Below are positions 1-64,000 of a stretch of 64,000 bases of DNA, in pieces. The stretch spans positions 45,438,743-45,502,742 of the forward strand of contig QVOM02000112.1 in the NCBI GenBank assembly GCA_003586115.2, in the 5' to 3' direction. Both the position numbers and the translations under genes were made by a program. Every line of letters begins with the position of its first letter. Positions within the stretch are counted from its first letter, which is position 1. The notes beneath the pieces were generated by a model. The model was not told where the DNA came from, made no database searches, and saw only the letters and a program-made list of their open reading frames with translations. This DNA comes from Salvator merianae. Its lineage: Eukaryota > Chordata > Lepidosauria > Squamata > Teiidae.

Positions 1-1819
1 GCACTCAAGTAACCACCCACTTCAAAACTGCAGGAAATGTATGAAGGGATTCTTAAAAGGCCCAGGTAAGGCACTTAAAGCATTGAGTGAATTAGCAATC
101 AAACAGAGAGACACTCCAAGTATAGCCCTTGGATGGTTAACCCAAGTGCCATTCACCCAATGTAAACAACTTTTAACACATTCAAATTACTAAAAATATT
201 ATTATAACCCTAATTAGATATGAATGAAAGAGAGAGAAGCAAAAACCTCTATTGAGAAGGTCATTACCTATTTATATGTCATTTCTATAATCTCCCCTGG
301 CAGGCAGGATACAAATCTTTACTTTCACATTGGCTGAGCAGGTAGCAAACTGATTTGTAAAGTATTAACAGTGAAGTGGACTTGCAATAGTCAGCTAATA
401 TACCACTGAGAATACACCCTAGGGGCAATGGAGAGAGGATACCTTCTCTTTCCCTGATCTGTAATGGCAGTTCCTATCATTACTATAACAGAATGTCAGT
501 CAACAAATTGAGGAAGGGTGAGCCAGGGATATTTCAAGACATTTCCTGTAGATGAGATGGTTCCCATGCTGGAGGTTGTTGCCAAAGTGAGTAGCCCTAT
601 GAACCATTTGGAGTAGGTTCATCTCCCCACCTTCATAAGGCAACCAGCACAGCTTTTTTCAATAGATGTAAGCCCGTGTAATCTGTAATTCAGGGGAGAC
701 AAGAACAAAGGCATGAAATGTCCATCCAAATAACTGCCTCAATTTTGAGAGCATGAAATGCACAACCTATCAAATTTGCCTTATTTGCTTCTGGAGCTGA
801 AATGGGTGAGAACGTCTTTTCATGGTGACTTGGCTGAAACCAGCCAGACTACTAACTGTGGTTGCCTTTACATGCAGCAGAAAAGTGCCTCAAAAGAACT
901 CTAGAGGAAGTCATGTATGACCCTCATGTTTTCATCCCTTCTCCAATCCACTGTTTCTAGCTTAGAATGTTCATAAGAAGGGAGAGGGGCAGACTAGCAT
1001 GTGAACAATCTCATGTCCAATCTCAAAGTCATCTCAAAACTACCTCAGAGGTGGGGGTGTGAATACAGTTTAATTCTCTTCATAACTTTTTAATTCAAGT
1101 TTTTTTCAATAACAACAAGTAAAAGGAGAATAGGGCCTGTGTACTCAAGGTCATGGATTCAGGAGAAGTAAAGGACAGACTCCAGGAATACACATTAGCT
1201 ACCAGTGTGCCAGGTGTTCCCTCAGAGCATCATCCATTATGAATGAAGCTTTGATCTTCCTATGGGATCAGAGGTTGGAGCCCCATTTCCAACAGCTACA
1301 TAAATCTCTTGGGGATTATAGAGTGGCTGATTTGGAACTCTACTATTCCTGCCAGACATTCTTGCCCACAGAGGCTTTTCCAGTATAAGTCAATTAGATA
1401 CCACACATGGGCTACCCAATAGGCAGCTGGGAAGAACTAGCTGTCACAGGTGCTTTGTCTGTGGTTGTTTTCTGAGAGCACATTGTAACAGAATGTTCTA
1501 TCAAGTTACAGGCTTGTCAGCCCTGGGTGGTGCTTCAGAAGATAAGGGGTTGGGAATGGGGTTCAAAAATCAAGATTTGGAGGGTGATAGTGATCCTGCT
1601 ATATCATATACCAGAGCAGCAGAAAGTGAATGAGCAGCCATTTGGAGTCTTCCGTTATACAAACTTGTAGCTTTAAGGAAAGTTAATCAATAATTAGTTG
1701 GGGAAAGTAAGGATTGTTTGCTGTTCACCTGGCTCTTTTTTTTTCTAGCATTCTTTGGTGCAAAGGGAAAAAAGGACCAGGAAAGGATGCAACCAGCGAC
1801 CTTCTAGTTTAGAGTGTAT
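1..1819. other. non-coding stretch, no gene seen
   Basis: No convincing open frame, RNA gene or exon is visible. The part around 850-1050 (the segment near 990 reading gggagaggggcagacta) resembles the interior of the inverted-repeat element at 53194-53393, so a decayed copy of that MITE family may lie here. The remainder shows only unremarkable AT-rich sequence. Confidence 0.5.
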
Positions 1820-2503
1820 GAGAGCATGATTGGGGCCTTGTAGGCTGAAGCCCAGCAGAAACCCTGAAGACGATGGCTGAAAGTTGCCCTGATGAAATGT
1901 GATGCCTGGAATTTTCCTTTATCTTGCTGAGAGATGGAATTTTCCTATATTTTGCTGAGAGATGGGACTGTCCTGATATTTTGCTGAGAGAAATTAAATG
2001 AGCATGGGTGTATCCTGTTTTGAGAACAGTCAGCGTACATCCTGTTTTCAGTACATCCTGAAATGTGGAAGCAGAGGACTGACAATATTTGACACAAAGG
2101 ACTGACGAGAACTGAGGTTGGACTGACCTGAGAAATATCCTATTATTAATTAAATGAGGTCAAATTGACCTGAGAAGTATCTGACTATTAATTGAATGCC
2201 AGAACAAATTGCGTAAGGAATGGCTATAAGAAGAAGGACTTTCTAATTCAAAGTGTGTGTAAGGCACTGCAGGGCCTTGCCACCCAACAGCCTGTCTTCA
2301 GCCTGATCATCTGGAGAGCGGGTTTCTGACTGGTGAGTATATGAGAGAATGAGTGTGTGTGTGAATGAAAATTCATAAATAAAAGTTACATGCATAGTGT
2401 TTAAACCAAAACCAACGTTGGTGCTCATCTCTTTCTTTCTCTAAGATTTCTGAATAAGTAAGAACGCAACCTCACAGAATTAAAAGAACTTAGTCACAAT
2501 TTT
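1820..2503 (+). repeat. possible decayed LTR-like sequence
   Basis: The stretch has an LTR-like order near its right end: a CA-poor region, AATAAA at 2378-2383, a T-rich tract, then ...GTCACA followed at about 2501 by TTTTGGTGACAAGG, which looks like a primer-binding-site context. It also contains short internal repeats (1908-1991, and a two-copy repeat at about 2120-2200). I could not define a left boundary, terminal TG or target duplication, so this is a suggestion only; an ordinary intergenic sequence with repeats is possible. Confidence 0.27.
1908..1991 (+). repeat. three-copy 28-bp tandem repeat
   Basis: Three consecutive 28-bp units starting at 1908, 1936 and 1964 share the core TTTTGCTGAGAGA/CTTGCTGAGAGAT and the start GGAATTTTCC (the third is diverged to GGGACTGTCC). 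It is a short imperfect minisatellite with no coding content. Confidence 0.75.
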
Positions 2504-2796
2504 GGTGACAAGGATTTTAAAAGGAAAGTGTGTAGAAGAATCGTATGTAGTGATACAGCAAGGTATAATCAGTTTACTTCAGAGAACAATTAAGATTCTT
2601 AAAGATTTGCTAAAATGATTACTGTCATATAAATAATAAGGCCATTTCATATATTGTGCTTACTTATAATTTACAGCAGCAGCTCACTACTCTGAATCGC
2701 AGGACAGAGGGAGCAGTATAGCCATGTGAGTGAAAGCCTCATTTCTGCCTGCCTAAACCAGGTGACAGCACACAATGATGTCCCACATTTTGGATG

Positions 2797-3178
2797 TTTA
2801 TAAGAACATAAGAGAAGCCCTGCTGGATCAGGCCACAGCCCATCTAGTCCAGTGTCCTGACTTACACAGTGGCCCACCAATTGCTTCTGAACATTCTCAA
2901 GGAGAAGAAAAAGGCAAAACTTCACCTGCTCTCCACTGCAAATGGCTTTTAGAGGCATCCTGCCTGTTTTTCTAACCTTGAGGCAGTACTTGGGCATCAT
3001 TTCTAGCCATTTCTAGCCACCTGACCTTCACAAAATTGTCTAACCATTTCTTAAAACTATCTAGGCTGGTTGTTGTCACCCCTTCTTCTGGTAGTAAATT
3101 CATAGAACAAAGTCCCCTTTGAAAGGGAAAGGATACTTCCCCTTGTTGGTTTCGCTGTTCAGTCCCAATGAAGTTCAA
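2797..3178 (-). mobile_element. CR1-type LINE 3' fragment
   Basis: Read on the + strand it begins with the antisense of a CR1 3' region (aacataagagaagccctgct, then ggatcaggcc, ctagtccagtgtcctg, cagtggcccaccaattgc). Related copies occur at 25825, 41513, 42920 and, reversed, 18233 and 45795. The element therefore lies on the minus strand, 5' truncated. The open frames over it are not genes. Confidence 0.7.
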
Positions 3179-3349
3179 TCTGCATGCCAGTATTAATAGC
3201 TACGCAAATACTTTTTGCTGTTTTGGTAGAGTTGCAATATGAAAAAGTGGTCAAAAAAGGGCCCTAGATCTTTAGTTGTTGTACACAAGAGAACATTTCA
3301 GCAGGTCCTACCTGCATTATAAGCTACATTGCTGAAATTCCCTCTTCTT

Positions 3350-3365
3350 CACAACTATCATCTTT
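3350..3365. repeat. L1 target-site duplication, left copy
   Basis: CACAACTATCATCTTT occurs here and again at 4105-4120, exactly bracketing the L1 fragment. All 16 bases match. Confidence 0.85.
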
Positions 3366-4104
3366 ATAAAAAATTATTTTTATTATACAAAAAGTAACCA
3401 ATCATAAAAAAATAGTGCTCCCCCCAAAAGAAAATTTGAAAAAGAGAGAGAGAGAACAATAACTACTACACCACCATCACAGTATCCAACTACCCCTTGT
3501 GCACACCAGTTAACAACTTCTAGATTACTTCTTCCATCTTCTTTCTGTTTCATTTTAGCTGGACCAAAGAGTTAGTCCTGTTATTTCTTCCCTCAATTCT
3601 TTCGCTGTTTGGGGTCTTGTTGAAAAATACAATAAATATTTCCATTTTTACTCTGTTGCAGAAAACAATTTCATACCTTGACTTTTAAATCTTATTTCCC
3701 TCATTTTATCAAATCTATGTTATTCTATTAAATACCTATACCAATTGTCTAATGACCATTTATTACTTTCCCTCCATTCCAATACAATTGTTGATTGTGC
3801 TGCATATATCATTTGAGCAAATAAATACTGTTTTTCCTCCCTTATTCTCCCTGATGTCATTTTTAAAAAAAAAGCTAGTTCAGGTGATAAATTCAAATAT
3901 ATATTTAAAATATCATTAATTTTATTCTGAATTCTACAACTCCAAAACAGTTTTATAATATCACATTCCCACCCAAGGTGGAAATATGTACCTCTCTGTC
4001 CACACCCATGCCAGCATTGTGGTGACATTGTCGGTATCGTATGTGCTAATTGTGATGATGTTCTATACCATCTATAGAATATCATAAGAACCATTTCCTA
4101 TATC
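3366..4104 (-). mobile_element. 5'-truncated L1 LINE, ORF2 C-terminal end
   Basis: The minus-strand frame at 3720-4094 (124 codons) reads like the extreme C-terminus of L1 ORF2: a W-rich zinc-like stretch (CWHGCGQRGTYFHLGWEC), a following IIKLFW, and a tail with VLEWRESNKWSLDNWYRYL. Downstream to 3366 lies an AT-rich 3' UTR with an AATAAA-like motif. A perfect 16-bp direct repeat, CACAACTATCATCTTT, flanks it at 3350-3365 and 4105-4120, the expected target duplication. It is a dead-on-arrival insertion. Confidence 0.85.
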
Positions 4105-4120
4105 CACAACTATCATCTTT
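4105..4120. repeat. L1 target-site duplication, right copy
   Basis: This is the second copy of the 16-bp repeat at 3350-3365. It overlaps the end of the unidentified minus-strand open frame that runs to 4113. Confidence 0.85.
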
Positions 4121-4454
4121 GTTCCATAACCAGAACCTGTGTAGCACAGCTGTTGAATTTCACATGTAGACAGCAATGTGCACTGAACGTGAGGGTTAGT
4201 TTTGAGGACTCTGTTAAGAAAGGAAAATGTTCAGATGTTTCAGAAATAGCTGGTGGGTAGCGACCAGAATCTACCCACAGGTATCTGACGCTGGGGTAAG
4301 GTACATTCTGTTTAATGGTAAAGTGATAAGATAGAAAATACTCTAGACCTTCTACAGTTTTAATAGCTGGGGTGGATCTTTCAGGAAGTACACCTTGCAT
4401 TCCTTCTTCTCTACTTCTATCAAAAGTGCTACCATTAAGAGTCAACCCCTCTGG
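4113..4454 (-). other. unidentified open frame, possible exon or pseudogene relic
   Basis: A minus-strand frame of about 110 codons ends in TGA near 4113 and reads with a protein-like composition (for example TVEGLEYFLSYHFTIKQ and YPSVRYLWVDSGRYPP). There is no ATG at its 5' end; the frame is closed by TAG a few codons upstream at about 4455. A splice-acceptor-like TTTCCTTTCTTAACAG lies inside it. I do not recognise the product. It could be a decayed exon, a retrocopy fragment or chance. Confidence 0.2.
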
Positions 4455-5621
4455 CTACCTTAAGGGTCAACTCTGACCATCTCCAACTACATGGTGAGAG
4501 GATAAGTATTACACTTACAGTCTTTGTTAAAAACAAAAATAATATATTTGCTGATGAACCCTTACTTTGTAATTGACTCACAACTAGAGTTGCCATGTGA
4601 TATCTAAGTTAGGATACCGATGTCCTTACCAGTTGTGAAGAAGAAGGATTTTCACCAAGTGGTGTCTGCATTAGAAGCTACATCTAAGGAGAATATCTCT
4701 TCTTCCGAACTGTTGCAGATAGAGGAACTCCAATCAACCAGTCCAATCCTCTGTGTGTCTACTCATATTCCACTGAGTTCCATAGGTCTTATTCCCAGAG
4801 GTATAGGTTTGTATCCTTAATGAAGCTTCCCTTAGAAAAGAAGTCTGCAGAAGAGCTCCATTATACTTTGTAAAGACAGGGGCCATTTCAGTTCAATTTG
4901 ACAGGGTGACAACTGGCTGACATTGGTAAGGCGATCAACAAAATGATTTACATGGCATGACATATTTCTACTGAAATTTATTATATTAAATACTTCATTG
5001 AGCACCATGAATGACAGGACATTCATGGCATTATTTTTTAAACATCTAAGGGTAATATTCTATAGTTATTAGGATCTGGAAATATTTTCAGGGACAGATT
5101 TTTGGCTGCTAAGGTGACTTATATCATGCATCCTTCCAAGAAAGAAATATTCTGGTCCTTCACATTACAGTGAATACAGTGAATCTTATGAGATGTGAAG
5201 ACATTATATTAAAAACAGCCATTGCCTCTGTCGATCTAGGGCATCTGATCATGTTCCATTAGCTACAATTTCTTTGCAAGACTGAAAGAACAAGGACAGA
5301 TGGTAAAAATGAATTGTCAGTGACAAGAGAGCTGTCTGACATGGTTTTGTGAATGGTTCCACCCAGCCTACATTTTTTAGCAGCCAATCTACACTAATCA
5401 ATTAACAATATTCCAATTTGATGCATTTAATTATAATATTAAACCAACAATAGCCAGAGGGGGTTTGGCTCAGTCAGTCTAGGAGACTTGCCAACCCTAA
5501 TGTCATCAGGACATTTGTATCTGTGATTTAACATTTTTCAAGCAGATATATGCATTTTGCTCCAAGTCTATTGATGTTGCAAAATATTTGTGTGCTGTGT
5601 CATCAATACTGTTTTAAAAAC
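4455..5621. other. non-coding stretch, nothing recognised
   Basis: AT-rich sequence with short frames only. I see no conserved protein motif, RNA gene or transposon end. Confidence 0.5.
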
Positions 5622-5622
5622 A

Positions 5623-5683
<61 letters not shown>
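5622..5683. repeat. compound microsatellite (CT)n(AC)n(AG)n
   Basis: A run of CT dinucleotides passes directly into about 13 AC units and then about 12 AG units. It is followed by a two-copy aaccacccaga repeat to about 5707. Confidence 0.95.
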
Positions 5684-5707
5684 ACCACCCAGAAAACCAC
5701 CCAGAAA

Positions 5708-7771
5708 GTAGGGGTAAAGCAATAGATATATTTATCTTCCCCAGCTGATCATTTACAAAAAAGAAAAAAAACTACCAACAGTAGTTCATTTCTATATTCC
5801 TTTACAGAACCTCATCTCTTTTCCTTTTGAACCTTTGATCAAACTAGATTGTCAACATACATTTTGCATCAGATATCCCTCTGAAGATATCTGCACCACA
5901 TAGTCTTAGTAGAATCCTTTAAAGAAAAAGTAGATTTTTTTTTTTTGCTTGAATTGTGCTTTAGTTTCTAGACTTGTTCCTACAAAAATAGCACACATGA
6001 CACCTGACAAAACCACAGCACCTGCTGCAAGCCTTAATTATCCATGCTGTGCTCCTCAGTAATTACTCATAATACCTGAGAGTTGTAGAACAAGTATCAG
6101 GAATGATGAGGCTTTCTGAGATCATAATTAAACGAGCACTCTTGTGCAACCAAAGTATTTATTTATAACACAAGTCATCAAATGTTTCCACGCAATGCCT
6201 CTCTAATAGCTGAAAGATGCAATCAGAACAATATGTGTTAAAAGGGAAAGATGGTCTTTGTAAGCCATGTTTCAAAGGAGATCGGGCAATATTTGGACTA
6301 TAATGGATGGAAGAATAGCTTTGCCAAGTGCATTTTGCATACATGTTCACAGAAACAGTGTTAGCAGAAAAGACAAGTGGACATCTCAATGGCATGCCAT
6401 TGCTTAGAGGTATCGGAGTGAATTTGAGATTCAATGGACAAACAGAAAATTTAAAACTGCCGTTTATTGCATCCTAAAGCTTCTGATTTCTTACCCCTTC
6501 CTCTAATGGGAAATAATAACTCTCAGGACAACTCACTGCTTGGGGTGGATTGAGTGGGAAGTTACAGAGGCTCCATAGCAAATAGCAGCCTGGAAAGGCT
6601 GCTACTGTCATCCAAACAATCAGGGACATGGAATCTTGGGCCAGCAGTGGCCAATTGGTGGCAAGCATGGAAGGCAAAGATGAGGAAGAAGTGAAGGGTG
6701 TAACAACTCAGGGCTTTTTGAGGTAGGTCTGTAAGTGCTAATTTTTAAAACTATCTGAAGCAGTTTTTTATGGGTCTGCAGATGGGGCAATCCTTTGAAA
6801 ACAGTCATTCAAAATAAACCCTGTGTGATTGCTTCCTCTTTTCTTTTTACATGCCATACTTTAAGGCAAAAGGAAAGCTAACTGTCTCCACTTAGAAATG
6901 TGTTACTTAATAGCTACAATGTATTCACACATGTCTCGAAAATGTTGGCAGGTATGTATAGGTTGCTAGGAGCATATGTAGTGACCTTGTCCATACGTTA
7001 AAGAATTTGGGGGGTAATTAATTCTGAAGTTAATAGGATAGTTGGAACTAATTGTAATTTCTCCATTGAGCTATCCTTACTCCACATTTATAGAGATGAA
7101 AATAAATTAATTAAGCATAAAATCTTGTTAAACTTCATGTTAATAGTTGCTAGACAAGTCATCAGGAAAAGTTGGAAGGATAATGAACAAATTAATATAC
7201 AATTGTGGTATTATAAGCAAATAGAAATAGCAGTCTTTGAATTGATAATGCATCAAATTAATATCACAAATGGAGTATTAAAAAAGTTCTGCTTACATAG
7301 AAATATAGCAGCCTCTTATTGATGCCATACCAATAAATAATGAAAATATTGTGTTTCCAGTGTCACTAATTTCACTACTGTTTAAATAAGAAGTATGACT
7401 ACCAAGGAAAGTAAAATTCTTTTATACAATATTTTGCATATCTGTAAATTTACAGTTTAAACTGTTTATATTTTAATCTTGTTATGTTTACTTTGTGGTT
7501 TTCAGGTTATTCTTGAGTACTATTGCATATAAATACTGTAACATATATATTTAAAAACAATAAATAAAAGGAAAAAATAAATGTGTTTCTTGCTGTCATA
7601 TGAGAATGCACAGGATTGCAGCTTTGTGGTATTCTACCTATTATAACTCTGTCTATTCTTACTTCTGGTAACACCTGCAATAACTGTCATGCCCTCCACC
7701 AAGGGGACTATTTGCCACTAAAAGCAATGTCAATAACCTTGTTTAGTTATTATTCCCTCTGTCATTGGAGC
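5708..7771. other. non-coding stretch, nothing recognised
   Basis: No gene-like frame is supported. The AT-rich end near 7555-7590 (repeated aataaa) looks like an old retroposon tail but could not be assigned. Confidence 0.5.
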
Positions 7772-7905
7772 TCAACTGTGACCCTCCAGATGTTTCTGAA
7801 GTACAAATTTCCAAGATTTAAGACTGCCACAGAATGCTGGGAATTCAGTGCTATGAATTGTGATTCAGGAGCATCTGGAGGTGCACAACTGATTAAGTGG
7901 TTTGA
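7772..7905. mobile_element. degenerate palindromic MITE
   Basis: The left side reads gtgaccctccagatgt and the right side is an imperfect inverted copy (gcatctggaggtgcac). Between them lie paired tracts around ctgaagtacaaattt and aattgtgattcag. The arrangement and the CCTCCAGATG end resemble a family of short palindromic DNA elements common in reptiles. No clear target duplication is visible. Confidence 0.4.
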
Positions 7906-8172
7906 CAACTGTTGGGTGAAGAGAGCTGTTTTTGCTGTCTTTCCAGCCCATGATGTTCACACTTTGGGAGAGCAGCTGAGCAGAGAAGCCTACTATATCC
8001 AAACAAATATGGACATAAAATGACAACCTGCCCAGGGGCTCTATCTGGGCATGAGAGACCAGGTAATACCTCAGTTGGAACCTCAATGTTTCCTCCATGT
8101 CCTACTGGTTCTGCCGTGTGCACACTATTACTACAATGGCCCAAAGAATGGGAAGAAAAAAACATCTTTAAG

Positions 8173-8178
8173 AGTTGT
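8173..8178. repeat. provirus target-site duplication, left
   Basis: AGTTGT directly precedes the 3' LTR end and is repeated exactly at 15299-15304. The 6-bp length matches alpha- and betaretroviral integration. Confidence 0.93.
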
Positions 8179-8560
8179 TGCTGCCCACGTTCAGGAACAA
8201 ATGAGAGCCGAAGCAAGAAATGGTCTTCATGGAGGCATCCCGAGCTCTCCCATGTCTTGTCTTTTATTGATATATACATTAGCATGTTATCTGGTGTTAT
8301 TAGCATATGCACACCAGATTGGATATTGCTCCTCATGCACACAACTTCGATTGGGTGAATTATAGCATGATCGCCGCGTGATCTACAGGTGCCTAATCAA
8401 CAAGTGCTTGGCATACAGACTTTCTGCTTAATCTTCAGTGTTCTTACATTTCTACAAAGTCATGCAGTTATTGCAATATTGCACAACTCTCCTCTCCTGA
8501 CCATACCCGTGGTGTGCCAACAAGGCAGGTCAAGCAGCGGACAGCTAGCAATATTCTACA
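8179..8560 (-). repeat. 3' LTR (382 bp)
   Basis: On the minus strand it starts TGTAGAATATTGC and ends GGGCAGCA. It contains a TATA-like element (TATAATT, + strand 8358-8364) and the polyadenylation signal AATAAA (+ strand 8263-8268), about 100 bp apart. I see no difference from the 5' LTR copy. Short frames over it on both strands are not genes. Confidence 0.96.
8263..8268 (-). terminator. proviral polyadenylation signal
   Basis: AATAAA on the minus strand in the 3' LTR (TTTATT on +), about 84 bases before the LTR end. It is expected to direct 3' end formation of viral RNA. The equivalent site in the 5' LTR is 15001-15006. Confidence 0.75.
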
Positions 8561-8574
8561 TCTCCCCCTTTTTT
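8561..8574 (-). promoter_or_regulatory. polypurine tract
   Basis: On the minus strand AAAAAAGGGGGAGA directly abuts the TG of the 3' LTR, the required position for the plus-strand primer. A further A-rich stretch with isolated C lies just upstream. Env ends only 12 bases before it, so there is no room for a 3' accessory gene. Confidence 0.9.
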
Positions 8575-8586
8575 GTTTTTTTGTTT

Positions 8587-10056
8587 TTAAACAGCAACCC
8601 CTGTTGCTTTTGTCAATTTATAAGAGCGATCTATCAAGCGGCGCTCATGCTTGTCATACCCCTTTGGCAGACCATTAATACACATTGTCAAAAGATTCGG
8701 AATACATTGAAGGGCACAGCAGCCCAGAATCAGTATACAGATTGTAATAACAACATATTTGACTGCTTGCTTTAGCCAATGAAAATCTGGCAACCATCCT
8801 AGCAATTCCTCCCAAAAACCATCCCAAAAGGATGTTTGAATGGTGATTTGATTTGTTAAGTTCTTCAGAGTCTGGATCTGCTGATACACTCCTTTACTGT
8901 TATCTCGGACATCAAAACAACACATTCCTTCCACTGCCTCACAGCCTCAATGATGTAGAAGCAGTAGATAGTCAATAGCAGCCCGGTTTTGTAACAATCC
9001 ATGTCTTATTTCGGCCTGCTCTCGATTAAGTAGTGCTAGGGCTGTGGAGGTAGCATTTAAACTTTTCATAGCCCAACACGCTAATTCATGTATGTTCTTG
9101 GCATTGCCCACGGCCAGACCAGGTACCCCTATAAGCGATACTGCTAGGGCAGTATACTGCGCTTTACTAAGCAGTTTTACTTCTGAATCACAAGTGGAAT
9201 CCAAATGAGTGGATCTACGAGATCTTGCAACATTCCGAACTTTGGGTGGAAGTACTAATGATAATCGGCTCAGGCAACATTTAGTTCCATCTGTCACATT
9301 AGCCGGTATATAATTGAAGGTATATCCAGAACAGGTCCAAAACCAACCTAATGGCAAAGTCTGAAACTTGTACACATATGAAACGTTTGTATATCCAGAA
9401 CAGTTAAGACTGTTTTCTTTCCCCAGATACACACATGTTCTCCCTGTACAATTCACCACTCTGGCACAAGTCATATTATAACTGGCCATGCATGGTGTTC
9501 TAAGTTGCATGGCTAATCTTGGCTTTGAATGTGTCTGCTGTCCCCAGTTATAATACGCCCTATAGCCTTCAGAACGAAGTGAATTGTTTGCTTTTAGAGT
9601 CTGGTAAAACCAAGTGAACTCTTGAATATCCTCAGGCTCGTGGCAGACTGGAATCATACATGTCCCCAACACATCTCCTACTGCTACTTGATTAGTTAAA
9701 CAAAAGGTTGACTGATTCAAAGAATTAGCAAATGCTTCCCACACATTTTCCTTTGGCAGCTCCGCAGTGCCCTGCGCCACCCCACCACCCAAGGTAACCA
9801 TCACTAGACACATTATTAAGGTCAAAGAATTTGCATTCAAGGCAGCTATTACAGCCACCAGAAAGTTTTCATCAGTTTTTTCCAGTCCTTGCTGCTCCAA
9901 CAGTCCATTAGCTTGGGCGGATAATGCTTTCACCCTACCCCAAGTAATAGGAGTATGATTCTTTGGATCACCCCTCTTCCGCTTCAGACGGGGCGGATCC
10001 TGGAGCTGTAATGTGAAGTTTGGGATTGGATCTTGCAGACCCTGATGCCACGACAT
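8587..10056 (-). pseudogene. env, alpharetrovirus-type surface/TM glycoprotein with one internal stop
   Basis: The frame runs from the first ATG at 10056-10054 (a GTG at 10122 lies in the same frame) to 8587, with one TGA at 8947-8949. Counting from the ATG, a leader has a basic cluster (RLKRKRG, about residues 23-29) before a hydrophobic segment at about 65-90, likely a long signal peptide. SU carries about seven N-glycosylation sites. The cleavage site is RSRR at about 278-281. The TM subunit starts with an internal hydrophobic fusion segment between two cysteines (about 289 and 327), then LQNRAAIDYLLL, the stop, a CX6CC motif, a membrane anchor at about 431-456 and a Cys-containing tail. 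The internal fusion peptide plus CX6CC is the alpharetroviral class. It overlaps the pol 3' end by about 90 bases from the ATG. It would be made from a spliced RNA and act on the virion surface. Confidence 0.92.
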
Positions 10057-12634
10057 GAGGTCGAACGAACTTGGCAGGAACCCACCGTGGTCCGCTCTCA
10101 GTTGCGACTGCCACGTACCCACGCCCCCAGGTGATTAAGGGCACTGGAGCACTCCACTGCTTCCCTGGCAAAATGCGATACGTCACCAGAGGCTGTGGTA
10201 AAGGCTCAGATGTTCTAAAATGCCGTTCTACTCGAGAAAAAGAAGATAAGTTCAGATTCATGGTTATACGAAGATTAAGATGATTCAAAGTGTATAGTAC
10301 TCCTGCCAACCATTCTTCCCTGTCTGCCAATCCACTGCCAACCCCTATTCCCCCTTTTTTGTTTTGTGCTTCTAAAGCATTCTTGAGGGTACGATTGGCA
10401 CGTTCTACGATCGCTTGCCCGGTTGAATTATAGGCTATGCCAAAAGTATGAATGATATTCCACCGTTCCAGAAACTGCGCCAGGTCAGTAGAACAATACG
10501 CAGGAGCGTTGTCCATTTTTAGTTTCTTGGGCACGCCCATCACAGCAAATCAGCGGACAAGATGATTTTTTACATGTTTTGTGGCCTCCCCTTTTAGGGG
10601 AGTTACCCATAAATAACCAGAGAAAGTGTTTATAACTACATGCAAGTATGACCATGGATGGAATGGTGCGAAGTGCGTAACATCCATTTGCCATAGGTCA
10701 TTACTAGCCAAGCCTCGGGGGTTAACCCCAATAGGAGGATAAGTCAAATGTTGAGCACATTGTGCGCATTGCTGAATAATTGCGCGTGCCTCATCATCAG
10801 TAAGATGGAATTCTTTCTTTAAGGCTTTGGCATTTTGATGATGAAGTGTGTGACTTTCAAAGGGGGCGCTTAAATCGGTGGTGCAAACATTAAGCGATCG
10901 TAATTGCTGATCGGCATAGGCGTTTCCCTCCGAAAGGAAGCCTGGAAAAGACTGATGACTCCTAATATGTGCTACAAAAATAGGATACAACCTAAGTTCC
11001 AGTACATGTTGTAAAGATAAAAACAATGCCCATAAATTGTTATCTATTTGCGGAGAAACATAACTCCCGTATATGCGAGACACTAACCCAGCTACATAAC
11101 AACTATCTACGATAATATTTAATGGCTGATGTGCATACAGTTGTAAAGCAAGAATGACTGCAGCCAATTCAGCTCGCTGTGCAGATTTCTGCGGGAGTGT
11201 GAACTGTGAGTGCCAACTGCCCTGATACCATGACACTACACCTCGTGTGGGACTGCCGTCTGTAAATACAGTAAGTGCGTCCACTAATGGAACTGAACTA
11301 AGCACTGGATTGAGGGCCATAGGAATCAACATAAAGCTGTGTAGGCGAAAGTCTTTTGGTACATGGCAGTCAACAGTGCCTACATACCCTTCCAAGGCTA
11401 TATGTAGTGCATCTGACTCACGACACAGGGTTTCCCATTCCACTAATGATAAAGGTACAATTAATTCCTGGATGTCAATAGCAAAGAGGGCACGAGCCCT
11501 GTATCGCAACTTGGACACAAGCTGAGCCAGCATCTGACTTAAGGTAGTCAGACTGGCATGGAGATTGTGGCCAAGATACAACCATTCAATAATACGTACT
11601 GTCTCCTTTTGCTTCTGGATAATTGCAGCAGTTGGCTGTCGCCCTGTTGGCATATTCATTATGACCCCTTTTGGTGGGAGATTAGGAAAGGCACGATCCG
11701 TCCAAACCGTACCCAATATTAACTGCAATCTATGTATGATGTCCCTTTGTTCAGCATTTAACATTATCGTCTCTCCAGGACTGCTGTGGCCCTTAAGAGC
11801 CAAAAACAAAGGTCGTAAGAATTCCGTTGGTAATCGTACATATGGACGAAGCCAATTTATATCCCCCAATAACTTTTGCAGCTGAACATACGTTAATTTC
11901 GCAGGGATCTCTATTTCGGGGCGCAAGGGCAAGGAGTATGCCTGGGTCATCTTATGACCGAGGTATGTAAATGGCTCTGCTAGTTGCACCTTTTCAGGAG
12001 CTATAGCAAGGCCACTTTTAAGCAGGATACTTTGAAGCGTTACCTGCCAATCGGGGGGCAACGTTGGCCCTGAGATCAAGATGTCATCCATGTAATGGAT
12101 CACCATCAACCTAGGAAATTGATCTCTAAAGGGTTGCAGTGCTGCATCCACATAAGTCTGACAGATAGTAGGACTATTTAGCATGCCCTGCGGAAGGACG
12201 GTCCACTGGAAACGTCGAGTGGGTCTGTGATTGTTCTCTACAGGGACAGTAAATGCAAAATATTTTCTGTCCCGGGGAACCAACGGAATAGAAAAAAAAC
12301 AATCCTGTAAATCTATTATTGCCAGTTCGTACCCTTGCGGAATCAAATTTGGATTTGGTAGCCCACACTGTAGTGGACCCATGGGCTCTATAATTTCATT
12401 TATTCTTCGAAGATCATGTAGAAGTCGCCATTTACCTGACTTCTTTTTTATGACAAATACAGGTGTGTTATAAGGACTGACTGTGGGTTCAAGATGCCCC
12501 TGGCGAAGCTGCTCCTCCACTAAATGAGTCAAAGCCTCTAACTTATCCTTAGACAGGGGCCATTGATCCACCCACACAGGCTGATCCGTTTTCCATGACA
12601 AAGGAATTGCCTTAGCCATGAGTGTTAATGTCTA
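9968..12634 (-). pseudogene. pol: reverse transcriptase, RNase H and integrase, one internal stop
   Basis: The frame follows directly, in phase, after the pro stop TAG (12632-12634). Numbering from the ATG at 12619, reverse transcriptase has its first catalytic Asp in IIDLQD (about 103) and YMDD at 176-179. RNase H shows Asp454 (FTDGS), Glu484 (RAELAA), Asp505 and Asp570. Integrase has an N-terminal His/Cys zinc site (C618, C621), Asp646 (WQMDVTHF), then TGA at 10550-10552, then Asp703 (KMDNAPAY) and Glu739 (VERANRTL), a correct D,D(35)E spacing. All catalytic residues are present, so the stop is the only visible lesion. The protein copies and integrates the viral genome. It would be translated after gag-pro frameshifting and passage of the TAG. 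The similarity is closest to beta/alpha-type polymerases. Confidence 0.94.
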
Positions 12635-13456
12635 GTCCGGTATGTGTAATGTAGCTCCCAACTGTTCCAGCAGATCCCTGCCCCACAGGTTAAACGGGAC
12701 CGGAAGGACGCAGGGTTTAATATATCCCTGAACTTCTGCATCGTGTGGTGATTTTGTTATTCCCAGCCAGTCACGACTAATCTGTGCAGCTTGTTGTCCT
12801 CCCACCCCATACACTGTTGGAGCTTCTTCCAGGAGCCATGACGATGGCCACTCCTTAGAAGAAAGAACTGACAGGTCTGCCCCCGTGTCTAAAATCCCTT
12901 GAAACTCTTTGCCCCTTAAACAATACCGTGCTATCGGTTTCTCGGCCGCTGAAGGCTTTACCAACGCCGCAATCTGCACCGCAGACTGAGATCGGGTAGA
13001 ACCGAAACCCCCGGTTCGTTCGGTTTTTGTGGCTGTAGGAGGTAGAATACATGACAATGTTATTAACTGTGCCCAAGAATCCCCAGGGTGGATTGTGAAA
13101 GGCAAATAGCTCCAGGCTTGCACTTTGATATTTCCTTTGCAATCCGCATCCACTACCCCTGGTATAATGTGGATGCCCTGTTTGCTAGCAGAGGAGCGTG
13201 GAAGGATGAGCCCCACCGTATTATGCGGTAATGGGCCATATAATTGCGTAGAGAAGATAATGACTTCCCCAGGTAGCTTCGCATCCCTCATTTCTGCAGC
13301 TACCAAGTCAATGCCTGCACTTTGCTGTGTGGCTGGTGGTTGGTTAAAAAAGGTCTTTCTACCCCCTATTGTCCCTGGGCCTGGGGCTGGCCCGTCCTCC
13401 CGTTTCCCGAGGTGCACTGGTTTGCCCAATGATAACCCTTTCCACATCTTGGACAC
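12632..13456 (-). CDS. pro: dUTPase-aspartic protease
   Basis: The frame is -1 relative to gag and is closed upstream by TAA at 13460-13462, so it must be entered by frameshifting at 13402-13408. The dUTPase comes first: AGIDL (about 48), PRSSASKQGI (86-95), GVVDADCKGN (100-109), GDSWAQLI (125-132) and the glycine-rich RTGGFGSTR (147-155). The protease follows, with the catalytic DTGA at 190-193 and a C-terminal LWGRDLLEQLG. It ends right after the protease core with no G-patch domain, unlike typical betaretroviral pro. The dUTPase would limit uracil in viral DNA; the protease matures Gag and Pol. The GTG at 13456 is only the frame edge, not a start. The usual tyrosine of dUTPase motif 3 reads as cysteine. 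Confidence 0.92.
   Translation of the reverse strand: MSKMWKGLSLGKPVHLGKREDGPAPGPGTIGGRKTFFNQPPATQQSAGIDLVAAEMRDAKLPGEVIIFSTQLYGPLPHNTVGLILPRSSASKQGIHIIPGVVDADCKGNIKVQAWSYLPFTIHPGDSWAQLITLSCILPPTATKTERTGGFGSTRSQSAVQIAALVKPSAAEKPIARYCLRGKEFQGILDTGADLSVLSSKEWPSSWLLEEAPTVYGVGGQQAAQISRDWLGITKSPHDAEVQGYIKPCVLPVPFNLWGRDLLEQLGATLHIPD
13362..13393 (-). promoter_or_regulatory. predicted frameshift-stimulating H-type pseudoknot
   Basis: Eight bases after the slippery site, GGGCC (13393-13389) can pair with GGCCC (13381-13377). The intervening loop AGCCCCA contains CCCC (13386-13383), which can pair with the G run at 13366-13362 just past the gag stop. The spacing and the two GC-only stems are typical of retroviral pseudoknots. 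It is a pairing inference from sequence, not tested. Confidence 0.7.
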
Positions 13457-14817
13457 TTCTTAGTAGGACGATTTTGTTTCCCCCCTGTTCCACCTTTAAA
13501 GGCCCCCCCTCCGGGTGCTCTGCATTCCCTTTTGAAATGGCCGGGTTTTTTACAATTAAAACAATTGCCTGTGGGCTTATGCCCTTGCTGGAGTGCACCA
13601 GCCAAGAGGGCCATACTATGACCTTGGCTGCCGACTTCTGCGCAGGCTTTGATCATATCAGAAAGGTCATATGTGAGACGATGTATCACCTGTTGCAAAA
13701 CCTTTCTGCAGTCCGAATTCGCATTCTCATAGGCCATTTTAAGCAGAAGTTCTCCTCGGGCTTCAGAACTCTCAACCTGCCTAGCAATTGCCTCTTTTAA
13801 TTTGTCAATGAATTGGGCATAAGGCTCTCCATTAAGTTGCTTTATGGAAGAGAAAGACTTTGTGGGCTTTCCGGTCTCAGGAACCCTTTTAAAAGCCCTT
13901 AGAACACATTGGCTTATTGCTAAATAAGCAGGAGCTGGCAGCTGAATTTGCATATTAATTGAACTAAATTGCCCACTGCCGTATATCTGCTCTGGTGTGA
14001 CATTTGGAACTTGTATTTGCGTAGCACCTAATCTATATTCACTGTCCCACACCACATACTGTGAGGGCGACAAAACCATGCGAAACAAATCTTTCCAATC
14101 CCTGGGAGTCATGGTATGTGCATTTGAAATGTTCTCTAGCATGCCTGAAACAAAAGAGGACCGAATTCCTGTCTCCGTTATTGCCTTCCTTAATTCCCTC
14201 ATTACCATAAAAGGAAGAGCCGTCCAGTTGGCTACTATGTTCTCTTGAGCATTTTGTGTATAATTTACAGGGAAAAGAGTCAGTCCCGTCCCTTTTTCCC
14301 AAATGTCATCTGCCCAAAAATTGACTCCCGCCTGTCTTGCCGCTTCAAGTCCCGCCTGTACCGCTCCCATAACCCGGGGTTGCAGCGTAGGCGCCTTCTC
14401 TGGTGTTACCCCCGGAACTACCGCCTCTTCTTCTGTGTAAGGCGGTGCCACCTCTATCGGTGGACTTGGAGGGAGAAGCTGTGGATATAAACTTGTTGGT
14501 TCCTTAACTGTCAGAAGTGACTGGGCAGTCGGGGATGCCTCGGGACCCATATGCCCAACCGCCTGTGCCACTGCCTGCCAGGTTACCAAGTACTGCACTT
14601 CTGCCCTCGGTTCTAGGTATAAATGCTTCCCTATCTTTTCCCAGGAAGCTTTATCCAAGCTCCCTTTATCCGGATACCATGGACATTGACATGCTATTTC
14701 TCTAAGCAGTTCTTCAATTTCTTTCTGGGTGATTTTCCCATTTCTATCCACATGCTGCAGGATACTATGTAACTCTTCAGCATGCCTTTTTTGTTCCGCA
14801 GACAGCCCGCTGCCCAT
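13366..14817 (-). CDS. gag polyprotein
   Basis: I place the start at the ATG 14817-14815, giving MGSG, a myristoylation signal, 483 residues. The frame is open further upstream but without another ATG. The matrix domain comes first; a proline-rich stretch (PPSPP, APPYTEE) may hold a late-budding signal. A capsid major homology region is seen at QLNGEPYAQFIDKLKE. Nucleocapsid has two CCHC zinc knuckles, CFNCKKPGHFKREC (about 419-432) and CPRCGKGYHWANQC (about 455-468). The frame ends at TAG 13366-13368 without internal stops. It forms the virion shell and packages RNA. The style and the two knuckles fit betaretroviruses and alpharetroviruses alike; the frameshift at its end links it to pro. 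Confidence 0.94.
   Translation of the reverse strand: MGSGLSAEQKRHAEELHSILQHVDRNGKITQKEIEELLREIACQCPWYPDKGSLDKASWEKIGKHLYLEPRAEVQYLVTWQAVAQAVGHMGPEASPTAQSLLTVKEPTSLYPQLLPPSPPIEVAPPYTEEEAVVPGVTPEKAPTLQPRVMGAVQAGLEAARQAGVNFWADDIWEKGTGLTLFPVNYTQNAQENIVANWTALPFMVMRELRKAITETGIRSSFVSGMLENISNAHTMTPRDWKDLFRMVLSPSQYVVWDSEYRLGATQIQVPNVTPEQIYGSGQFSSINMQIQLPAPAYLAISQCVLRAFKRVPETGKPTKSFSSIKQLNGEPYAQFIDKLKEAIARQVESSEARGELLLKMAYENANSDCRKVLQQVIHRLTYDLSDMIKACAEVGSQGHSMALLAGALQQGHKPTGNCFNCKKPGHFKRECRAPGGGAFKGGTGGKQNRPTKKCPRCGKGYHWANQCTSGNGRTGQPQAQGQ
13402..13408 (-). promoter_or_regulatory. -1 ribosomal frameshift slippery site GGGAAAC
   Basis: In the gag frame the bases fall as G GGA AAC (minus strand), the canonical X XXY YYZ phase. 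Slippage by -1 enters exactly the pro frame, whose only upstream stop is at 13460-13462 and whose overlap with gag ends at 13366. The same heptamer is the gag-pro shift site known in some primate betaretroviruses. The next entry gives the stimulatory structure. Confidence 0.88.
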
Positions 14818-14828
14818 ATTCGGTGAAA

Positions 14829-14835
14829 TACTCAC
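14829..14835 (-). promoter_or_regulatory. predicted major splice donor
   Basis: GTGAGTA on the minus strand, 11 bases before the gag ATG in the short (99-base) leader, matches the consensus 5' splice site. It would serve the spliced env RNA. The acceptor upstream of env was not fixed. Confidence 0.55.
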
Positions 14836-14898
14836 GAAAGCGCAGACTTTTCCAGTCGAGAATATGGACTCCCTCGGCCGCGGTTTGACCTTGAATAT

Positions 14899-14916
14899 CA
14901 CGTCGGGGTCACCAGC
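14899..14916 (-). promoter_or_regulatory. primer-binding site for tRNA-Trp
   Basis: The minus strand reads TGGTGACCCCGACGTGAT, complementary to the 18 bases at the 3' end of vertebrate tRNA-Trp including CCA. It begins within two bases of the 5' LTR end (a GC precedes it). tRNA-Trp is the primer of avian alpharetroviruses; most betaretroviruses use tRNA-Lys. Confidence 0.9.
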
Positions 14917-15298
14917 TGCTGCCCACGTTCAGGAACAAATGAGAGCCGAAGCAAGAAATGGTCTTCATGGAGGCATCCCGAGCTCTCCCATGTCTTGTCT
15001 TTTATTGATATATACATTAGCATGTTATCTGGTGTTATTAGCATATGCACACCAGATTGGATATTGCTCCTCATGCACACAACTTCGATTGGGTGAATTA
15101 TAGCATGATCGCCGCGTGATCTACAGGTGCCTAATCAACAAGTGCTTGGCATACAGACTTTCTGCTTAATCTTCAGTGTTCTTACATTTCTACAAAGTCA
15201 TGCAGTTATTGCAATATTGCACAACTCTCCTCTCCTGACCATACCCGTGGTGTGCCAACAAGGCAGGTCAAGCAGCGGACAGCTAGCAATATTCTACA
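14917..15298 (-). repeat. 5' LTR (382 bp)
   Basis: Same length as the 3' LTR and, read base by base, identical. It includes TATAATT (+ strand 15096-15102) and AATAAA (+ strand 15001-15006). It would act as promoter for leftward transcription. Confidence 0.96.
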
Positions 15299-15304
15299 AG
15301 TTGT
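15299..15304. repeat. provirus target-site duplication, right
   Basis: AGTTGT directly follows the 5' LTR and matches 8173-8178. Confidence 0.93.
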
Positions 15305-15717
15305 AAAGAAGAGGACTGCTGGTAAAGCTGAATCTGCAACTATTCAAGAGATAGGAGCCCTGTCCTCCTTCCATCTGGCCTAACAGTGTCAAAGTGTCAA
15401 TTCATACCCTCAGTTCAGGCTTTCCCAGTGCATATATTCATTCCCTTCATATACATATGAAGGATACAACATGTAAAAGTATATAAAAGTTCTAATAAAT
15501 TAATAGAAAGGCAAAACAAAGTCAATTTTCCTCCTTATGTCCGTATTCATGGGAGAGGGTGCAACTCAGTAGTAAAGCATCTGCTTGGAAAGCAGAATTT
15601 CTAACATCTGCCCCCATGATGGCAAAAGTAAACCACTTCTGCATCTGACAAGAAAACTTCATTGTTTAGCACTGGAACAGAAAATGGGCAATTTTTCATT
15701 CCTCGTGTGAATTCCAG
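15305..15717. mobile_element. non-coding stretch with a decayed tRNA-SINE
   Basis: Around 15551-15600, gggagagggtgcaactcagt then agtaaagcatctgcttggaa resembles the tRNA-like head (A box) of the SINE at 55918-56112; its B box is not preserved. The rest shows no gene. Confidence 0.4.
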
Positions 15718-16546
15718 GGTGTGTTCAGACTAGCAATTTTTAAAATCACCTGCATAAAAGGAGCAAATAATTCCTGAGCACACAGAAAAAAAGCCTTCCA
15801 AACACAGTTACTTGTTGAGCTGATTCAATGCTTACCCATAGTACAGCCTGCAAAGTGTGCTGCTGACTGACTGGCCACTCCCCACCTGTCGGCTGAAGCA
15901 GTTTCCAATTCCTTAACTGTCGGGGGGGGGGGGGGTCTTTGTTTCTCTGCAAAAGAAAATCAAGTCTCTCTTTCTCTCCTTACTCCTCCTTATGAGAAAT
16001 CCAGTGTGATTTTCTAATCTAAAGAAGGCAGGAGAGGAGTTGATTTTGTAGATCTGTTTAATGGAGCTCAAAAGTTCCTGGTGCCAGCAAGAGCTTGCTG
16101 GTGCCCCTCCCTCCTTGTCTGATTGCCTGATGTCTTCAAGTCAAGGCTGTGAAACGTTCCGCTCAATTCTCTCCCCACACCCCACCTCATTACTAAAGCC
16201 CAGTGTGCTTTTTAAGTACAGAAGGCAGGATAGGAAGGATTTTTTGTTGTTGCACTTCAGTTTCCTTTGCTCTTCAACAATTGCCCAGCACCAACAAGAA
16301 CTCGCTGGTGCCCCTCCCTTCCTGTCTGATTGTCTGATGGGTTCCTGCAAGGCTGTGAATGGTGGAGGCACTCCCGCTCAGCACTAAGGCAACCCAAAAG
16401 TTCTTTTCTCCTGCCTGTTGAAGGGGCAAATATTTACAAACTTGGAGGCAGTTGGAGGCATGATAAGGTGAATTTTCTTAATTCCTGTGTGCACCCTGGG
16501 TCAAATTCACCCAGAAGGTGACTGAAATACCTAGTCTGAACACACC
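15718..16546 (+). mobile_element. ~830-bp non-autonomous DNA transposon, copy 1
   Basis: Perfect 16-bp terminal inverted repeats GGTGTGTTCAGACTAG bound the segment. The same ends and sub-terminal sequence (aaaatcacctgcataaaagg and its neighbours) occur in the reverse orientation at 33416-34253. No transposase frame is present; open frames inside are short. No target duplication could be settled. Confidence 0.85.
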
Positions 16547-16703
16547 TGCAGACACATTATCAGATCCTTTTCCTAGATGTTCCCTTATCATTAGAAGCCT
16601 TTTTCCCTCCTACAGAGTCCAGGTTCTGCTAAATGAAACTTTAAGAAATCCCCTGCTTTAGAAAGAAGTAGGCATCCTGGCTGTTTCTGCATAGTACGAT
16701 CTG

Positions 16704-16847
16704 GTCTAAGACTCAGTAGTGGCTGCCAGCTTTAAGCCCAGGTGTTCACGCCCTGCACAAAGTGTGCCATGGCTGTTCACAGGGCCTCCGTACTGCCGCA
16801 TCAGGTCACCTGGGCTTAAAGCCAGCAGCTACCATTGCTACTAAGAC
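16704..16847. mobile_element. short palindromic MITE / hairpin
   Basis: Arms of about 41 bp, 16704-16744 and 16807-16847, are inverted copies; the inner 16 bases (CACCTGGGCTTAAAGC) pair perfectly. The loop is about 62 bases. It is a typical fold-back element without coding capacity. Confidence 0.7.
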
Positions 16848-16924
16848 TGGAGTGATACATTCAGTGATCATGACTGGCAGGGCAACTGGCAAATCATGCC
16901 AAGAGGCATCAGCTTTGTGGGCAG

Positions 16925-17474
16925 TGTTATGAGTGCCTCGGACTCTGAGGATGAAAACTGTGTTCAGCCTGAGAGCTGTTTAATGTTGAGCAGGCCGCAC
17001 CAGGTGACACAAAGCCCAGACAGCTTATCACCATCCCAGAGAACGAAGCACAAACATCAGCAGAAGATGTTTTGGAAACTACAAAGGATCCTGCAGAAAC
17101 CCCACCTATAGCCAAAGAAAGACAAAGGGCTCAGCTGAGCTTGTGTAAGCAATCAAGCAGAAACAGGTCACACCCAAGCTCACACCTGGGAGAAGATCCT
17201 GCAATATAAATACAACATAGGGATTGCAGCCTAGGCATGGTCAGCAACTGCTTTCCATCTGTGCTTACTGTTACTCTGATCTCCTGGCTTCTAGAACCTT
17301 GACCCTTAGTTTGTTTGGACTGTTCTTCGACTTCGGCTTCTCTTGCTCCTTCGGCTTTGTTTGCTTATCAACACCTGCTGCCGTCCTGTTTTGACCTGGA
17401 CTGTTTATAAAAGGACTTCTTTGCTACAAAGGCTTGCCTTGGCCTCCATTTGTCAGCCTGCCTGGGACATAACA
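16925..17474 (+). mobile_element. solo LTR, family A, copy 1
   Basis: It begins TGTTATGAGTGCC and ends GGGACATAACA, so TGTTATG and CATAACA are inverted ends. The 5-bp target duplication GGCAG lies at 16920-16924 and 17475-17479. A related LTR lies inverted at 19035-19673. A TATA-like region (tataaatacaac, near 17207) fits a promoter. No internal retroelement sequence remains, indicating LTR-LTR recombination. The family is Ty3/gypsy-like or retroviral; I cannot decide. Confidence 0.87.
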
Positions 17475-17479
17475 GGCAG

Positions 17480-18232
17480 ACCAGACCAACTTTGGAGGCT
17501 CAGAATGAAAGTTCCCAGCCTTCAAAGTTGTCATCTGGTGCTGTTTTAGCCAAGTGTTTCTGGAAGCACAGTGAAATGGTGTTGGGCTCCTTGTGCCTGG
17601 TAGACTGGATCAGCCACTTGGTGCCATCTGCACACAAATGGCTGGTACTGTCCACTCCAGTGGGACACTTTGGAGACAATTTTCAAATGGTTTTCCTTTG
17701 GAACTATTTTCACGCAATATGCCACTCCAATGCCTCATCCCATGGAGACATGGCATTCCACAGGAGGGCATCATGTTCCAGAAGACCAATCTCCAATGCT
17801 GATGAAGCATTGCACCAAAACTGTTGGGCCAGGCCACCAAGCCAGTATGGATACAGCCTCTGTGTCCATCCCTATCTGAAACATCTCTTCTGCCCTTTCT
17901 TCTTGGTTGGAAACCTACTAAAGCAATGGTGACCAGGGATTTATGTGTGAAGCCCAGAGAGATACTATGCCTTTGTCAGGCTTGAGCAATACCAGGTTAC
18001 CAAAGGAAAAATCTTTAGCCAGACACTTGGCTTGCTCAGCCATCCATTCAAGGCTGGTCAACCCCTTTCAAATTTAACCAAACCAAGGGGAGCCAACAGT
18101 AGCTTCTGGTCTGCAATTCCTAAAGAGAGTTGCTGGACACAAAATCTCCTCACCAGCATGGGAATCAATGGTTGTGCAGCTGTATCCAATGGCTAGTGGC
18201 CTAGAAGCATGCAGGTCATCTGTGCTTCTGCC
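17480..18232. other. non-coding stretch, nothing recognised
   Basis: Several overlapping short frames occur but none has motif support. Paired GGC-rich tracts suggest old DNA-transposon material, without definable ends. Confidence 0.4.
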
Positions 18233-18402
18233 TAGATTGGTTACTAAAGGCCACTTGCAGGGAATCAAGAGCAGGTGAAGGTTTTGCCTTTGCATTTTGC
18301 TTGAGAATACCCAGAAGAAATTGGTGGGCCACTATGTGAGATAGGATGCTTGACTAGATGGGTTGTGCCTCAATCCAGCAGAATTCCTGTTATGTTCTTA
18401 TG
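18233..18402 (+). mobile_element. CR1-type LINE 3' end
   Basis: The + strand reads ggccacttgcagggaatcaa, then tggtgggccac, gactagatgggttgtgcctc and ends ttatgttcttatg, the sense 3' end of the CR1-like family seen reversed at 2797 and 41513. Confidence 0.65.
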
Positions 18403-19029
18403 TACTAGACTCCCACTTCCAAGGGAAAATGTTCAGTGAGGACATTCCTGTCATGCCAAATGTTCCCTTGAGCTTCTGGTCCCCACAGGGATTGTAGGCT
18501 TCTCCCTGGAGTAAATCCATTTGTTGGGTCATTTTAGAGCTAGAAGAGGTTTCTCCCATTCTGACTCCTCAGCTGGATTGTATCCCCTGCCCACACTGAA
18601 GTGAAACAGAGAATCAGGAAGATGTGCATTCATTCTTTTTCTCTGTTTCAACTTCCCTTCCCTGCAATATTTTTTCCTCTCCACCTCAGCTTTCCCTTTT
18701 CTTACCATGAGAGAGAAAGAGCTGACTGAGCCATTCAAGAAGGCATCAGAATCCCCATTCCCTCATCCTTTATTGGTGTAAATGTAGACTCAAAGCTTTA
18801 AGATTAGAGAAAACCTGAGTAAATAAAAATAATATTGCTGCTTCTGAGCTGTAGATCTGAGCTTTAAGGAAATCAGAGGCCTAAGACTGCTTGGCCACTG
18901 CAAATTCAGTTAGGAAGAAGGGTCAATAGACCACCATCATGGGTTGCTGGGAATTAGCTGGATCCTATTAGATATTTAAATCTGATCCTAGATTAAAAGT
19001 GTAACCAAATGAGTTAGAATTGATTGAGC
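18403..19029. other. non-coding stretch, nothing recognised
   Basis: No supported gene or repeat family. Confidence 0.5.
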
Positions 19030-19034
19030 CTATC

Positions 19035-19673
19035 TGTTATGTCCCAGGCAGGCTAACAAATGGAGGCCAAGGCAAACCTCTGCAACAGAGAAATCCTTTC
19101 GTAAACAGCCCGGGTCAAAGTGGGAAGACAGCAGGTGTCAATATGCAAACAAAGCCAAAGGAGCAAGAGAACCTGAAGTCAAAGCACAGTCCAAGTCTAA
19201 ACAGGGATGTAGACGCCAATGCAAACAAAATCCAGGGAGCAAGAGAAGTCGTGGTCCAAACAAACTGAGGGTCAAGATTCTAGAAGTCAGGAGATCAGAC
19301 AGAGTATCAGGAAGCGCAGATAGAAAGCAGTTGCTGACCATGCTTAGGCCGTGTTCCCTGTGTTCTATTTACACTGCAGGATCTTCTCCCAAGTGTGAGC
19401 TTGGGTATGTCCTGCTTTTGCCTGATTGGTTGCACAAGCTCAGCTGAGCCCTTCATTTGACCCTCTGTCTTTCTATGGCTCTGTCTTTCAATCGGCATTT
19501 CTGCAGGATCCTCCGTCGTTTCTAAAACATCTCCTGACGATGTTTGTGCTTCATTATCTGGGACGGTGATAAGCTGTCTGGGCTCTATGCCACCTGGAGC
19601 TGCCTGCTCAAAATTTAAACAGCTCTCAGACTGAACACAGTTTTCGTCCTCAGAGTCTGAGGCACTCATAACA
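19035..19673 (-). mobile_element. solo LTR, family A, copy 2 (inverted)
   Basis: On the minus strand it starts TGTTATGAGTGCC and ends GGGACATAACA like the copy at 16925. The 5-bp target duplication CTATC lies at 19030-19034 and 19674-19678. It is about 90 bp longer than copy 1 because of an extra partly duplicated segment near the 3' part. A minus-strand acidic frame begins at the LTR edge (SVMSASDSEDENC) and stays open for about 120 codons; in copy 1 the same frame is broken. Confidence 0.87.
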
Positions 19674-19679
19674 CTATCC

Positions 19680-21596
19680 AATTTATTGGGACTGAGACCT
19701 GGGCAGCTGTCCACAAATTACACATATTTAATATATGAATACCTCACCTCCAAAAGCATTGCCACCACATCCTCAAAGCAACTCAGCCCCCGTGCTCATG
19801 GGAAAGTGCACCCATGATGCTCATGATGTGAAATCATTAGATTTCTGCCCACTCTGGGGGCCTTTTTGCACATACCTGATATACCCGGAACAGGCAGATT
19901 GCTGGACTACTACTTTTACACATGTGATCTGCTGAAGTGTTTCAGAAGTGTCCTAAGAGCTCCCTGTTCCAATCCAGCTATGCACTAGTTAAAAGCAAAC
20001 CACAAGCATATCTGCAGTAGCAGAAATGGTCAAGGAGCTGCCTTTCCACACCACTTCAGGTGTTGAAAGGCCAGGAAGTTGGGGCTGTGTGACTGAAGCT
20101 GCATCAAAGTCACTGCTCTAAACCCACGTGTGAGCTCCAGAGCCCTCTCTGGAACAGTCAAGGGAACATCTGGAACTCACAAGATCTACTGCCAGAGCAG
20201 GGGAATTGGGGAAGGAGTGGCTGGATCCTGTGTTTTGCCCTCTGAAACCCAGAGCCTCACAGAACTGTCTCCAGGGTCAAACAGCTAAGCTCCAGACCCT
20301 GCAGCGTTCAGTCCTGCCCTTGCACACCAGACACAATGTAGGAGTGATGTGGGCATTGCCCATAGATAGGGATGGGTGGAACTTCTGATGAAAGGACATA
20401 TCACAAGGAACGGACCAGGAGATGGACCAACCACATTACTGGTGCTGCTGTACCAGAACAATGGCATTCCAGCCCTCACAATACAAATGGCACCAAGCAG
20501 GCTAGAAACAAGACAGCCTGGTCTGGTCTAAGTAGAACCGTTTTCAGTAAGGGAAGTGCAGAAATGGCCTAGAATTTATTTCTCTATTGTTCTGCATCTA
20601 TCCCACCTAGTGAGCATACAAGTAGTAAAACAGCTTGTCTCTCAATTCCCCTTTCCCACAGGAATTTTGTAGCTGACACTTACCACGGTGTATCCATGCT
20701 CTCATTTGATTCCCTCGACTCTCTTAGCTACACAGTTTCTCCTCAGCCGACAAGGAAGCTGTCTGTCTTTTTTGTAACCAGAGTCTTTGAAACTTACCAA
20801 TTTACCTTGTCTATTTGTCCATGCGAATGTGTTGTGATGTTCCCCTCAAAAAAAGGTGTAATAATGTTTTAATTGGGATTAAACAGTTGCAGGTCCGCNN
20901 NNNNNNNNNNNNNNNNNNNCCCCCCCCCCCCCCCGCATTTGCAACTTTCCCTGGCTCCATTTTGGGCAGAGATGCAGCCACTATAAAACCTTGAGTTAGA
21001 AAGTCTCCTCTAGAACCTGAAGTCCACAGAAAATACATTTACTAAGCAAGAAATTCCAATTAATAAGCTGTACATGAAAAATATTTCTCCATTTCTTTTT
21101 TAAAGACTGGCTGGGATGTACTCAAATATGTAACAGATTATTTGCATAAAAGCTGTTATCAAAATTATCACACGTTCCTTGGTATATTTCCAAAACCAGA
21201 GCTATGGTGTGTGTGTGAGAAAGAGACAGAGAAAGAGAGAGAAAACATACAAATTACATATCAACTGAATGGAAAAATGGAGGCTTCCACGGCCAGTTTT
21301 CACACACCCTTGTCAGGGTCGTTATGCCATGTTCCATAGTTCTGCTTTGAACCTAAGCTTTGGAATATGGCCACAATCTCCATCTTCAGAGGATCTGACT
21401 GCTAGAAGAGTCAAACTCAACTGATGGTCTCATGGACCTTGTCACCCTTCGTATAGATGTTGGCAAATGATTATTAGAATGGTTGTATGTAATTGTGCTG
21501 TTTTGCTCCTGACTGTTGGTCCTTTGTACGGTTGTTGACAATTAGTCATTTGTTCTTTCCTGGTTACTGTCCATTAGCATAGTGCTTGATGGTGTA
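19680..21596. other. non-coding stretch with an assembly gap
   Basis: No gene is supported. A run of 21 N (20899-20919) is followed by 15 C, so the gap lies in a C/G homopolymer. A GA-rich simple repeat lies near 21219-21243. Confidence 0.5.
20899..20919. other. assembly gap (21 N)
   Basis: Unresolved bases directly followed by a C homopolymer. The true length is unknown. Any frame spanning it is artificial. Confidence 0.98.
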
Positions 21597-22510
21597 GTCA
21601 TAGAATCATAAAATCATAGAGTTGGAAGAGACCTCCACTGACATCAAGTCCAACCCTCTGCTCAATGCAGGATTCACTGAACCATCCCAGACAGATGTCT
21701 GTCCAGCCTCTCCTTGAAGTCCCCCAGCGAAGAAGAGCTCACCACCACTGACTGATTGCCCTTACTGTCAGAAAGTTTTTTCTAATATCTAGTCTGTATC
21801 TACTCCCTTGAAGTTTCATTCCATTGTTTCTAGTCCTTCCTTCTTGTGTAAGTGAGAATAGGGCCAAACACTCTGCACTGTGACAGCCCTTCAGATACCT
21901 GAAAACAGCTATCCTGTCTTCTCTTCTGCAGGCTAAACATTCCTAGATCCTTTCACTGTTCCTTGTAGGATGTGGTTAGCAGACCACTCACAGTCTATCA
22001 ATGTCTTTTTTTTTAATTGGGGTGCCCAGAACTGGACACAGTACTTGATGGGGTCTGGCCAAGGTAGAGTAAAGACGGATAATTACTTCTTGTGATCTAG
22101 ATTCCATGCTCCTCTTGATACTTCCCAGGATAGTGTTTGCCTTTTTTGCAGCTGCATCACACTGTTGACTCATGTTCAGTCTGTGATCTACTAGTACACC
22201 CAGATCCTTTTCACATGTACTGCTGCTCAGCGAGATTCCTCCCATTCTGTATTGGATTTTGTCATTTTTCTTACTCAGATGTAAAACTTTGCATTTATCC
22301 CTGTTAAATGTCATTCTGTCAGTTTCAGGTCACTGTTCAAGCTTGTCCAAATCATTTTGAATCCTCTCCTTTATCCTCCCTACTGGTAGCAACCCCTCCT
22401 AGCTTTGTGTCATCTGCAGATTTGACCAGCATCCCCTCAACTTCCTCAGCCAGATCATCTATAAAAATGTTGAATAACACTGGGCCCAGGACAGAGCCTT
22501 GTCATTAAAG
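21597..22510 (-). mobile_element. CR1 LINE fragment with RT C-terminal remnant
   Basis: The minus-strand frame 21988-22314 reads as the end of a CR1 reverse transcriptase (FNRDKCKVLHLSKKN, EKDLGVLVDHRLNMSQQC, AAKKANTILGSIKR). Decayed frames to 22510 continue the upstream RT part (DDTKL-like context). The 3' end at 21597-21620 has the octamer-like repeat tcatagaatcataaaatcat, a CR1 hallmark. It is 5' truncated and full of stops. Confidence 0.9.
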
Positions 22511-25500
22511 AAGAGCTGAAGGCTCCATCCTTGGTCTGTTCCTGGCAATTGCCTATTAGCATAATCCTTAATGATAAGCTATTTTATGTGCAGTTGGTGG
22601 CCTTGGGCTGCTACTTGTTTCCTCTGATATTAATAGTGTGTTTTATTTGTTTGTGAAGAGGGGCTTCCAAGTTTTGCCAAGGAACAGTCCTCGGTCTCTG
22701 TTAAAAGTATATGGATGTTGTTTTATAACTGAACCAAATATGTCGCAAAGCACCGTCAGCTGCAAGTAACATGGAAAGTGAGGTTAGTTGTTTTGCTTTG
22801 CTTTAGATATTGAAGCCAATACAAAAGAATCATGTTTCTTCATTGTCACACTCTGACTCCATAACACAAAATGACCTTTATATTTAAGGCTTGTACTAAA
22901 GTTCGTTCCCTTGCCTCCCTGATTCATCTTCAATTCATACTTAACACTCTGTGTCAACAACTAGAGCTCTCTGAGCATGATACCTGTCTTATTAAACAGT
23001 CCCTTAGGAAAAATTGAAAGATTGATGACAATTGTTATTGGAATACAGGAGCTGGAAGATGATGTGCTGCTAATTTGGAATCAGTTTACTGTGGAAATAT
23101 TTCTGTGCCCCCCCCTCCCACCTCATCCCCAAGGTTATAAAGCCAGAAATGCAGGTTTGCTTCTTGAACAATGAAGCATTTTTTTTCCTGAAAGCATGAC
23201 TTCATGGCTACATTCTGAGGCCATTTCCAGATGGGACATTTCCTTAGAGGTACACCAAAACCAGTCCTTTTTTGGGGGGCGGGGGACTTCAAAGAAGGAG
23301 GAAGGCAGCTGATGGATTCCAAATGTTCCTCCTTGCATGGGGGTGAGTGGTTGGGGTAGCAAATAGCATTTCTTTTCCTGACATTCCCTGTGCAGGAAAT
23401 GTCAACAGGATTAGACTGTTCAATTCCTACCCAATTCTTACCTCCTGGGGGTGGAAGGCTTTGTCCCAAAACTTGTCTCACTCTGATCCCCTCTTTCAGT
23501 CACTTTTTCTTCAATCAGCTGAAATAAGAAGGGGGAAGAGAAAAGCAAAGCATCATGTCTGCTCTTTTTTCTTCCCTCCCAAGCTTTCTTCAAGCATTCA
23601 CTTTTCAAAGAGAGAGGATATAGAAAGCTGTAAGTCACCTGGTGGAGGTGGCTTAAGATCTCATTACGAATGACACATGGTACAATGACACATGCATACT
23701 GTCCTTATACAGAAGCATCCTAAGATATAGGACATGTTTCCTCTGCATTGGAGAGGCACAGAAGTCTGTCTATGTCCACAGCACTTCCTGCTGAAGGCTC
23801 AAAAAGTTCAATATGTAGGAACCAATTCTGAGGATGCATCCTGTGTGCTGAGCCGGACTCTTACCATAACAAAATTATCTGTATTTGTGGAGGCAGCCTT
23901 ACTGTATTCACATATGGAGGGAGAGGTGGTGCTTCATGCACAGGCATGGAGATTTGACAATCGCATCCTTGGTGGTGGCAGTGGAACTGTCAAGCTGCCC
24001 AATGAGGCTGCTTGAGGGTGCAAGGCAACCCCAATCTGGCAGAGATGCTCCCCCCGGACATCCCCCACCAAGAAAATGGAGACACACCCATAGGACCAAT
24101 GAAGAATTTGTAATTCTGCTAGCAGAACATAAGACCAAGTGGGCCACTGATCAGTGCTGTTTCTTAACTGTAACTGACTTCAGTGCTTGCTATTGGCTGT
24201 GCAGACAGAGGTATATGGGTGTTTTAGTTCACCATATTAACTACCACTGATTAAAAAGAAGAAAAAGAAAAGGTAATACAAAGGCTGCACACACAGAAAA
24301 AAAAGGATTTTAGAGCATGTGGCACCAGTGTTCTTATCTCCCCTCTAATCCACCTCCAAGGCACCTTGGATGTGCATTTTCTGCCCTTTAATGTGCATTA
24401 AAGGTGGGATAAAAGCACTAATGCCTAGTGGGTACCATATCTGAACATCACACAATTTTCTGTGAGCTGATATTTTTCCAACTGTGCAAGTACACAGCCT
24501 TAAAGGCATTTCCAAAAAGACTGATGCTGAAACAGTCATTTCATGTCTCTAAATATATGTTAGTACAATCTGTTGACTTTAAAACAGTGATGCAAGTTAT
24601 GTGATGAATACAAAAAGTGGCACAAGAACTCATTAGATCAACGAAGAGCAGGAGAGGGACTTGACATTAGAATAGAAGCCCCCAGCCGAAATATTATTGT
24701 TATTATTGAGAAGTCTGGACCAAAACCTACAGACATCTGATCCTGGCGAGGGAGCATGGCCTCAAAGGAAAGCAGCAGACCATTCAAATAGCAATCACTT
24801 GTAAGAAAATCTTGTTTCATGCATAGAAAAACTTTGCATTCTTATGGGAAGGCCAAAGACAGATGCCAGCTTTGCTCAATTTGCCTATGTACTTTACTCA
24901 AACAAAAAGATGCCCCAGGAAATGACCGGTATCCAGACACTAATGGGCGTCCTTGGCACAGATTGATAATTTGTGATGTGATAATTTTCACTTCTCCCCT
25001 TCCAACAGTATGCAGATTCAAGAAAGTTTTCTTCCTTGTGGAAGTTGATTTTGTATATCTTAAAAAAATTTAAAAGGTGCCATGAGGCTTTGTAACCCTT
25101 TTGGTAGAAGATAAGGAAAAGTTTATCCTCCTTTTTTTTTTTTTACAAGAAAATACTCTTTGAACCTTCCCAATATAATACCCTCCACCTTTAAGTCCAG
25201 GGACACAGTCAGGATCTATGCAGACAAACTTAAAAAGAGAAGGTGTTCTGAGGCAGCTTAGACATGGTTTGCAGGTGCAATCATCCACACACCAGCCCCT
25301 CCCCCCTCTCATGAATATTCTAAGCTAGAAAATGTGGATTAGAGGTGGGATGAGAACATGAAAGCCACATGCTACTGCCTCTGAGGCAGTTCTGAGACAT
25401 GTCTTGTACTCTGCCTTGCAAGACTGTCCATTCCATTTCTATATTTTGTCTGAATCCTACACACCTCTCTAAGAAGAATCCAAATTTTATAAGGTCAGGG

Positions 25501-25824
25501 AACTCTTTTTACTTCTATGTTTCTGACGGGGGTATACCTCACATCTGACTCCTCTCTTGTGTGTTTTGTATATGTATGCAACATTACTTTAAAAATAATT
25601 CTGGTTGCCTACAGTATGCAATACAATGATTTTATTTAATTCCAAAATTAATGCTAATTTTTACATCTATCCTTTTAGTCATTTTGTAATGACCCATGGT
25701 CATACTAATTAACTGATTGACATCTGTGCAACATTACAATTCCCCCGTTCTCCCCAAACCAATTTCTCTGTGCTGCTGTTTCCCAAATGACTATCTATCA
25801 TGATAGGATTTACATTGTACTTAC
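22511..25824. other. non-coding stretch, nothing firmly recognised
   Basis: Frames of 60-130 codons occur on both strands without motifs or splice context. A segment at 24300-24560 has weak inverted-repeat character. No RNA gene seen. Confidence 0.45.
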
Positions 25825-26041
25825 AACATAAGAAGTTAATTGGAGCACTGTTGGATCGGGACGCAGTCCATCTAGTCCGGCATCCTGTCTCATACAGTGG
25901 CCCACCAATTCCTTCTGGGCATTCTCAAGCAGAATAAAAAGGCAAAACCTTCACCTGCTCTTCAAATGGCCTTTAGGGACATCATGCCTGTCTCTCTAAC
26001 CTGGAAGCAGAACCTAGACATCCATTCTAGTAACCATTGAC

Positions 26042-26508
26042 CACTGGCGTAGCTAGCAGCTTTGACGCCCGGGGCTAAACGGCGGTGGGCGGGGTGAGCG
26101 AGCGCACATGCGTGTGGGTGGGGCCAGCAAGCGCGTATGTGGGCGAGCGGGGTCAGCGAGCGCACATGCCCCGTTCGTCGCCCCGGCCGGCTGCGGCCTC
26201 GCTCGTCGCCCCACCCGGCGGCGGCCTTGCTCGTCGCCCCGCCCGGTGGCAGCCTCGCTCGCATCACCCCGGCCCACCTGGTGGTGGCCTTGCTCGTGGC
26301 CCCACCCGGCGGCGGCCTCGCTGTCATCGCCCCAGCCCGTCCGGCGGTGGGCTCGCTCGTCACCCCGCATGCACGCCGGCATGCTTGATGGCCCCGCACG
26401 CACACCGGCGGGCGGGGCGACGACCGCGCTGACGCCCAACCCGGACAATGTGCCGCCCGGACACCTGGGGCACAGCGCCCTCCGCGCCCCACCCTCGCTA
26501 CACCTCTG
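26042..26508 (+). mobile_element. GC-rich hAT-like non-autonomous transposon
   Basis: The insert is bounded by the 8-bp direct repeat CCATTGAC (26034-26041 and 26509-26516), the duplication length of hAT transposases. Its ends are inverted: CACTGGCGTAGCTAG at the left against CAGAGGTGTAGCGAG from the right, 11 of 15 matching. It has no transposase; the interior is extremely GC-rich compared with the surrounding AT-rich DNA and consists mostly of a tandem repeat. The 80-170-codon frames on both strands are products of that repeat. Confidence 0.82.
26172..26408 (+). repeat. 28/35-bp GC-rich minisatellite inside the hAT element
   Basis: About eight units begin CGCTCGT(C)GCCCC and end GGCGGCGGCCT or close variants. 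Most are 28 bp; two or three are about 35 bp because of an extra ~7 bases. Unit identity drops towards the right end. Confidence 0.75.
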
Positions 26509-26600
26509 CCATTGACACGCTTAACCTCCAGGAATTTGTCTAACCTTTTCTTAAAGCTGTAACCACCTCTTGTATTTAATTAGGGTGACTACCAATAAAT

Positions 26601-26776
26601 CTGCCCTTTCTAGCAGATTTCAGGGGGGTGGATCATTTCCTGAGTCAAATTATTAGAACACACCACAACTACAAGCTTGTGTCTTGTTTGCAGGCTTCCT
26701 TGTGCAGCTGATTGACCACTGTGGCAATGTGCTGGACTAGATGGGCTGTGGTTCTGATCCAGTTGGGCTCTTCCTA
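26601..26776 (+). mobile_element. CR1-type LINE 3' end, sense orientation
   Basis: It contains gactagatgggctgtggttc then gatccagttgggctcttc and ends ctatgttcttatg, the sense 3' end of the family. It is adjacent to, and opposed to, the antisense fragment that ends at about 26600, suggesting two insertions or an inversion. Confidence 0.55.
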
Positions 26777-29700
26777 TGTTCTTATGCCCAGATATTTACA
26801 TTAATAGAATGTTGCAGTTGTATAAAACTGAAGTGCAGAAGACGTGTGTATCTTGTGTGTGCTTACATTGATGTTTCAACAAAATGTTGGTTGAGCTCCT
26901 TTCATTTCAAGGATGGAATTATAAACTGACAGGCCCATAAGCATCAGCCCAAAAGCCAAAAAAGAGCTGTCTTTGTGGCAGGAAACTGAGATCTCACCAC
27001 TTGGCCAGGAAACACACCGTGTATGCAGCCAGCACCTCCCCACCTCACAGAAATTGAAGCTAGGTGTGATTAAATACCACCCAGAAATCAGGTATTAGTA
27101 ACCTTCCATATGTGTTAGTTTAGGTTAGGGGAGTAGATTCACTGAGGGAGGGATTATAAATGTATTGATTTGTGGGATTTTCAATTTTTTATTTGTAATT
27201 TGTTTTGATTTTGTAAAAATTAATTTAAAAAAAAAAAAACACCCTGAAAATTATCTCAGAAATCCATCATTTTTTGTCAAATGCTTAATTGTCAGATTCA
27301 CCTCTATTGCCCCTTCTTCCTAAAAAGCAGAAACACGGGCTCAGCAGTGAGAGGTTCCTTTATTCGCAGATAACAAAAAAATACAAAGGGTAGAAGAGAG
27401 CAGAAGACATATAACCATTCATCTTATCTGTCATAGACTAAACAATACTTGTCCCCAGGCGCCCAGCATGCCAGCTAATGGGCAACAAGGGGAAAGGTTG
27501 GGTCAGTGAGGACAGCCAGTAGGCAAGGCCAGGGGTTGGGAATACACAAAGGTGGCTGGGGAGACGCCAGCGCAGAAACACAGGCTCAGCATTGACATTA
27601 ATCATGTCAGGTGGAAAAACCAACAAGATAACTCACTCCCACCTCCACTACCACTCCAGATAATGGTGGCAGGAGTGCACAAGGCCAAAGTCCCTCCTCA
27701 GAGTGCTTTGGTCCGCTTTACCAGCAACACTTCTCTGAGGTTGGATTCCCCACCTAACAGACTGGTTGAAGGTCCCAGTGGGCAGTGGGCACTGCCTAAA
27801 GGCAGTGACATGTGGTCGCCACACCCCAAGGACCTTTACCAGGCAACATTTTTGGGGCCATCTGGATGCACCCTAAGTTTCAAATTTCTTCTAGCATGTA
27901 TCTCTCCATGCTCCTACTCCTGTAAAACCTCTTCAGGCCACCATTAAATAGGTGGATGGATGGGTGACAGGTGGGAAAAAAGTCACTATTTAAACAGACA
28001 ATATTGTTAGCAATGGCATCAGCTTCAGGAATCATTGCCATGGTTTCTGATATATTCTTCAACTCATTGCTATTCTATAGTCATTGTATCCTGTTAATGT
28101 AGGTGTTAATGCATGTAGTTATATGTTATCTGTGGCAAGGTGTGTCCCTCAGATGACAGGGGGAGGCTAGGATGAGTGGGAATGTTGAAGGTGTCTCTGT
28201 ATGGAGTTTATGGTGGGCAACTGAAGGTCCCATCAGCTGTTTTTTCCTCACTGTCTCTGGGTACCATTGTTTTTAGAGATAAGGCACCTGGTACTGCTTT
28301 GATGCAAGGGGGGAGAACTAGGGAAAGTAAAGTACATCTCTGAGTAACAGGAAAGAGAATCTGCTTTCTGTAATTTGCAGCTTCACTGGCAAGCATGTCT
28401 GAATAAAATCTTAATTTTGTGCACAAGTAGTCTTTATTTCTGCCTGAAGTCCGTTAGGTTATCGTGCATTTGTAAAGTGTTTATGTCTTGGGTCAGCTGA
28501 ATGGAAATGCTGAGAAAGAAAGTTTAAGTGCTTGATACTTCCCTTATCTCTGATTAATAAACAAAAGGGGAGTTAAATATTTCTCTTGTGCTGGGGGTCC
28601 ATACGTTAACTTTTCCTTTGGTAGTCCTAGTGTGAAGGCTTCAGGAATAAATTGTTCCTTATGCCAAGCTTTGAGTTTTGTTCTGGCTCTGCAGATTTAA
28701 CATAGATTTCTCTCTGGAACCTCTCATAATGTTTTTGGATAGCAGACTATCCCATTTGGACTCAGTAAAATGCCTTGCTCTGATCACTTTATTCCCAAGG
28801 AAACCAATTTTCCCATGAAAGAAACTGTTCAGTAATCAAAGTATCCTTTTTGGCAAGGTGTTGCAGATATGTGAGCATTGAAATTCAGACTGCACACTTG
28901 TTCTGCAAGTTGTCTTAGGGCAAAAGAAATGGTAATTCTGATGGAATATATGTCTTGCTCCAAGGGTTACATCAGATTTCAAGATTCCTATGCATAAGCC
29001 TTAGTATTTCTCTGGTGACTTGTCAAAGTAACCTGAAACGTTACATTGACACATGAATGCAACATAAAGCTGGCTTCCTTGTTCTTGCTTTCAGTACATG
29101 CATCCCAAACCAATGAGATCTTTCTGAGCAGTACTGTTACCTGTCTGCAAAAGCATTCCCACCGATTCAATGAAGGAAACAACCCTGGATTCAAAGAAAG
29201 CATGTATGTCATGTTGCCACTTTCACTGAACTCTGAATGTGCTTTGAAACAAACAGGATACTTTGCACTGAGGTATGAAATATGCCACGCACTCATATTC
29301 TGGCACAATATTCTCACGGTTAAGAAGGGAAATTATTTTTCAGAGTTCAGAAAACAATGTATTTTGGACTATAGTTTCTTAACTCTAATTTCTTCATTCA
29401 CACTATAGACAACAATTCCTTAGCTCTAATTTCATCCTTCCTTCAAAGGATGATAGAATTGGAGTGGGGATTCCATTTCATAATAGAGCTTTCTGTTCAT
29501 AAAAGAGGTTTCTGCTAGTGTAGTTATTGTCAAGTGAGCTACAACTTACGGTCAGCCTTTAAAGATACTGAGAATGTTCAATGTGAGAATGAAAAAGATA
29601 ACAGATGGATGCAAAAAAAAAAAAAAAAAAGACCTTCCATCATGTAAACAGTGAAAGAAACAGCAAATCTTTCCTTGTATCCTGAAGCTTTCACGTAGGT

Positions 29701-30057
29701 TACTGCTACCTATGGATAATGGCCCCAATTGGTGGCTAGAAGCAACTAACCTTGGTATCTGCTACCACCAAACCTTTGCAACAGGGGGAAATGCATCTTC
29801 CATTTAGTGCCTTGAGGTTCAGGACTTCAGAAAGGTGGGAATTCATGGTATCCAAAGAGCAACAGCAAAGTTTAACAAAATAATATAATTAAAACTAAGA
29901 AAAAGGTACGTTTTAAAATCTAGGTCCGTTGTAGCAAATAGGATGTCTTAAAACTGTAGATGGTAAGGATGACTCCAAGCTTTAGGGTGATTCCTCACTG
30001 GCCAGCATACTGGACCAGCAAACGTTTATTGATTTATTTTTAAAAATATTTATATGC
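26777..30057. other. non-coding stretch, nothing firmly recognised
   Basis: Only short unsupported frames; an A-rich run at 27228-27239 and an 18-bp A run near 29612. A tail resembling an L2-type 3' end in reverse (gtttattgatttatttttaa) begins near 30023. Confidence 0.45.
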
Positions 30058-30128
30058 AGGGAATCCTGCATTGAGCAGGCGATTGGACTTGATGACCCTG
30101 GAGGTCTCTTCCAACTGTATAATTCCTG
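30058..30128 (+). mobile_element. CR1 3' terminal scrap
   Basis: aggcgattggacttgatgac then cctggaggtctcttccaact and gtataattc is the sense 3' end of CR1; the antisense form is seen at 21600-21670. Confidence 0.7.
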
Positions 30129-30960
30129 AGCCAATATCCAGGGGCCATTTCAGGAGCACCATCCATGTCAACCAGAAGATGGCCCGAGTGTTCAGTAACC
30201 ACTCAGGTTCCATAGGACTTTGAGAGTGGACCATCTCAATGAGCCCCCACCCCCACCAGGGAGCAGGGCTGCCACTGGAAGACCAAATCCTACCAGTGAG
30301 TGATCCATCCATGACAAGGGGTTTACTGCCAGCCCTCCCATCAATGGATTTCACCAATCTGCTCTACGGCAAAGCCCAGATCGAGGGAATCTCCTGCTGT
30401 ATGTGTTGGACCAGTAACATATTGAGACAGCTCTATAGCTGACATGGAGTCCATGAAGATCTGAGCTGGTCCACTAAGGTTCGCCCTCAGCATGGATGTT
30501 GAAATCTCCCAACACCACCATAGCAGGGGCTTCCAATACCACTTCTCCGCTAACTCAGATAGAGTGGTTGCTGGGCAACAGGGTGGTAGTACATCAGCAG
30601 CATTCTTATCCTGCCTCTCTGACCCAACAATAAAAACAACTCCTCAAATTCAGTCACAGAGCAAACCGGCCACCTGGCAAAAGGGGTAGAGGTTTTATGG
30701 ACCACAGCAACACACACACACACACATATTCCACTGGTCTGAAACAGTTCTGCACTGAATTACTTGGGGAACAGAGTTGGATGAGGCGACCCAGGTTTTG
30801 GCAATGCATGTCAGATCAGTCCCTTCATTCAGGATCAAGCCATGGATGACAGATGTTTTGTTCTGGACTGATCTGGCATTCAAGAGTAGCATCTTCACCA
30901 GAGCAATTATCATATGCTGTGACCTATCTTGGGATCTTTGTGTGAAGGCAGGATACAAAA
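30129..30960 (-). mobile_element. LINE endonuclease-domain fragment
   Basis: The minus-strand frame at 30695-30958 reads LLLNARSVQNKTSVIHGLI then TDLTCIAKTW, the N-terminal motif of the apurinic-type endonuclease of CR1/L2-clade LINEs. Further along, around 30500-30530, a broken frame reads VVLGDFNIH, the next endonuclease motif. Frameshifts and stops throughout show a dead fragment. An (AC)n run at 30710-30726 interrupts it. Confidence 0.82.
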
Positions 30961-33415
30961 GTTACAAATTAAATAAATATGTGTGAAATACCTTGCCCTG
31001 TGAAAACTCAGATACAAATTTTGCCAAGCTGGCAAGTAAAACCTCCTCATGCGGCTTTTATACAAAAGAACAAATAGTTGAAATGGTCTTTAGACAATGC
31101 CAGGGCAGATATTAGCTGACTAAATTCATATCTAACTGGCTTATACCCAGATTACACAATGCCAGCAAAATTGGGTAGGGACTAGAAATAGGATTACTAG
31201 CTTTCAATCTTTTAGACAATGATAGTTAAATTCTTTTTATTGTTTCGACCTCGGTATTTGCCTGTGGCGTGTGTAAATTGTTTGTCATAATGGAAGTTGA
31301 GCTCCTGACTAGAGGCTTCAAAATCCTATTAGGAGACCTTGCTTGACAGAGTTCAAATATTAGCTTCCTATCTGCATATGAGCATTGCGCTACGGCAAAA
31401 CAAAGCAAAACAAAACCTAGTATTTCTTTTTCACAACCTTTGGGAAATGGTACTTTAAAAACGGAATCCTGCAGAGCGTAACTGGAGTAAACAAGCAGCA
31501 TTATTTTTTCTTGGCACAAGAGGTCTTTGCAGCATGTCCATCTAGCAGAAGCAGGGTTGACAGGAATGAACGATGTCCATCAGCACTGGGTGCCTAGTAA
31601 AGATCTGTGCACAAAGGGTCGGCTCTTGTTCCTGAGCTTGTCTGCCGGGCAGAAAAAAAAAAAATACATATGAAAAAATTTCCCTGAAAGGCTATCACAC
31701 AAAGGTGTTGCTGTGTGAAGCAATACAACAGAAGCTGCTGTTTCTCCTATCAGTTACTCAGGCTTCCTGCAGTCCATGAATCACATTTTTCCCTCTTCAA
31801 GGCCCTTAGCTGGCACTCCAGGAAATGTCTGGATGCCTTTCGAACTTTGCTTCAGGTGTAAATATTTAAAAATGAAGATTTCTTAGCTAATGGAGATGAA
31901 ATGAAAAACTGGGGTGGTGGTGGTGTGATATGTAGAAAGCTTGGATTACAGATGCAAAAAAAAACCCAGTTAAAATGAGAAGCCTTGTGAAGGGAGAAAG
32001 CTGCAGTCAGCTACTGAAGAGAAACAACAAAAGATCAAGTAATGACTCCAAGGAATCCTTTGGCCCTTGCTCAAATGCAAAAGTAAGAACTAAGCTAGCA
32101 AATGAATGGGACTGTGGCCCCTTCTATGTGGAGACAGACAGCATGAAGGAGAGAAAAGGCAAGTTTTGCTGCCAATCTTCTCTTGTTGCATACAAGCAAA
32201 AAAGGAAAAGCAGACACACACAAGCAGTTCAACTGTTCTGGAGGAAAAGTTTTGATCCCATCTCCTCTACCATTGTGGAACCTGAGGGCTGGTCATATAC
32301 TCGGGAGGGGAAGGTTTGGGGCTTGCGCTTTGCTTGCTTTTGGAGGGATGAAAAATGGAAACACTTCCTATGTGTGCTTATCTAAAGCGAAGCCCTTTTC
32401 ATGAGTATAAAAGGAGTCTTTAAGAATCCCATCATGATGAGCTCATCTCTCCCTTTGAAGCATGTTTCCATCCGAAGCACAGGAGGCTCGCCAAGTATGC
32501 AGACCTCTGCCTAATCAAGAGAAAGAGGTAGTAAAGGAATGTTTCCTCACCAGAGTGCATTAGCAGGTGAAGAGTGTTTAATAATTCAAATTTAATAATT
32601 CAAATTGTCAGAAAGGAGCCTAACAGCTCCACTGCTGCTCTAGAGGTTGCCATTTTCAAGTCTCTCTTTCTGCACTCAGAGTGCCTCCTTACCCCCCCCC
32701 CATGTGCAGGTGCAGCAGGCCCCCCCACACACACACACAGTGTGATGTGTTTTGTCATGGTGACAGCCATGGTGACCAAAAAGTGAGTGGCTTCAGGACT
32801 GCTTCTCACATACTGAACTTTTTGCATCATGGAGAGGGATTGAAGTTCCTCAATGTGCCTTCACACCCCTTCAGAGTGGGGCACTACAGAGACGGAAAGA
32901 CTTTGATGCCCTTCCAAGGTGTCTTGAATGCTGTGTGGAGATGCAGCCACACGGAAATAATAATAAAAAAATGTTCCTTACATAAGATGCAGTTTTAGAC
33001 TCCATTAAAGTGGCTTGGGAAGCGACTATTTCAATGGCTGTTTGGAACAGTTTCAGTGCTCACCACAGTGTGTGTCATGGAGCCTGACTTTATGTATAGG
33101 AAGCTTGTGAGTGAAATAATTTGTGTGAAAAAAGATCAAGTCATGATGTTTTTGTTTTGTCTTCTGCAGGAAAATAGTTCAATCGTGGACTGCAAAGAAA
33201 ACTTGTTTTGAAATATTAACATTACAGGTATTCTTGGAACAGTGTACCTGTGCCTGTATGAGGGACAAAAGAAAAGAACATGGTGCTGTAGCCCATTTAA
33301 AGTGTGGACCACCTGTAAACAGTCCACACAGCATTCCAGCTGGTATACTACACCTGGTGCCATTTCACTGGGCACCCAGAAGCAGTGGCAGAAATGTGTC
33401 ACTTCTGGACACTAA
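30961..33415. other. non-coding stretch, nothing firmly recognised
   Basis: No gene supported. Short simple repeats at 32692-32740 (C run and AC). A 136-codon + frame at 31975-32385 has no recognisable motif or splice context. Confidence 0.45.
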
Positions 33416-34253
33416 GGGTGTGTTCAAAAAGCCTATTTTAGTCACCTTCCAAGTGCATCTGAGCCAGGGAGTCCATAAAAGCCTTACCCGGAGGTAGCCC
33501 TTGCGCCTCTCCACGGCTGCCTGGGTCAACTCTTCCATATTCGGTTTTCCAGTGTTTTCGGGTTGCCTTAGTGAGCACCTCAACCAATCAGAGCCTTGCA
33601 GGAACCCATGGGGCAATAACACAGGAAAGGAGGGGCACAGTGAGCTCTTGCCAGCATGGCAAAACTTTTCAAACACCCTGCCTTCTGTACATGAAAAAAG
33701 ACTTTAGTAGTGAGGTGTGAGAGAGAGCACCTCGCTACTAAAGTGCAGTGTGGGGGGGTCTAATTACAGAAGGCAGGGACTTTGAAAAGTTTCCCTGCAC
33801 CGGCAAATCTCTCCCTCCCCTCCCCGCACCAGCAAATCTCTCCCTCTGCTCTTAGTTAAAAGCTTCAGTTCAAATGAGGCATCCACTTCCTGCTTTTCTG
33901 CTGAAGCAGTTTCCTTAACTGCCAGGGTTTTTCTGTGTGCAAAGCAAACATCAAATCTCGCCTTTATTCTCCAATTCCTCGATGCACTAGGGAAATGGAG
34001 GGGAGGGGAAGAGAGGGAGAGATTTGCAGATAGAAAACCCCTGGCAGTTAAGGAGTTAAGAACTTGGGAACTGCTTCAGCAGAGAGGCGGGGAGTGCCCA
34101 ATCAGTGAGCAGCATCCTTTGCAGGCTGTGAAGTCAGATCGCTGAATCGCCTCATTGGGTAAGTGTGTGTGGAAGGCTTTTTTCCTGTGCACCCACAAAT
34201 TATTTGCTCCTTTTATGCAGGTGATTTAAAAAATCGCTAGTCTGAACACACCC
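33416..34253 (-). mobile_element. ~830-bp non-autonomous DNA transposon, copy 2
   Basis: The ends are GGGTGTGTTCA at the left and its inverted form, TGAACACACCC, at the right; the right side (ctagtctgaacacaccc, with ccttttatgcaggtgatt inside) is the reverse complement of the left side of copy 1 at 15718. The copies are thus in opposite orientation. Multiple internal inverted segments; no transposase. Confidence 0.82.
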
Positions 34254-37200
34254 TTAGTCAAAATAGCCTCAGCTGACATGTTTGGAGGCCAAGAATCTTC
34301 ATTCTCAGTCAAGATGGGTTGTCCACAATGCAGGTGGCCTTTGGTGTGTGCCAGCAGCAGCCCAGTCATTGTGGGCTGGGTTGCTTGTTTTGGGACCAGG
34401 ATGGCAGAAAGGATGGCAGCCTGTGCTGTGCAGAAAGACTCGGAGAGTCTTAGAAAAGAATCCTATGTGATAGATTACTGGATGTCCTATAGGATTATCT
34501 GAAATTGGCAGAACTGTTAATGTGGGCAGATTTTGAACAGACCTGCTACTCTGGTGAGAATTTTGAGTGAAGACTAAGTGCACTTTGGGTAATTACTAGA
34601 TACCAAGAAGACAATTCTATGGTTAATTCAAAGATACCGAGGGTCTTTTTGCTCTTTCTGCATTGGAACGGTCAAATCCAACTATTCCAAGGTGAAAAAG
34701 TCCCTATGGTGTGATGACCACCCACACTGCCAGTGCTGCAACAACATGGAACCGGGTTTCCAACACTCACAGTGCGAATGCTGACCTCCCCATCCAGCTG
34801 CTGCCATAGCAACCAGGGACATAGAGCATAACTATGCAGCTGCAGCTGCAGCCGTGCCATGCCCCACCATAGCCTGCAACATCCGCACCTGGAAGTGGGT
34901 ATGAACACTGCATACCAGGAGCAGTCCAGTATTTTGTTGTCCACAGCTAGCAGAGATTAGGAGCATCTCCAGTCACTCCCAATCGCTCAGCTTTGCAAAT
35001 GTGGACACACTGTGTTGCTGAGTGTCTCCAGTGAGTGAGCATGCCCCATGATCCAACAAGTTTCAGGGAGTGGGCACCATATGGACTGCATAGAGCTATG
35101 AGGGATTGGCAGTCATTCCAAATCCCTCAGTCAATTAGTTCTAGAGACCTAGCTTACCAGACCAGGCTAAAATTCAGCATCTCTTTGCCCAATTCAAATC
35201 TATCAGTTTCTTCTCACCTTAGTCCTGTGATTCAGTTGCAGCCTCTGCAAGCAATTCCTTAAACTGGTTGGTCTGTGAGCCTATCATCGGTTGAAATTTA
35301 AAGGGGCAGGCCAGTCTCTAGAGCCATATTCACATTCAGTAAAAAAAAAAAAAAAATGTGTTAGAGATGGGATAAGGGCACAACAGCCACATGCTACTGC
35401 CTTTAAGAATTTAAGACATCACCATCTGATTGTTCACTTCTTTAGCAAACACTAATCCATGTTTTTTTTAGAAAACACACTGCTTGAAACACGAATCTGA
35501 ATGTTCCCCTGAAACCACAGAATATACATTCTCTCCGACACAAGAGGTTGTCGCTGGTTCCGCCTTTGTTGTAAACCACCATGACCAATAGTTATAACCT
35601 TACCGATTCCTCCAGGGCCAAATTGCTGCCTGTTTCTGTCAACGGACTGCTGAGGATAAAAAAGAAATTATTTCCCCTGATCCCCACACACTCCGAAATC
35701 TGCACACTTAAACAGCTCTAAGGAGGTAACTGATGTTTTCCTCAGCCTAACCGTCACAATTGTGCCATTCTACAAAGCCAGCCATTGTAAAACGAAAAGG
35801 ACAGCTGACAGCAGCAGAAGCAGCTCTCATATCAGCTTTACATTTAACTGCCATTTGGCAGGCACTAAAAGGAAAAGTACCTATAATTCACAGTGCCCAG
35901 AATCCTCAGCATTAATCCTACTGGGAAGTTAAAAACTAGGATGAAGCATCCCTGCGTCTCGGATTTACTTAACTAATCTGAGTAAGGTCCCCATACATGG
36001 CTTAATGTATTTCTTCTGAACAGAATTATTAGACACTTTCCAAAGGCAGTATTTTCCTAATTTGACATACACAGCCCAATGAAATAAATGTTAGATGCAT
36101 AAAATATTCAACATGATGAGCTACAGAGCACTGATTAAAATACATGAAATATAAACATATATGAAAATATTCCCACTGTAGCAGATTCTGAAGACTGAAG
36201 TCACAAAGTTTCAAGCTCAAAGACTCAGAGCAAGAGCTCTTCTGTTCATGCCAAAGACACAGCACCATCACAAACACTTTCTGAAACATTTGGGAGGGTA
36301 ATATCCCTCTTACATGGAATGTACAGGCCTAGCAGAGGCTAGGGCAAACCCGAGCAGGTCTGAAATTGCATGAATCACTCCTTTCTGCCTCTGGACTGGT
36401 ATATCTTGCTCACTGAGGAGCAAAATATTAATAGCACTGAAATCATTGGTTTGCTGTTGGTCTTGTCAGTTCTCTGTATATCCGGCTGATCCATAATCTG
36501 TCAGAAGCTCACAAGAAGTCTATATGAAGACTTTGGACTTCTCAGGCCTTACAATTATCCCATTCTAAGGTGGAATAAACCCCAACATGCAGACACCATC
36601 TGCACTATGGGGCCTACAAACCTATCTGAGGGGGCAAATGCATGGCTGTGTGGCACTCAGTGACTGCACCTGTGTGATTGTGTGATCACACCTGTATTCA
36701 CCTGCGCACTCAGTAGCGCTCCCAGTCACCATGGCAGTGGCCAGGCACTTTCCAGCCACTGCCATGGCAAAGATCAGGAGCAGAATACCAGCATTCCCAT
36801 TCTAATGTGGAAAGTGTGAAATCACCCAAAGCCTCCTATTTAGCAAATTAGGCAGAATGGAGGCTCCATTTCTAATCTTCATTTTCACTCTCGCTCACAC
36901 GCACATGAGCTATCATTCACCTCTATGTGCACCCTTTTGAAGAGACTGGTGAATTAAGATATCAGTGCTCTTCTTCTCATGCAGTGTATTATGTTGTATG
37001 GACCCAGCTGTTTTTTATATCAGATTAAGCTCCAAAACAACTGCACTGCTGAAACCTATAAGGCATTGTGGAGAATTTGGAGGGATTCATAGGCCTATTG
37101 CTCCTGAACTCAGCAAATTATTATTATTTAAAACATTTCTCTACTGCTTCCATTAAAGAATCCCACAGCAGTTTATTTTCAAGTAAAGATTAAAAATGTA

Positions 37201-39679
37201 TGTCCTTCCTTATGAAGAATGTTGGTTTCCTTGGTTCATATTTGGTTTGCCTTTCATATACACAGGCTTTTTGCTGAAAACACACAGAAAGTTATGTTTT
37301 GTATTTAGGTGGAACTCTCCATCTCCTCCAAAAAGGACACAGGTTTCCTCCCAAATGTGGGAGGAAAATGCGGGATCTTGTTTGGATCCCACAATTGTCT
37401 CTCACCAACCCTGCCAGATGGCAGGGCAACACTTACCTGTGGGCACTTACCTGTCTGGACACTTGCTCCTGCAATGGCAAGGCCTCTCCTTCCAGATATT
37501 TCCAATACATGTGGCAATCCCAGCATAGCTGCAGGATAATCCCACATTTTAGACCTTGTCTGGACGGGACCACAGTTTTGCTCTGCTTACAGTCAGCTGT
37601 TTGAAAGGAGTTAAGGCAGACTAGGATTGCTTTCAGACATCCACCTCAATTGCTCTAAAGGCAAAGGCGAGGGTCACACACAGGATGGATGCTGGTATGT
37701 CCTTCCACCCTGAACCCCCACTGCCACCCTGAGGCAGAGGACATGGTGGACTGATGGGGGAGCAGATTTCCGTGCTCTGACAACACTCTGTCTCTTTGTT
37801 TTAGCTCATCATCCAAAGGGAGAGGTGGGGTGGTTGTCTACCCCAAGCCAATTTGCACAACAATTTTGGACAACTGCCACATATTATGGAAGTGGACCTA
37901 CAGTGACTCCCCTCAAGACAACCAGATTGGAGGTATGTCTGCATGTAGCCTATGGAAGGGATTTTTAGCTGCTTCCTCAGGCTTTGCTGTTTGGGCCCCC
38001 AAAAAAGCAAAGCTTAGCTGGAACAGCTGATATGCCCCCCCTCCTCAGTTTCCCCTTCCCTTTTCCGTTTATCTCCTTACTCTCTTGCATTTTAGATTAA
38101 TCCAGTTCTCAGCTAAATCAGTTTAAGCTTGCCTGTTGTCCCCTCTTTATCCCAGGAGGCTTAGCTTTAATGTCTACCAGCCATTTTTTAAATTAACTCT
38201 GTTGTGGCTGGTCTGTATTCATTTCTTTTTAATCTCATTGGATAATCATTATAGCAGGAATAATTAACAGGCTTCTTTTGAAGAAGAATGCAATGAAGGA
38301 AGTTAGCTAGGCTTGAACAGTTAATCAATTAAATTGATCCTATTTGTTTGTTTAATACACTTTTGCCCTGGGCATTTTTCAGTGGTTTGGTCCCAAATAT
38401 CTAGCAAAAATCAAGAACATGCTGCATATGCAAACTCAGCCAGTTCTCCAAAAATGACAAATGCGTGCAGGAGTATAAATATGAGGGGAAACAAAGACCA
38501 AGCAAGCCAGAATACAAGATCATCCCACTCATAGTATCTTTAAGATGCCAGTGAGTGGTCCAGGCCAGATAAAGCAATGATTCAGTACGTGGGGAAGTCT
38601 CCATGATGCCGGCCACAGTGCTGGATCAGGATGTCCTCCAAGCCTTTCCAGGCTTCAGGCAGCCTTAGAAAGAGGGCTGACAGCTCCACCACTGGGGGGG
38701 GGGGGCACTATATGTTATATTTCTTTACATTGTTATAAAAAAAAAATTAATAAAATATTATATAAAAAAAATAATAAAAGAAAACAGCTCCACCGCTGTC
38801 CTGTGTTTGCTGTTCTGAAGAGTTTGTGCCTGTGCTTGGAGAGCTCCTCCTCCTGTGTGGAAATGGTGTGCATTTTACTAGGAGAAGGGCCTGGCTGTCT
38901 CAGTGACAGAATTCAGACCTTATGCTCTTTTTCCCGGACCAAAGAAATCAAGACACAGGCCAAGTAGAAAAGCCTCATGTTATTTCTTTATTTGAAATAA
39001 CAGAATACAAAGGATAGTTGCTAGAGGTAGACATATAACAGTTCCAAACCATTCTCCTTTCCCACGCCTCCCTGTCCCAATACCTGGTAGACAAAACATC
39101 CAGGCTCCCAGGCCTTCCGCATTCCAGCTAACCACCAACAAGGGAAAACACTGGATCAGTGAGAAAAGCAAGCAAGCATGGGTGGGATCTGAGAAGATGC
39201 AAGGACACTTCTGCAGTGGTCAGTGTGCTAACACTCAGTACATGAGCAGAAGCTTCAGGGCTGCTTTTCCCACACTGAAGCTTTTGCCACTTGAAGGGGA
39301 ATTGAAATCCCTCCATGCGCTCTCACACCTCTTTGACATGGGGTGCTGTGGAGACAGGCAGACTTCAATGCCCCTCCAAGACATTTTGAATGCCACATGA
39401 AGATGCAGCGGCCTCTAAATACTGTATACAAGTTTTAAATAAAATTATAACACAGAATTTCTCAGGTTCTGACCTGACAGGCACTGTCCCTCAGCCTCCT
39501 CTATTGGTTAGGTTTATTGAAGGACCATCTGGGACACCTTTGATAAAAAGCAGTTTAGTTTATTTTATTTTTTATTGCATTCGCTGTGATAGCCTCCAGG
39601 TCCCTTCTGAGATATTTCAGGGATCTTCATTGTACATGTTCAGTTACTCTGTCCTCTCCTCCTGAGCAATGTCCTTTTA
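34254..39679. other. non-coding stretch, nothing firmly recognised
   Basis: Short frames only. The segment 35352-35405 resembles 25330-25400 (ggataagggcacaacagcca against ggatgagaacatgaaagcca), so both may be scraps of one repeat. A G run at 38692-38706 precedes an AT-rich tract to 38790, possibly an old retroposon tail. Confidence 0.4.
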
Positions 39680-39843
39680 TTTTTATTTATTTATTTTTAA
39701 GCCACTGTTTATATGTGATTTTAATCAGCTTTAGTTCTGTTTCTAACTTGGTTGTATTGTTTTTATCTCTTGTAACCCACTCTGAGAACTTTGGTATGGG
39801 GCAGGAGATAAATGTCTAATAAATCAATAAATCAATAAATAAT
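39680..39843 (+). mobile_element. L2-type LINE 3' end
   Basis: The sequence cttgtaacccactctgagaa then ctttggtatggggcaggaga followed by (aataaatc)n is the 3' terminus of an L2-like LINE with its short tandem tail. No coding part is recognisable upstream. Confidence 0.6.
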
Positions 39844-40589
39844 CTTTGTTTTGTAAAGATTCCAGTTGCATTTCACACAGAATCAGTCACAATGTTGCCA
39901 TAAATAAGAGGAACTGAGGCCAAGATGGCTACTCTCCTTCTCTCCCAGTACGTCTTAGCTTAAATAGCCTAGGCCTGCCCTTAGCTTTCTCAATCAAAAT
40001 CCAGGTCTGAGCCTCTTGTAATCTTCTGCAAAGCGGCACTGTCACTCCTTAAACTGTTCCATTCCTCCCCAGCATCTCTGCCCTCTTCAGTGCCTTAGTT
40101 CAGCTCCTTTCATTCTTAAACCATCTGCATCACTGTATAAGCCACCATCTTCAGCTGGGCATTTATTTTTGAGAGTTCTTTGCTTAACAATACTGTTAAC
40201 TCTTCCACTGTGATTGCAGCCTCTCTTTTCGGTTCCCCTGTAATTTCTGTCTTATCCTTTGCTATCAGAGAGTGAGATCTCTTTGTATTGCTGACATTCT
40301 AGCAGATGTCTGTGCCTGACCTCAGTGTTCTTAGTACCTGCCAGCATTTCCTGCTCACTTGATTAATCCTCCCTGACCTTGTCAATTATCACAGCCAGTT
40401 GTTGCATAAAACAGAAAAAGACTGTGGACAAATTCTACTTGTACTCCTTAGTGCAGTGTCTGCAGAGAATTCTAACACTTGCACATAAAAGACTATAACT
40501 TTAACTGCACCATTTAAATATTTAAATAGACACATATATCTGGAAGAGGAGTTGTTGGTACCCTCGAGTCAGAGTCAGTTTCTAAGGAC
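39844..40589. other. non-coding stretch, nothing recognised
   Basis: No supported gene or repeat. Confidence 0.5.
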
Positions 40590-40729
40590 TGCATGTACAC
40601 ATCTATGCAGTTTTCTTAGCAGATACAGAAGTGGTTTGTCATTGCCTCCTCCTGGGGGGATGTCAAGAGTCAAACCTGCTGCCCTCTCTTTTCCAGGCAG
40701 TCATTTTATCACTGAGCTATGACTACTCC
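40590..40729 (-). mobile_element. tRNA-derived SINE
   Basis: On the minus strand GAGTAGTCATAGCTCAGTGA (A box region, from 40728) is followed by GGTTTGACTCTTGACATC (B box region, 40676-40659), then a tail with cagaagtggtttgtcattgc reversed, shared with the SINE at 55918. The promoter boxes suggest a former Pol III retroposon. Confidence 0.65.
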
Positions 40730-41180
40730 TTAGGAACATTTCTGGTGAACAAAGGAAGCCATTGCTGCAGGATTACCTTGCACTCCCCTTGGAGGACTTG
40801 CCTCATTTCTGATGAGAAGGGAGAAGTTTAACCTTCATAAACTATTAGTATCCTCTGTACAAGGTTTAAAAAATATCTGGAGAGGTGCTTAATACGCTCC
40901 ACTGCCAAACTTCTAAAAAGAGGTTTGACAATGGAGCAGAATTCATGCTGCCTCAAAGGCAGCTGGACATGGTTAGTGGTGTATGAAAGCTGCTGATGGA
41001 GCACTCACGGTGTGCTGAAAATTGGCCTCTCACAGCCATTAGAATGAAGAAGTGGAAAAGAGTGATTATGCTTCGGCATTCTTCAGCCTTACAATTGCCA
41101 TACCTTTGGGGGTAGCTCAGGGTCATCCCTAGGGCAGAGCCTTCAAATGTTCCCCCAGCCCCTTACTGTGCCAACGATCC
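40730..41180. other. non-coding stretch, nothing recognised
   Basis: No supported gene or repeat. Confidence 0.5.
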
Positions 41181-42586
41181 ATATTCTGCCCTGATGTGGA
41201 GAGCTAAGGTGCCCAAACAAGAAAGTAGAATTTCCCACTTTCAAGGCATGCACTCATGTTAAGGCTATTTGGATGGATGCCCTGACTCTTGGTCACCTTG
41301 GACAGCCAGCATTCTGCCTGAGTGGCATGGTGGAGGGCTCAAAAGGCTGTGAAGCAACCATAGAATCCTGTCATCACCTTGCCCTAGGCCACTCTGTTTG
41401 GATGGCCTCTTGGAAGGCTGAGGGACACCTGGGTGAACTCCTCCTCTGTGCAACTTCTGGATCAGCTACACATAAACACAACCTTTGAAGGCTTCATTTT
41501 CTGCTCATAAGGATATAATAGGAGCCCTGCTGAATCAGGCCATGGCCCATCTAGTCCAGCATCCTGCTTCACACAGTGTCCCACCAATTGCTTCTGGGCA
41601 TTCTCAAGCAGAAGACAAAAGGCAAAACCTTCACCGGCTCTAAATTCCCAGCAAATGGTCTTTAGAGGCATCCTGCCTCTCTCTTCAACCTGGAGGCAGT
41701 ATCTAGGCATCAGGTCTAGTATCCATTGATACACCTGTCCTTAACAAATTTGTCTAACCCTTTCTTAAAGTTATTCAGGTTGGTTGCTATCACCACCTCT
41801 TCTGGTAGTAAATTGCATAGACTGATGACCCTTTAGGTAAAAAAATACTTCACCTTGTTGGTCCATCAGCTTCATAGAGTGCCCCCATCTACTTTTCCAT
41901 ACTGTGCATGATTTTATATATGTCAATCAGGTCTCCTCTTAAACGCTGCTTTTCAAGGCTGAAGAAACCAAGACGTAGCCTGCTCCTTTCCCCTTGCCTT
42001 ACAGTGGCCTACCAGATCACCAGAGTACTTGCTGCATAGGAGTCCTGCACATAGGGCTGCCTTTTCTCCTTCCCTTGCCTTTTGCTTCCTCACTAAGACC
42101 CTTCCAACTGCCACAGGTACCTCTCTCACTTGCTCCCATGAATGCTTCCTTGCCCTCTTTATACCAGAATTCTGTCTCAAACTCTGCAGCTCACCTATAC
42201 TCGCTTTCACCTGCATCTAGAGCAAACTTTGAGGGCCCAAATCAGCTCCATTTGACCTCCTTTCATCTTTCTACCTTCCCTAGTCTCTGCTCCCATCTTC
42301 TTCCTAGCGCTGCCATCTTCAGGAACTTTTCCTAATCAGGAATCAAACACTCTTAACAACGATTTCTGTCCTGCCATAGCAATTTCCTCTGGGTTTCCTC
42401 ATGTTGATCTGTCTTTTGATTCCTTCCTCGTTGTTGCTTATTGGTTTCATTCAGTGTGATTACTTCCATTGTTGCCACAATTTATGGTATTTGTGCATTG
42501 CTTACTGTCTTGATTTCTTTAATCACTGGTTGGATTTCCCTAATAAAATTAAAATTGCCCCTTTATTGATACATATGCCCAGGACT
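41181..42586 (+). repeat. 1406-bp exact duplication, first copy
   Basis: The segment from atattctgccctgatgtgg to atgcccaggact is repeated at 42588-43993 with an offset of 1407 and no difference I can see. The copies are separated by one N. Identity over the whole length, including all short frames, points to overlapping contig ends joined wrongly. Confidence 0.9.
41513..41965 (-). mobile_element. CR1-type LINE 3' fragment
   Basis: The antisense family sequence (ggatataataggagccctgc, gaatcaggccatggcccatc, tagtccagcatcctgcttc) continues through gtctaacccttt and ttctggtagtaaattgcata to gtcaatcaggtctcctctta. It is the most complete copy of this 3' region in the window. Confidence 0.75.
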
Positions 42587-42587
42587 N
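42587..42587. other. single-base assembly gap (N)
   Basis: One N at the exact junction of the two identical 1406-bp copies, as expected of an automatic contig join. Confidence 0.95.
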
Positions 42588-43993
42588 ATATTCTGCCCTG
42601 ATGTGGAGAGCTAAGGTGCCCAAACAAGAAAGTAGAATTTCCCACTTTCAAGGCATGCACTCATGTTAAGGCTATTTGGATGGATGCCCTGACTCTTGGT
42701 CACCTTGGACAGCCAGCATTCTGCCTGAGTGGCATGGTGGAGGGCTCAAAAGGCTGTGAAGCAACCATAGAATCCTGTCATCACCTTGCCCTAGGCCACT
42801 CTGTTTGGATGGCCTCTTGGAAGGCTGAGGGACACCTGGGTGAACTCCTCCTCTGTGCAACTTCTGGATCAGCTACACATAAACACAACCTTTGAAGGCT
42901 TCATTTTCTGCTCATAAGGATATAATAGGAGCCCTGCTGAATCAGGCCATGGCCCATCTAGTCCAGCATCCTGCTTCACACAGTGTCCCACCAATTGCTT
43001 CTGGGCATTCTCAAGCAGAAGACAAAAGGCAAAACCTTCACCGGCTCTAAATTCCCAGCAAATGGTCTTTAGAGGCATCCTGCCTCTCTCTTCAACCTGG
43101 AGGCAGTATCTAGGCATCAGGTCTAGTATCCATTGATACACCTGTCCTTAACAAATTTGTCTAACCCTTTCTTAAAGTTATTCAGGTTGGTTGCTATCAC
43201 CACCTCTTCTGGTAGTAAATTGCATAGACTGATGACCCTTTAGGTAAAAAAATACTTCACCTTGTTGGTCCATCAGCTTCATAGAGTGCCCCCATCTACT
43301 TTTCCATACTGTGCATGATTTTATATATGTCAATCAGGTCTCCTCTTAAACGCTGCTTTTCAAGGCTGAAGAAACCAAGACGTAGCCTGCTCCTTTCCCC
43401 TTGCCTTACAGTGGCCTACCAGATCACCAGAGTACTTGCTGCATAGGAGTCCTGCACATAGGGCTGCCTTTTCTCCTTCCCTTGCCTTTTGCTTCCTCAC
43501 TAAGACCCTTCCAACTGCCACAGGTACCTCTCTCACTTGCTCCCATGAATGCTTCCTTGCCCTCTTTATACCAGAATTCTGTCTCAAACTCTGCAGCTCA
43601 CCTATACTCGCTTTCACCTGCATCTAGAGCAAACTTTGAGGGCCCAAATCAGCTCCATTTGACCTCCTTTCATCTTTCTACCTTCCCTAGTCTCTGCTCC
43701 CATCTTCTTCCTAGCGCTGCCATCTTCAGGAACTTTTCCTAATCAGGAATCAAACACTCTTAACAACGATTTCTGTCCTGCCATAGCAATTTCCTCTGGG
43801 TTTCCTCATGTTGATCTGTCTTTTGATTCCTTCCTCGTTGTTGCTTATTGGTTTCATTCAGTGTGATTACTTCCATTGTTGCCACAATTTATGGTATTTG
43901 TGCATTGCTTACTGTCTTGATTTCTTTAATCACTGGTTGGATTTCCCTAATAAAATTAAAATTGCCCCTTTATTGATACATATGCCCAGGACT
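42588..43993 (+). repeat. 1406-bp exact duplication, second copy
   Basis: Same content as 41181-42586. It continues past the copy boundary into unique sequence at 43994 (aatttagatgtg), while the first copy is entered from unique sequence at 41180. Confidence 0.9.
42920..43372 (-). mobile_element. CR1-type LINE 3' fragment, duplicate
   Basis: This is the exact counterpart of 41513-41965 in the second duplication copy; probably not an independent element. Confidence 0.75.
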
Positions 43994-44019
43994 AATTTAG
44001 ATGTGTAGTCATTGTGGTT

Positions 44020-44150
44020 TAGTCATTAACTTGTGTCCCAATTCTTCATGACTCCATGGACCATTGCACACCAGGCTTTTCTGTCCTTTGCTAGTTCCCT
44101 TAGATTGCTTACATTACTTACAAAAGTGAACTTACAGGCATCCATTATGC
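44020..44150. mobile_element. BovB (RTE) LINE-like scrap
   Basis: ttgtgtcccaattcttcatg then actccatggaccattgcaca and ccaggcttttctgtcctttg resembles the 3' region of BovB elements found in squamates. It is short and diverged, so the assignment is tentative; the strand is not fixed. Confidence 0.5.
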
Positions 44151-44180
44151 AGCTTGAGACACTATTTACAATATTATTGA

Positions 44181-44185
<5 letters not shown>

Positions 44186-44249
<64 letters not shown>
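44186..44249. repeat. (TTA)n microsatellite
   Basis: About 21 uninterrupted TTA units. Confidence 0.97.
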
Positions 44250-45395
44250 GATATTATTTGCACTGCAATAGAACTTATTTCACACTTCCATGAAATCTTA
44301 ACAGTGCACAGATGTATTAAATAAGATAATGCCAGCAAAATTGCATTCCTTAATCGAGCTTCAATATTTTTTTAAAGAACAAAATACAAAGACAAAGACT
44401 GCTTTTTCTTTTAACAATTAAAGAATTTCTCTTTTATTTTGCTGGCAAAAATTCTAGAAAACTTCAGAGTCAAGGTTCTCTTTTTTCCCCTACATATGTA
44501 TTTTTTTTTTAACAAAAGAAGTCTTCCACACAATGTTATTAATATTATTATATCTTCCCCCACATCTTTCAACAGTCCTGCTACAGATTGGGTGCTGCTA
44601 TTGATGTGATGATATCTAGAATGAAGTAAACTATGGACAGATATGTTTAATGTCAGTTGAGGCAGCAGAGCCAAGAGATGAACTGAATTCCTTTCTGATG
44701 AATCTTTTATGGATCAGCAGATTTATTCAGAGTTATTTAAAAAGCAGTTAACATTCCATTATCAAAAAACTGTGATCTGTGTCAGCACTAAGACACCATT
44801 TGGTCATTTATTTTAGACCGAGAAGTCACTGCAGGGAGAAATACAATTATTAAATACCTAGCAGACAGATAAATACCAAGTCCTATCCAGGATGTTTATC
44901 TTCCTGATTCTAAATACTTGTTTTATCTGTTATTGGAATATTAGAATTTTTCCTTCTATTTTTCTTGCTTTTGTCAAACAAGGAAGCAAACACAACTCCC
45001 ATTTTCTGGGTCAGTCAGATTTACAATCTTTTTTTTATCCAGCATTACATACGCATGCGTGTGTGTGTGTGTGTGCGCGCGCATGCACGTAACTTAGATA
45101 AAATAAAGAACATAAGAGAATGGCATATAGAACAGTGTTTTTAAGATCAAAAACTGCCACCAAAACAAGTATTCAGAACTAACTTCTTAAGTTTCACAAA
45201 AATCTTTAGAAAAAACAGAGGTATACAATCTGAACAACTAGAGCATAATTCAAAGGAAGAGGATTAAAAGCTAGAGTTCCATTCCAAACGACAAGGCAGC
45301 AACAGGAACGCAGAGCATGTAAAAGAAGCCACAGTGAAGAGTTTGCAAGTTCAGAGAAAACAAGTCAATTTGATTATGGTTAATTTCTATTTTAG
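44250..45395. other. non-coding stretch with a Z-DNA-prone run
   Basis: No gene is supported. At 45046-45091 purine and pyrimidine alternate without a break (see findings). Confidence 0.5.
45046..45091. repeat. 46-bp alternating purine-pyrimidine run, (GT)n/(GC)n core
   Basis: The run passes through acgcatgcgt, (GT)n at 45059-45075, gcgcgcgc, then atgcacgta without a break in alternation. GT- and GC-rich alternation favours left-handed DNA. Confidence 0.9.
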
Positions 45396-45542
45396 GCTGC
45401 ATCCAGACGTTGCTTACTTATGCTGTCATATTTGGATATTCTGGAATAAAGCATGGATATTCCAGAATAAACCACCTCTGGAAACGCTTTATTCCAGAAT
45501 ATCCAAATATAGCAGAATAAGCAAGTGATGTCTAGATGCAGC
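45396..45542. mobile_element. palindromic MITE with long hairpin
   Basis: The left arm 45396-45452 and right arm 45486-45542 (57 bp each) are near-perfect inverted copies, starting GCTGCATC and meeting at GGATATTCTGGAATAAAGC. The loop holds a further copy of the ATGGATATTCCAGAATAAA core. No coding capacity and no clear target duplication. Confidence 0.85.
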
Positions 45543-45794
45543 ATCAGTCTCTCACCTCTCAGCAATAGTTAAAATGGCCAAGATTATATGGACACAAGAA
45601 AGAGAAGCATTTCATTGCCTTTGAAGTCATTTCAATTTGATATATCTTGACTACCATAGACTAAAATGAGATATGGCTCAGCCTCTAGTGTTCCCAGTCC
45701 CTTGGAAAGATCCTGCAATACTACTGTTCTGCTGTAGTGTCTCTATAGTACAACACTAGAACCAGGATTCAATCTATGAAGCTGATAAGTAAGA

Positions 45795-46155
45795 AAGTTA
45801 GGACTGCAAAGGGGAAGTATTTTTTTCACCCAGCAGGCTATTGTTCTATGGAATTTACTTCCAGAGAGGGTGATGACAGCAGTAGTCTAGTTAATTTTAA
45901 GAAAGATTTGGACAAAGTCGTGGAGGCCAGGTGTATTGATGGCTACTAGAAAGGATGTCCATGTACCCCCTCCAGGTTGGAGGGGCAAGATGCCTCTAAA
46001 GGCCATTTGCAGGGAGTCAAGAACAGGTGAGTGTTTCCCTGTCTTCTGCTTAGGAATGCCCAGAAACAAATGGTGGGCTAACGTGGGAGATGGGATGCTG
46101 CACTAGATGGGATGCGATTTGATCTAGCAGGGCATAAGTGATCTTATGCACTTGC
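45795..46155 (+). mobile_element. CR1-type LINE 3' end, sense
   Basis: aattttaagaaagatttgga then gatgcctctaaaggccattt and gcagggagtcaagaacaggt lead to ctagatgggatgcgatttga near the end. It is the reverse complement of the family copy at 41513. Confidence 0.7.
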
Positions 46156-47371
46156 AAAGTAGAAGTCAAAACAAGAGCCCCTTCCATACTTTGGAGAAAC
46201 CCTCATTGTCCTGGTGCTCTCAAGATTTTAGCCCTTCTCTTGAAATGCAAATCTCGTATTCAGTGCACAAGCAGAACTTTTTCCGGTACGCTAAAATGAA
46301 TGTATAGAAAGAAGCCTTCTGATACACCAGTCAGGGGTTCTTTTTTCTTTTCTTTTTTTAAGGAGGCATCCCAATGCTGCTGTGTTTATGGTGCCAGTAA
46401 GTGTGGTTTGACAGCAGTTCCTGGGATCCTATCCAGTTTCCAGACCTACTGTAGCTCATTCAGCAGCAAACCTGGCAGTCCTTTAAACGCATGTCAGCCA
46501 GAAAAGCGAAGAATCCTCACTTAAAGCAAAAAGCTGATTGTTCTCATTCCTCCTTGTCATCCTAGCAGGCTGCACTGATTCTGTAGCACTCGCAGATGTA
46601 TTGCACAGCATAGTCAAAGTTCCTGCCCACCAGAAAGGTGTGCACTTTTGTGTGTGTGAGACAGAGAGAGGAGGGAAAAAAAGGACAGTTACGAAGGAAG
46701 AACATTTTATCACATTACAGTGCCTTCTGGCTCTGCTCTTCACTGAGCTTCCTTCTCCTCCACCTTGCTTTGTCCAGATTTTTTGACTTGTTTATCTGGG
46801 GCAAATCTGAACTACCAGGAATGCCATATAGTGCCTGTATGACGTAGCCTTGTCCACAAAGAGGTTAATGGCAGCAGACGTGTTCTGCAGGGAAAGGAGT
46901 TACCAGGAACTTTTAGGTGGTTCTTATGTGCTCCAAAGTAGGCAGTAGGTATTGTAGAGAGACCAGGCCTGCTGGGTGAAGCATCAGATAGTCCTGGGCC
47001 TTTACCAGTGGTTTATTTTTGACTAACTGCAGTTCACTACTACAGAGTGAACTTCACGTAGTGTTTTTGTTTTTTGTTTTAAGGCACTGCCCTCTATGCC
47101 CAGTCTAGGTGGGCCAGAGATGACTTTTTGCACAGAAACAACCCCATCCATGTAGGTCCTAGAAACAATTCTCTCTCTCATCACAGAGTTTAGCTCAGTT
47201 GCCACCCTGAGTTTTGTGAGGATTGGCTGCAAATGAGCTATCAAACTCAACTTGCTCCATGTTTTTAGATCACAGGCCTGCTGACCTGCACCATTGGGAT
47301 TTTAGCTTGGAACATAATCCATATATCACTGCATCTGCATAAAGCCCATTCATCTGAACCATGTTTGCACA
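46156..47371. other. non-coding stretch, nothing recognised
   Basis: No supported gene; an AATAAA on the minus strand lies at its right edge (about 47372-47378) and belongs to the next feature. Confidence 0.45.
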
Positions 47372-47389
47372 TTTTATTGTAGGGCAGTA

Positions 47390-47682
47390 CTACTTGTTGA
47401 ATGTTTTAATGTATGTTAGGAGCTGACCCAGGTCCCGCTGGTCTTCATGACTGAATGAATTTAAGTGTCTCTTATAGCATCTTCCCTTGTTTCTCTGCCA
47501 AGGATAGCTCAGCAGAAAATCCCACTGTTCTTGTGTTACTGATATAATTTCACTGTACTCTTGCCAATGAAGCTGACACAGCAGAGACAGTAAATCAGGA
47601 GCCTCCACCCGTTCCACATCATCAACATTACAAATGCATCCTGCGGGGCACGCATTCCGAGGAGCCCTTGCTGTTTGCAACA
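47390..47682 (-). CDS. candidate terminal coding exon, product unknown
   Basis: On the minus strand a good acceptor (TTTGTTTCCAG, before 47682) opens a frame of 97 codons ending TAG at 47390. An AATAAA follows about 12 bases after the stop. The predicted peptide has a protein-like composition (ACPAGCICNVDDVERVEAPD, LLSLLCQLHWQEYSEII, EQWDFLLSYPWQRNKGRCYK) and no repeat-derived motif. It lies about 2 kb beyond the stop of the CFAP47-like gene, on the same strand. It could be the last exon of a separate downstream gene, an alternative 3' exon, or a chance frame. I do not recognise the family. Confidence 0.4.
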
Positions 47683-47925
47683 CTGGAAACAAATTCTCTC
47701 ATTAGGTAGCTTTTAGTTTACAGAAATTCAAAAATGATGCAAATAGGAAGGCACAAAAATGTATTTAAAAATATATATTGCTAGATTAAAGTCAGTGCAA
47801 CACGTTCATTTGTTAGCAAAGTGTGGTGAAATTTCTTTTATGCCAGAATGACTCTTAGCAATTCCATGAAGTTTGCACCAATACTGAATACTTGGACCAA
47901 ATGCTTGTTGTATCTTTAGGACTAA

Positions 47926-48697
47926 GGGTCTTTTTGTACTGGTTGGTGTTGCTTACCAGCAAGTGCACTAAGGGCCTCCCTTCTGCATGTTAATATGGAA
48001 TTCAGCAGGCCCTGCCCACTGCTGGTACACTCTGTCCACACAGGACAGAGTATAATCCAGATTGGTGGGGGGGGGGGCTGATCTGGATTACCAGTAGTCC
48101 TTGACATTGAGGACTACCAGCATACCAGCTCAACCTAGTCTGGAACACAGAGGTGTGCAGAAGGAATGCTTCCATGTTCCAAACTACAGGGGACCCATTT
48201 CATGTGAGCTTCAGGGCCGGTGCAGGGGCTGGTCTGAACCAGTCCTGTTGTGCAGGTGGCACTGTTCCAGATCACACCTTGCTGTGGTCCAAACCAGCAG
48301 GCCTTACTGGTCCAGCCCTACTGGTTCACATCACGGTGAGGCAGTGAAGAAAAGTCCAAGGTCTACTAACATACTAATGGGCCCTAATTCAGAACACAGA
48401 GGTGTGCAGAAAGTGTGTGCCTCCAGGTTCTGGCTACAGAGGGACCCATCTCAGTGGCACACCTTATTCCATCACTGAAATGGGTCTTCCAGGGTTCATT
48501 CCTGGCCTTCAGATCTCATGCAGTCTGGCTCCAAAGTTCATGTGAGCTTCAGGGCTGGAGCAGAGACTGGGCTGGAACACAGCATTGCCATGCAGACGGC
48601 ATTGACCTGGCCGAGAGTAATCCCTCCTAGCCTTGGGATGGATCACTCTGTTCCTGGCTCACTGTTACAGATTAGGCCAGATAAACGCAGAAATGCC
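47926..48697. mobile_element. non-autonomous DNA transposon, GGnCnTTTCTGC family
   Basis: It starts GGGTCTTTTTGTAC and ends GCAGAAATGCC (inverted GGCATTTCTGC). The interior has two related blocks (around 48130 and 48395) sharing gaacacagaggtgtgcagaa. Related elements occur at 51061, 56606 and perhaps 61233. Target duplication not determined. Confidence 0.5.
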
Positions 48698-48718
48698 TTA
48701 TCTTAGTATTAGATCAAT

Positions 48719-49233
48719 GGCCGTTTTCACACTTACAACAGTATGACGTTCTAATTAGTAGGGTTTGGGCAGGCCAGGATCAGGTACAGTGATGAGTATT
48801 TGCACTTGTCAGCAATGGAACAGTTTGTGAGCTGACCAGCAGGGGGAGTAGTGCGAATGGGAATGCACTAGTTAGGTAGCTGTGTTTTAACCCAGGGGAG
48901 CAGTGTTCAGACTTGTGTCCGAAACAGCTACCACGGTCCAGACCCCAAAGTCTGAACCTGGATTGTACTGTTTGATGCCGCCTGTGCAGCCACACAGTCC
49001 CCGCCCCACCGCCATTCCAAACCAGGAAGTGGTGCGAACGCACCTTTCCTGATTTGCACCTGATCACGCAAGTCAGCTTCCAGACTACAGTTTTCTTGAC
49101 CAGTGTTATTAAACTTCAGGTGAGCATCAGGTGGGCTTCAGTAGGTTTCAAGTCAGCTGGGGCTGTTGCAGGTGCAAACGCTCTTTATTAGTGAGTGTCC
49201 TGGAATGTTCCATTTTCTAAGTGTGAACAGGCC
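48719..49233. mobile_element. 515-bp inverted-repeat MITE
   Basis: The left end GGCCGTTTTCACACTTA is matched by the inverted right end GGCCTGTTCACACTTA. CAAT flanks both sides (48715-48718 and 49234-49237), perhaps a 4-bp target duplication. No transposase. Confidence 0.8.
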
Positions 49234-49400
49234 CAATGTAAGAATGTTTCAAATGTTGGAAGGAAGTAGGTGTTTGTACTGGTATGCATCACTATCATGT
49301 AACCAAAGGAGCAAATGAAATTGAGCAAAACTATTTACCATATTTTCCAAATTAATAAAACGAAAGCCATATTATAAATTGGTAAGCAATGCAATTGATA

Positions 49401-49406
49401 TTTATT
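49401..49406 (-). terminator. polyadenylation signal of the CFAP47-like gene
   Basis: AATAAA on the minus strand, about 88 bases past the stop codon at 49494-49496. A second AATAAA overlaps the stop itself. Confidence 0.55.
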
Positions 49407-49493
49407 GCTATAGAATCCAGCATATTTTTATAAAGTGGGAGAAACACGTGCGTTTAAAAACATGTATGTCAAATAAAATGGGAATATTACAAT

Positions 49494-49703
49494 TTATTTT
49501 GCCCTTAAAATCAGTGGTGCTCCTTTGATTGTAGAGGATGTGCCAGTGGATAGCAATTTCATATTTTCACGTACAAAATTTCGTTGTTGCACTCTTCTTG
49601 TTTTCACATATATACCCTTGCAATCGACCTTTGCTGATGCAGTTGGTATCACAGTCTTTGGGGACAGGCCATTGATCTCATACATCCATTGCATTGCTGC
49701 TGT
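49494..49703 (-). CDS. CFAP47-like gene, last coding exon
   Basis: An acceptor CTTTCAG precedes 49703. The exon opens in phase 0 and encodes 69 residues (TAAMQWMYEINGLSPKTV near the start, NFVRENMKLLSTGTSSTIKG near the end) before TAA at 49494-49496. Joined to the exon at 61740-61908, it continues a beta-sandwich (MSP/ASH-like) segment with the MQW-YEI-G pattern that I associate with CFAP47, a calponin-homology and ASH-domain protein of motile cilia and sperm flagella. The terminal position is supported by AATAAA downstream and no donor before the stop. The gene name rests on my recollection of the family pattern. Confidence 0.65.
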   Translation of the reverse strand, partial: TAAMQWMYEINGLSPKTVIPTASAKVDCKGIYVKTRRVQQRNFVRENMKLLSTGTSSTIKGAPLILRAK

Positions 49704-51060
49704 CTGAAAGTACAGATGAGAAGTTTCACAAGAAGATGCCTCCATTGTTTATTACTGCAAAGCGCATAGTAGCTCTTTGCCAGAATGTGTATAATTAGGT
49801 CATTCATTCTTCCCCACATAGGGGGTGCCTCAAAAAGCCACATTACTGAAATGGTGCCACAGTTTTTAAAAGACAAAACATTATTATCATGCATAATTAG
49901 TAAGACAGAACATTCCACTTTATGAAGTAAGTGCAAATTGTTGAAAATATGTATACTGCCTAGTGCCCTAGGTGATCTAAACTCCTTTTAATGTTCAACA
50001 GTTTGGGAGACACTTTCTGAGGGAATTGTCTCACAGCAGGAAGTAAATGGAAATAACAAATGGACTGCTGACTTTCTATATGTATCCCAGGGATTAATGG
50101 GGAAGTTTGAAATAAACTTTTTAGCATCTCAGTTTGGGTCAAGTGAGTCATTTCACTTCAGCAGCTCAGAATTTCCTACTGTAAACTTTGAGTTTGGAAT
50201 TGCTGGGTCCCTAAACCAACTTGTAGGCAGAGAACTTGTGGCTGACAAAACAAAGGCAGTGCTCTTCTCACTCTATTGCATATTTAACTGCACAAAGTAT
50301 CTACAGTTCTGTATTTTGTGTAATCCATAAGATAGAAAGCACAAGCCTCTTACAAGATTCATCTTGCCACTTCTTTCAAACATCCAAATCAACAATTAAA
50401 AGGAGGTAGTAGAGCAATTAGTATATACTGTACTAAAGATCTGCACTTTATTAAACAGAAGATACATGTTCACACTATGCTGAAGTCATACAATTAAACT
50501 TACAAGAATTTACCAAAGATCTGGGGTTTGTTTATTTCAGTTATGGTGGTTGATACCTATTCAGAAAGCTTGTTCTTCTGTTCCTCACAGACTTGAGCCC
50601 TTGTGGGATCACACTGACAGTCTTGGGCAATACCTCAACACTACTGCCCCTAACTAGCATTGTCCTTTCAGTTCATATTGGCCAGTGTTTCCAGTGACAG
50701 CACAACACTGTCCTTGAGGACTTCCTCTTCCACCCACATGTTTCTGGGCTTCCCACTCACTGCCTGAGGAACAGCAGCAACTAGGAGTGCCGGTCACTGC
50801 ATACTGCCTTCTGAATATGCTTTACAAGACCATGAAAGTAACTTACCTCTGTCATAAGTGATTAGCAGGCATCCTTCTAACCATTTTAGCTCACTGCACC
50901 TAACCTGCAGAGCCTTCAAGCAGAGAAGACACAAAAATCTCAACTTTGCTCCCTATAGCTTTCAAACCAAACCACAACTTCATCACAAATAGTTGAAATA
51001 TTTAATAACTATGTTTGTTTCCACACTTACCACTAGTGCAATCCAGGAAAGAGACTAAGG

Positions 51061-51458
51061 GGCCTGTCTTCCACATGCTATTGCAGGATGGTGCAGAACC
51101 CATGCCTCCTGGAATGCTTCATCCACAGGAGATGGAACACAGAGTAGGATAGAGTGCCTAAAATGGCAACTCATCCTTCTCTTCTGGTGGACTTCTACAT
51201 TGAGATCTACAAATCATGGGCTGTGTGTGGATACGAGGGAGGGCATTTCCAGTGTCACAGCAGCATGCACTGCCAAAATGGTAAGCTCAGGAACTCTGAA
51301 GCCCAGAACTATTTGTTCCTGGCCTTTCAGACTCTCCAGCCATGGACAACCATGTCCTGCACCAATAGCAACCTAACCCACCCTGGGACAGATTGTGCTT
51401 CCTGGGGCAGGGCTGTCCACCTTCTGCTGGAACATGAAGACTAAGTGCAAACATGGCC
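51061..51458. mobile_element. non-autonomous DNA transposon, GGnCnTTTCTGC-like family
   Basis: Left end GGCCTGTCTTCCACATGC; right end inverted GGCCATGTTTGCACTTAG. Interior GC-rich with cctttcagactctccagcca. Diverged relative to the copies at 47926 and 56606. Confidence 0.4.
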
Positions 51459-53193
51459 TATGTTTTGATTTGGGTTTGTTGCAATACAGAAGAGGGAAGA
51501 TTAAGTAATTAAGTATAGAGTTTTTTCCAGGTGTGGATGCCACAAAAAGCTGTGGTTAATTAAAATGAGCCATTTTCTGAACTGAAATGAAAATGTCTGA
51601 ATTCCTCCTTGCAGCTGTTTCAAAAAATGTAGATAAGCTCTACAGACAATAAAGGGGAACTATCAAAGGCTAACAGAACCCATAAGAACAACCCACCCAA
51701 AATGATCCTGCATCGCTTCCTTTTACAGTAGCAGCCCCTAATTGAGTAAGCATGCCCTCAAATGAGGCTATTAGCAGAATGCTGTAAGCAGCAACTACTT
51801 GAGTAAAATAAGGCTAGTAGTACAGTTTTTTTCAGATTCCCTTTCTTATAAGATTATAGTTTGGTAACGAGCAAAAACATGCCTGGTATTTTTGCATTTC
51901 CTCCCATATCTTGCTGCCCTTCCCCAAGTGCCCCATACTTGGAAGCAAACTCTTCGTACAGTTTAGGATGGCAAGCAGCAGGTTCCCTGCTTCAGGCAAC
52001 TAGCCTCAAAACATGGACAGCTGTGGGACCAGGCCATCAAGGACATTGGGACAGAAGGTTCATAGGTTATGCAGCCTAAAACACCTCAAAAAAGGATGCT
52101 GACAGTACTGGGCCAAGTAACTGTTATTCTCACAGAAAATCTGGGCTTTGAAAGGGTCCTAAGTAAAAACAAAATAGAAAAATGGAATTGACAAAAATGA
52201 CAAAAAAAAATCTAACACAGAATGAGGAAAATTACAAGATAATCTGAAAATAAAATAGTTTCCAAGCAGCAAAATTAGTAGCTTCTATTGATTACTCTCA
52301 CAGGGTGTAAGATTTTTATGATACTGTTAAACATCCAGTCGCTCTTGCTACACTTAACATCTGATCAGTAGGAAAGCCTCTTACTACATAAAATATTTCT
52401 GGATATGAACACTATCCAGCTCTCTTTCTTAGCAGATATGACACTGAAACTCAGTTAAAGCAGTTAAAAATCTCTCTGCTACAAGTTCAAGCCTGAGAAA
52501 GACTGCTGAAAGAGAACTGGTGGCAGCTTCCCCACAGTCCTTGTAGATCAGGATAGCTGCTGCTGCAGGAGAGCGCGACATCCAATTAATAGAGTGGTCC
52601 CTGGGAGGCTGTACAGACATGAAGATTGGAGTCATCCCTGGCATGAGAATTGTGGCAAAGAGAACTTTAAAGTGGTCTCCCAAGCGGTTCCCAGCTGTGG
52701 GCCAGTGCAGTCATTCACCATGCAGACAGCTAGACTGTCTCAAGTAGCCCAAGCAACATATGGAGCCCAGCAATATTTCACCAGGTTCCAGAAATGGCCC
52801 CAGAAATGGGCTGTTGTGGCACCTTCAACTTCGGAAGCCAGGAAATTTCAATTTCTCAGTTTCCAAGACTAGACTGGGACCAGCAGACATCATGTAGATG
52901 GCTGCCAGCCTGGCCCCCACTGTTTATTCCTTCCTGGCCTGCATCTTGCCTTCAGGGCCCATGCCTTCTGCAAATCTGGCAAGTTTGGCTAGTCCTACAT
53001 TAAATAGCATGGTTGCACAATTAACTGTAGATATTTAAACAAAATTAAAGATAATAACTTGAAAATGTTTAACTATTGCAGTCAAATAGGTGCGCCTGAA
53101 TATATTCTATAACTTGTTTACTGTAACGCACAGTCTGTTCTGCTCAGTGTATCACTGTTAATAGCATACATGAAGAACTCAAGAATATCAGAG

Positions 53194-53393
53194 GCTGTGT
53201 TCAGACATAACAAAAGGGGCGACTTGGAGGCACCTCATAGAGACAGTGTGTGGCACTTGTGTCCTGAAGTCTTCTCTAATCCACCTTTTCTAGCATAGAG
53301 AAAGGGGAGGGGCAGACTGGTGTATGAACAATCCCACCTCGAAGCCGTCTTTGAGCTGCCTCAGATGCTTTTTTTGTTGTGTCTGATCACAGC
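53194..53393. mobile_element. 200-bp inverted-repeat MITE with 5-bp duplication
   Basis: GCTGTGTTCAGACATAACAA at the left is matched by inverted GCTGTGATCAGACACAACAA at the right. CAGAG lies on both sides (53189-53193 and 53394-53398). The interior (gaaaggggaggggcagactg) is shared with the decayed segment near 990. Confidence 0.8.
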
Positions 53394-54240
53394 CAGAGTT
53401 TCTGTTCTCTTGGACTAATAGTGTCTACTGAGCCGAGTTTCTCTGTATTTATTTACAATTACAGAGCTGGCTTTAATGCCTTCTGTCAGCAAATGACACA
53501 AATATGACTACTTCTCCCCCTGTCTAACCTGCTGTTTTCCATTTCATAGCAGAGCTCTAGACAACCACGCTAAAACAAGCAACAGGGCACACTGTCCTGC
53601 TTGCAGTGGCAGAGGTTCATTATAATAGCTCATTCAAGCACATACATTTTCTTGTGCCCATGCCCATTAACTGTTTAGATAATATTTTAATTAATATTAA
53701 TTATTTTTTGTCTGTCTATATGTTTTAAAAACTGGCATTTTACAATAGAGAGCCAATTAACATTCTGTTCTAATAGGAACAATTTGTCTCACATTTCCAA
53801 AAGGAATGTAGTCTGTATCCACAATAAATTTCTAACCTAACGTTACCAAAGAGATACGATAGCAACAGTACTGTACTCTAATTCCATTCTCATTAGCTGC
53901 ATTATTTTATATACCAGCCTAGCAGTGATGAGTTCTATTACAGAAGCAGTTTTTTAAAGATTTTAATAAATCAGGCTCTTTAACTGAAAAAAATAATAAT
54001 GGTATGAGCACCTCTAAGCTTAAATAGTGATATGCGGGAGGAAGAAAATTCATTAGAACATTCTTTTAAAGTGCTTCCATGTTACAATCTGGCAAAGCTG
54101 AATTGGTTAGGCTTGCTGAATATAGACTGGTACAACAAAAAGAGGTCATTCATAAGTTTTAGAAAAATGGTTCTTTTTGTGTATGAATCCAGTATGAATA
54201 GAAGCATTACACATAAGACCAAGTTCATGGTTTAGCTAGT

Positions 54241-55155
54241 CACATACGAAGTTTTCCACTGGGTCAGACTCATGGCCATCTGCACAGGAAAGCCTCACAA
54301 GCTTGCCTTGCTCAAAGTCCCCCAGCAGCTGGCCTTTGGAGGCATATCACCTCCCGATGCCATCAGGGCTAAGAGTCATGGATAGCCCTGACTTCTATGA
54401 ACTGGTCCAAATCCTTTTTTTGAAATCATCCAAACTGGCAGTCCAACACCATCTCCTGTGGTAGCAAATCCCAAAGCTAAACTATGCATCATGTAAAAAA
54501 CAAAAACAAAAACTAACTTTTGTTTCTCCTGATTTGCCCAAGATTCAGCTCCATTGGAGGACTTCTGGTTTTTGTATTTTGGAAAAGGGTGAAAAACTTC
54601 TCCCTATCCATTATGTCCACACAATGTATAATTTGATAACCCTTTATCACATTCGCTTTCACTCATCTCCCTTGTAGAGTAAAAAGTCCTAAACATTGCA
54701 TCTTAGTCCTCCTATTCTAACTCACTCCAACTCTGCTGTATTTTGTTGAGCAGCAGTGACTGAAACAGCACACAGCATTCCAGATTTGGTTGCACAATAG
54801 ATTTACATAAGGACATGATAATATTAGCATCTCTGTTATCAGTGCCACATTTGATTACCCCTAAGATTCTAGTGACCTTTTTTACAACAGATGCACATTG
54901 TGTCCATACTCTCATAGAACTGTTCACAATTACTCCAAGATCTCTTTCCTAATCTGTCACAGTAGTTGGGATTTTTAGCTCCGATATGCATCACTTTACA
55001 CTTGTTCACACTGAAAAGCACCTGCCATTTTGATACCCAGTCTCTCTCAATCTCCCTTTTTTTTCACCACTCTGAATAATTTGGTGTCATCAGCAACCTT
55101 GGCTAATCCACCAGTCATGCCTATCTCCCAGAACAGAACCTTGGATAGGGAGGTA
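54241..55155 (-). mobile_element. CR1/L3-type LINE fragment
   Basis: The minus-strand frame 54712-54927 reads like the RT C-terminus (KKVTRILGVIKCGT, KSIVQPNLECCVLFQSLLL). Upstream, ATLVLFWEIGMTGGLAKVADDTKLFR-type remnants appear at 55070-55140. The 3' part to 54241 carries the usual antisense phrases (tggtagcaaatcccaaagct). It is diverged and broken. Confidence 0.75.
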
Positions 55156-55917
55156 TTCAGTAACAACAACAACAACAAAAAAAACATTAGGTAGGTAATA
55201 ATGTACCTATGGAATGCATAGAAAATAATGATACTTAATGGAGCATATTTTGTATAACCTCTTGGTGGCAACCAAGCAAAGCCTTGTTGAACATAGGCAG
55301 GGGATGGGAGTTCCCCACAAATCTGATGTTCAGTAGGAAACTTTAGCAGGCACATTCTCATTCTGGATGAGAAAAAGCTTCATCCTGCTAACAGCAGATG
55401 TTCAAAGCAGTGTTGCAGAATTGTGATTCCTTCCATCAGAACTGCTACCTTGAGGCCTTGCTCTGACGTTTTTCCCTTCTGAAAAGGAAGAAGCATCATC
55501 TGGATGAACAACACTGGGTGTGGAAGGGAATTTGCTTATTTGATTTATCACCCTACAGTGTCACAACAATTAGCTGTTTGATAAGAATCAAGTTTTCTAC
55601 CTTTTATCATGCATATTGGGAAATAAAGGGGGGGGAGCTTGCTCCCTCCACACTGTTGATCAGGTCCTTGGTGTGCATCCACTATGGAAGGAGAAACGTT
55701 GGAAAAGGAGACATATGTCCATCATGGCTGGACACGTATAAACCCATATTGGGCCACAGAAAAGCATTTTCTTTTGACTTCAACTGGCTGTGTTTTACCA
55801 TATCTACTATAAGCACTTCAATTTAGGGCCCCAAGCACCCTTCATTTTCCCCCAAAGCCAGTGAAACAGAAGCCGACATTCATCTTCCCACAAGCACAGA
55901 GCCTGAGTCTTATCAAG

Positions 55918-56112
55918 GGAGTGGCTGTAGCTCACTGGTAGAACAAACTACCTGGAAAGCAGAGGGTCACTGGTTTGATCCCCAGTGCTTCCCCTGAAGT
56001 AAGCAATGACAAGCCACTTCTGTACCTCTGCCAAGAAAACTGCATAAAGGTGCCCATGGAGGTGCCCGGCAGACAACCAGGAGTTGGCTACAACTCAGTG
56101 GTACCCAACAAC
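55918..56112 (+). mobile_element. tRNA-derived SINE
   Basis: The A box region gtggctgtagctcactggta (55921-55940) and B box ggtttgatccc (55972-55982) are spaced as in a tRNA. The body contains gacaagccacttctgtacct and a second tRNA-like phrase gagttggctacaactcagtg near its end. Confidence 0.75.
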
Positions 56113-56605
56113 AGTAAACTCAATGTAGTGTGCTGCAAGGCAAAACTGCTGTCTCTTGAATCCCCTCCCAACCTCTCAGAAGATCAAGCTTTGCATGTAG
56201 CCCCATTTCTTAATTTAGCATAAGGAGTTGCACTGGAAGGGGAGAAATGTTCTACCACAACTGGACTTGTAAAAGACCTTCTGGTAGACAAGAAAAAGTT
56301 ATACTGAATCATATCAATACAAGGCACCTCTGTCATGCACTCCAAGCACCTTCTTTTCCTCCAAAAGAAAGTGTAATGCAAGCCCCCATGACTTCCCCCT
56401 TCCCTAGGTTTGGAGCTTGAACTCCACCATTGTTTGGCCAGAGGAGAGAGGTGAGATTGAAGCTTTCCCTCAGGAATACTTCTTATCCCTGAAGGGTTTC
56501 TGTTTGCATGTTTTAATCGCCTATTCCCAACCGGAACAACCAGGATTAATGGTTTTGTGGGAAGAAGGGTCTTTTCCCATCTGCAGTTATGAGCAGGAAT
56601 ACATG

Positions 56606-57069
56606 GGGCCTTTCTGCACAGACCTTTAATTTGTATTAAGGCTCTGTAGTAAGGGTCCATGTAGTGCACTTCTAGGACACATAGATCTACACATTAGTGC
56701 AAATCTATGAGGCCATTGATCCACTCTGTCTGCACAAAACAGAGTGAGATCCGGATTAAGGGAGGCCTTTATCCAGATCTCTAGACCCGATTAACTGCAT
56801 CTACCAGAGGGACAAGGAGTCCTGATCTGGAACACGGGAGGCACTTTCTTGTGTTTGGGAGTACCAGGGGGTGCCTTTCAATGAAAACTCACCCCCCAGA
56901 GATCCTGAGGCTAGGAAATTTTGTTCCTGGATTTCCAAAGCACAGGGGTGCGCCATGGCATTGTAGATGGCACTGATCCCACCTGTGCCTCCCCATGATT
57001 CGGACCAGTGGGCCAAGCTAATCCAAACCCACTGATCTGGATTTCGAGCAGGTAAGAGCAGAAAGAACC
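56606..57069. mobile_element. non-autonomous DNA transposon, GGnCnTTTCTGC family
   Basis: The left end GGGCCTTTCTGCAC is matched by the inverted right end GGTTCTTTCTGC. The interior has its own inverted blocks around atccggatt and ctggatttcg. No transposase. Confidence 0.6.
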
Positions 57070-60000
57070 ACAGTTCTGAAACAAATGACAGCTGCAGTAT
57101 CTATCCAGCTATCTATCTAACTGACTATCTATCTGTATTACAAAATCCATGACCTTAGCAGGCATATAATCTTGGAAAGCTGTTTAAAAAAAAAAAAAGA
57201 GACAGAGAGCGAGAGCAGGACAAAGTTACCTAAAGGAAAGAAGAAGGAAAAACAGAGTTGGTACGGTTAATGTACGTACCAGAAAAGGCAGGAAATGCAC
57301 AGACAGCAGACTCCAAAGCAACACTTGACAACTGAAGTATTTTCCCCAACTTCTTCTGGAGTTTTCACCTTCTTCAAGGGAAAAAGAAGGGAGAATGGAT
57401 AATCTAGAGATTTCAGGATATCTACAGCTGTCTGATACTGTCAGTCCATGATTCTAGCCCTGTTCTGGTTTGTTTTTCTTTTGTTTTAATTTCCCTTTCC
57501 TATACACAATTACTTCTGGAAATACGATCAAAGAGTGCTATAATGTTATTCACAAGAATAAGACATCCCCTAGGTCCATGAAGTGTCTGCTAAAATTGCC
57601 AAGCAAACTACAAGTAACAACAGAAAGGCAGTTGGGGATGAGAAAACAAATGTTGTGCAACAGCTTTGGAGTTTTCTAATGCATTTGGGAGAATGGGAAC
57701 CAGGAGTTCTATTTGTACTTGTTATATAAGGCCCTAAGCGGGAACCAGTTAATCTCTCCCACGGTGAGATGTGCTTGGAGCCTGCCGATGTCTCTGCAAG
57801 GGGTAGATGCTACTCTCTACTCTTTTGTTACCTAGGAAACAGAAGCATTCATGCTTTTCATCATCCCAATATATTAAGCAACTCTGAAACAACTGTGCAA
57901 CATCTCTCTTGTTCATCAGTTGTTTACAATCTCCTTCCATAAATGTTGCCTTATGGCAACTGAAGATGAGTAAAGATGCGTTTGTCTACCCCAGTTTTGG
58001 TTCTGATTTAAGATGCAGACAGACCTTTCTGTACAACTAACCAGAAACCAAGGAAAGAGAATTTTATACAGACAAACTCTCTCTCTCTCTCTCTCTCTTT
58101 TTATCCTAGTACCTCTATACTAAGACAAGATCCTAATGCAGTTCTATAGAAAAATTTGGCAAGGAAAAACAAAAAGGGAATTTTTCTACCTCTTCTGGAG
58201 TTTCTAGTTGTTCCCAGCAATGTGAAGGTATCATGTTCTTTCCATAGGAATACTCAAGGGAAGGGTGAGCAAGGTAGGTAGGTGGGAAACAGGGTAGTGG
58301 AGACAGAGGTGGAGAGATGCAGAACGGACTAGCTCTGTCAATGGTCCCATTGAATGACTAACCAGGAGCTGATGCCCCTAAAGCCACCAATGCACACACA
58401 AGATTTGGTTTTCCAAATCAACAAGGACTGTCACATCCTTTCTGATTCCCAAGCCGCTGCAGGGGGTGCAGACTAGCTGCCAGTGATCCTCTCCACTTGG
58501 TAGTGCTAGGCAGTATGGAGCAGCTATCGATAGGCAGCGCCTACTTATGCCAGTCAAGCCCTGGAGAAGAAGTTGAGTCCAAACTAGTCACTGGCTTGCA
58601 ATGTTTCTGAGACAGAAAGGACCCATTTCCCTGGACTTTTCATTCTACAAAGAAATGGTTCTTCCAAAAGAGACTGACAGTGTTCCAGCCCTCTTGACAG
58701 AAAGACACAGAGACCTTTCTCCTACTGGGGAAGCAAAAGCAACCAAAGAAAAGGTCTAAGTTGGAAATTATGACAGAGAGATTCTGAATGGGATATGAAG
58801 AAGCTGTCATGAAGGAATAGCTTCAGGTACATGCCCAGGCTCAAGTATAAAAGAATAACATTTATAGTGGGCTGCTATTCCTCACACCCAGTACCATCTC
58901 TACATCCCTGATATACATCATTACTTTGATTGAATTGTGTCACAGCCAACCAGTTTGTTTGCAAACGCCTTTAAGATATTGTCAAAATATAATGATTTTA
59001 CAAGGCAAGTCACTATATCAGCGTCATATGTGGCCTGTCGGTCTACTGGGATGATGGTGCACCTACCCAGGAGAAGCATCAGAACAAGATAGTCTGTTCA
59101 GGCTTTTTTATCTATATTTTAGGAAGCGGGAGTTTTCTCTCAGATAAAGCAAAGACTTGGGGGAAAAAAAGACAGAGGAAAATATTGCAGAAGTCAGAAC
59201 AAAGATCTGGAAGAGACGGGACTAAGAATGAGCTGAGACATCTAACTGAGAAGAGAAGAGAAGTGACAGAAACACTGAAAAGAAAATAATAATACAGGTG
59301 GATTTGTAACAACTAAAGTGCTGCAGGCAGGAATATATTTATAAAAGACACTTGGGAGGTTTGGTGCGGGAACTGATGAATAAAGCTGCTAATGAAAGCG
59401 TAATTCTCCAGAGCCTGTCAGTCTACTCCTTCAGCCGGGAAGTGCTGGGTTATTCAGTGGCTTTGAGGCCAAAGTGTTGACAGTAATATTCTTGTGCCTA
59501 AGTGAGTTTAAAAGGAACCTAACTGAGCTTTGTACAACTTGGTAACCATGTGCTTTTAAAACTGTGTAATCATGTACTTATATAATTCTGGAAACAAGAT
59601 ACTTTCACGTACAATTCTGAAATCCCATTCTTGAAAGCCCTATAATATAGTGATCTTCATTTCTTTGTGCTTATTCATTTTAATGAAATCTTATATTTAT
59701 CCCATTTGTATCATGATTGCCCCATAGACAGCTATCACACCTGCTTGGTTGCAATATCCAACAAACTGCACACTAGGGGACTCAAACTGATGAAGGTCTG
59801 GTTAGTGGCAGTGAAGTCAAGAAGGTAGGCTATAGGACAGTCAAGTCAGCAAGGACCAAGGATTGGGCTTTTCTCTGCTGATTTTTGGCATCAGTGACTG
59901 AAATAGCCACTACATGTAGAATTACTAACACAGTAAGATTGTAACACAAAATGATAATGATAGTGAAGGATCACTGCATTCAGTGGCAGGACTGGAATAT

Positions 60001-60207
60001 TGCCACACAACAACACAAATCTGCATTTTCTTTCTAATCTATGCAACATGGAGGGCAAACAAGAAACAAGTAAAATGGTTCCATTTTGGTTTTCTTTACA
60101 TGAAAGCTGGCACACCTTGGAGCTGCAGAGGACTATTTTGCTAGACCTATTCTGAGTTTCCGTGAGCCTGGGCTCAGGTTGCTGGTTTCTTGCCTATAAG
60201 GCAAACA

Positions 60208-60211
<4 letters not shown>
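57070..60211. other. intronic non-coding stretch, nothing firmly recognised
   Basis: Simple repeats only: a tatc-rich tract at 57105-57137, an A run at 57184-57197 and (CT)n at 58077-58098. No exon supported. Confidence 0.45.

Positions 60212-60245
<34 letters not shown>
60212..60245. repeat. (GT)n microsatellite
   Basis: Seventeen uninterrupted GT units. Confidence 0.97.
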
Positions 60246-60249
<4 letters not shown>

Positions 60250-61739
60250 GTTATAGCCTGAATCAGTTTGCTCAAATTTATTGTATGACATCCAGAAGTC
60301 AACCCAAGGCAATGATGTGGCTTGAAAACATCAGGTCTGCCTCAGGATTTCAGAGAGTGAAAATAGAAAAGCCACAATTTTATGATAAGACACTTATTCC
60401 ATATACAGAAAGAATCCCTGGCATATACACTTCAAAAGAGTCCCAATTTAAAAAAGAGGAAAAGCTTAAAACCACGCTCACATCTCCACTTACAAATGGA
60501 GACACCCACTGCTGCCACATTTCCATTTGTGGTGGCAGCAGGAGTCTCATGATGATCACGCTGCTCCATTTCTGGACGTGATTGCCATCAGAGGCACCAA
60601 TTTTGTGAAGCCTGTAATGAAATCACCTCGCTCCATCCTTCTGTAAAACACCATCTGGGCTTTAAAATCCTTCCATTTCTCCTCTGGCAGAAATCCTGTT
60701 AAAGGACTACTCTCTTTAGATTTCCCTCCTATTTCTAGCCATTTTCTAGCTATTTCTCACTTCAAACTGTTTGAACTGACACACAACTTGCATTGCCAGA
60801 GTTTCCTTCTGACCTGAGGAAGAATTGCTTACAATCTTTCTACCCAATCACAACAGCAGAACCAGAACATATAAATAAATTGGAGGTAACATGATCTCCA
60901 CTGATTAAAAAAAAAGGGAGCTCCATCATCACTTGAGTAAAAAAACTCAGGCTTTTCACTCTGAGAAGAAAGACTCAAATATGAAGACTCATAATTGAAG
61001 AAGGCTAGGGGAGAGAAAAAACCTTGTTCAGGTTTGCCAAAGTATTTCTGATTCCCTTTTTTGGTCTTGCAATAGTGTCAGTTGTCAAGTAGAAAATGTT
61101 TTTAAACCTGGGCTACAATTTCCTCATTGGAAGTCTGCATTCTCTGCAACAGGCAACAAACTTCACAAAACATGTCTATAAGCCTAGCAAGAATGGCCCT
61201 TTATTTATTTACCTCTCTTTCAGATTTTGATTGTCTTGTGGAGTGGACCTCTTTTGTCCACATGCAGGTACAAACTAGAGAGGCCCCGCCTCTGCTAACT
61301 ACTTCTGCTATGATCTGTCTGTATGAGACAGAGTGTATTCAGATCAGGAGGCCCAAAATGACCTCCTGGTCAGCTTTAGATCCAAAATACCAGCAGATCT
61401 CAATAACAAGGTCCATTGGTGTACTAAGGTCATGGAGGACCCATTTTGGCAGCACACTTTGGCTCCAAGGCCAAGAACTTTCATCCCTGGCTGTCAGGAC
61501 AGATTGGGATCAGCCCCTGTCTGATTCAGGTCCACAGATCCAGACATACACAGGTAAGTGTATAACTAAGGACACAAACTCTTTTTCTACTACTTGTTTA
61601 AGACAAAGTCTATTGTGCTAACAGAAAAATGCAATGATGGAAAGGGTTACTTACAGCTTTCATTTCAGGAAGAAAATCCTTAAGCCTATGAGCTCATTAT
61701 AGAAAATTCCCCTGTAAAGGTTCCCATTGCAGCACTCAC

Positions 61740-61908
61740 CTGTATGACTAATGTTGCTTTATGTTTCTTGCTGTACATACTGGGCTTGAATCCAACTGTT
61801 ATGCAAGTTCCTGCTGAGTCAAGTGGAAGAAGTTCCCCAGCTTGGGGTGATACAAAAAATTCTGGATCACTGCCTGTTAGGAAGTATGCTGTATAAGGCT
61901 CTGGATAC
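61740..61908 (-). CDS. CFAP47-like gene, penultimate coding exon
   Basis: A strong acceptor (TTCCTCTGCTGTTCACTAG, before 61908) and a perfect donor (CAG then GTGAGT, after 61740) bound 169 bases. One base completes the previous codon, then 56 codons follow, ending in phase 0. The peptide (YPEPYTAYFLTGSDPEFFV, SPQAGELLPLDSAGT, VGFKPSMYSKKHKATLVIQ) has the F-V-P-GEL-P and VGF-P patterns of MSP/ASH domains of axonemal proteins, and its details fit CFAP47. It continues directly into the exon at 49494-49703. Confidence 0.78.
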
Positions 61909-62289
61909 CTAGTGAACAGCAGAGGAAATATTATCACATATATCGTAGGACATACAGGAGAGCAGCAATTAAACATTAATGATGCTACACCAGTGGGCAT
62001 ACCATTATTTGGGTTAGTAAGCTAGGATATTGATTTTCTTAGGCAGCCAATTACATGGATTTTGTGAAACAGAATCATAAAAATAATTGCTAGCAATAGT
62101 TTTGAAAACAAAAGGGATGACAGGATTTTAAATGCAAGTCCCATTTCTACTCCTTATTGTTCACAGTACTATAACTAATGGTTGTTGGCTTTCTTGGGTA
62201 GCAAGAGAAAGTTGTCTTCCATGAAATGATAGGCTTTTAATTGTTAAGGGCAGGGCTATGAGTAAAAGTCACAAAATTATTTTTGGGGG

Positions 62290-62452
62290 ATATAGAAAAT
62301 TATGTTTAGCTCCATCCTAATGCTGTTCTGTTAGGGCTGGGCTGGGGTGGGAGGTGTTCATTGTGTTTAATATGATATACTTGTATTGGATATTGTGACC
62401 CATACTGAGATCTTCAGATGAAGGGCAAGGTACAAATGCTTAGAAATAAATA
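62290..62452 (+). mobile_element. L2-type LINE 3' end
   Basis: attgtgacccatactgagat then gaagggcaaggtacaaatgc and ttagaaataaataa resembles the L2 3' terminus at 39680-39843, more diverged. Confidence 0.45.
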
Positions 62453-62939
62453 ACAGTACAGGGCTTCTCACCTCTGACTACTGCAATCAGAGGGAGAGGC
62501 AGCATAGTTCAGGGAAGAGGAGAAAATGAGGATTAAGTGTTCTGAGCATGGAAAGAGGAAATACACCCCACAGCTGACTATTTAGAGGAATTGAACTGAT
62601 GGGAGCATTAGGGATTCCAGCTTTTAACCTTCCAAATGTTCCTCAAGGAGGCTGGAACGGAGCCTTCCATAATAACTACAGGCTGCAGGAAATCTCACAC
62701 AGAAAAGCTTACTGTACAATTACCACAAATGTAACACCCACTTCAAAAATCCTAAGCCCAATTATTTACAAAAAAATATTGACTCACAAAGTTCTAAATA
62801 AAAGAAGCCTGTCACTTAAGTGTTAGAAACATAATTCTCAGATTACCAAATATCCATTCTCTGCATGGTAGCTGAGGAAAATAATTGCAGTCCCTCATTA
62901 TGGAATAGGTAAAAGTACGTAGCAAGAAAATGGACTCAC

Positions 62940-62975
62940 CTGAATGGCATGAGTCGGGAGAAGTAGCTTTTATCC
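62940..62975 (-). CDS. CFAP47-like gene, short upstream exon
   Basis: A donor CAG then GTGAGT (after 62940) ends a short open segment whose last two bases, with the first base of the 61740-61908 exon, complete an Arg codon. The peptide is DKSYFSRLMPF, followed across the junction by RYPEPY. Acceptors are possible before 62975 (CACCAGCAG), 62978 or 62985. A strong branch point, TACTAAT, lies about 50 bases upstream. I chose 62975 as the nearest strong CAG. It is a microexon-like 36-46 bases. Confidence 0.6.
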
Positions 62976-64000
62976 CTGCTGGTGCCTTAAAGAGCATCTA
63001 TTACTAACATAAGGATTAGTACTTTATCGAAAATTTCTGCTTCAAAATATACAAGCACAAGATCCCTTTCTTCAGCACACTGCATCCCAGGGCCCAGTGT
63101 CCCTCCACCTACACTGAAGCTGCTTGGATGCCAGCAACCAACCCCACCCCCAAAGGATGCACAAAGTTGTGCTCCATGGGGAGAAGCAAAATTCACCATG
63201 GGTTGTAGAGTGAGACTGGACCAGATGCCAGCAGCCATCCAGCCCACCACCCCCCAGCCAGGGTTGATGGGCCAATGAATCTCTGGGTCTCTGACTGGCG
63301 TGCCGTGAATCACCAAAGTTTGGGAAACCCTGATCTAGATCAAATCTCCACCTTCCAGGCTGAAGAAAGAGCTGAGATTCTGGAAACAGAGATCCAATTT
63401 TGATTCTCTAATATTGATACAGCCCCATAGGAGAAACTGGAATGCATGGAACTGAAGGACCCAATGCTTCCTTCATCTCTTGACAAGCTGCTAACTAAAG
63501 GAATTATAAGGAGGCAGCATAGCACAATACCATTTATTTCCAGCAGGAGGGGAGTTGCTTTTAAAGTAGTTGTGCTTACTTCTGCCTTGCTGAGAAGACC
63601 TAGTATAGCAAAGTGTAGCCTTAAAGACAAGAGGATTTTGAAAACAGCATCCACACATTGTCCAAACTGTTCCTATCAATTAAGTCTTGTTAACATAAGG
63701 CAATCAACAGGGGTGAAGTTTAATATTGCAGTTACAAGATAAGTCAGCGGGCATTTTTGAAGAAAATGACATCAACTACAGGTGTATAAAGGGCTGATCA
63801 TTTATCATCATTGATCATCACTGATCACATTATGTTCCTGTACTGTCATTTTAATGAATTATTTTAGGGCATGATGTTTAGATACCAAAAGATATTGCAG
63901 CTCTACAGATGACCCTACAGAACCTTTGGAAAGAAAGGTCCAAACTCTTGAATAAGATATGAATTTGTTGCAGTTAGGTAATTCAGCCAAGCATCATTAC
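62976..64000. other. non-coding stretch, presumably intron
   Basis: No further exon could be supported. Frames at 62987-63316 and 63340-63742 lack motifs and consensus splice sites. Confidence 0.45.

What the first reader, a model, noticed from the sequence alone, without database searches (positions are those of the whole stretch)
8179..15298. Complete alpha/beta mosaic endogenous retrovirus in a squamate-like genome
Betaretrovirus-type traits (dUTPase fused ahead of protease in a separate -1 frame, GGGAAAC shift site, long basic Env leader) coexist with alpharetrovirus-type traits (tRNA-Trp primer site, no G-patch, pol in phase after protease, Env TM with internal fusion peptide between cysteines and CX6CC). 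That combination suggests either an intermediate lineage between the two genera or recombination. The motifs are seen directly; the lineage assignment is inference.
Basis: partly seen in the sequence, partly recalled or inferred. Interest (0 to 1): 0.92.

Follow-up and report, generated by a model that had tools for sequence, protein, structure and literature searches.

The report
Recombinant reptile endogenous retrovirus family
A young, multi-copy endogenous retrovirus of a reptile-like genome joins betaretrovirus-like internal genes to an alpharetrovirus-like surface protein, and its polymerase gene sits behind an unusually conserved stop codon.

Summary
The provirus is real: minus strand, identical 382-bp LTRs, 6-bp target duplication, tRNA-Trp primer site, at least 34 copies in its genome. 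Gag is far nearer to betaretroviruses than to RSV, the best solved relatives of dUTPase, protease and RT are betaretroviral, and the gag/pro frameshift site matches Rfam RF01097. Integrase barely discriminates. RT falls in a strongly supported reptile class II clade; no alpharetroviral RT was available. The Env TM is the opposite: its best solved relative is the avian sarcoma/leukosis TM. The Env leader resembles HERV-K Rec (below cut-off). The mosaic is best read as recombination inside env; a deep intermediate lineage is not excluded. dUTPase without G-patch is already described for chicken alpha-beta ERVs. 'Pol in phase after protease' is not an alpha trait: a stop codon separates them in 21 of 21 copies, and likewise in two diverged families (14 of 14, 10 of 10), each with a nearby in-frame ATG. 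That suggests Pol made by reinitiation or readthrough; neither is shown. This copy is not coding-complete: stops in integrase and Env are private to it.

The parts
14917..15298 (-). 5' LTR, 382 bp
   Evidence: identical to the 3' LTR, TG...CA ends
8179..8560 (-). 3' LTR, 382 bp
15299..15304 (.). target site duplication, 5' flank (ACAACT on the minus strand)
8173..8178 (.). target site duplication, 3' flank
14897..14914 (-). primer binding site, 18 nt, tRNA-Trp
   Evidence: sequence; host tRNA-Trp(CCA)
13366..14817 (-). gag from MGSGL: MA (Gag_p10), CA (Gag_p24 N and C), two zinc knuckles
   Evidence: Pfam; positions
13360..13408 (-). gag/pro -1 frameshift element: GGGAAAC slip site and stem (a pseudoknot is inferred by eye)
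   Evidence: Rfam RF01097, 45.7 bits against gathering 43; 7 of 7 other copies tested
12635..13456 (-). dUTPase-protease frame (dUTPase 13339-13037, RVP 12943-12644), no G-patch
   Evidence: Pfam
12632..12634 (-). conserved pro stop codon, in phase with pol
   Evidence: 21 of 21 copies, 10 TAG and 11 TAA
12617..12619 (-). in-frame ATG, 15 nt after the first base of the pro stop; proposed pol start
   Evidence: 21 of 21 copies; use as a start is inference
10553..12619 (-). pol: RT, RNase H and N-terminal part of integrase
   Evidence: Pfam; frame
10550..10552 (-). private in-frame stop in integrase
   Evidence: absent in 20 of 20 copies
9968..10549 (-). pol: rest of the integrase core and C-terminal domain
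   Evidence: Pfam
8950..10134 (-). env ORF up to the private stop
9823..10056 (-). Env leader with basic stretch, HERV-K Rec-like
   Evidence: PF15695 in 8 of 9 leaders at E up to 1; window's own E 0.08, 13.5 bits against a cut-off of 27.5
9214..9747 (-). SU, ending at an RSRR cleavage motif
   Evidence: some related rows carry weak Avian_gp85 matches
9076..9192 (-). TM fusion-peptide region between Cys311 and Cys349 of the Env ORF
8947..8949 (-). private in-frame stop in TM
   Evidence: absent in 20 of 20 copies
8587..8946 (-). rest of TM with CX6CC, membrane anchor and tail
8561..8574 (-). polypurine tract
   Evidence: sequence

Best explanation
This is a recently inserted copy of a class II (betaretrovirus-like) endogenous retrovirus family of a reptile-like genome. 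The family has a recombinant env: a Rec-like leader of betaretroviral type continues into an SU-TM of the alpharetroviral ('avian gamma') type, with the junction between about 9823 and 9747. Shown: anatomy, copy number, young LTRs, the frameshift element, the gene-by-gene affinities, and the conserved stop between pro and pol. Inferred: Gag-dUTPase-Pro is made by a -1 frameshift at GGGAAAC. Pol then comes from ribosomes that end at the pro stop and restart at the nearby ATG, which I favour (about 0.5); readthrough of the stop comes next (about 0.35) and a spliced pol mRNA last. Reverse transcription starts from tRNA-Trp. The Env leader is an ER signal with possible Rec/Rem-like activity. The family spread while Pol was probably under purifying selection. 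This copy is now defective through two private stops.
For: Bits to solved structures (virus names marked * are recalled, not printed; lists capped at 60 rows). Gag: 8c9m 159 (IAP*), HERV-K CA 90, 6hwi 85 (M-PMV*), best RSV CA row shown 27.6. Protease: 3sqf 57 (M-PMV*), tethered HIV dimers up to 51.5, RSV/MAV rows 46-41; dUTPase: 2d4l 63 (M-PMV*), no alpha comparator. RT: 7sr6 466 (HERV-K*), next lentiviral* about 200, no alpha comparator. Env profile: ASLV TM 75, syncytin-2 50, 4n21 GP2 48 (snake arenavirus*), filovirus-type* GP2 47, MLV-type 26 or less. RT tree: 15-row reptile clade, SH-aLRT 100. The leader aligns only in six rows, all named as turtles or lizards, while SU-TM also aligns with rows that, as annotated, lack it (Mabuya Mab4, rabbit, Aotus), which places the junction after the leader. 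PF15695 is hit by 8 of 9 leaders, each other family by 1 of 9. Frameshift: RF01097 in the window and 7 of 7 copies. Pro stop plus ATG: 21 of 21, 14 of 14 and 10 of 10 loci in families A, B and D. Pol: shared variants 30 nonsynonymous to 32 synonymous, neutral expectation 2.09 to 1.
Against: No alpharetroviral RT was available, so RT cannot be shown to be nearer beta than alpha. Integrase barely discriminates: 103 bits for 7usf (MMTV*) against 82.7 for RSV, and by pairwise score the window gives MMTV 285, RSV 234 but SRV4 only 211. Deep branches are unresolved in both trees. The Rec match of the window's own leader is below cut-off, the strongest whole protein reaches 25.3 against 27.5, and the HML-2 signal peptide itself lacks RNA export activity (PMC2649029, passages). 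An N-terminal Met close to RT is common in other class II Pol proteins too, so the ATG may be older than any reinitiation. UGGGA, a motif of known reinitiation sites, stands upstream in the two family A rows printed and in none of the four B and D rows printed.
Confidence: 0.76

Rival explanations
1. A single deep lineage between alpha- and betaretroviruses, in which leader, SU and TM were inherited together and no recombination is needed.
For: PMC1224870 places chicken alpha-beta ERVs and Python RV between the genera. Our trees show a separate reptile clade with unresolved deep branches, and integrase is about as close to RSV as to SRV.
Against: Affinity differs sharply between Gag and TM, and the Env leader is Rec-like while SU-TM also occurs without it in other proteins as annotated.
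Confidence: 0.18
2. Pol is made by programmed readthrough of the pro stop, as gammaretroviruses do after gag.
For: In families A, B and D pol is in phase 0 after a conserved stop. Readthrough is the known retroviral use of an in-phase stop.
Against: Stops are mostly TAA (35 of 45), followed by AUG, CUC or ACA, which fit none of types I-III as described in the passages seen (PMC3542737). The 105 nt from the stop fold no better than shuffles in the three examples tried (z -0.30, -0.39, +0.33). In family C pol is +1 to pro in 5 of 5 loci, which readthrough cannot serve.
Confidence: 0.35
3. The pro stop is an old defect inherited from a broken master copy that was moved by other elements' Pol.
For: Internally deleted copies with a shortened pro-env distance exist (1135, 1187 in three, 395 and 423 instead of 2513), so movement in trans probably occurs.
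Against: The same layout recurs in families B and D, whose dUTPase-protease is 40-44% and 32-35% identical to this one. Shared Pol variants are depleted of nonsynonymous changes, and the stop switches between TAA and TAG while staying a stop.
Confidence: 0.08
4. Recombination ran the other way: alpharetroviruses took their env from a reptile class II virus like this one.
For: The alpha-type TM is present in turtle, lizard and other Env proteins, and alpharetroviral env is itself thought to be recombinant (PMC3758190).
Against: No rooted TM tree could be made; the solved alpharetroviral TM match is only 69 residues.
Confidence: 0.25

Closest known systems
Chicken 'alpha-beta' intermediate ERVs (PMC1224870; authors recalled as Jern et al. 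2005)
   Same: class II, dUTPase before protease in 21 of 67, no G-patch detected, described as lying between alpha and beta
   Different: described as -1/-1 for gag/pro/pol; env recombination, a Rec-like leader or a pro stop are not mentioned in the passages seen
Python ERV (PyERV)
   Same: reptile class II gag-pol with a foreign env (PMC3758190); unclassified and endogenous (PMC3230843)
   Different: its env is like a murine gammaretrovirus and no dUTPase was found
TgERV-F of songbirds
   Same: alpharetroviral class II ERV with an env gained by recombination; describes an avian ERV with alpha and beta features that I take to be the same
   Different: env of mammalian gamma type
Betaretroviruses with Rec/Rem/SP leaders (HERV-K HML-2, MMTV)
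   Same: Gag/pro frameshift element RF01097 (its simian type D origin is recalled), dUTPase-Pro, MA/CA/NC, Rec-like Env leader
   Different: no G-patch, pol in phase behind a stop, alpha-type SU-TM
Alpharetroviruses (RSV/ALV)
   Same: tRNA-Trp primer (recalled for RSV), TM with fusion peptide between cysteines and CX6CC
   Different: dUTPase and long leader present here; gag and pro in different frames; Gag much less similar
Mabuya Mab4 and reptile Env genes in databases
   Same: SU-TM of the same type at 41-57% identity in the named sauropsid rows other than the truncated P0134 at 39%
   Different: Mab4 as held lacks the long leader and the second fusion-peptide cysteine

Membership tests
Betaretrovirus (class II) | two zinc knuckles and beta-type Gag | tested here: met
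   Gag nearer HERV-K than RSV
Betaretrovirus (class II) | dUTPase N-terminal to protease in the -1 frame | tested here: met
Betaretrovirus (class II) | pol in the -1 frame of pro | tested here: not met
   phase 0 with a stop, 21 of 21
Betaretrovirus (class II) | G-patch after protease (mammalian members) | tested here: not met
Betaretrovirus (class II) | RT/IN inside the betaretroviral clade | tested here: inconclusive
   separate reptile clade, deep order unresolved
Alpharetrovirus | RT/IN grouping with RSV | tested here: inconclusive
   integrase lies in a reptile clade that excludes RSV (94/90), but RSV was the chosen outgroup on a flagged long branch; RT not testable
Alpharetrovirus | pro in the gag frame, pol at -1 | tested here: not met
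   definition
Alpharetrovirus | avian gamma-type TM | tested here: met
Alpharetrovirus | tRNA-Trp primer | tested here: met
   not constant in the family
alpha-beta intermediate ERVs | class II with dUTPase-Pro and no G-patch, between the genera | tested here: inconclusive
   first two met; tree position not testable without their sequences
termination-reinitiation systems | start codon close to the stop of the upstream ORF | tested here: met
   45 of 45 loci of families A, B, D
termination-reinitiation systems | UGGGA motif upstream of the stop | tested here: inconclusive
   present in 2 of 2 family A rows printed, absent in 4 of 4 rows of B and D printed
termination-reinitiation systems | downstream protein made without fusion | not testable with these tools
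   needs protein or ribosome data

The most novel reading that the evidence does not exclude
A whole lineage of reptile orthoretroviruses makes Pol not as a Gag-Pro-Pol fusion but from its own start codon by termination-reinitiation at the end of pro. This frees pol from any fixed phase (0 in families A, B and D, +1 in family C) and would require a separate way to package Pol.
Probability: 0.35. Interest if true: 0.82.

Novelty: new variant of a known kind. Interest (0 to 1): 0.55.

Why it matters
It adds a young reptile family in which the 'avian' Env type sits on betaretrovirus-like internal genes behind a Rec-like leader. That bears on where the alpharetroviral env came from. The conserved stop and ATG between pro and pol make a basic assumption testable: that orthoretroviruses deliver Pol as a fusion.

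Tried and rejected
Alpharetroviral RT: no row named as one among the 120 listed of 603 hits, many of them unnamed; none seen in the PDB lists, 60 of 219 rows shown and 4 rows; the viral contig scan gave no relative. So RT was not placed against alpha. RNA folding from the pro stop gave no unusual stability in three examples. The plain MFE fold of the gag/pro site was also unremarkable (z +1.32), although the Rfam model matches. Rfam around the pro/pol junction: two chance-level hits. N-terminal Met near RT was tried as support for reinitiation and found not to discriminate. Host naming through globin and COX1 gave no species. An exact tRNA pattern gave none; a looser one found one. ORFs of 150 or more residues elsewhere in the window: the five tried had no Pfam match. 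Junction loci not countable in families A-D: L099 and L100 of the 12 and L124 of the 20 (L099 and L124 without an RT match, L100 fused without a stop); L120 counts in B at the junction though its RT match is shifted by a later frame break. L108 was fetched and not used. Rows dropped: RT tree P0011, P0017 and ownC; integrase tree P0011, P0015, P0058, P0086, P0099, P0118. The P rows for the trees were chosen by hand, 42 and 38 of the 120 listed. In one search, 40 codon columns with more than two codons were left out. On re-checking I lowered the main confidence from 0.82 to 0.76 and raised the intermediate-lineage rival from 0.13 to 0.18, because the integrase scores do not separate beta from alpha.

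Full report
Observation. The element lies on the minus strand of the window from 15298 down to 8179. The two LTRs are 382 bp and identical, and both flanks carry ACAACT. The window lies in a held genome of 2.05 Gb. A search with the dUTPase-protease protein scored 141 of 354 candidates there; 34 of the 141, the window included, cover the whole query at 95-100% identity, and all 34 have the same 275-residue frame length, 2 of them with a stop inside. Forty LTR matches of 94 candidates were scored, at 96-100%. Counts are lower bounds. Of 20 full-length copies examined, 19 gave measurable LTR pairs with 0 to 8 differences over 360-382 aligned bases, and 16 of 19 have identical 6-mers at both flanks. 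This is a young, mobile family. No substitution rate was applied, so no ages are claimed.

Integrity. In this copy a TGA interrupts integrase (10552-10550) and another interrupts Env in TM (8949-8947). Neither is present in any of 20 other copies. Env is open for 515 codons in 19 of 31 rows that cover residues 1-391 or 5-391 of the Env query (counted from the listing). Pol variants shared by two or more of 21 copies are 30 nonsynonymous to 32 synonymous, singletons 65 to 48, against a neutral expectation of 2.09 to 1. That points to purifying selection on Pol while the family spread; no significance test was run, and 12 of 21 pieces hold at least one in-frame stop.

Genes. Pfam finds Gag_p10, Gag_p24 N and C, two zinc-finger families, dUTPase, RVP, RT, thumb, RNase H and integrase domains, and on Env a sub-threshold Ebola-like HR1-HR2 match. 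The slip heptamer GGGAAAC is in the gag frame as G GGA AAC and leads into the dUTPase frame. It begins an element matching Rfam RF01097, the Gag/pro ribosomal frameshift site, at 45.7 bits, above the gathering score of 43. The same element is found in 7 of 7 other loci tested. The tRNA-Trp identity of the primer site rests on an ARAGORN-called tRNA-Trp(CCA) gene in the same genome. The site is exact in 8 of 20 copies, carries 1-3 changes in 11 and was not found in 1, so it is a weak genus marker.

Mosaic. Against solved structures, Gag scores far higher with betaretroviral entries than with RSV. Protease is best with a betaretroviral entry, but tethered HIV dimers come next and the margin over RSV/MAV is small. 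dUTPase and RT are best with betaretroviral entries, with no alpharetroviral entry to compare. Integrase prefers MMTV to RSV by 103 to 82.7 bits, but by pairwise score RSV (234) lies between MMTV (285) and SRV4 (211), so it does not decide. Several entry identities are recalled, as marked in the evidence field. A profile of 15 Env relatives does the reverse of Gag: the best entries are two ASLV TM chains at 75 bits, then syncytin-2 at 50 and GP2 proteins at 48-47. The TM has the cysteine pair around the fusion peptide, the first 8 residues after the RSRR motif, and CX6CC. PMC3758190 (2013; authors recalled as Henzy and Johnson) defines these as the avian gamma-type, then known only from alpharetroviruses (passages). 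Here the same type appears in turtle and lizard proteins and in a few mammalian database proteins; in Mabuya Mab4 the second cysteine is missing.

Where the junction lies. The window's Env begins with a leader of about 100 residues with a basic stretch. Leaders of six database Env proteins and two loci of a second family align to it at 40-53%. Eight of these nine leaders hit Pfam HERV-K_REC at E up to 1 (best 2.9e-6), whereas each other family is hit by one member. The window's own leader is below cut-off (E 0.08). SU-TM relatives from rabbit, Aotus and Mabuya lack this leader as annotated; truncated gene models could mimic that. The simplest reading is that the alpha-type SU-TM was joined behind a betaretroviral leader, between about 9823 and 9747. 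Direction and donor are open.

Trees. In the RT tree of 46 rows the window sits in a 15-row clade (SH-aLRT 100, quick method) with turtle, snake, Varanus and unnamed sequences and two other families of its own genome, apart from mammalian beta and bird class II rows; the deep order is open and no alpha row was available. In the integrase tree of 35 rows it sits in a clade of 9 reptile and unnamed rows (94/90) that excludes RSV; RSV was my outgroup, on a long branch that the program flags as unsure, so whether that clade is nearer to alpha or to beta is not decided.

The pro/pol junction. PMC1224870 gives RSV 0/-1, betaretroviruses -1/-1, HIV -1/0 and HTLV -1/+1 for gag-pro/pro-pol. Here a stop codon separates pro from pol in the same frame. 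It is a stop in all 21 copies examined (11 TAA, 10 TAG), with an ATG at a fixed place behind it in 21 of 21. Two diverged families of the same genome have the same plan: family B TAA-ATG in 14 of 14 loci, family D TAA plus three codons and ATG in 10 of 10. Family C has pol at +1 with a pol-frame ATG 29 nt upstream of the pro stop (5 of 5 loci: three, two). A -1 frameshift at the end of pro cannot connect pro to pol in any of these. Reinitiation is the one mechanism that suits all four families; readthrough suits three. Neither is demonstrated. Contexts do not fit the readthrough types described in the passages seen (PMC3542737), downstream folding is ordinary, and an N-terminal Met near RT is common in other class II Pol proteins, which weakens the ATG argument.

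Literature. Nine paper searches in the open PMC library listed nothing that I recognised as describing this stop-ATG layout or a Rec-like leader on an alpha-type env. Subscription papers are mostly missing there, and the Python ERV paper was not read. For PMC1224870 I saw passages and one whole section; for PMC3758190, PMC10536682, PMC9967133, PMC6001957, PMC4299795, PMC3542737, PMC2649029 and PMC3230843 passages only; others only as listings.

Verdict. A recombinant member of reptile class II ERVs: mosaic confirmed, partly for other reasons than given. Its new combination of known parts makes it a new variant of a known kind; the Pol expression question is the most novel part.

Noticed in passing
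L101-L104 (family B relatives); 28 places: In 4 of 4 loci read most of env is deleted but the Rec-like leader remains as a 118-residue frame followed by a stop and the TM tail. One search lists 28 places that match only the leader, 15 with a 118-residue frame, 22 without a stop inside the match.
   Followed up: partly
G000:C682:646942, C1427:10547, C1682:23942967, C846:45081457, C63:72703406, C1689:15385: Family A copies with large internal deletions between pro and env (distance 1135, 1187 three times, 395 and 423 instead of 2513), as expected of non-autonomous derivatives.
   Followed up: no
family A primer sites, L049-L068: Two primer-site subtypes: the tRNA-Trp match and a variant with two changes; the variant's tRNA was not identified.
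   Followed up: partly
P0133, P0137, P0138: Rabbit, Aotus and unnamed Env proteins with the cysteine-flanked fusion peptide usually called avian gamma-type.
   Followed up: no
window 13159 (dUTPase motif III): The dUTPase third motif reads GVVDADCKG, with Cys where many dUTPases have Tyr (recalled); activity may be altered.
   Followed up: no
window 26084-26368: GC-rich imperfect tandem repeats in a 51% GC stretch.
   Followed up: no
window 16084-16137 and 16291-16344: A 54-nt direct repeat at 85% identity, about 0.8 kb outside the 5' LTR.
   Followed up: no
G000:C1705: A mitochondrial-type COX1 (11 TGA in frame) on a 22,020-bp contig, long for a vertebrate mitochondrial genome.
   Followed up: no
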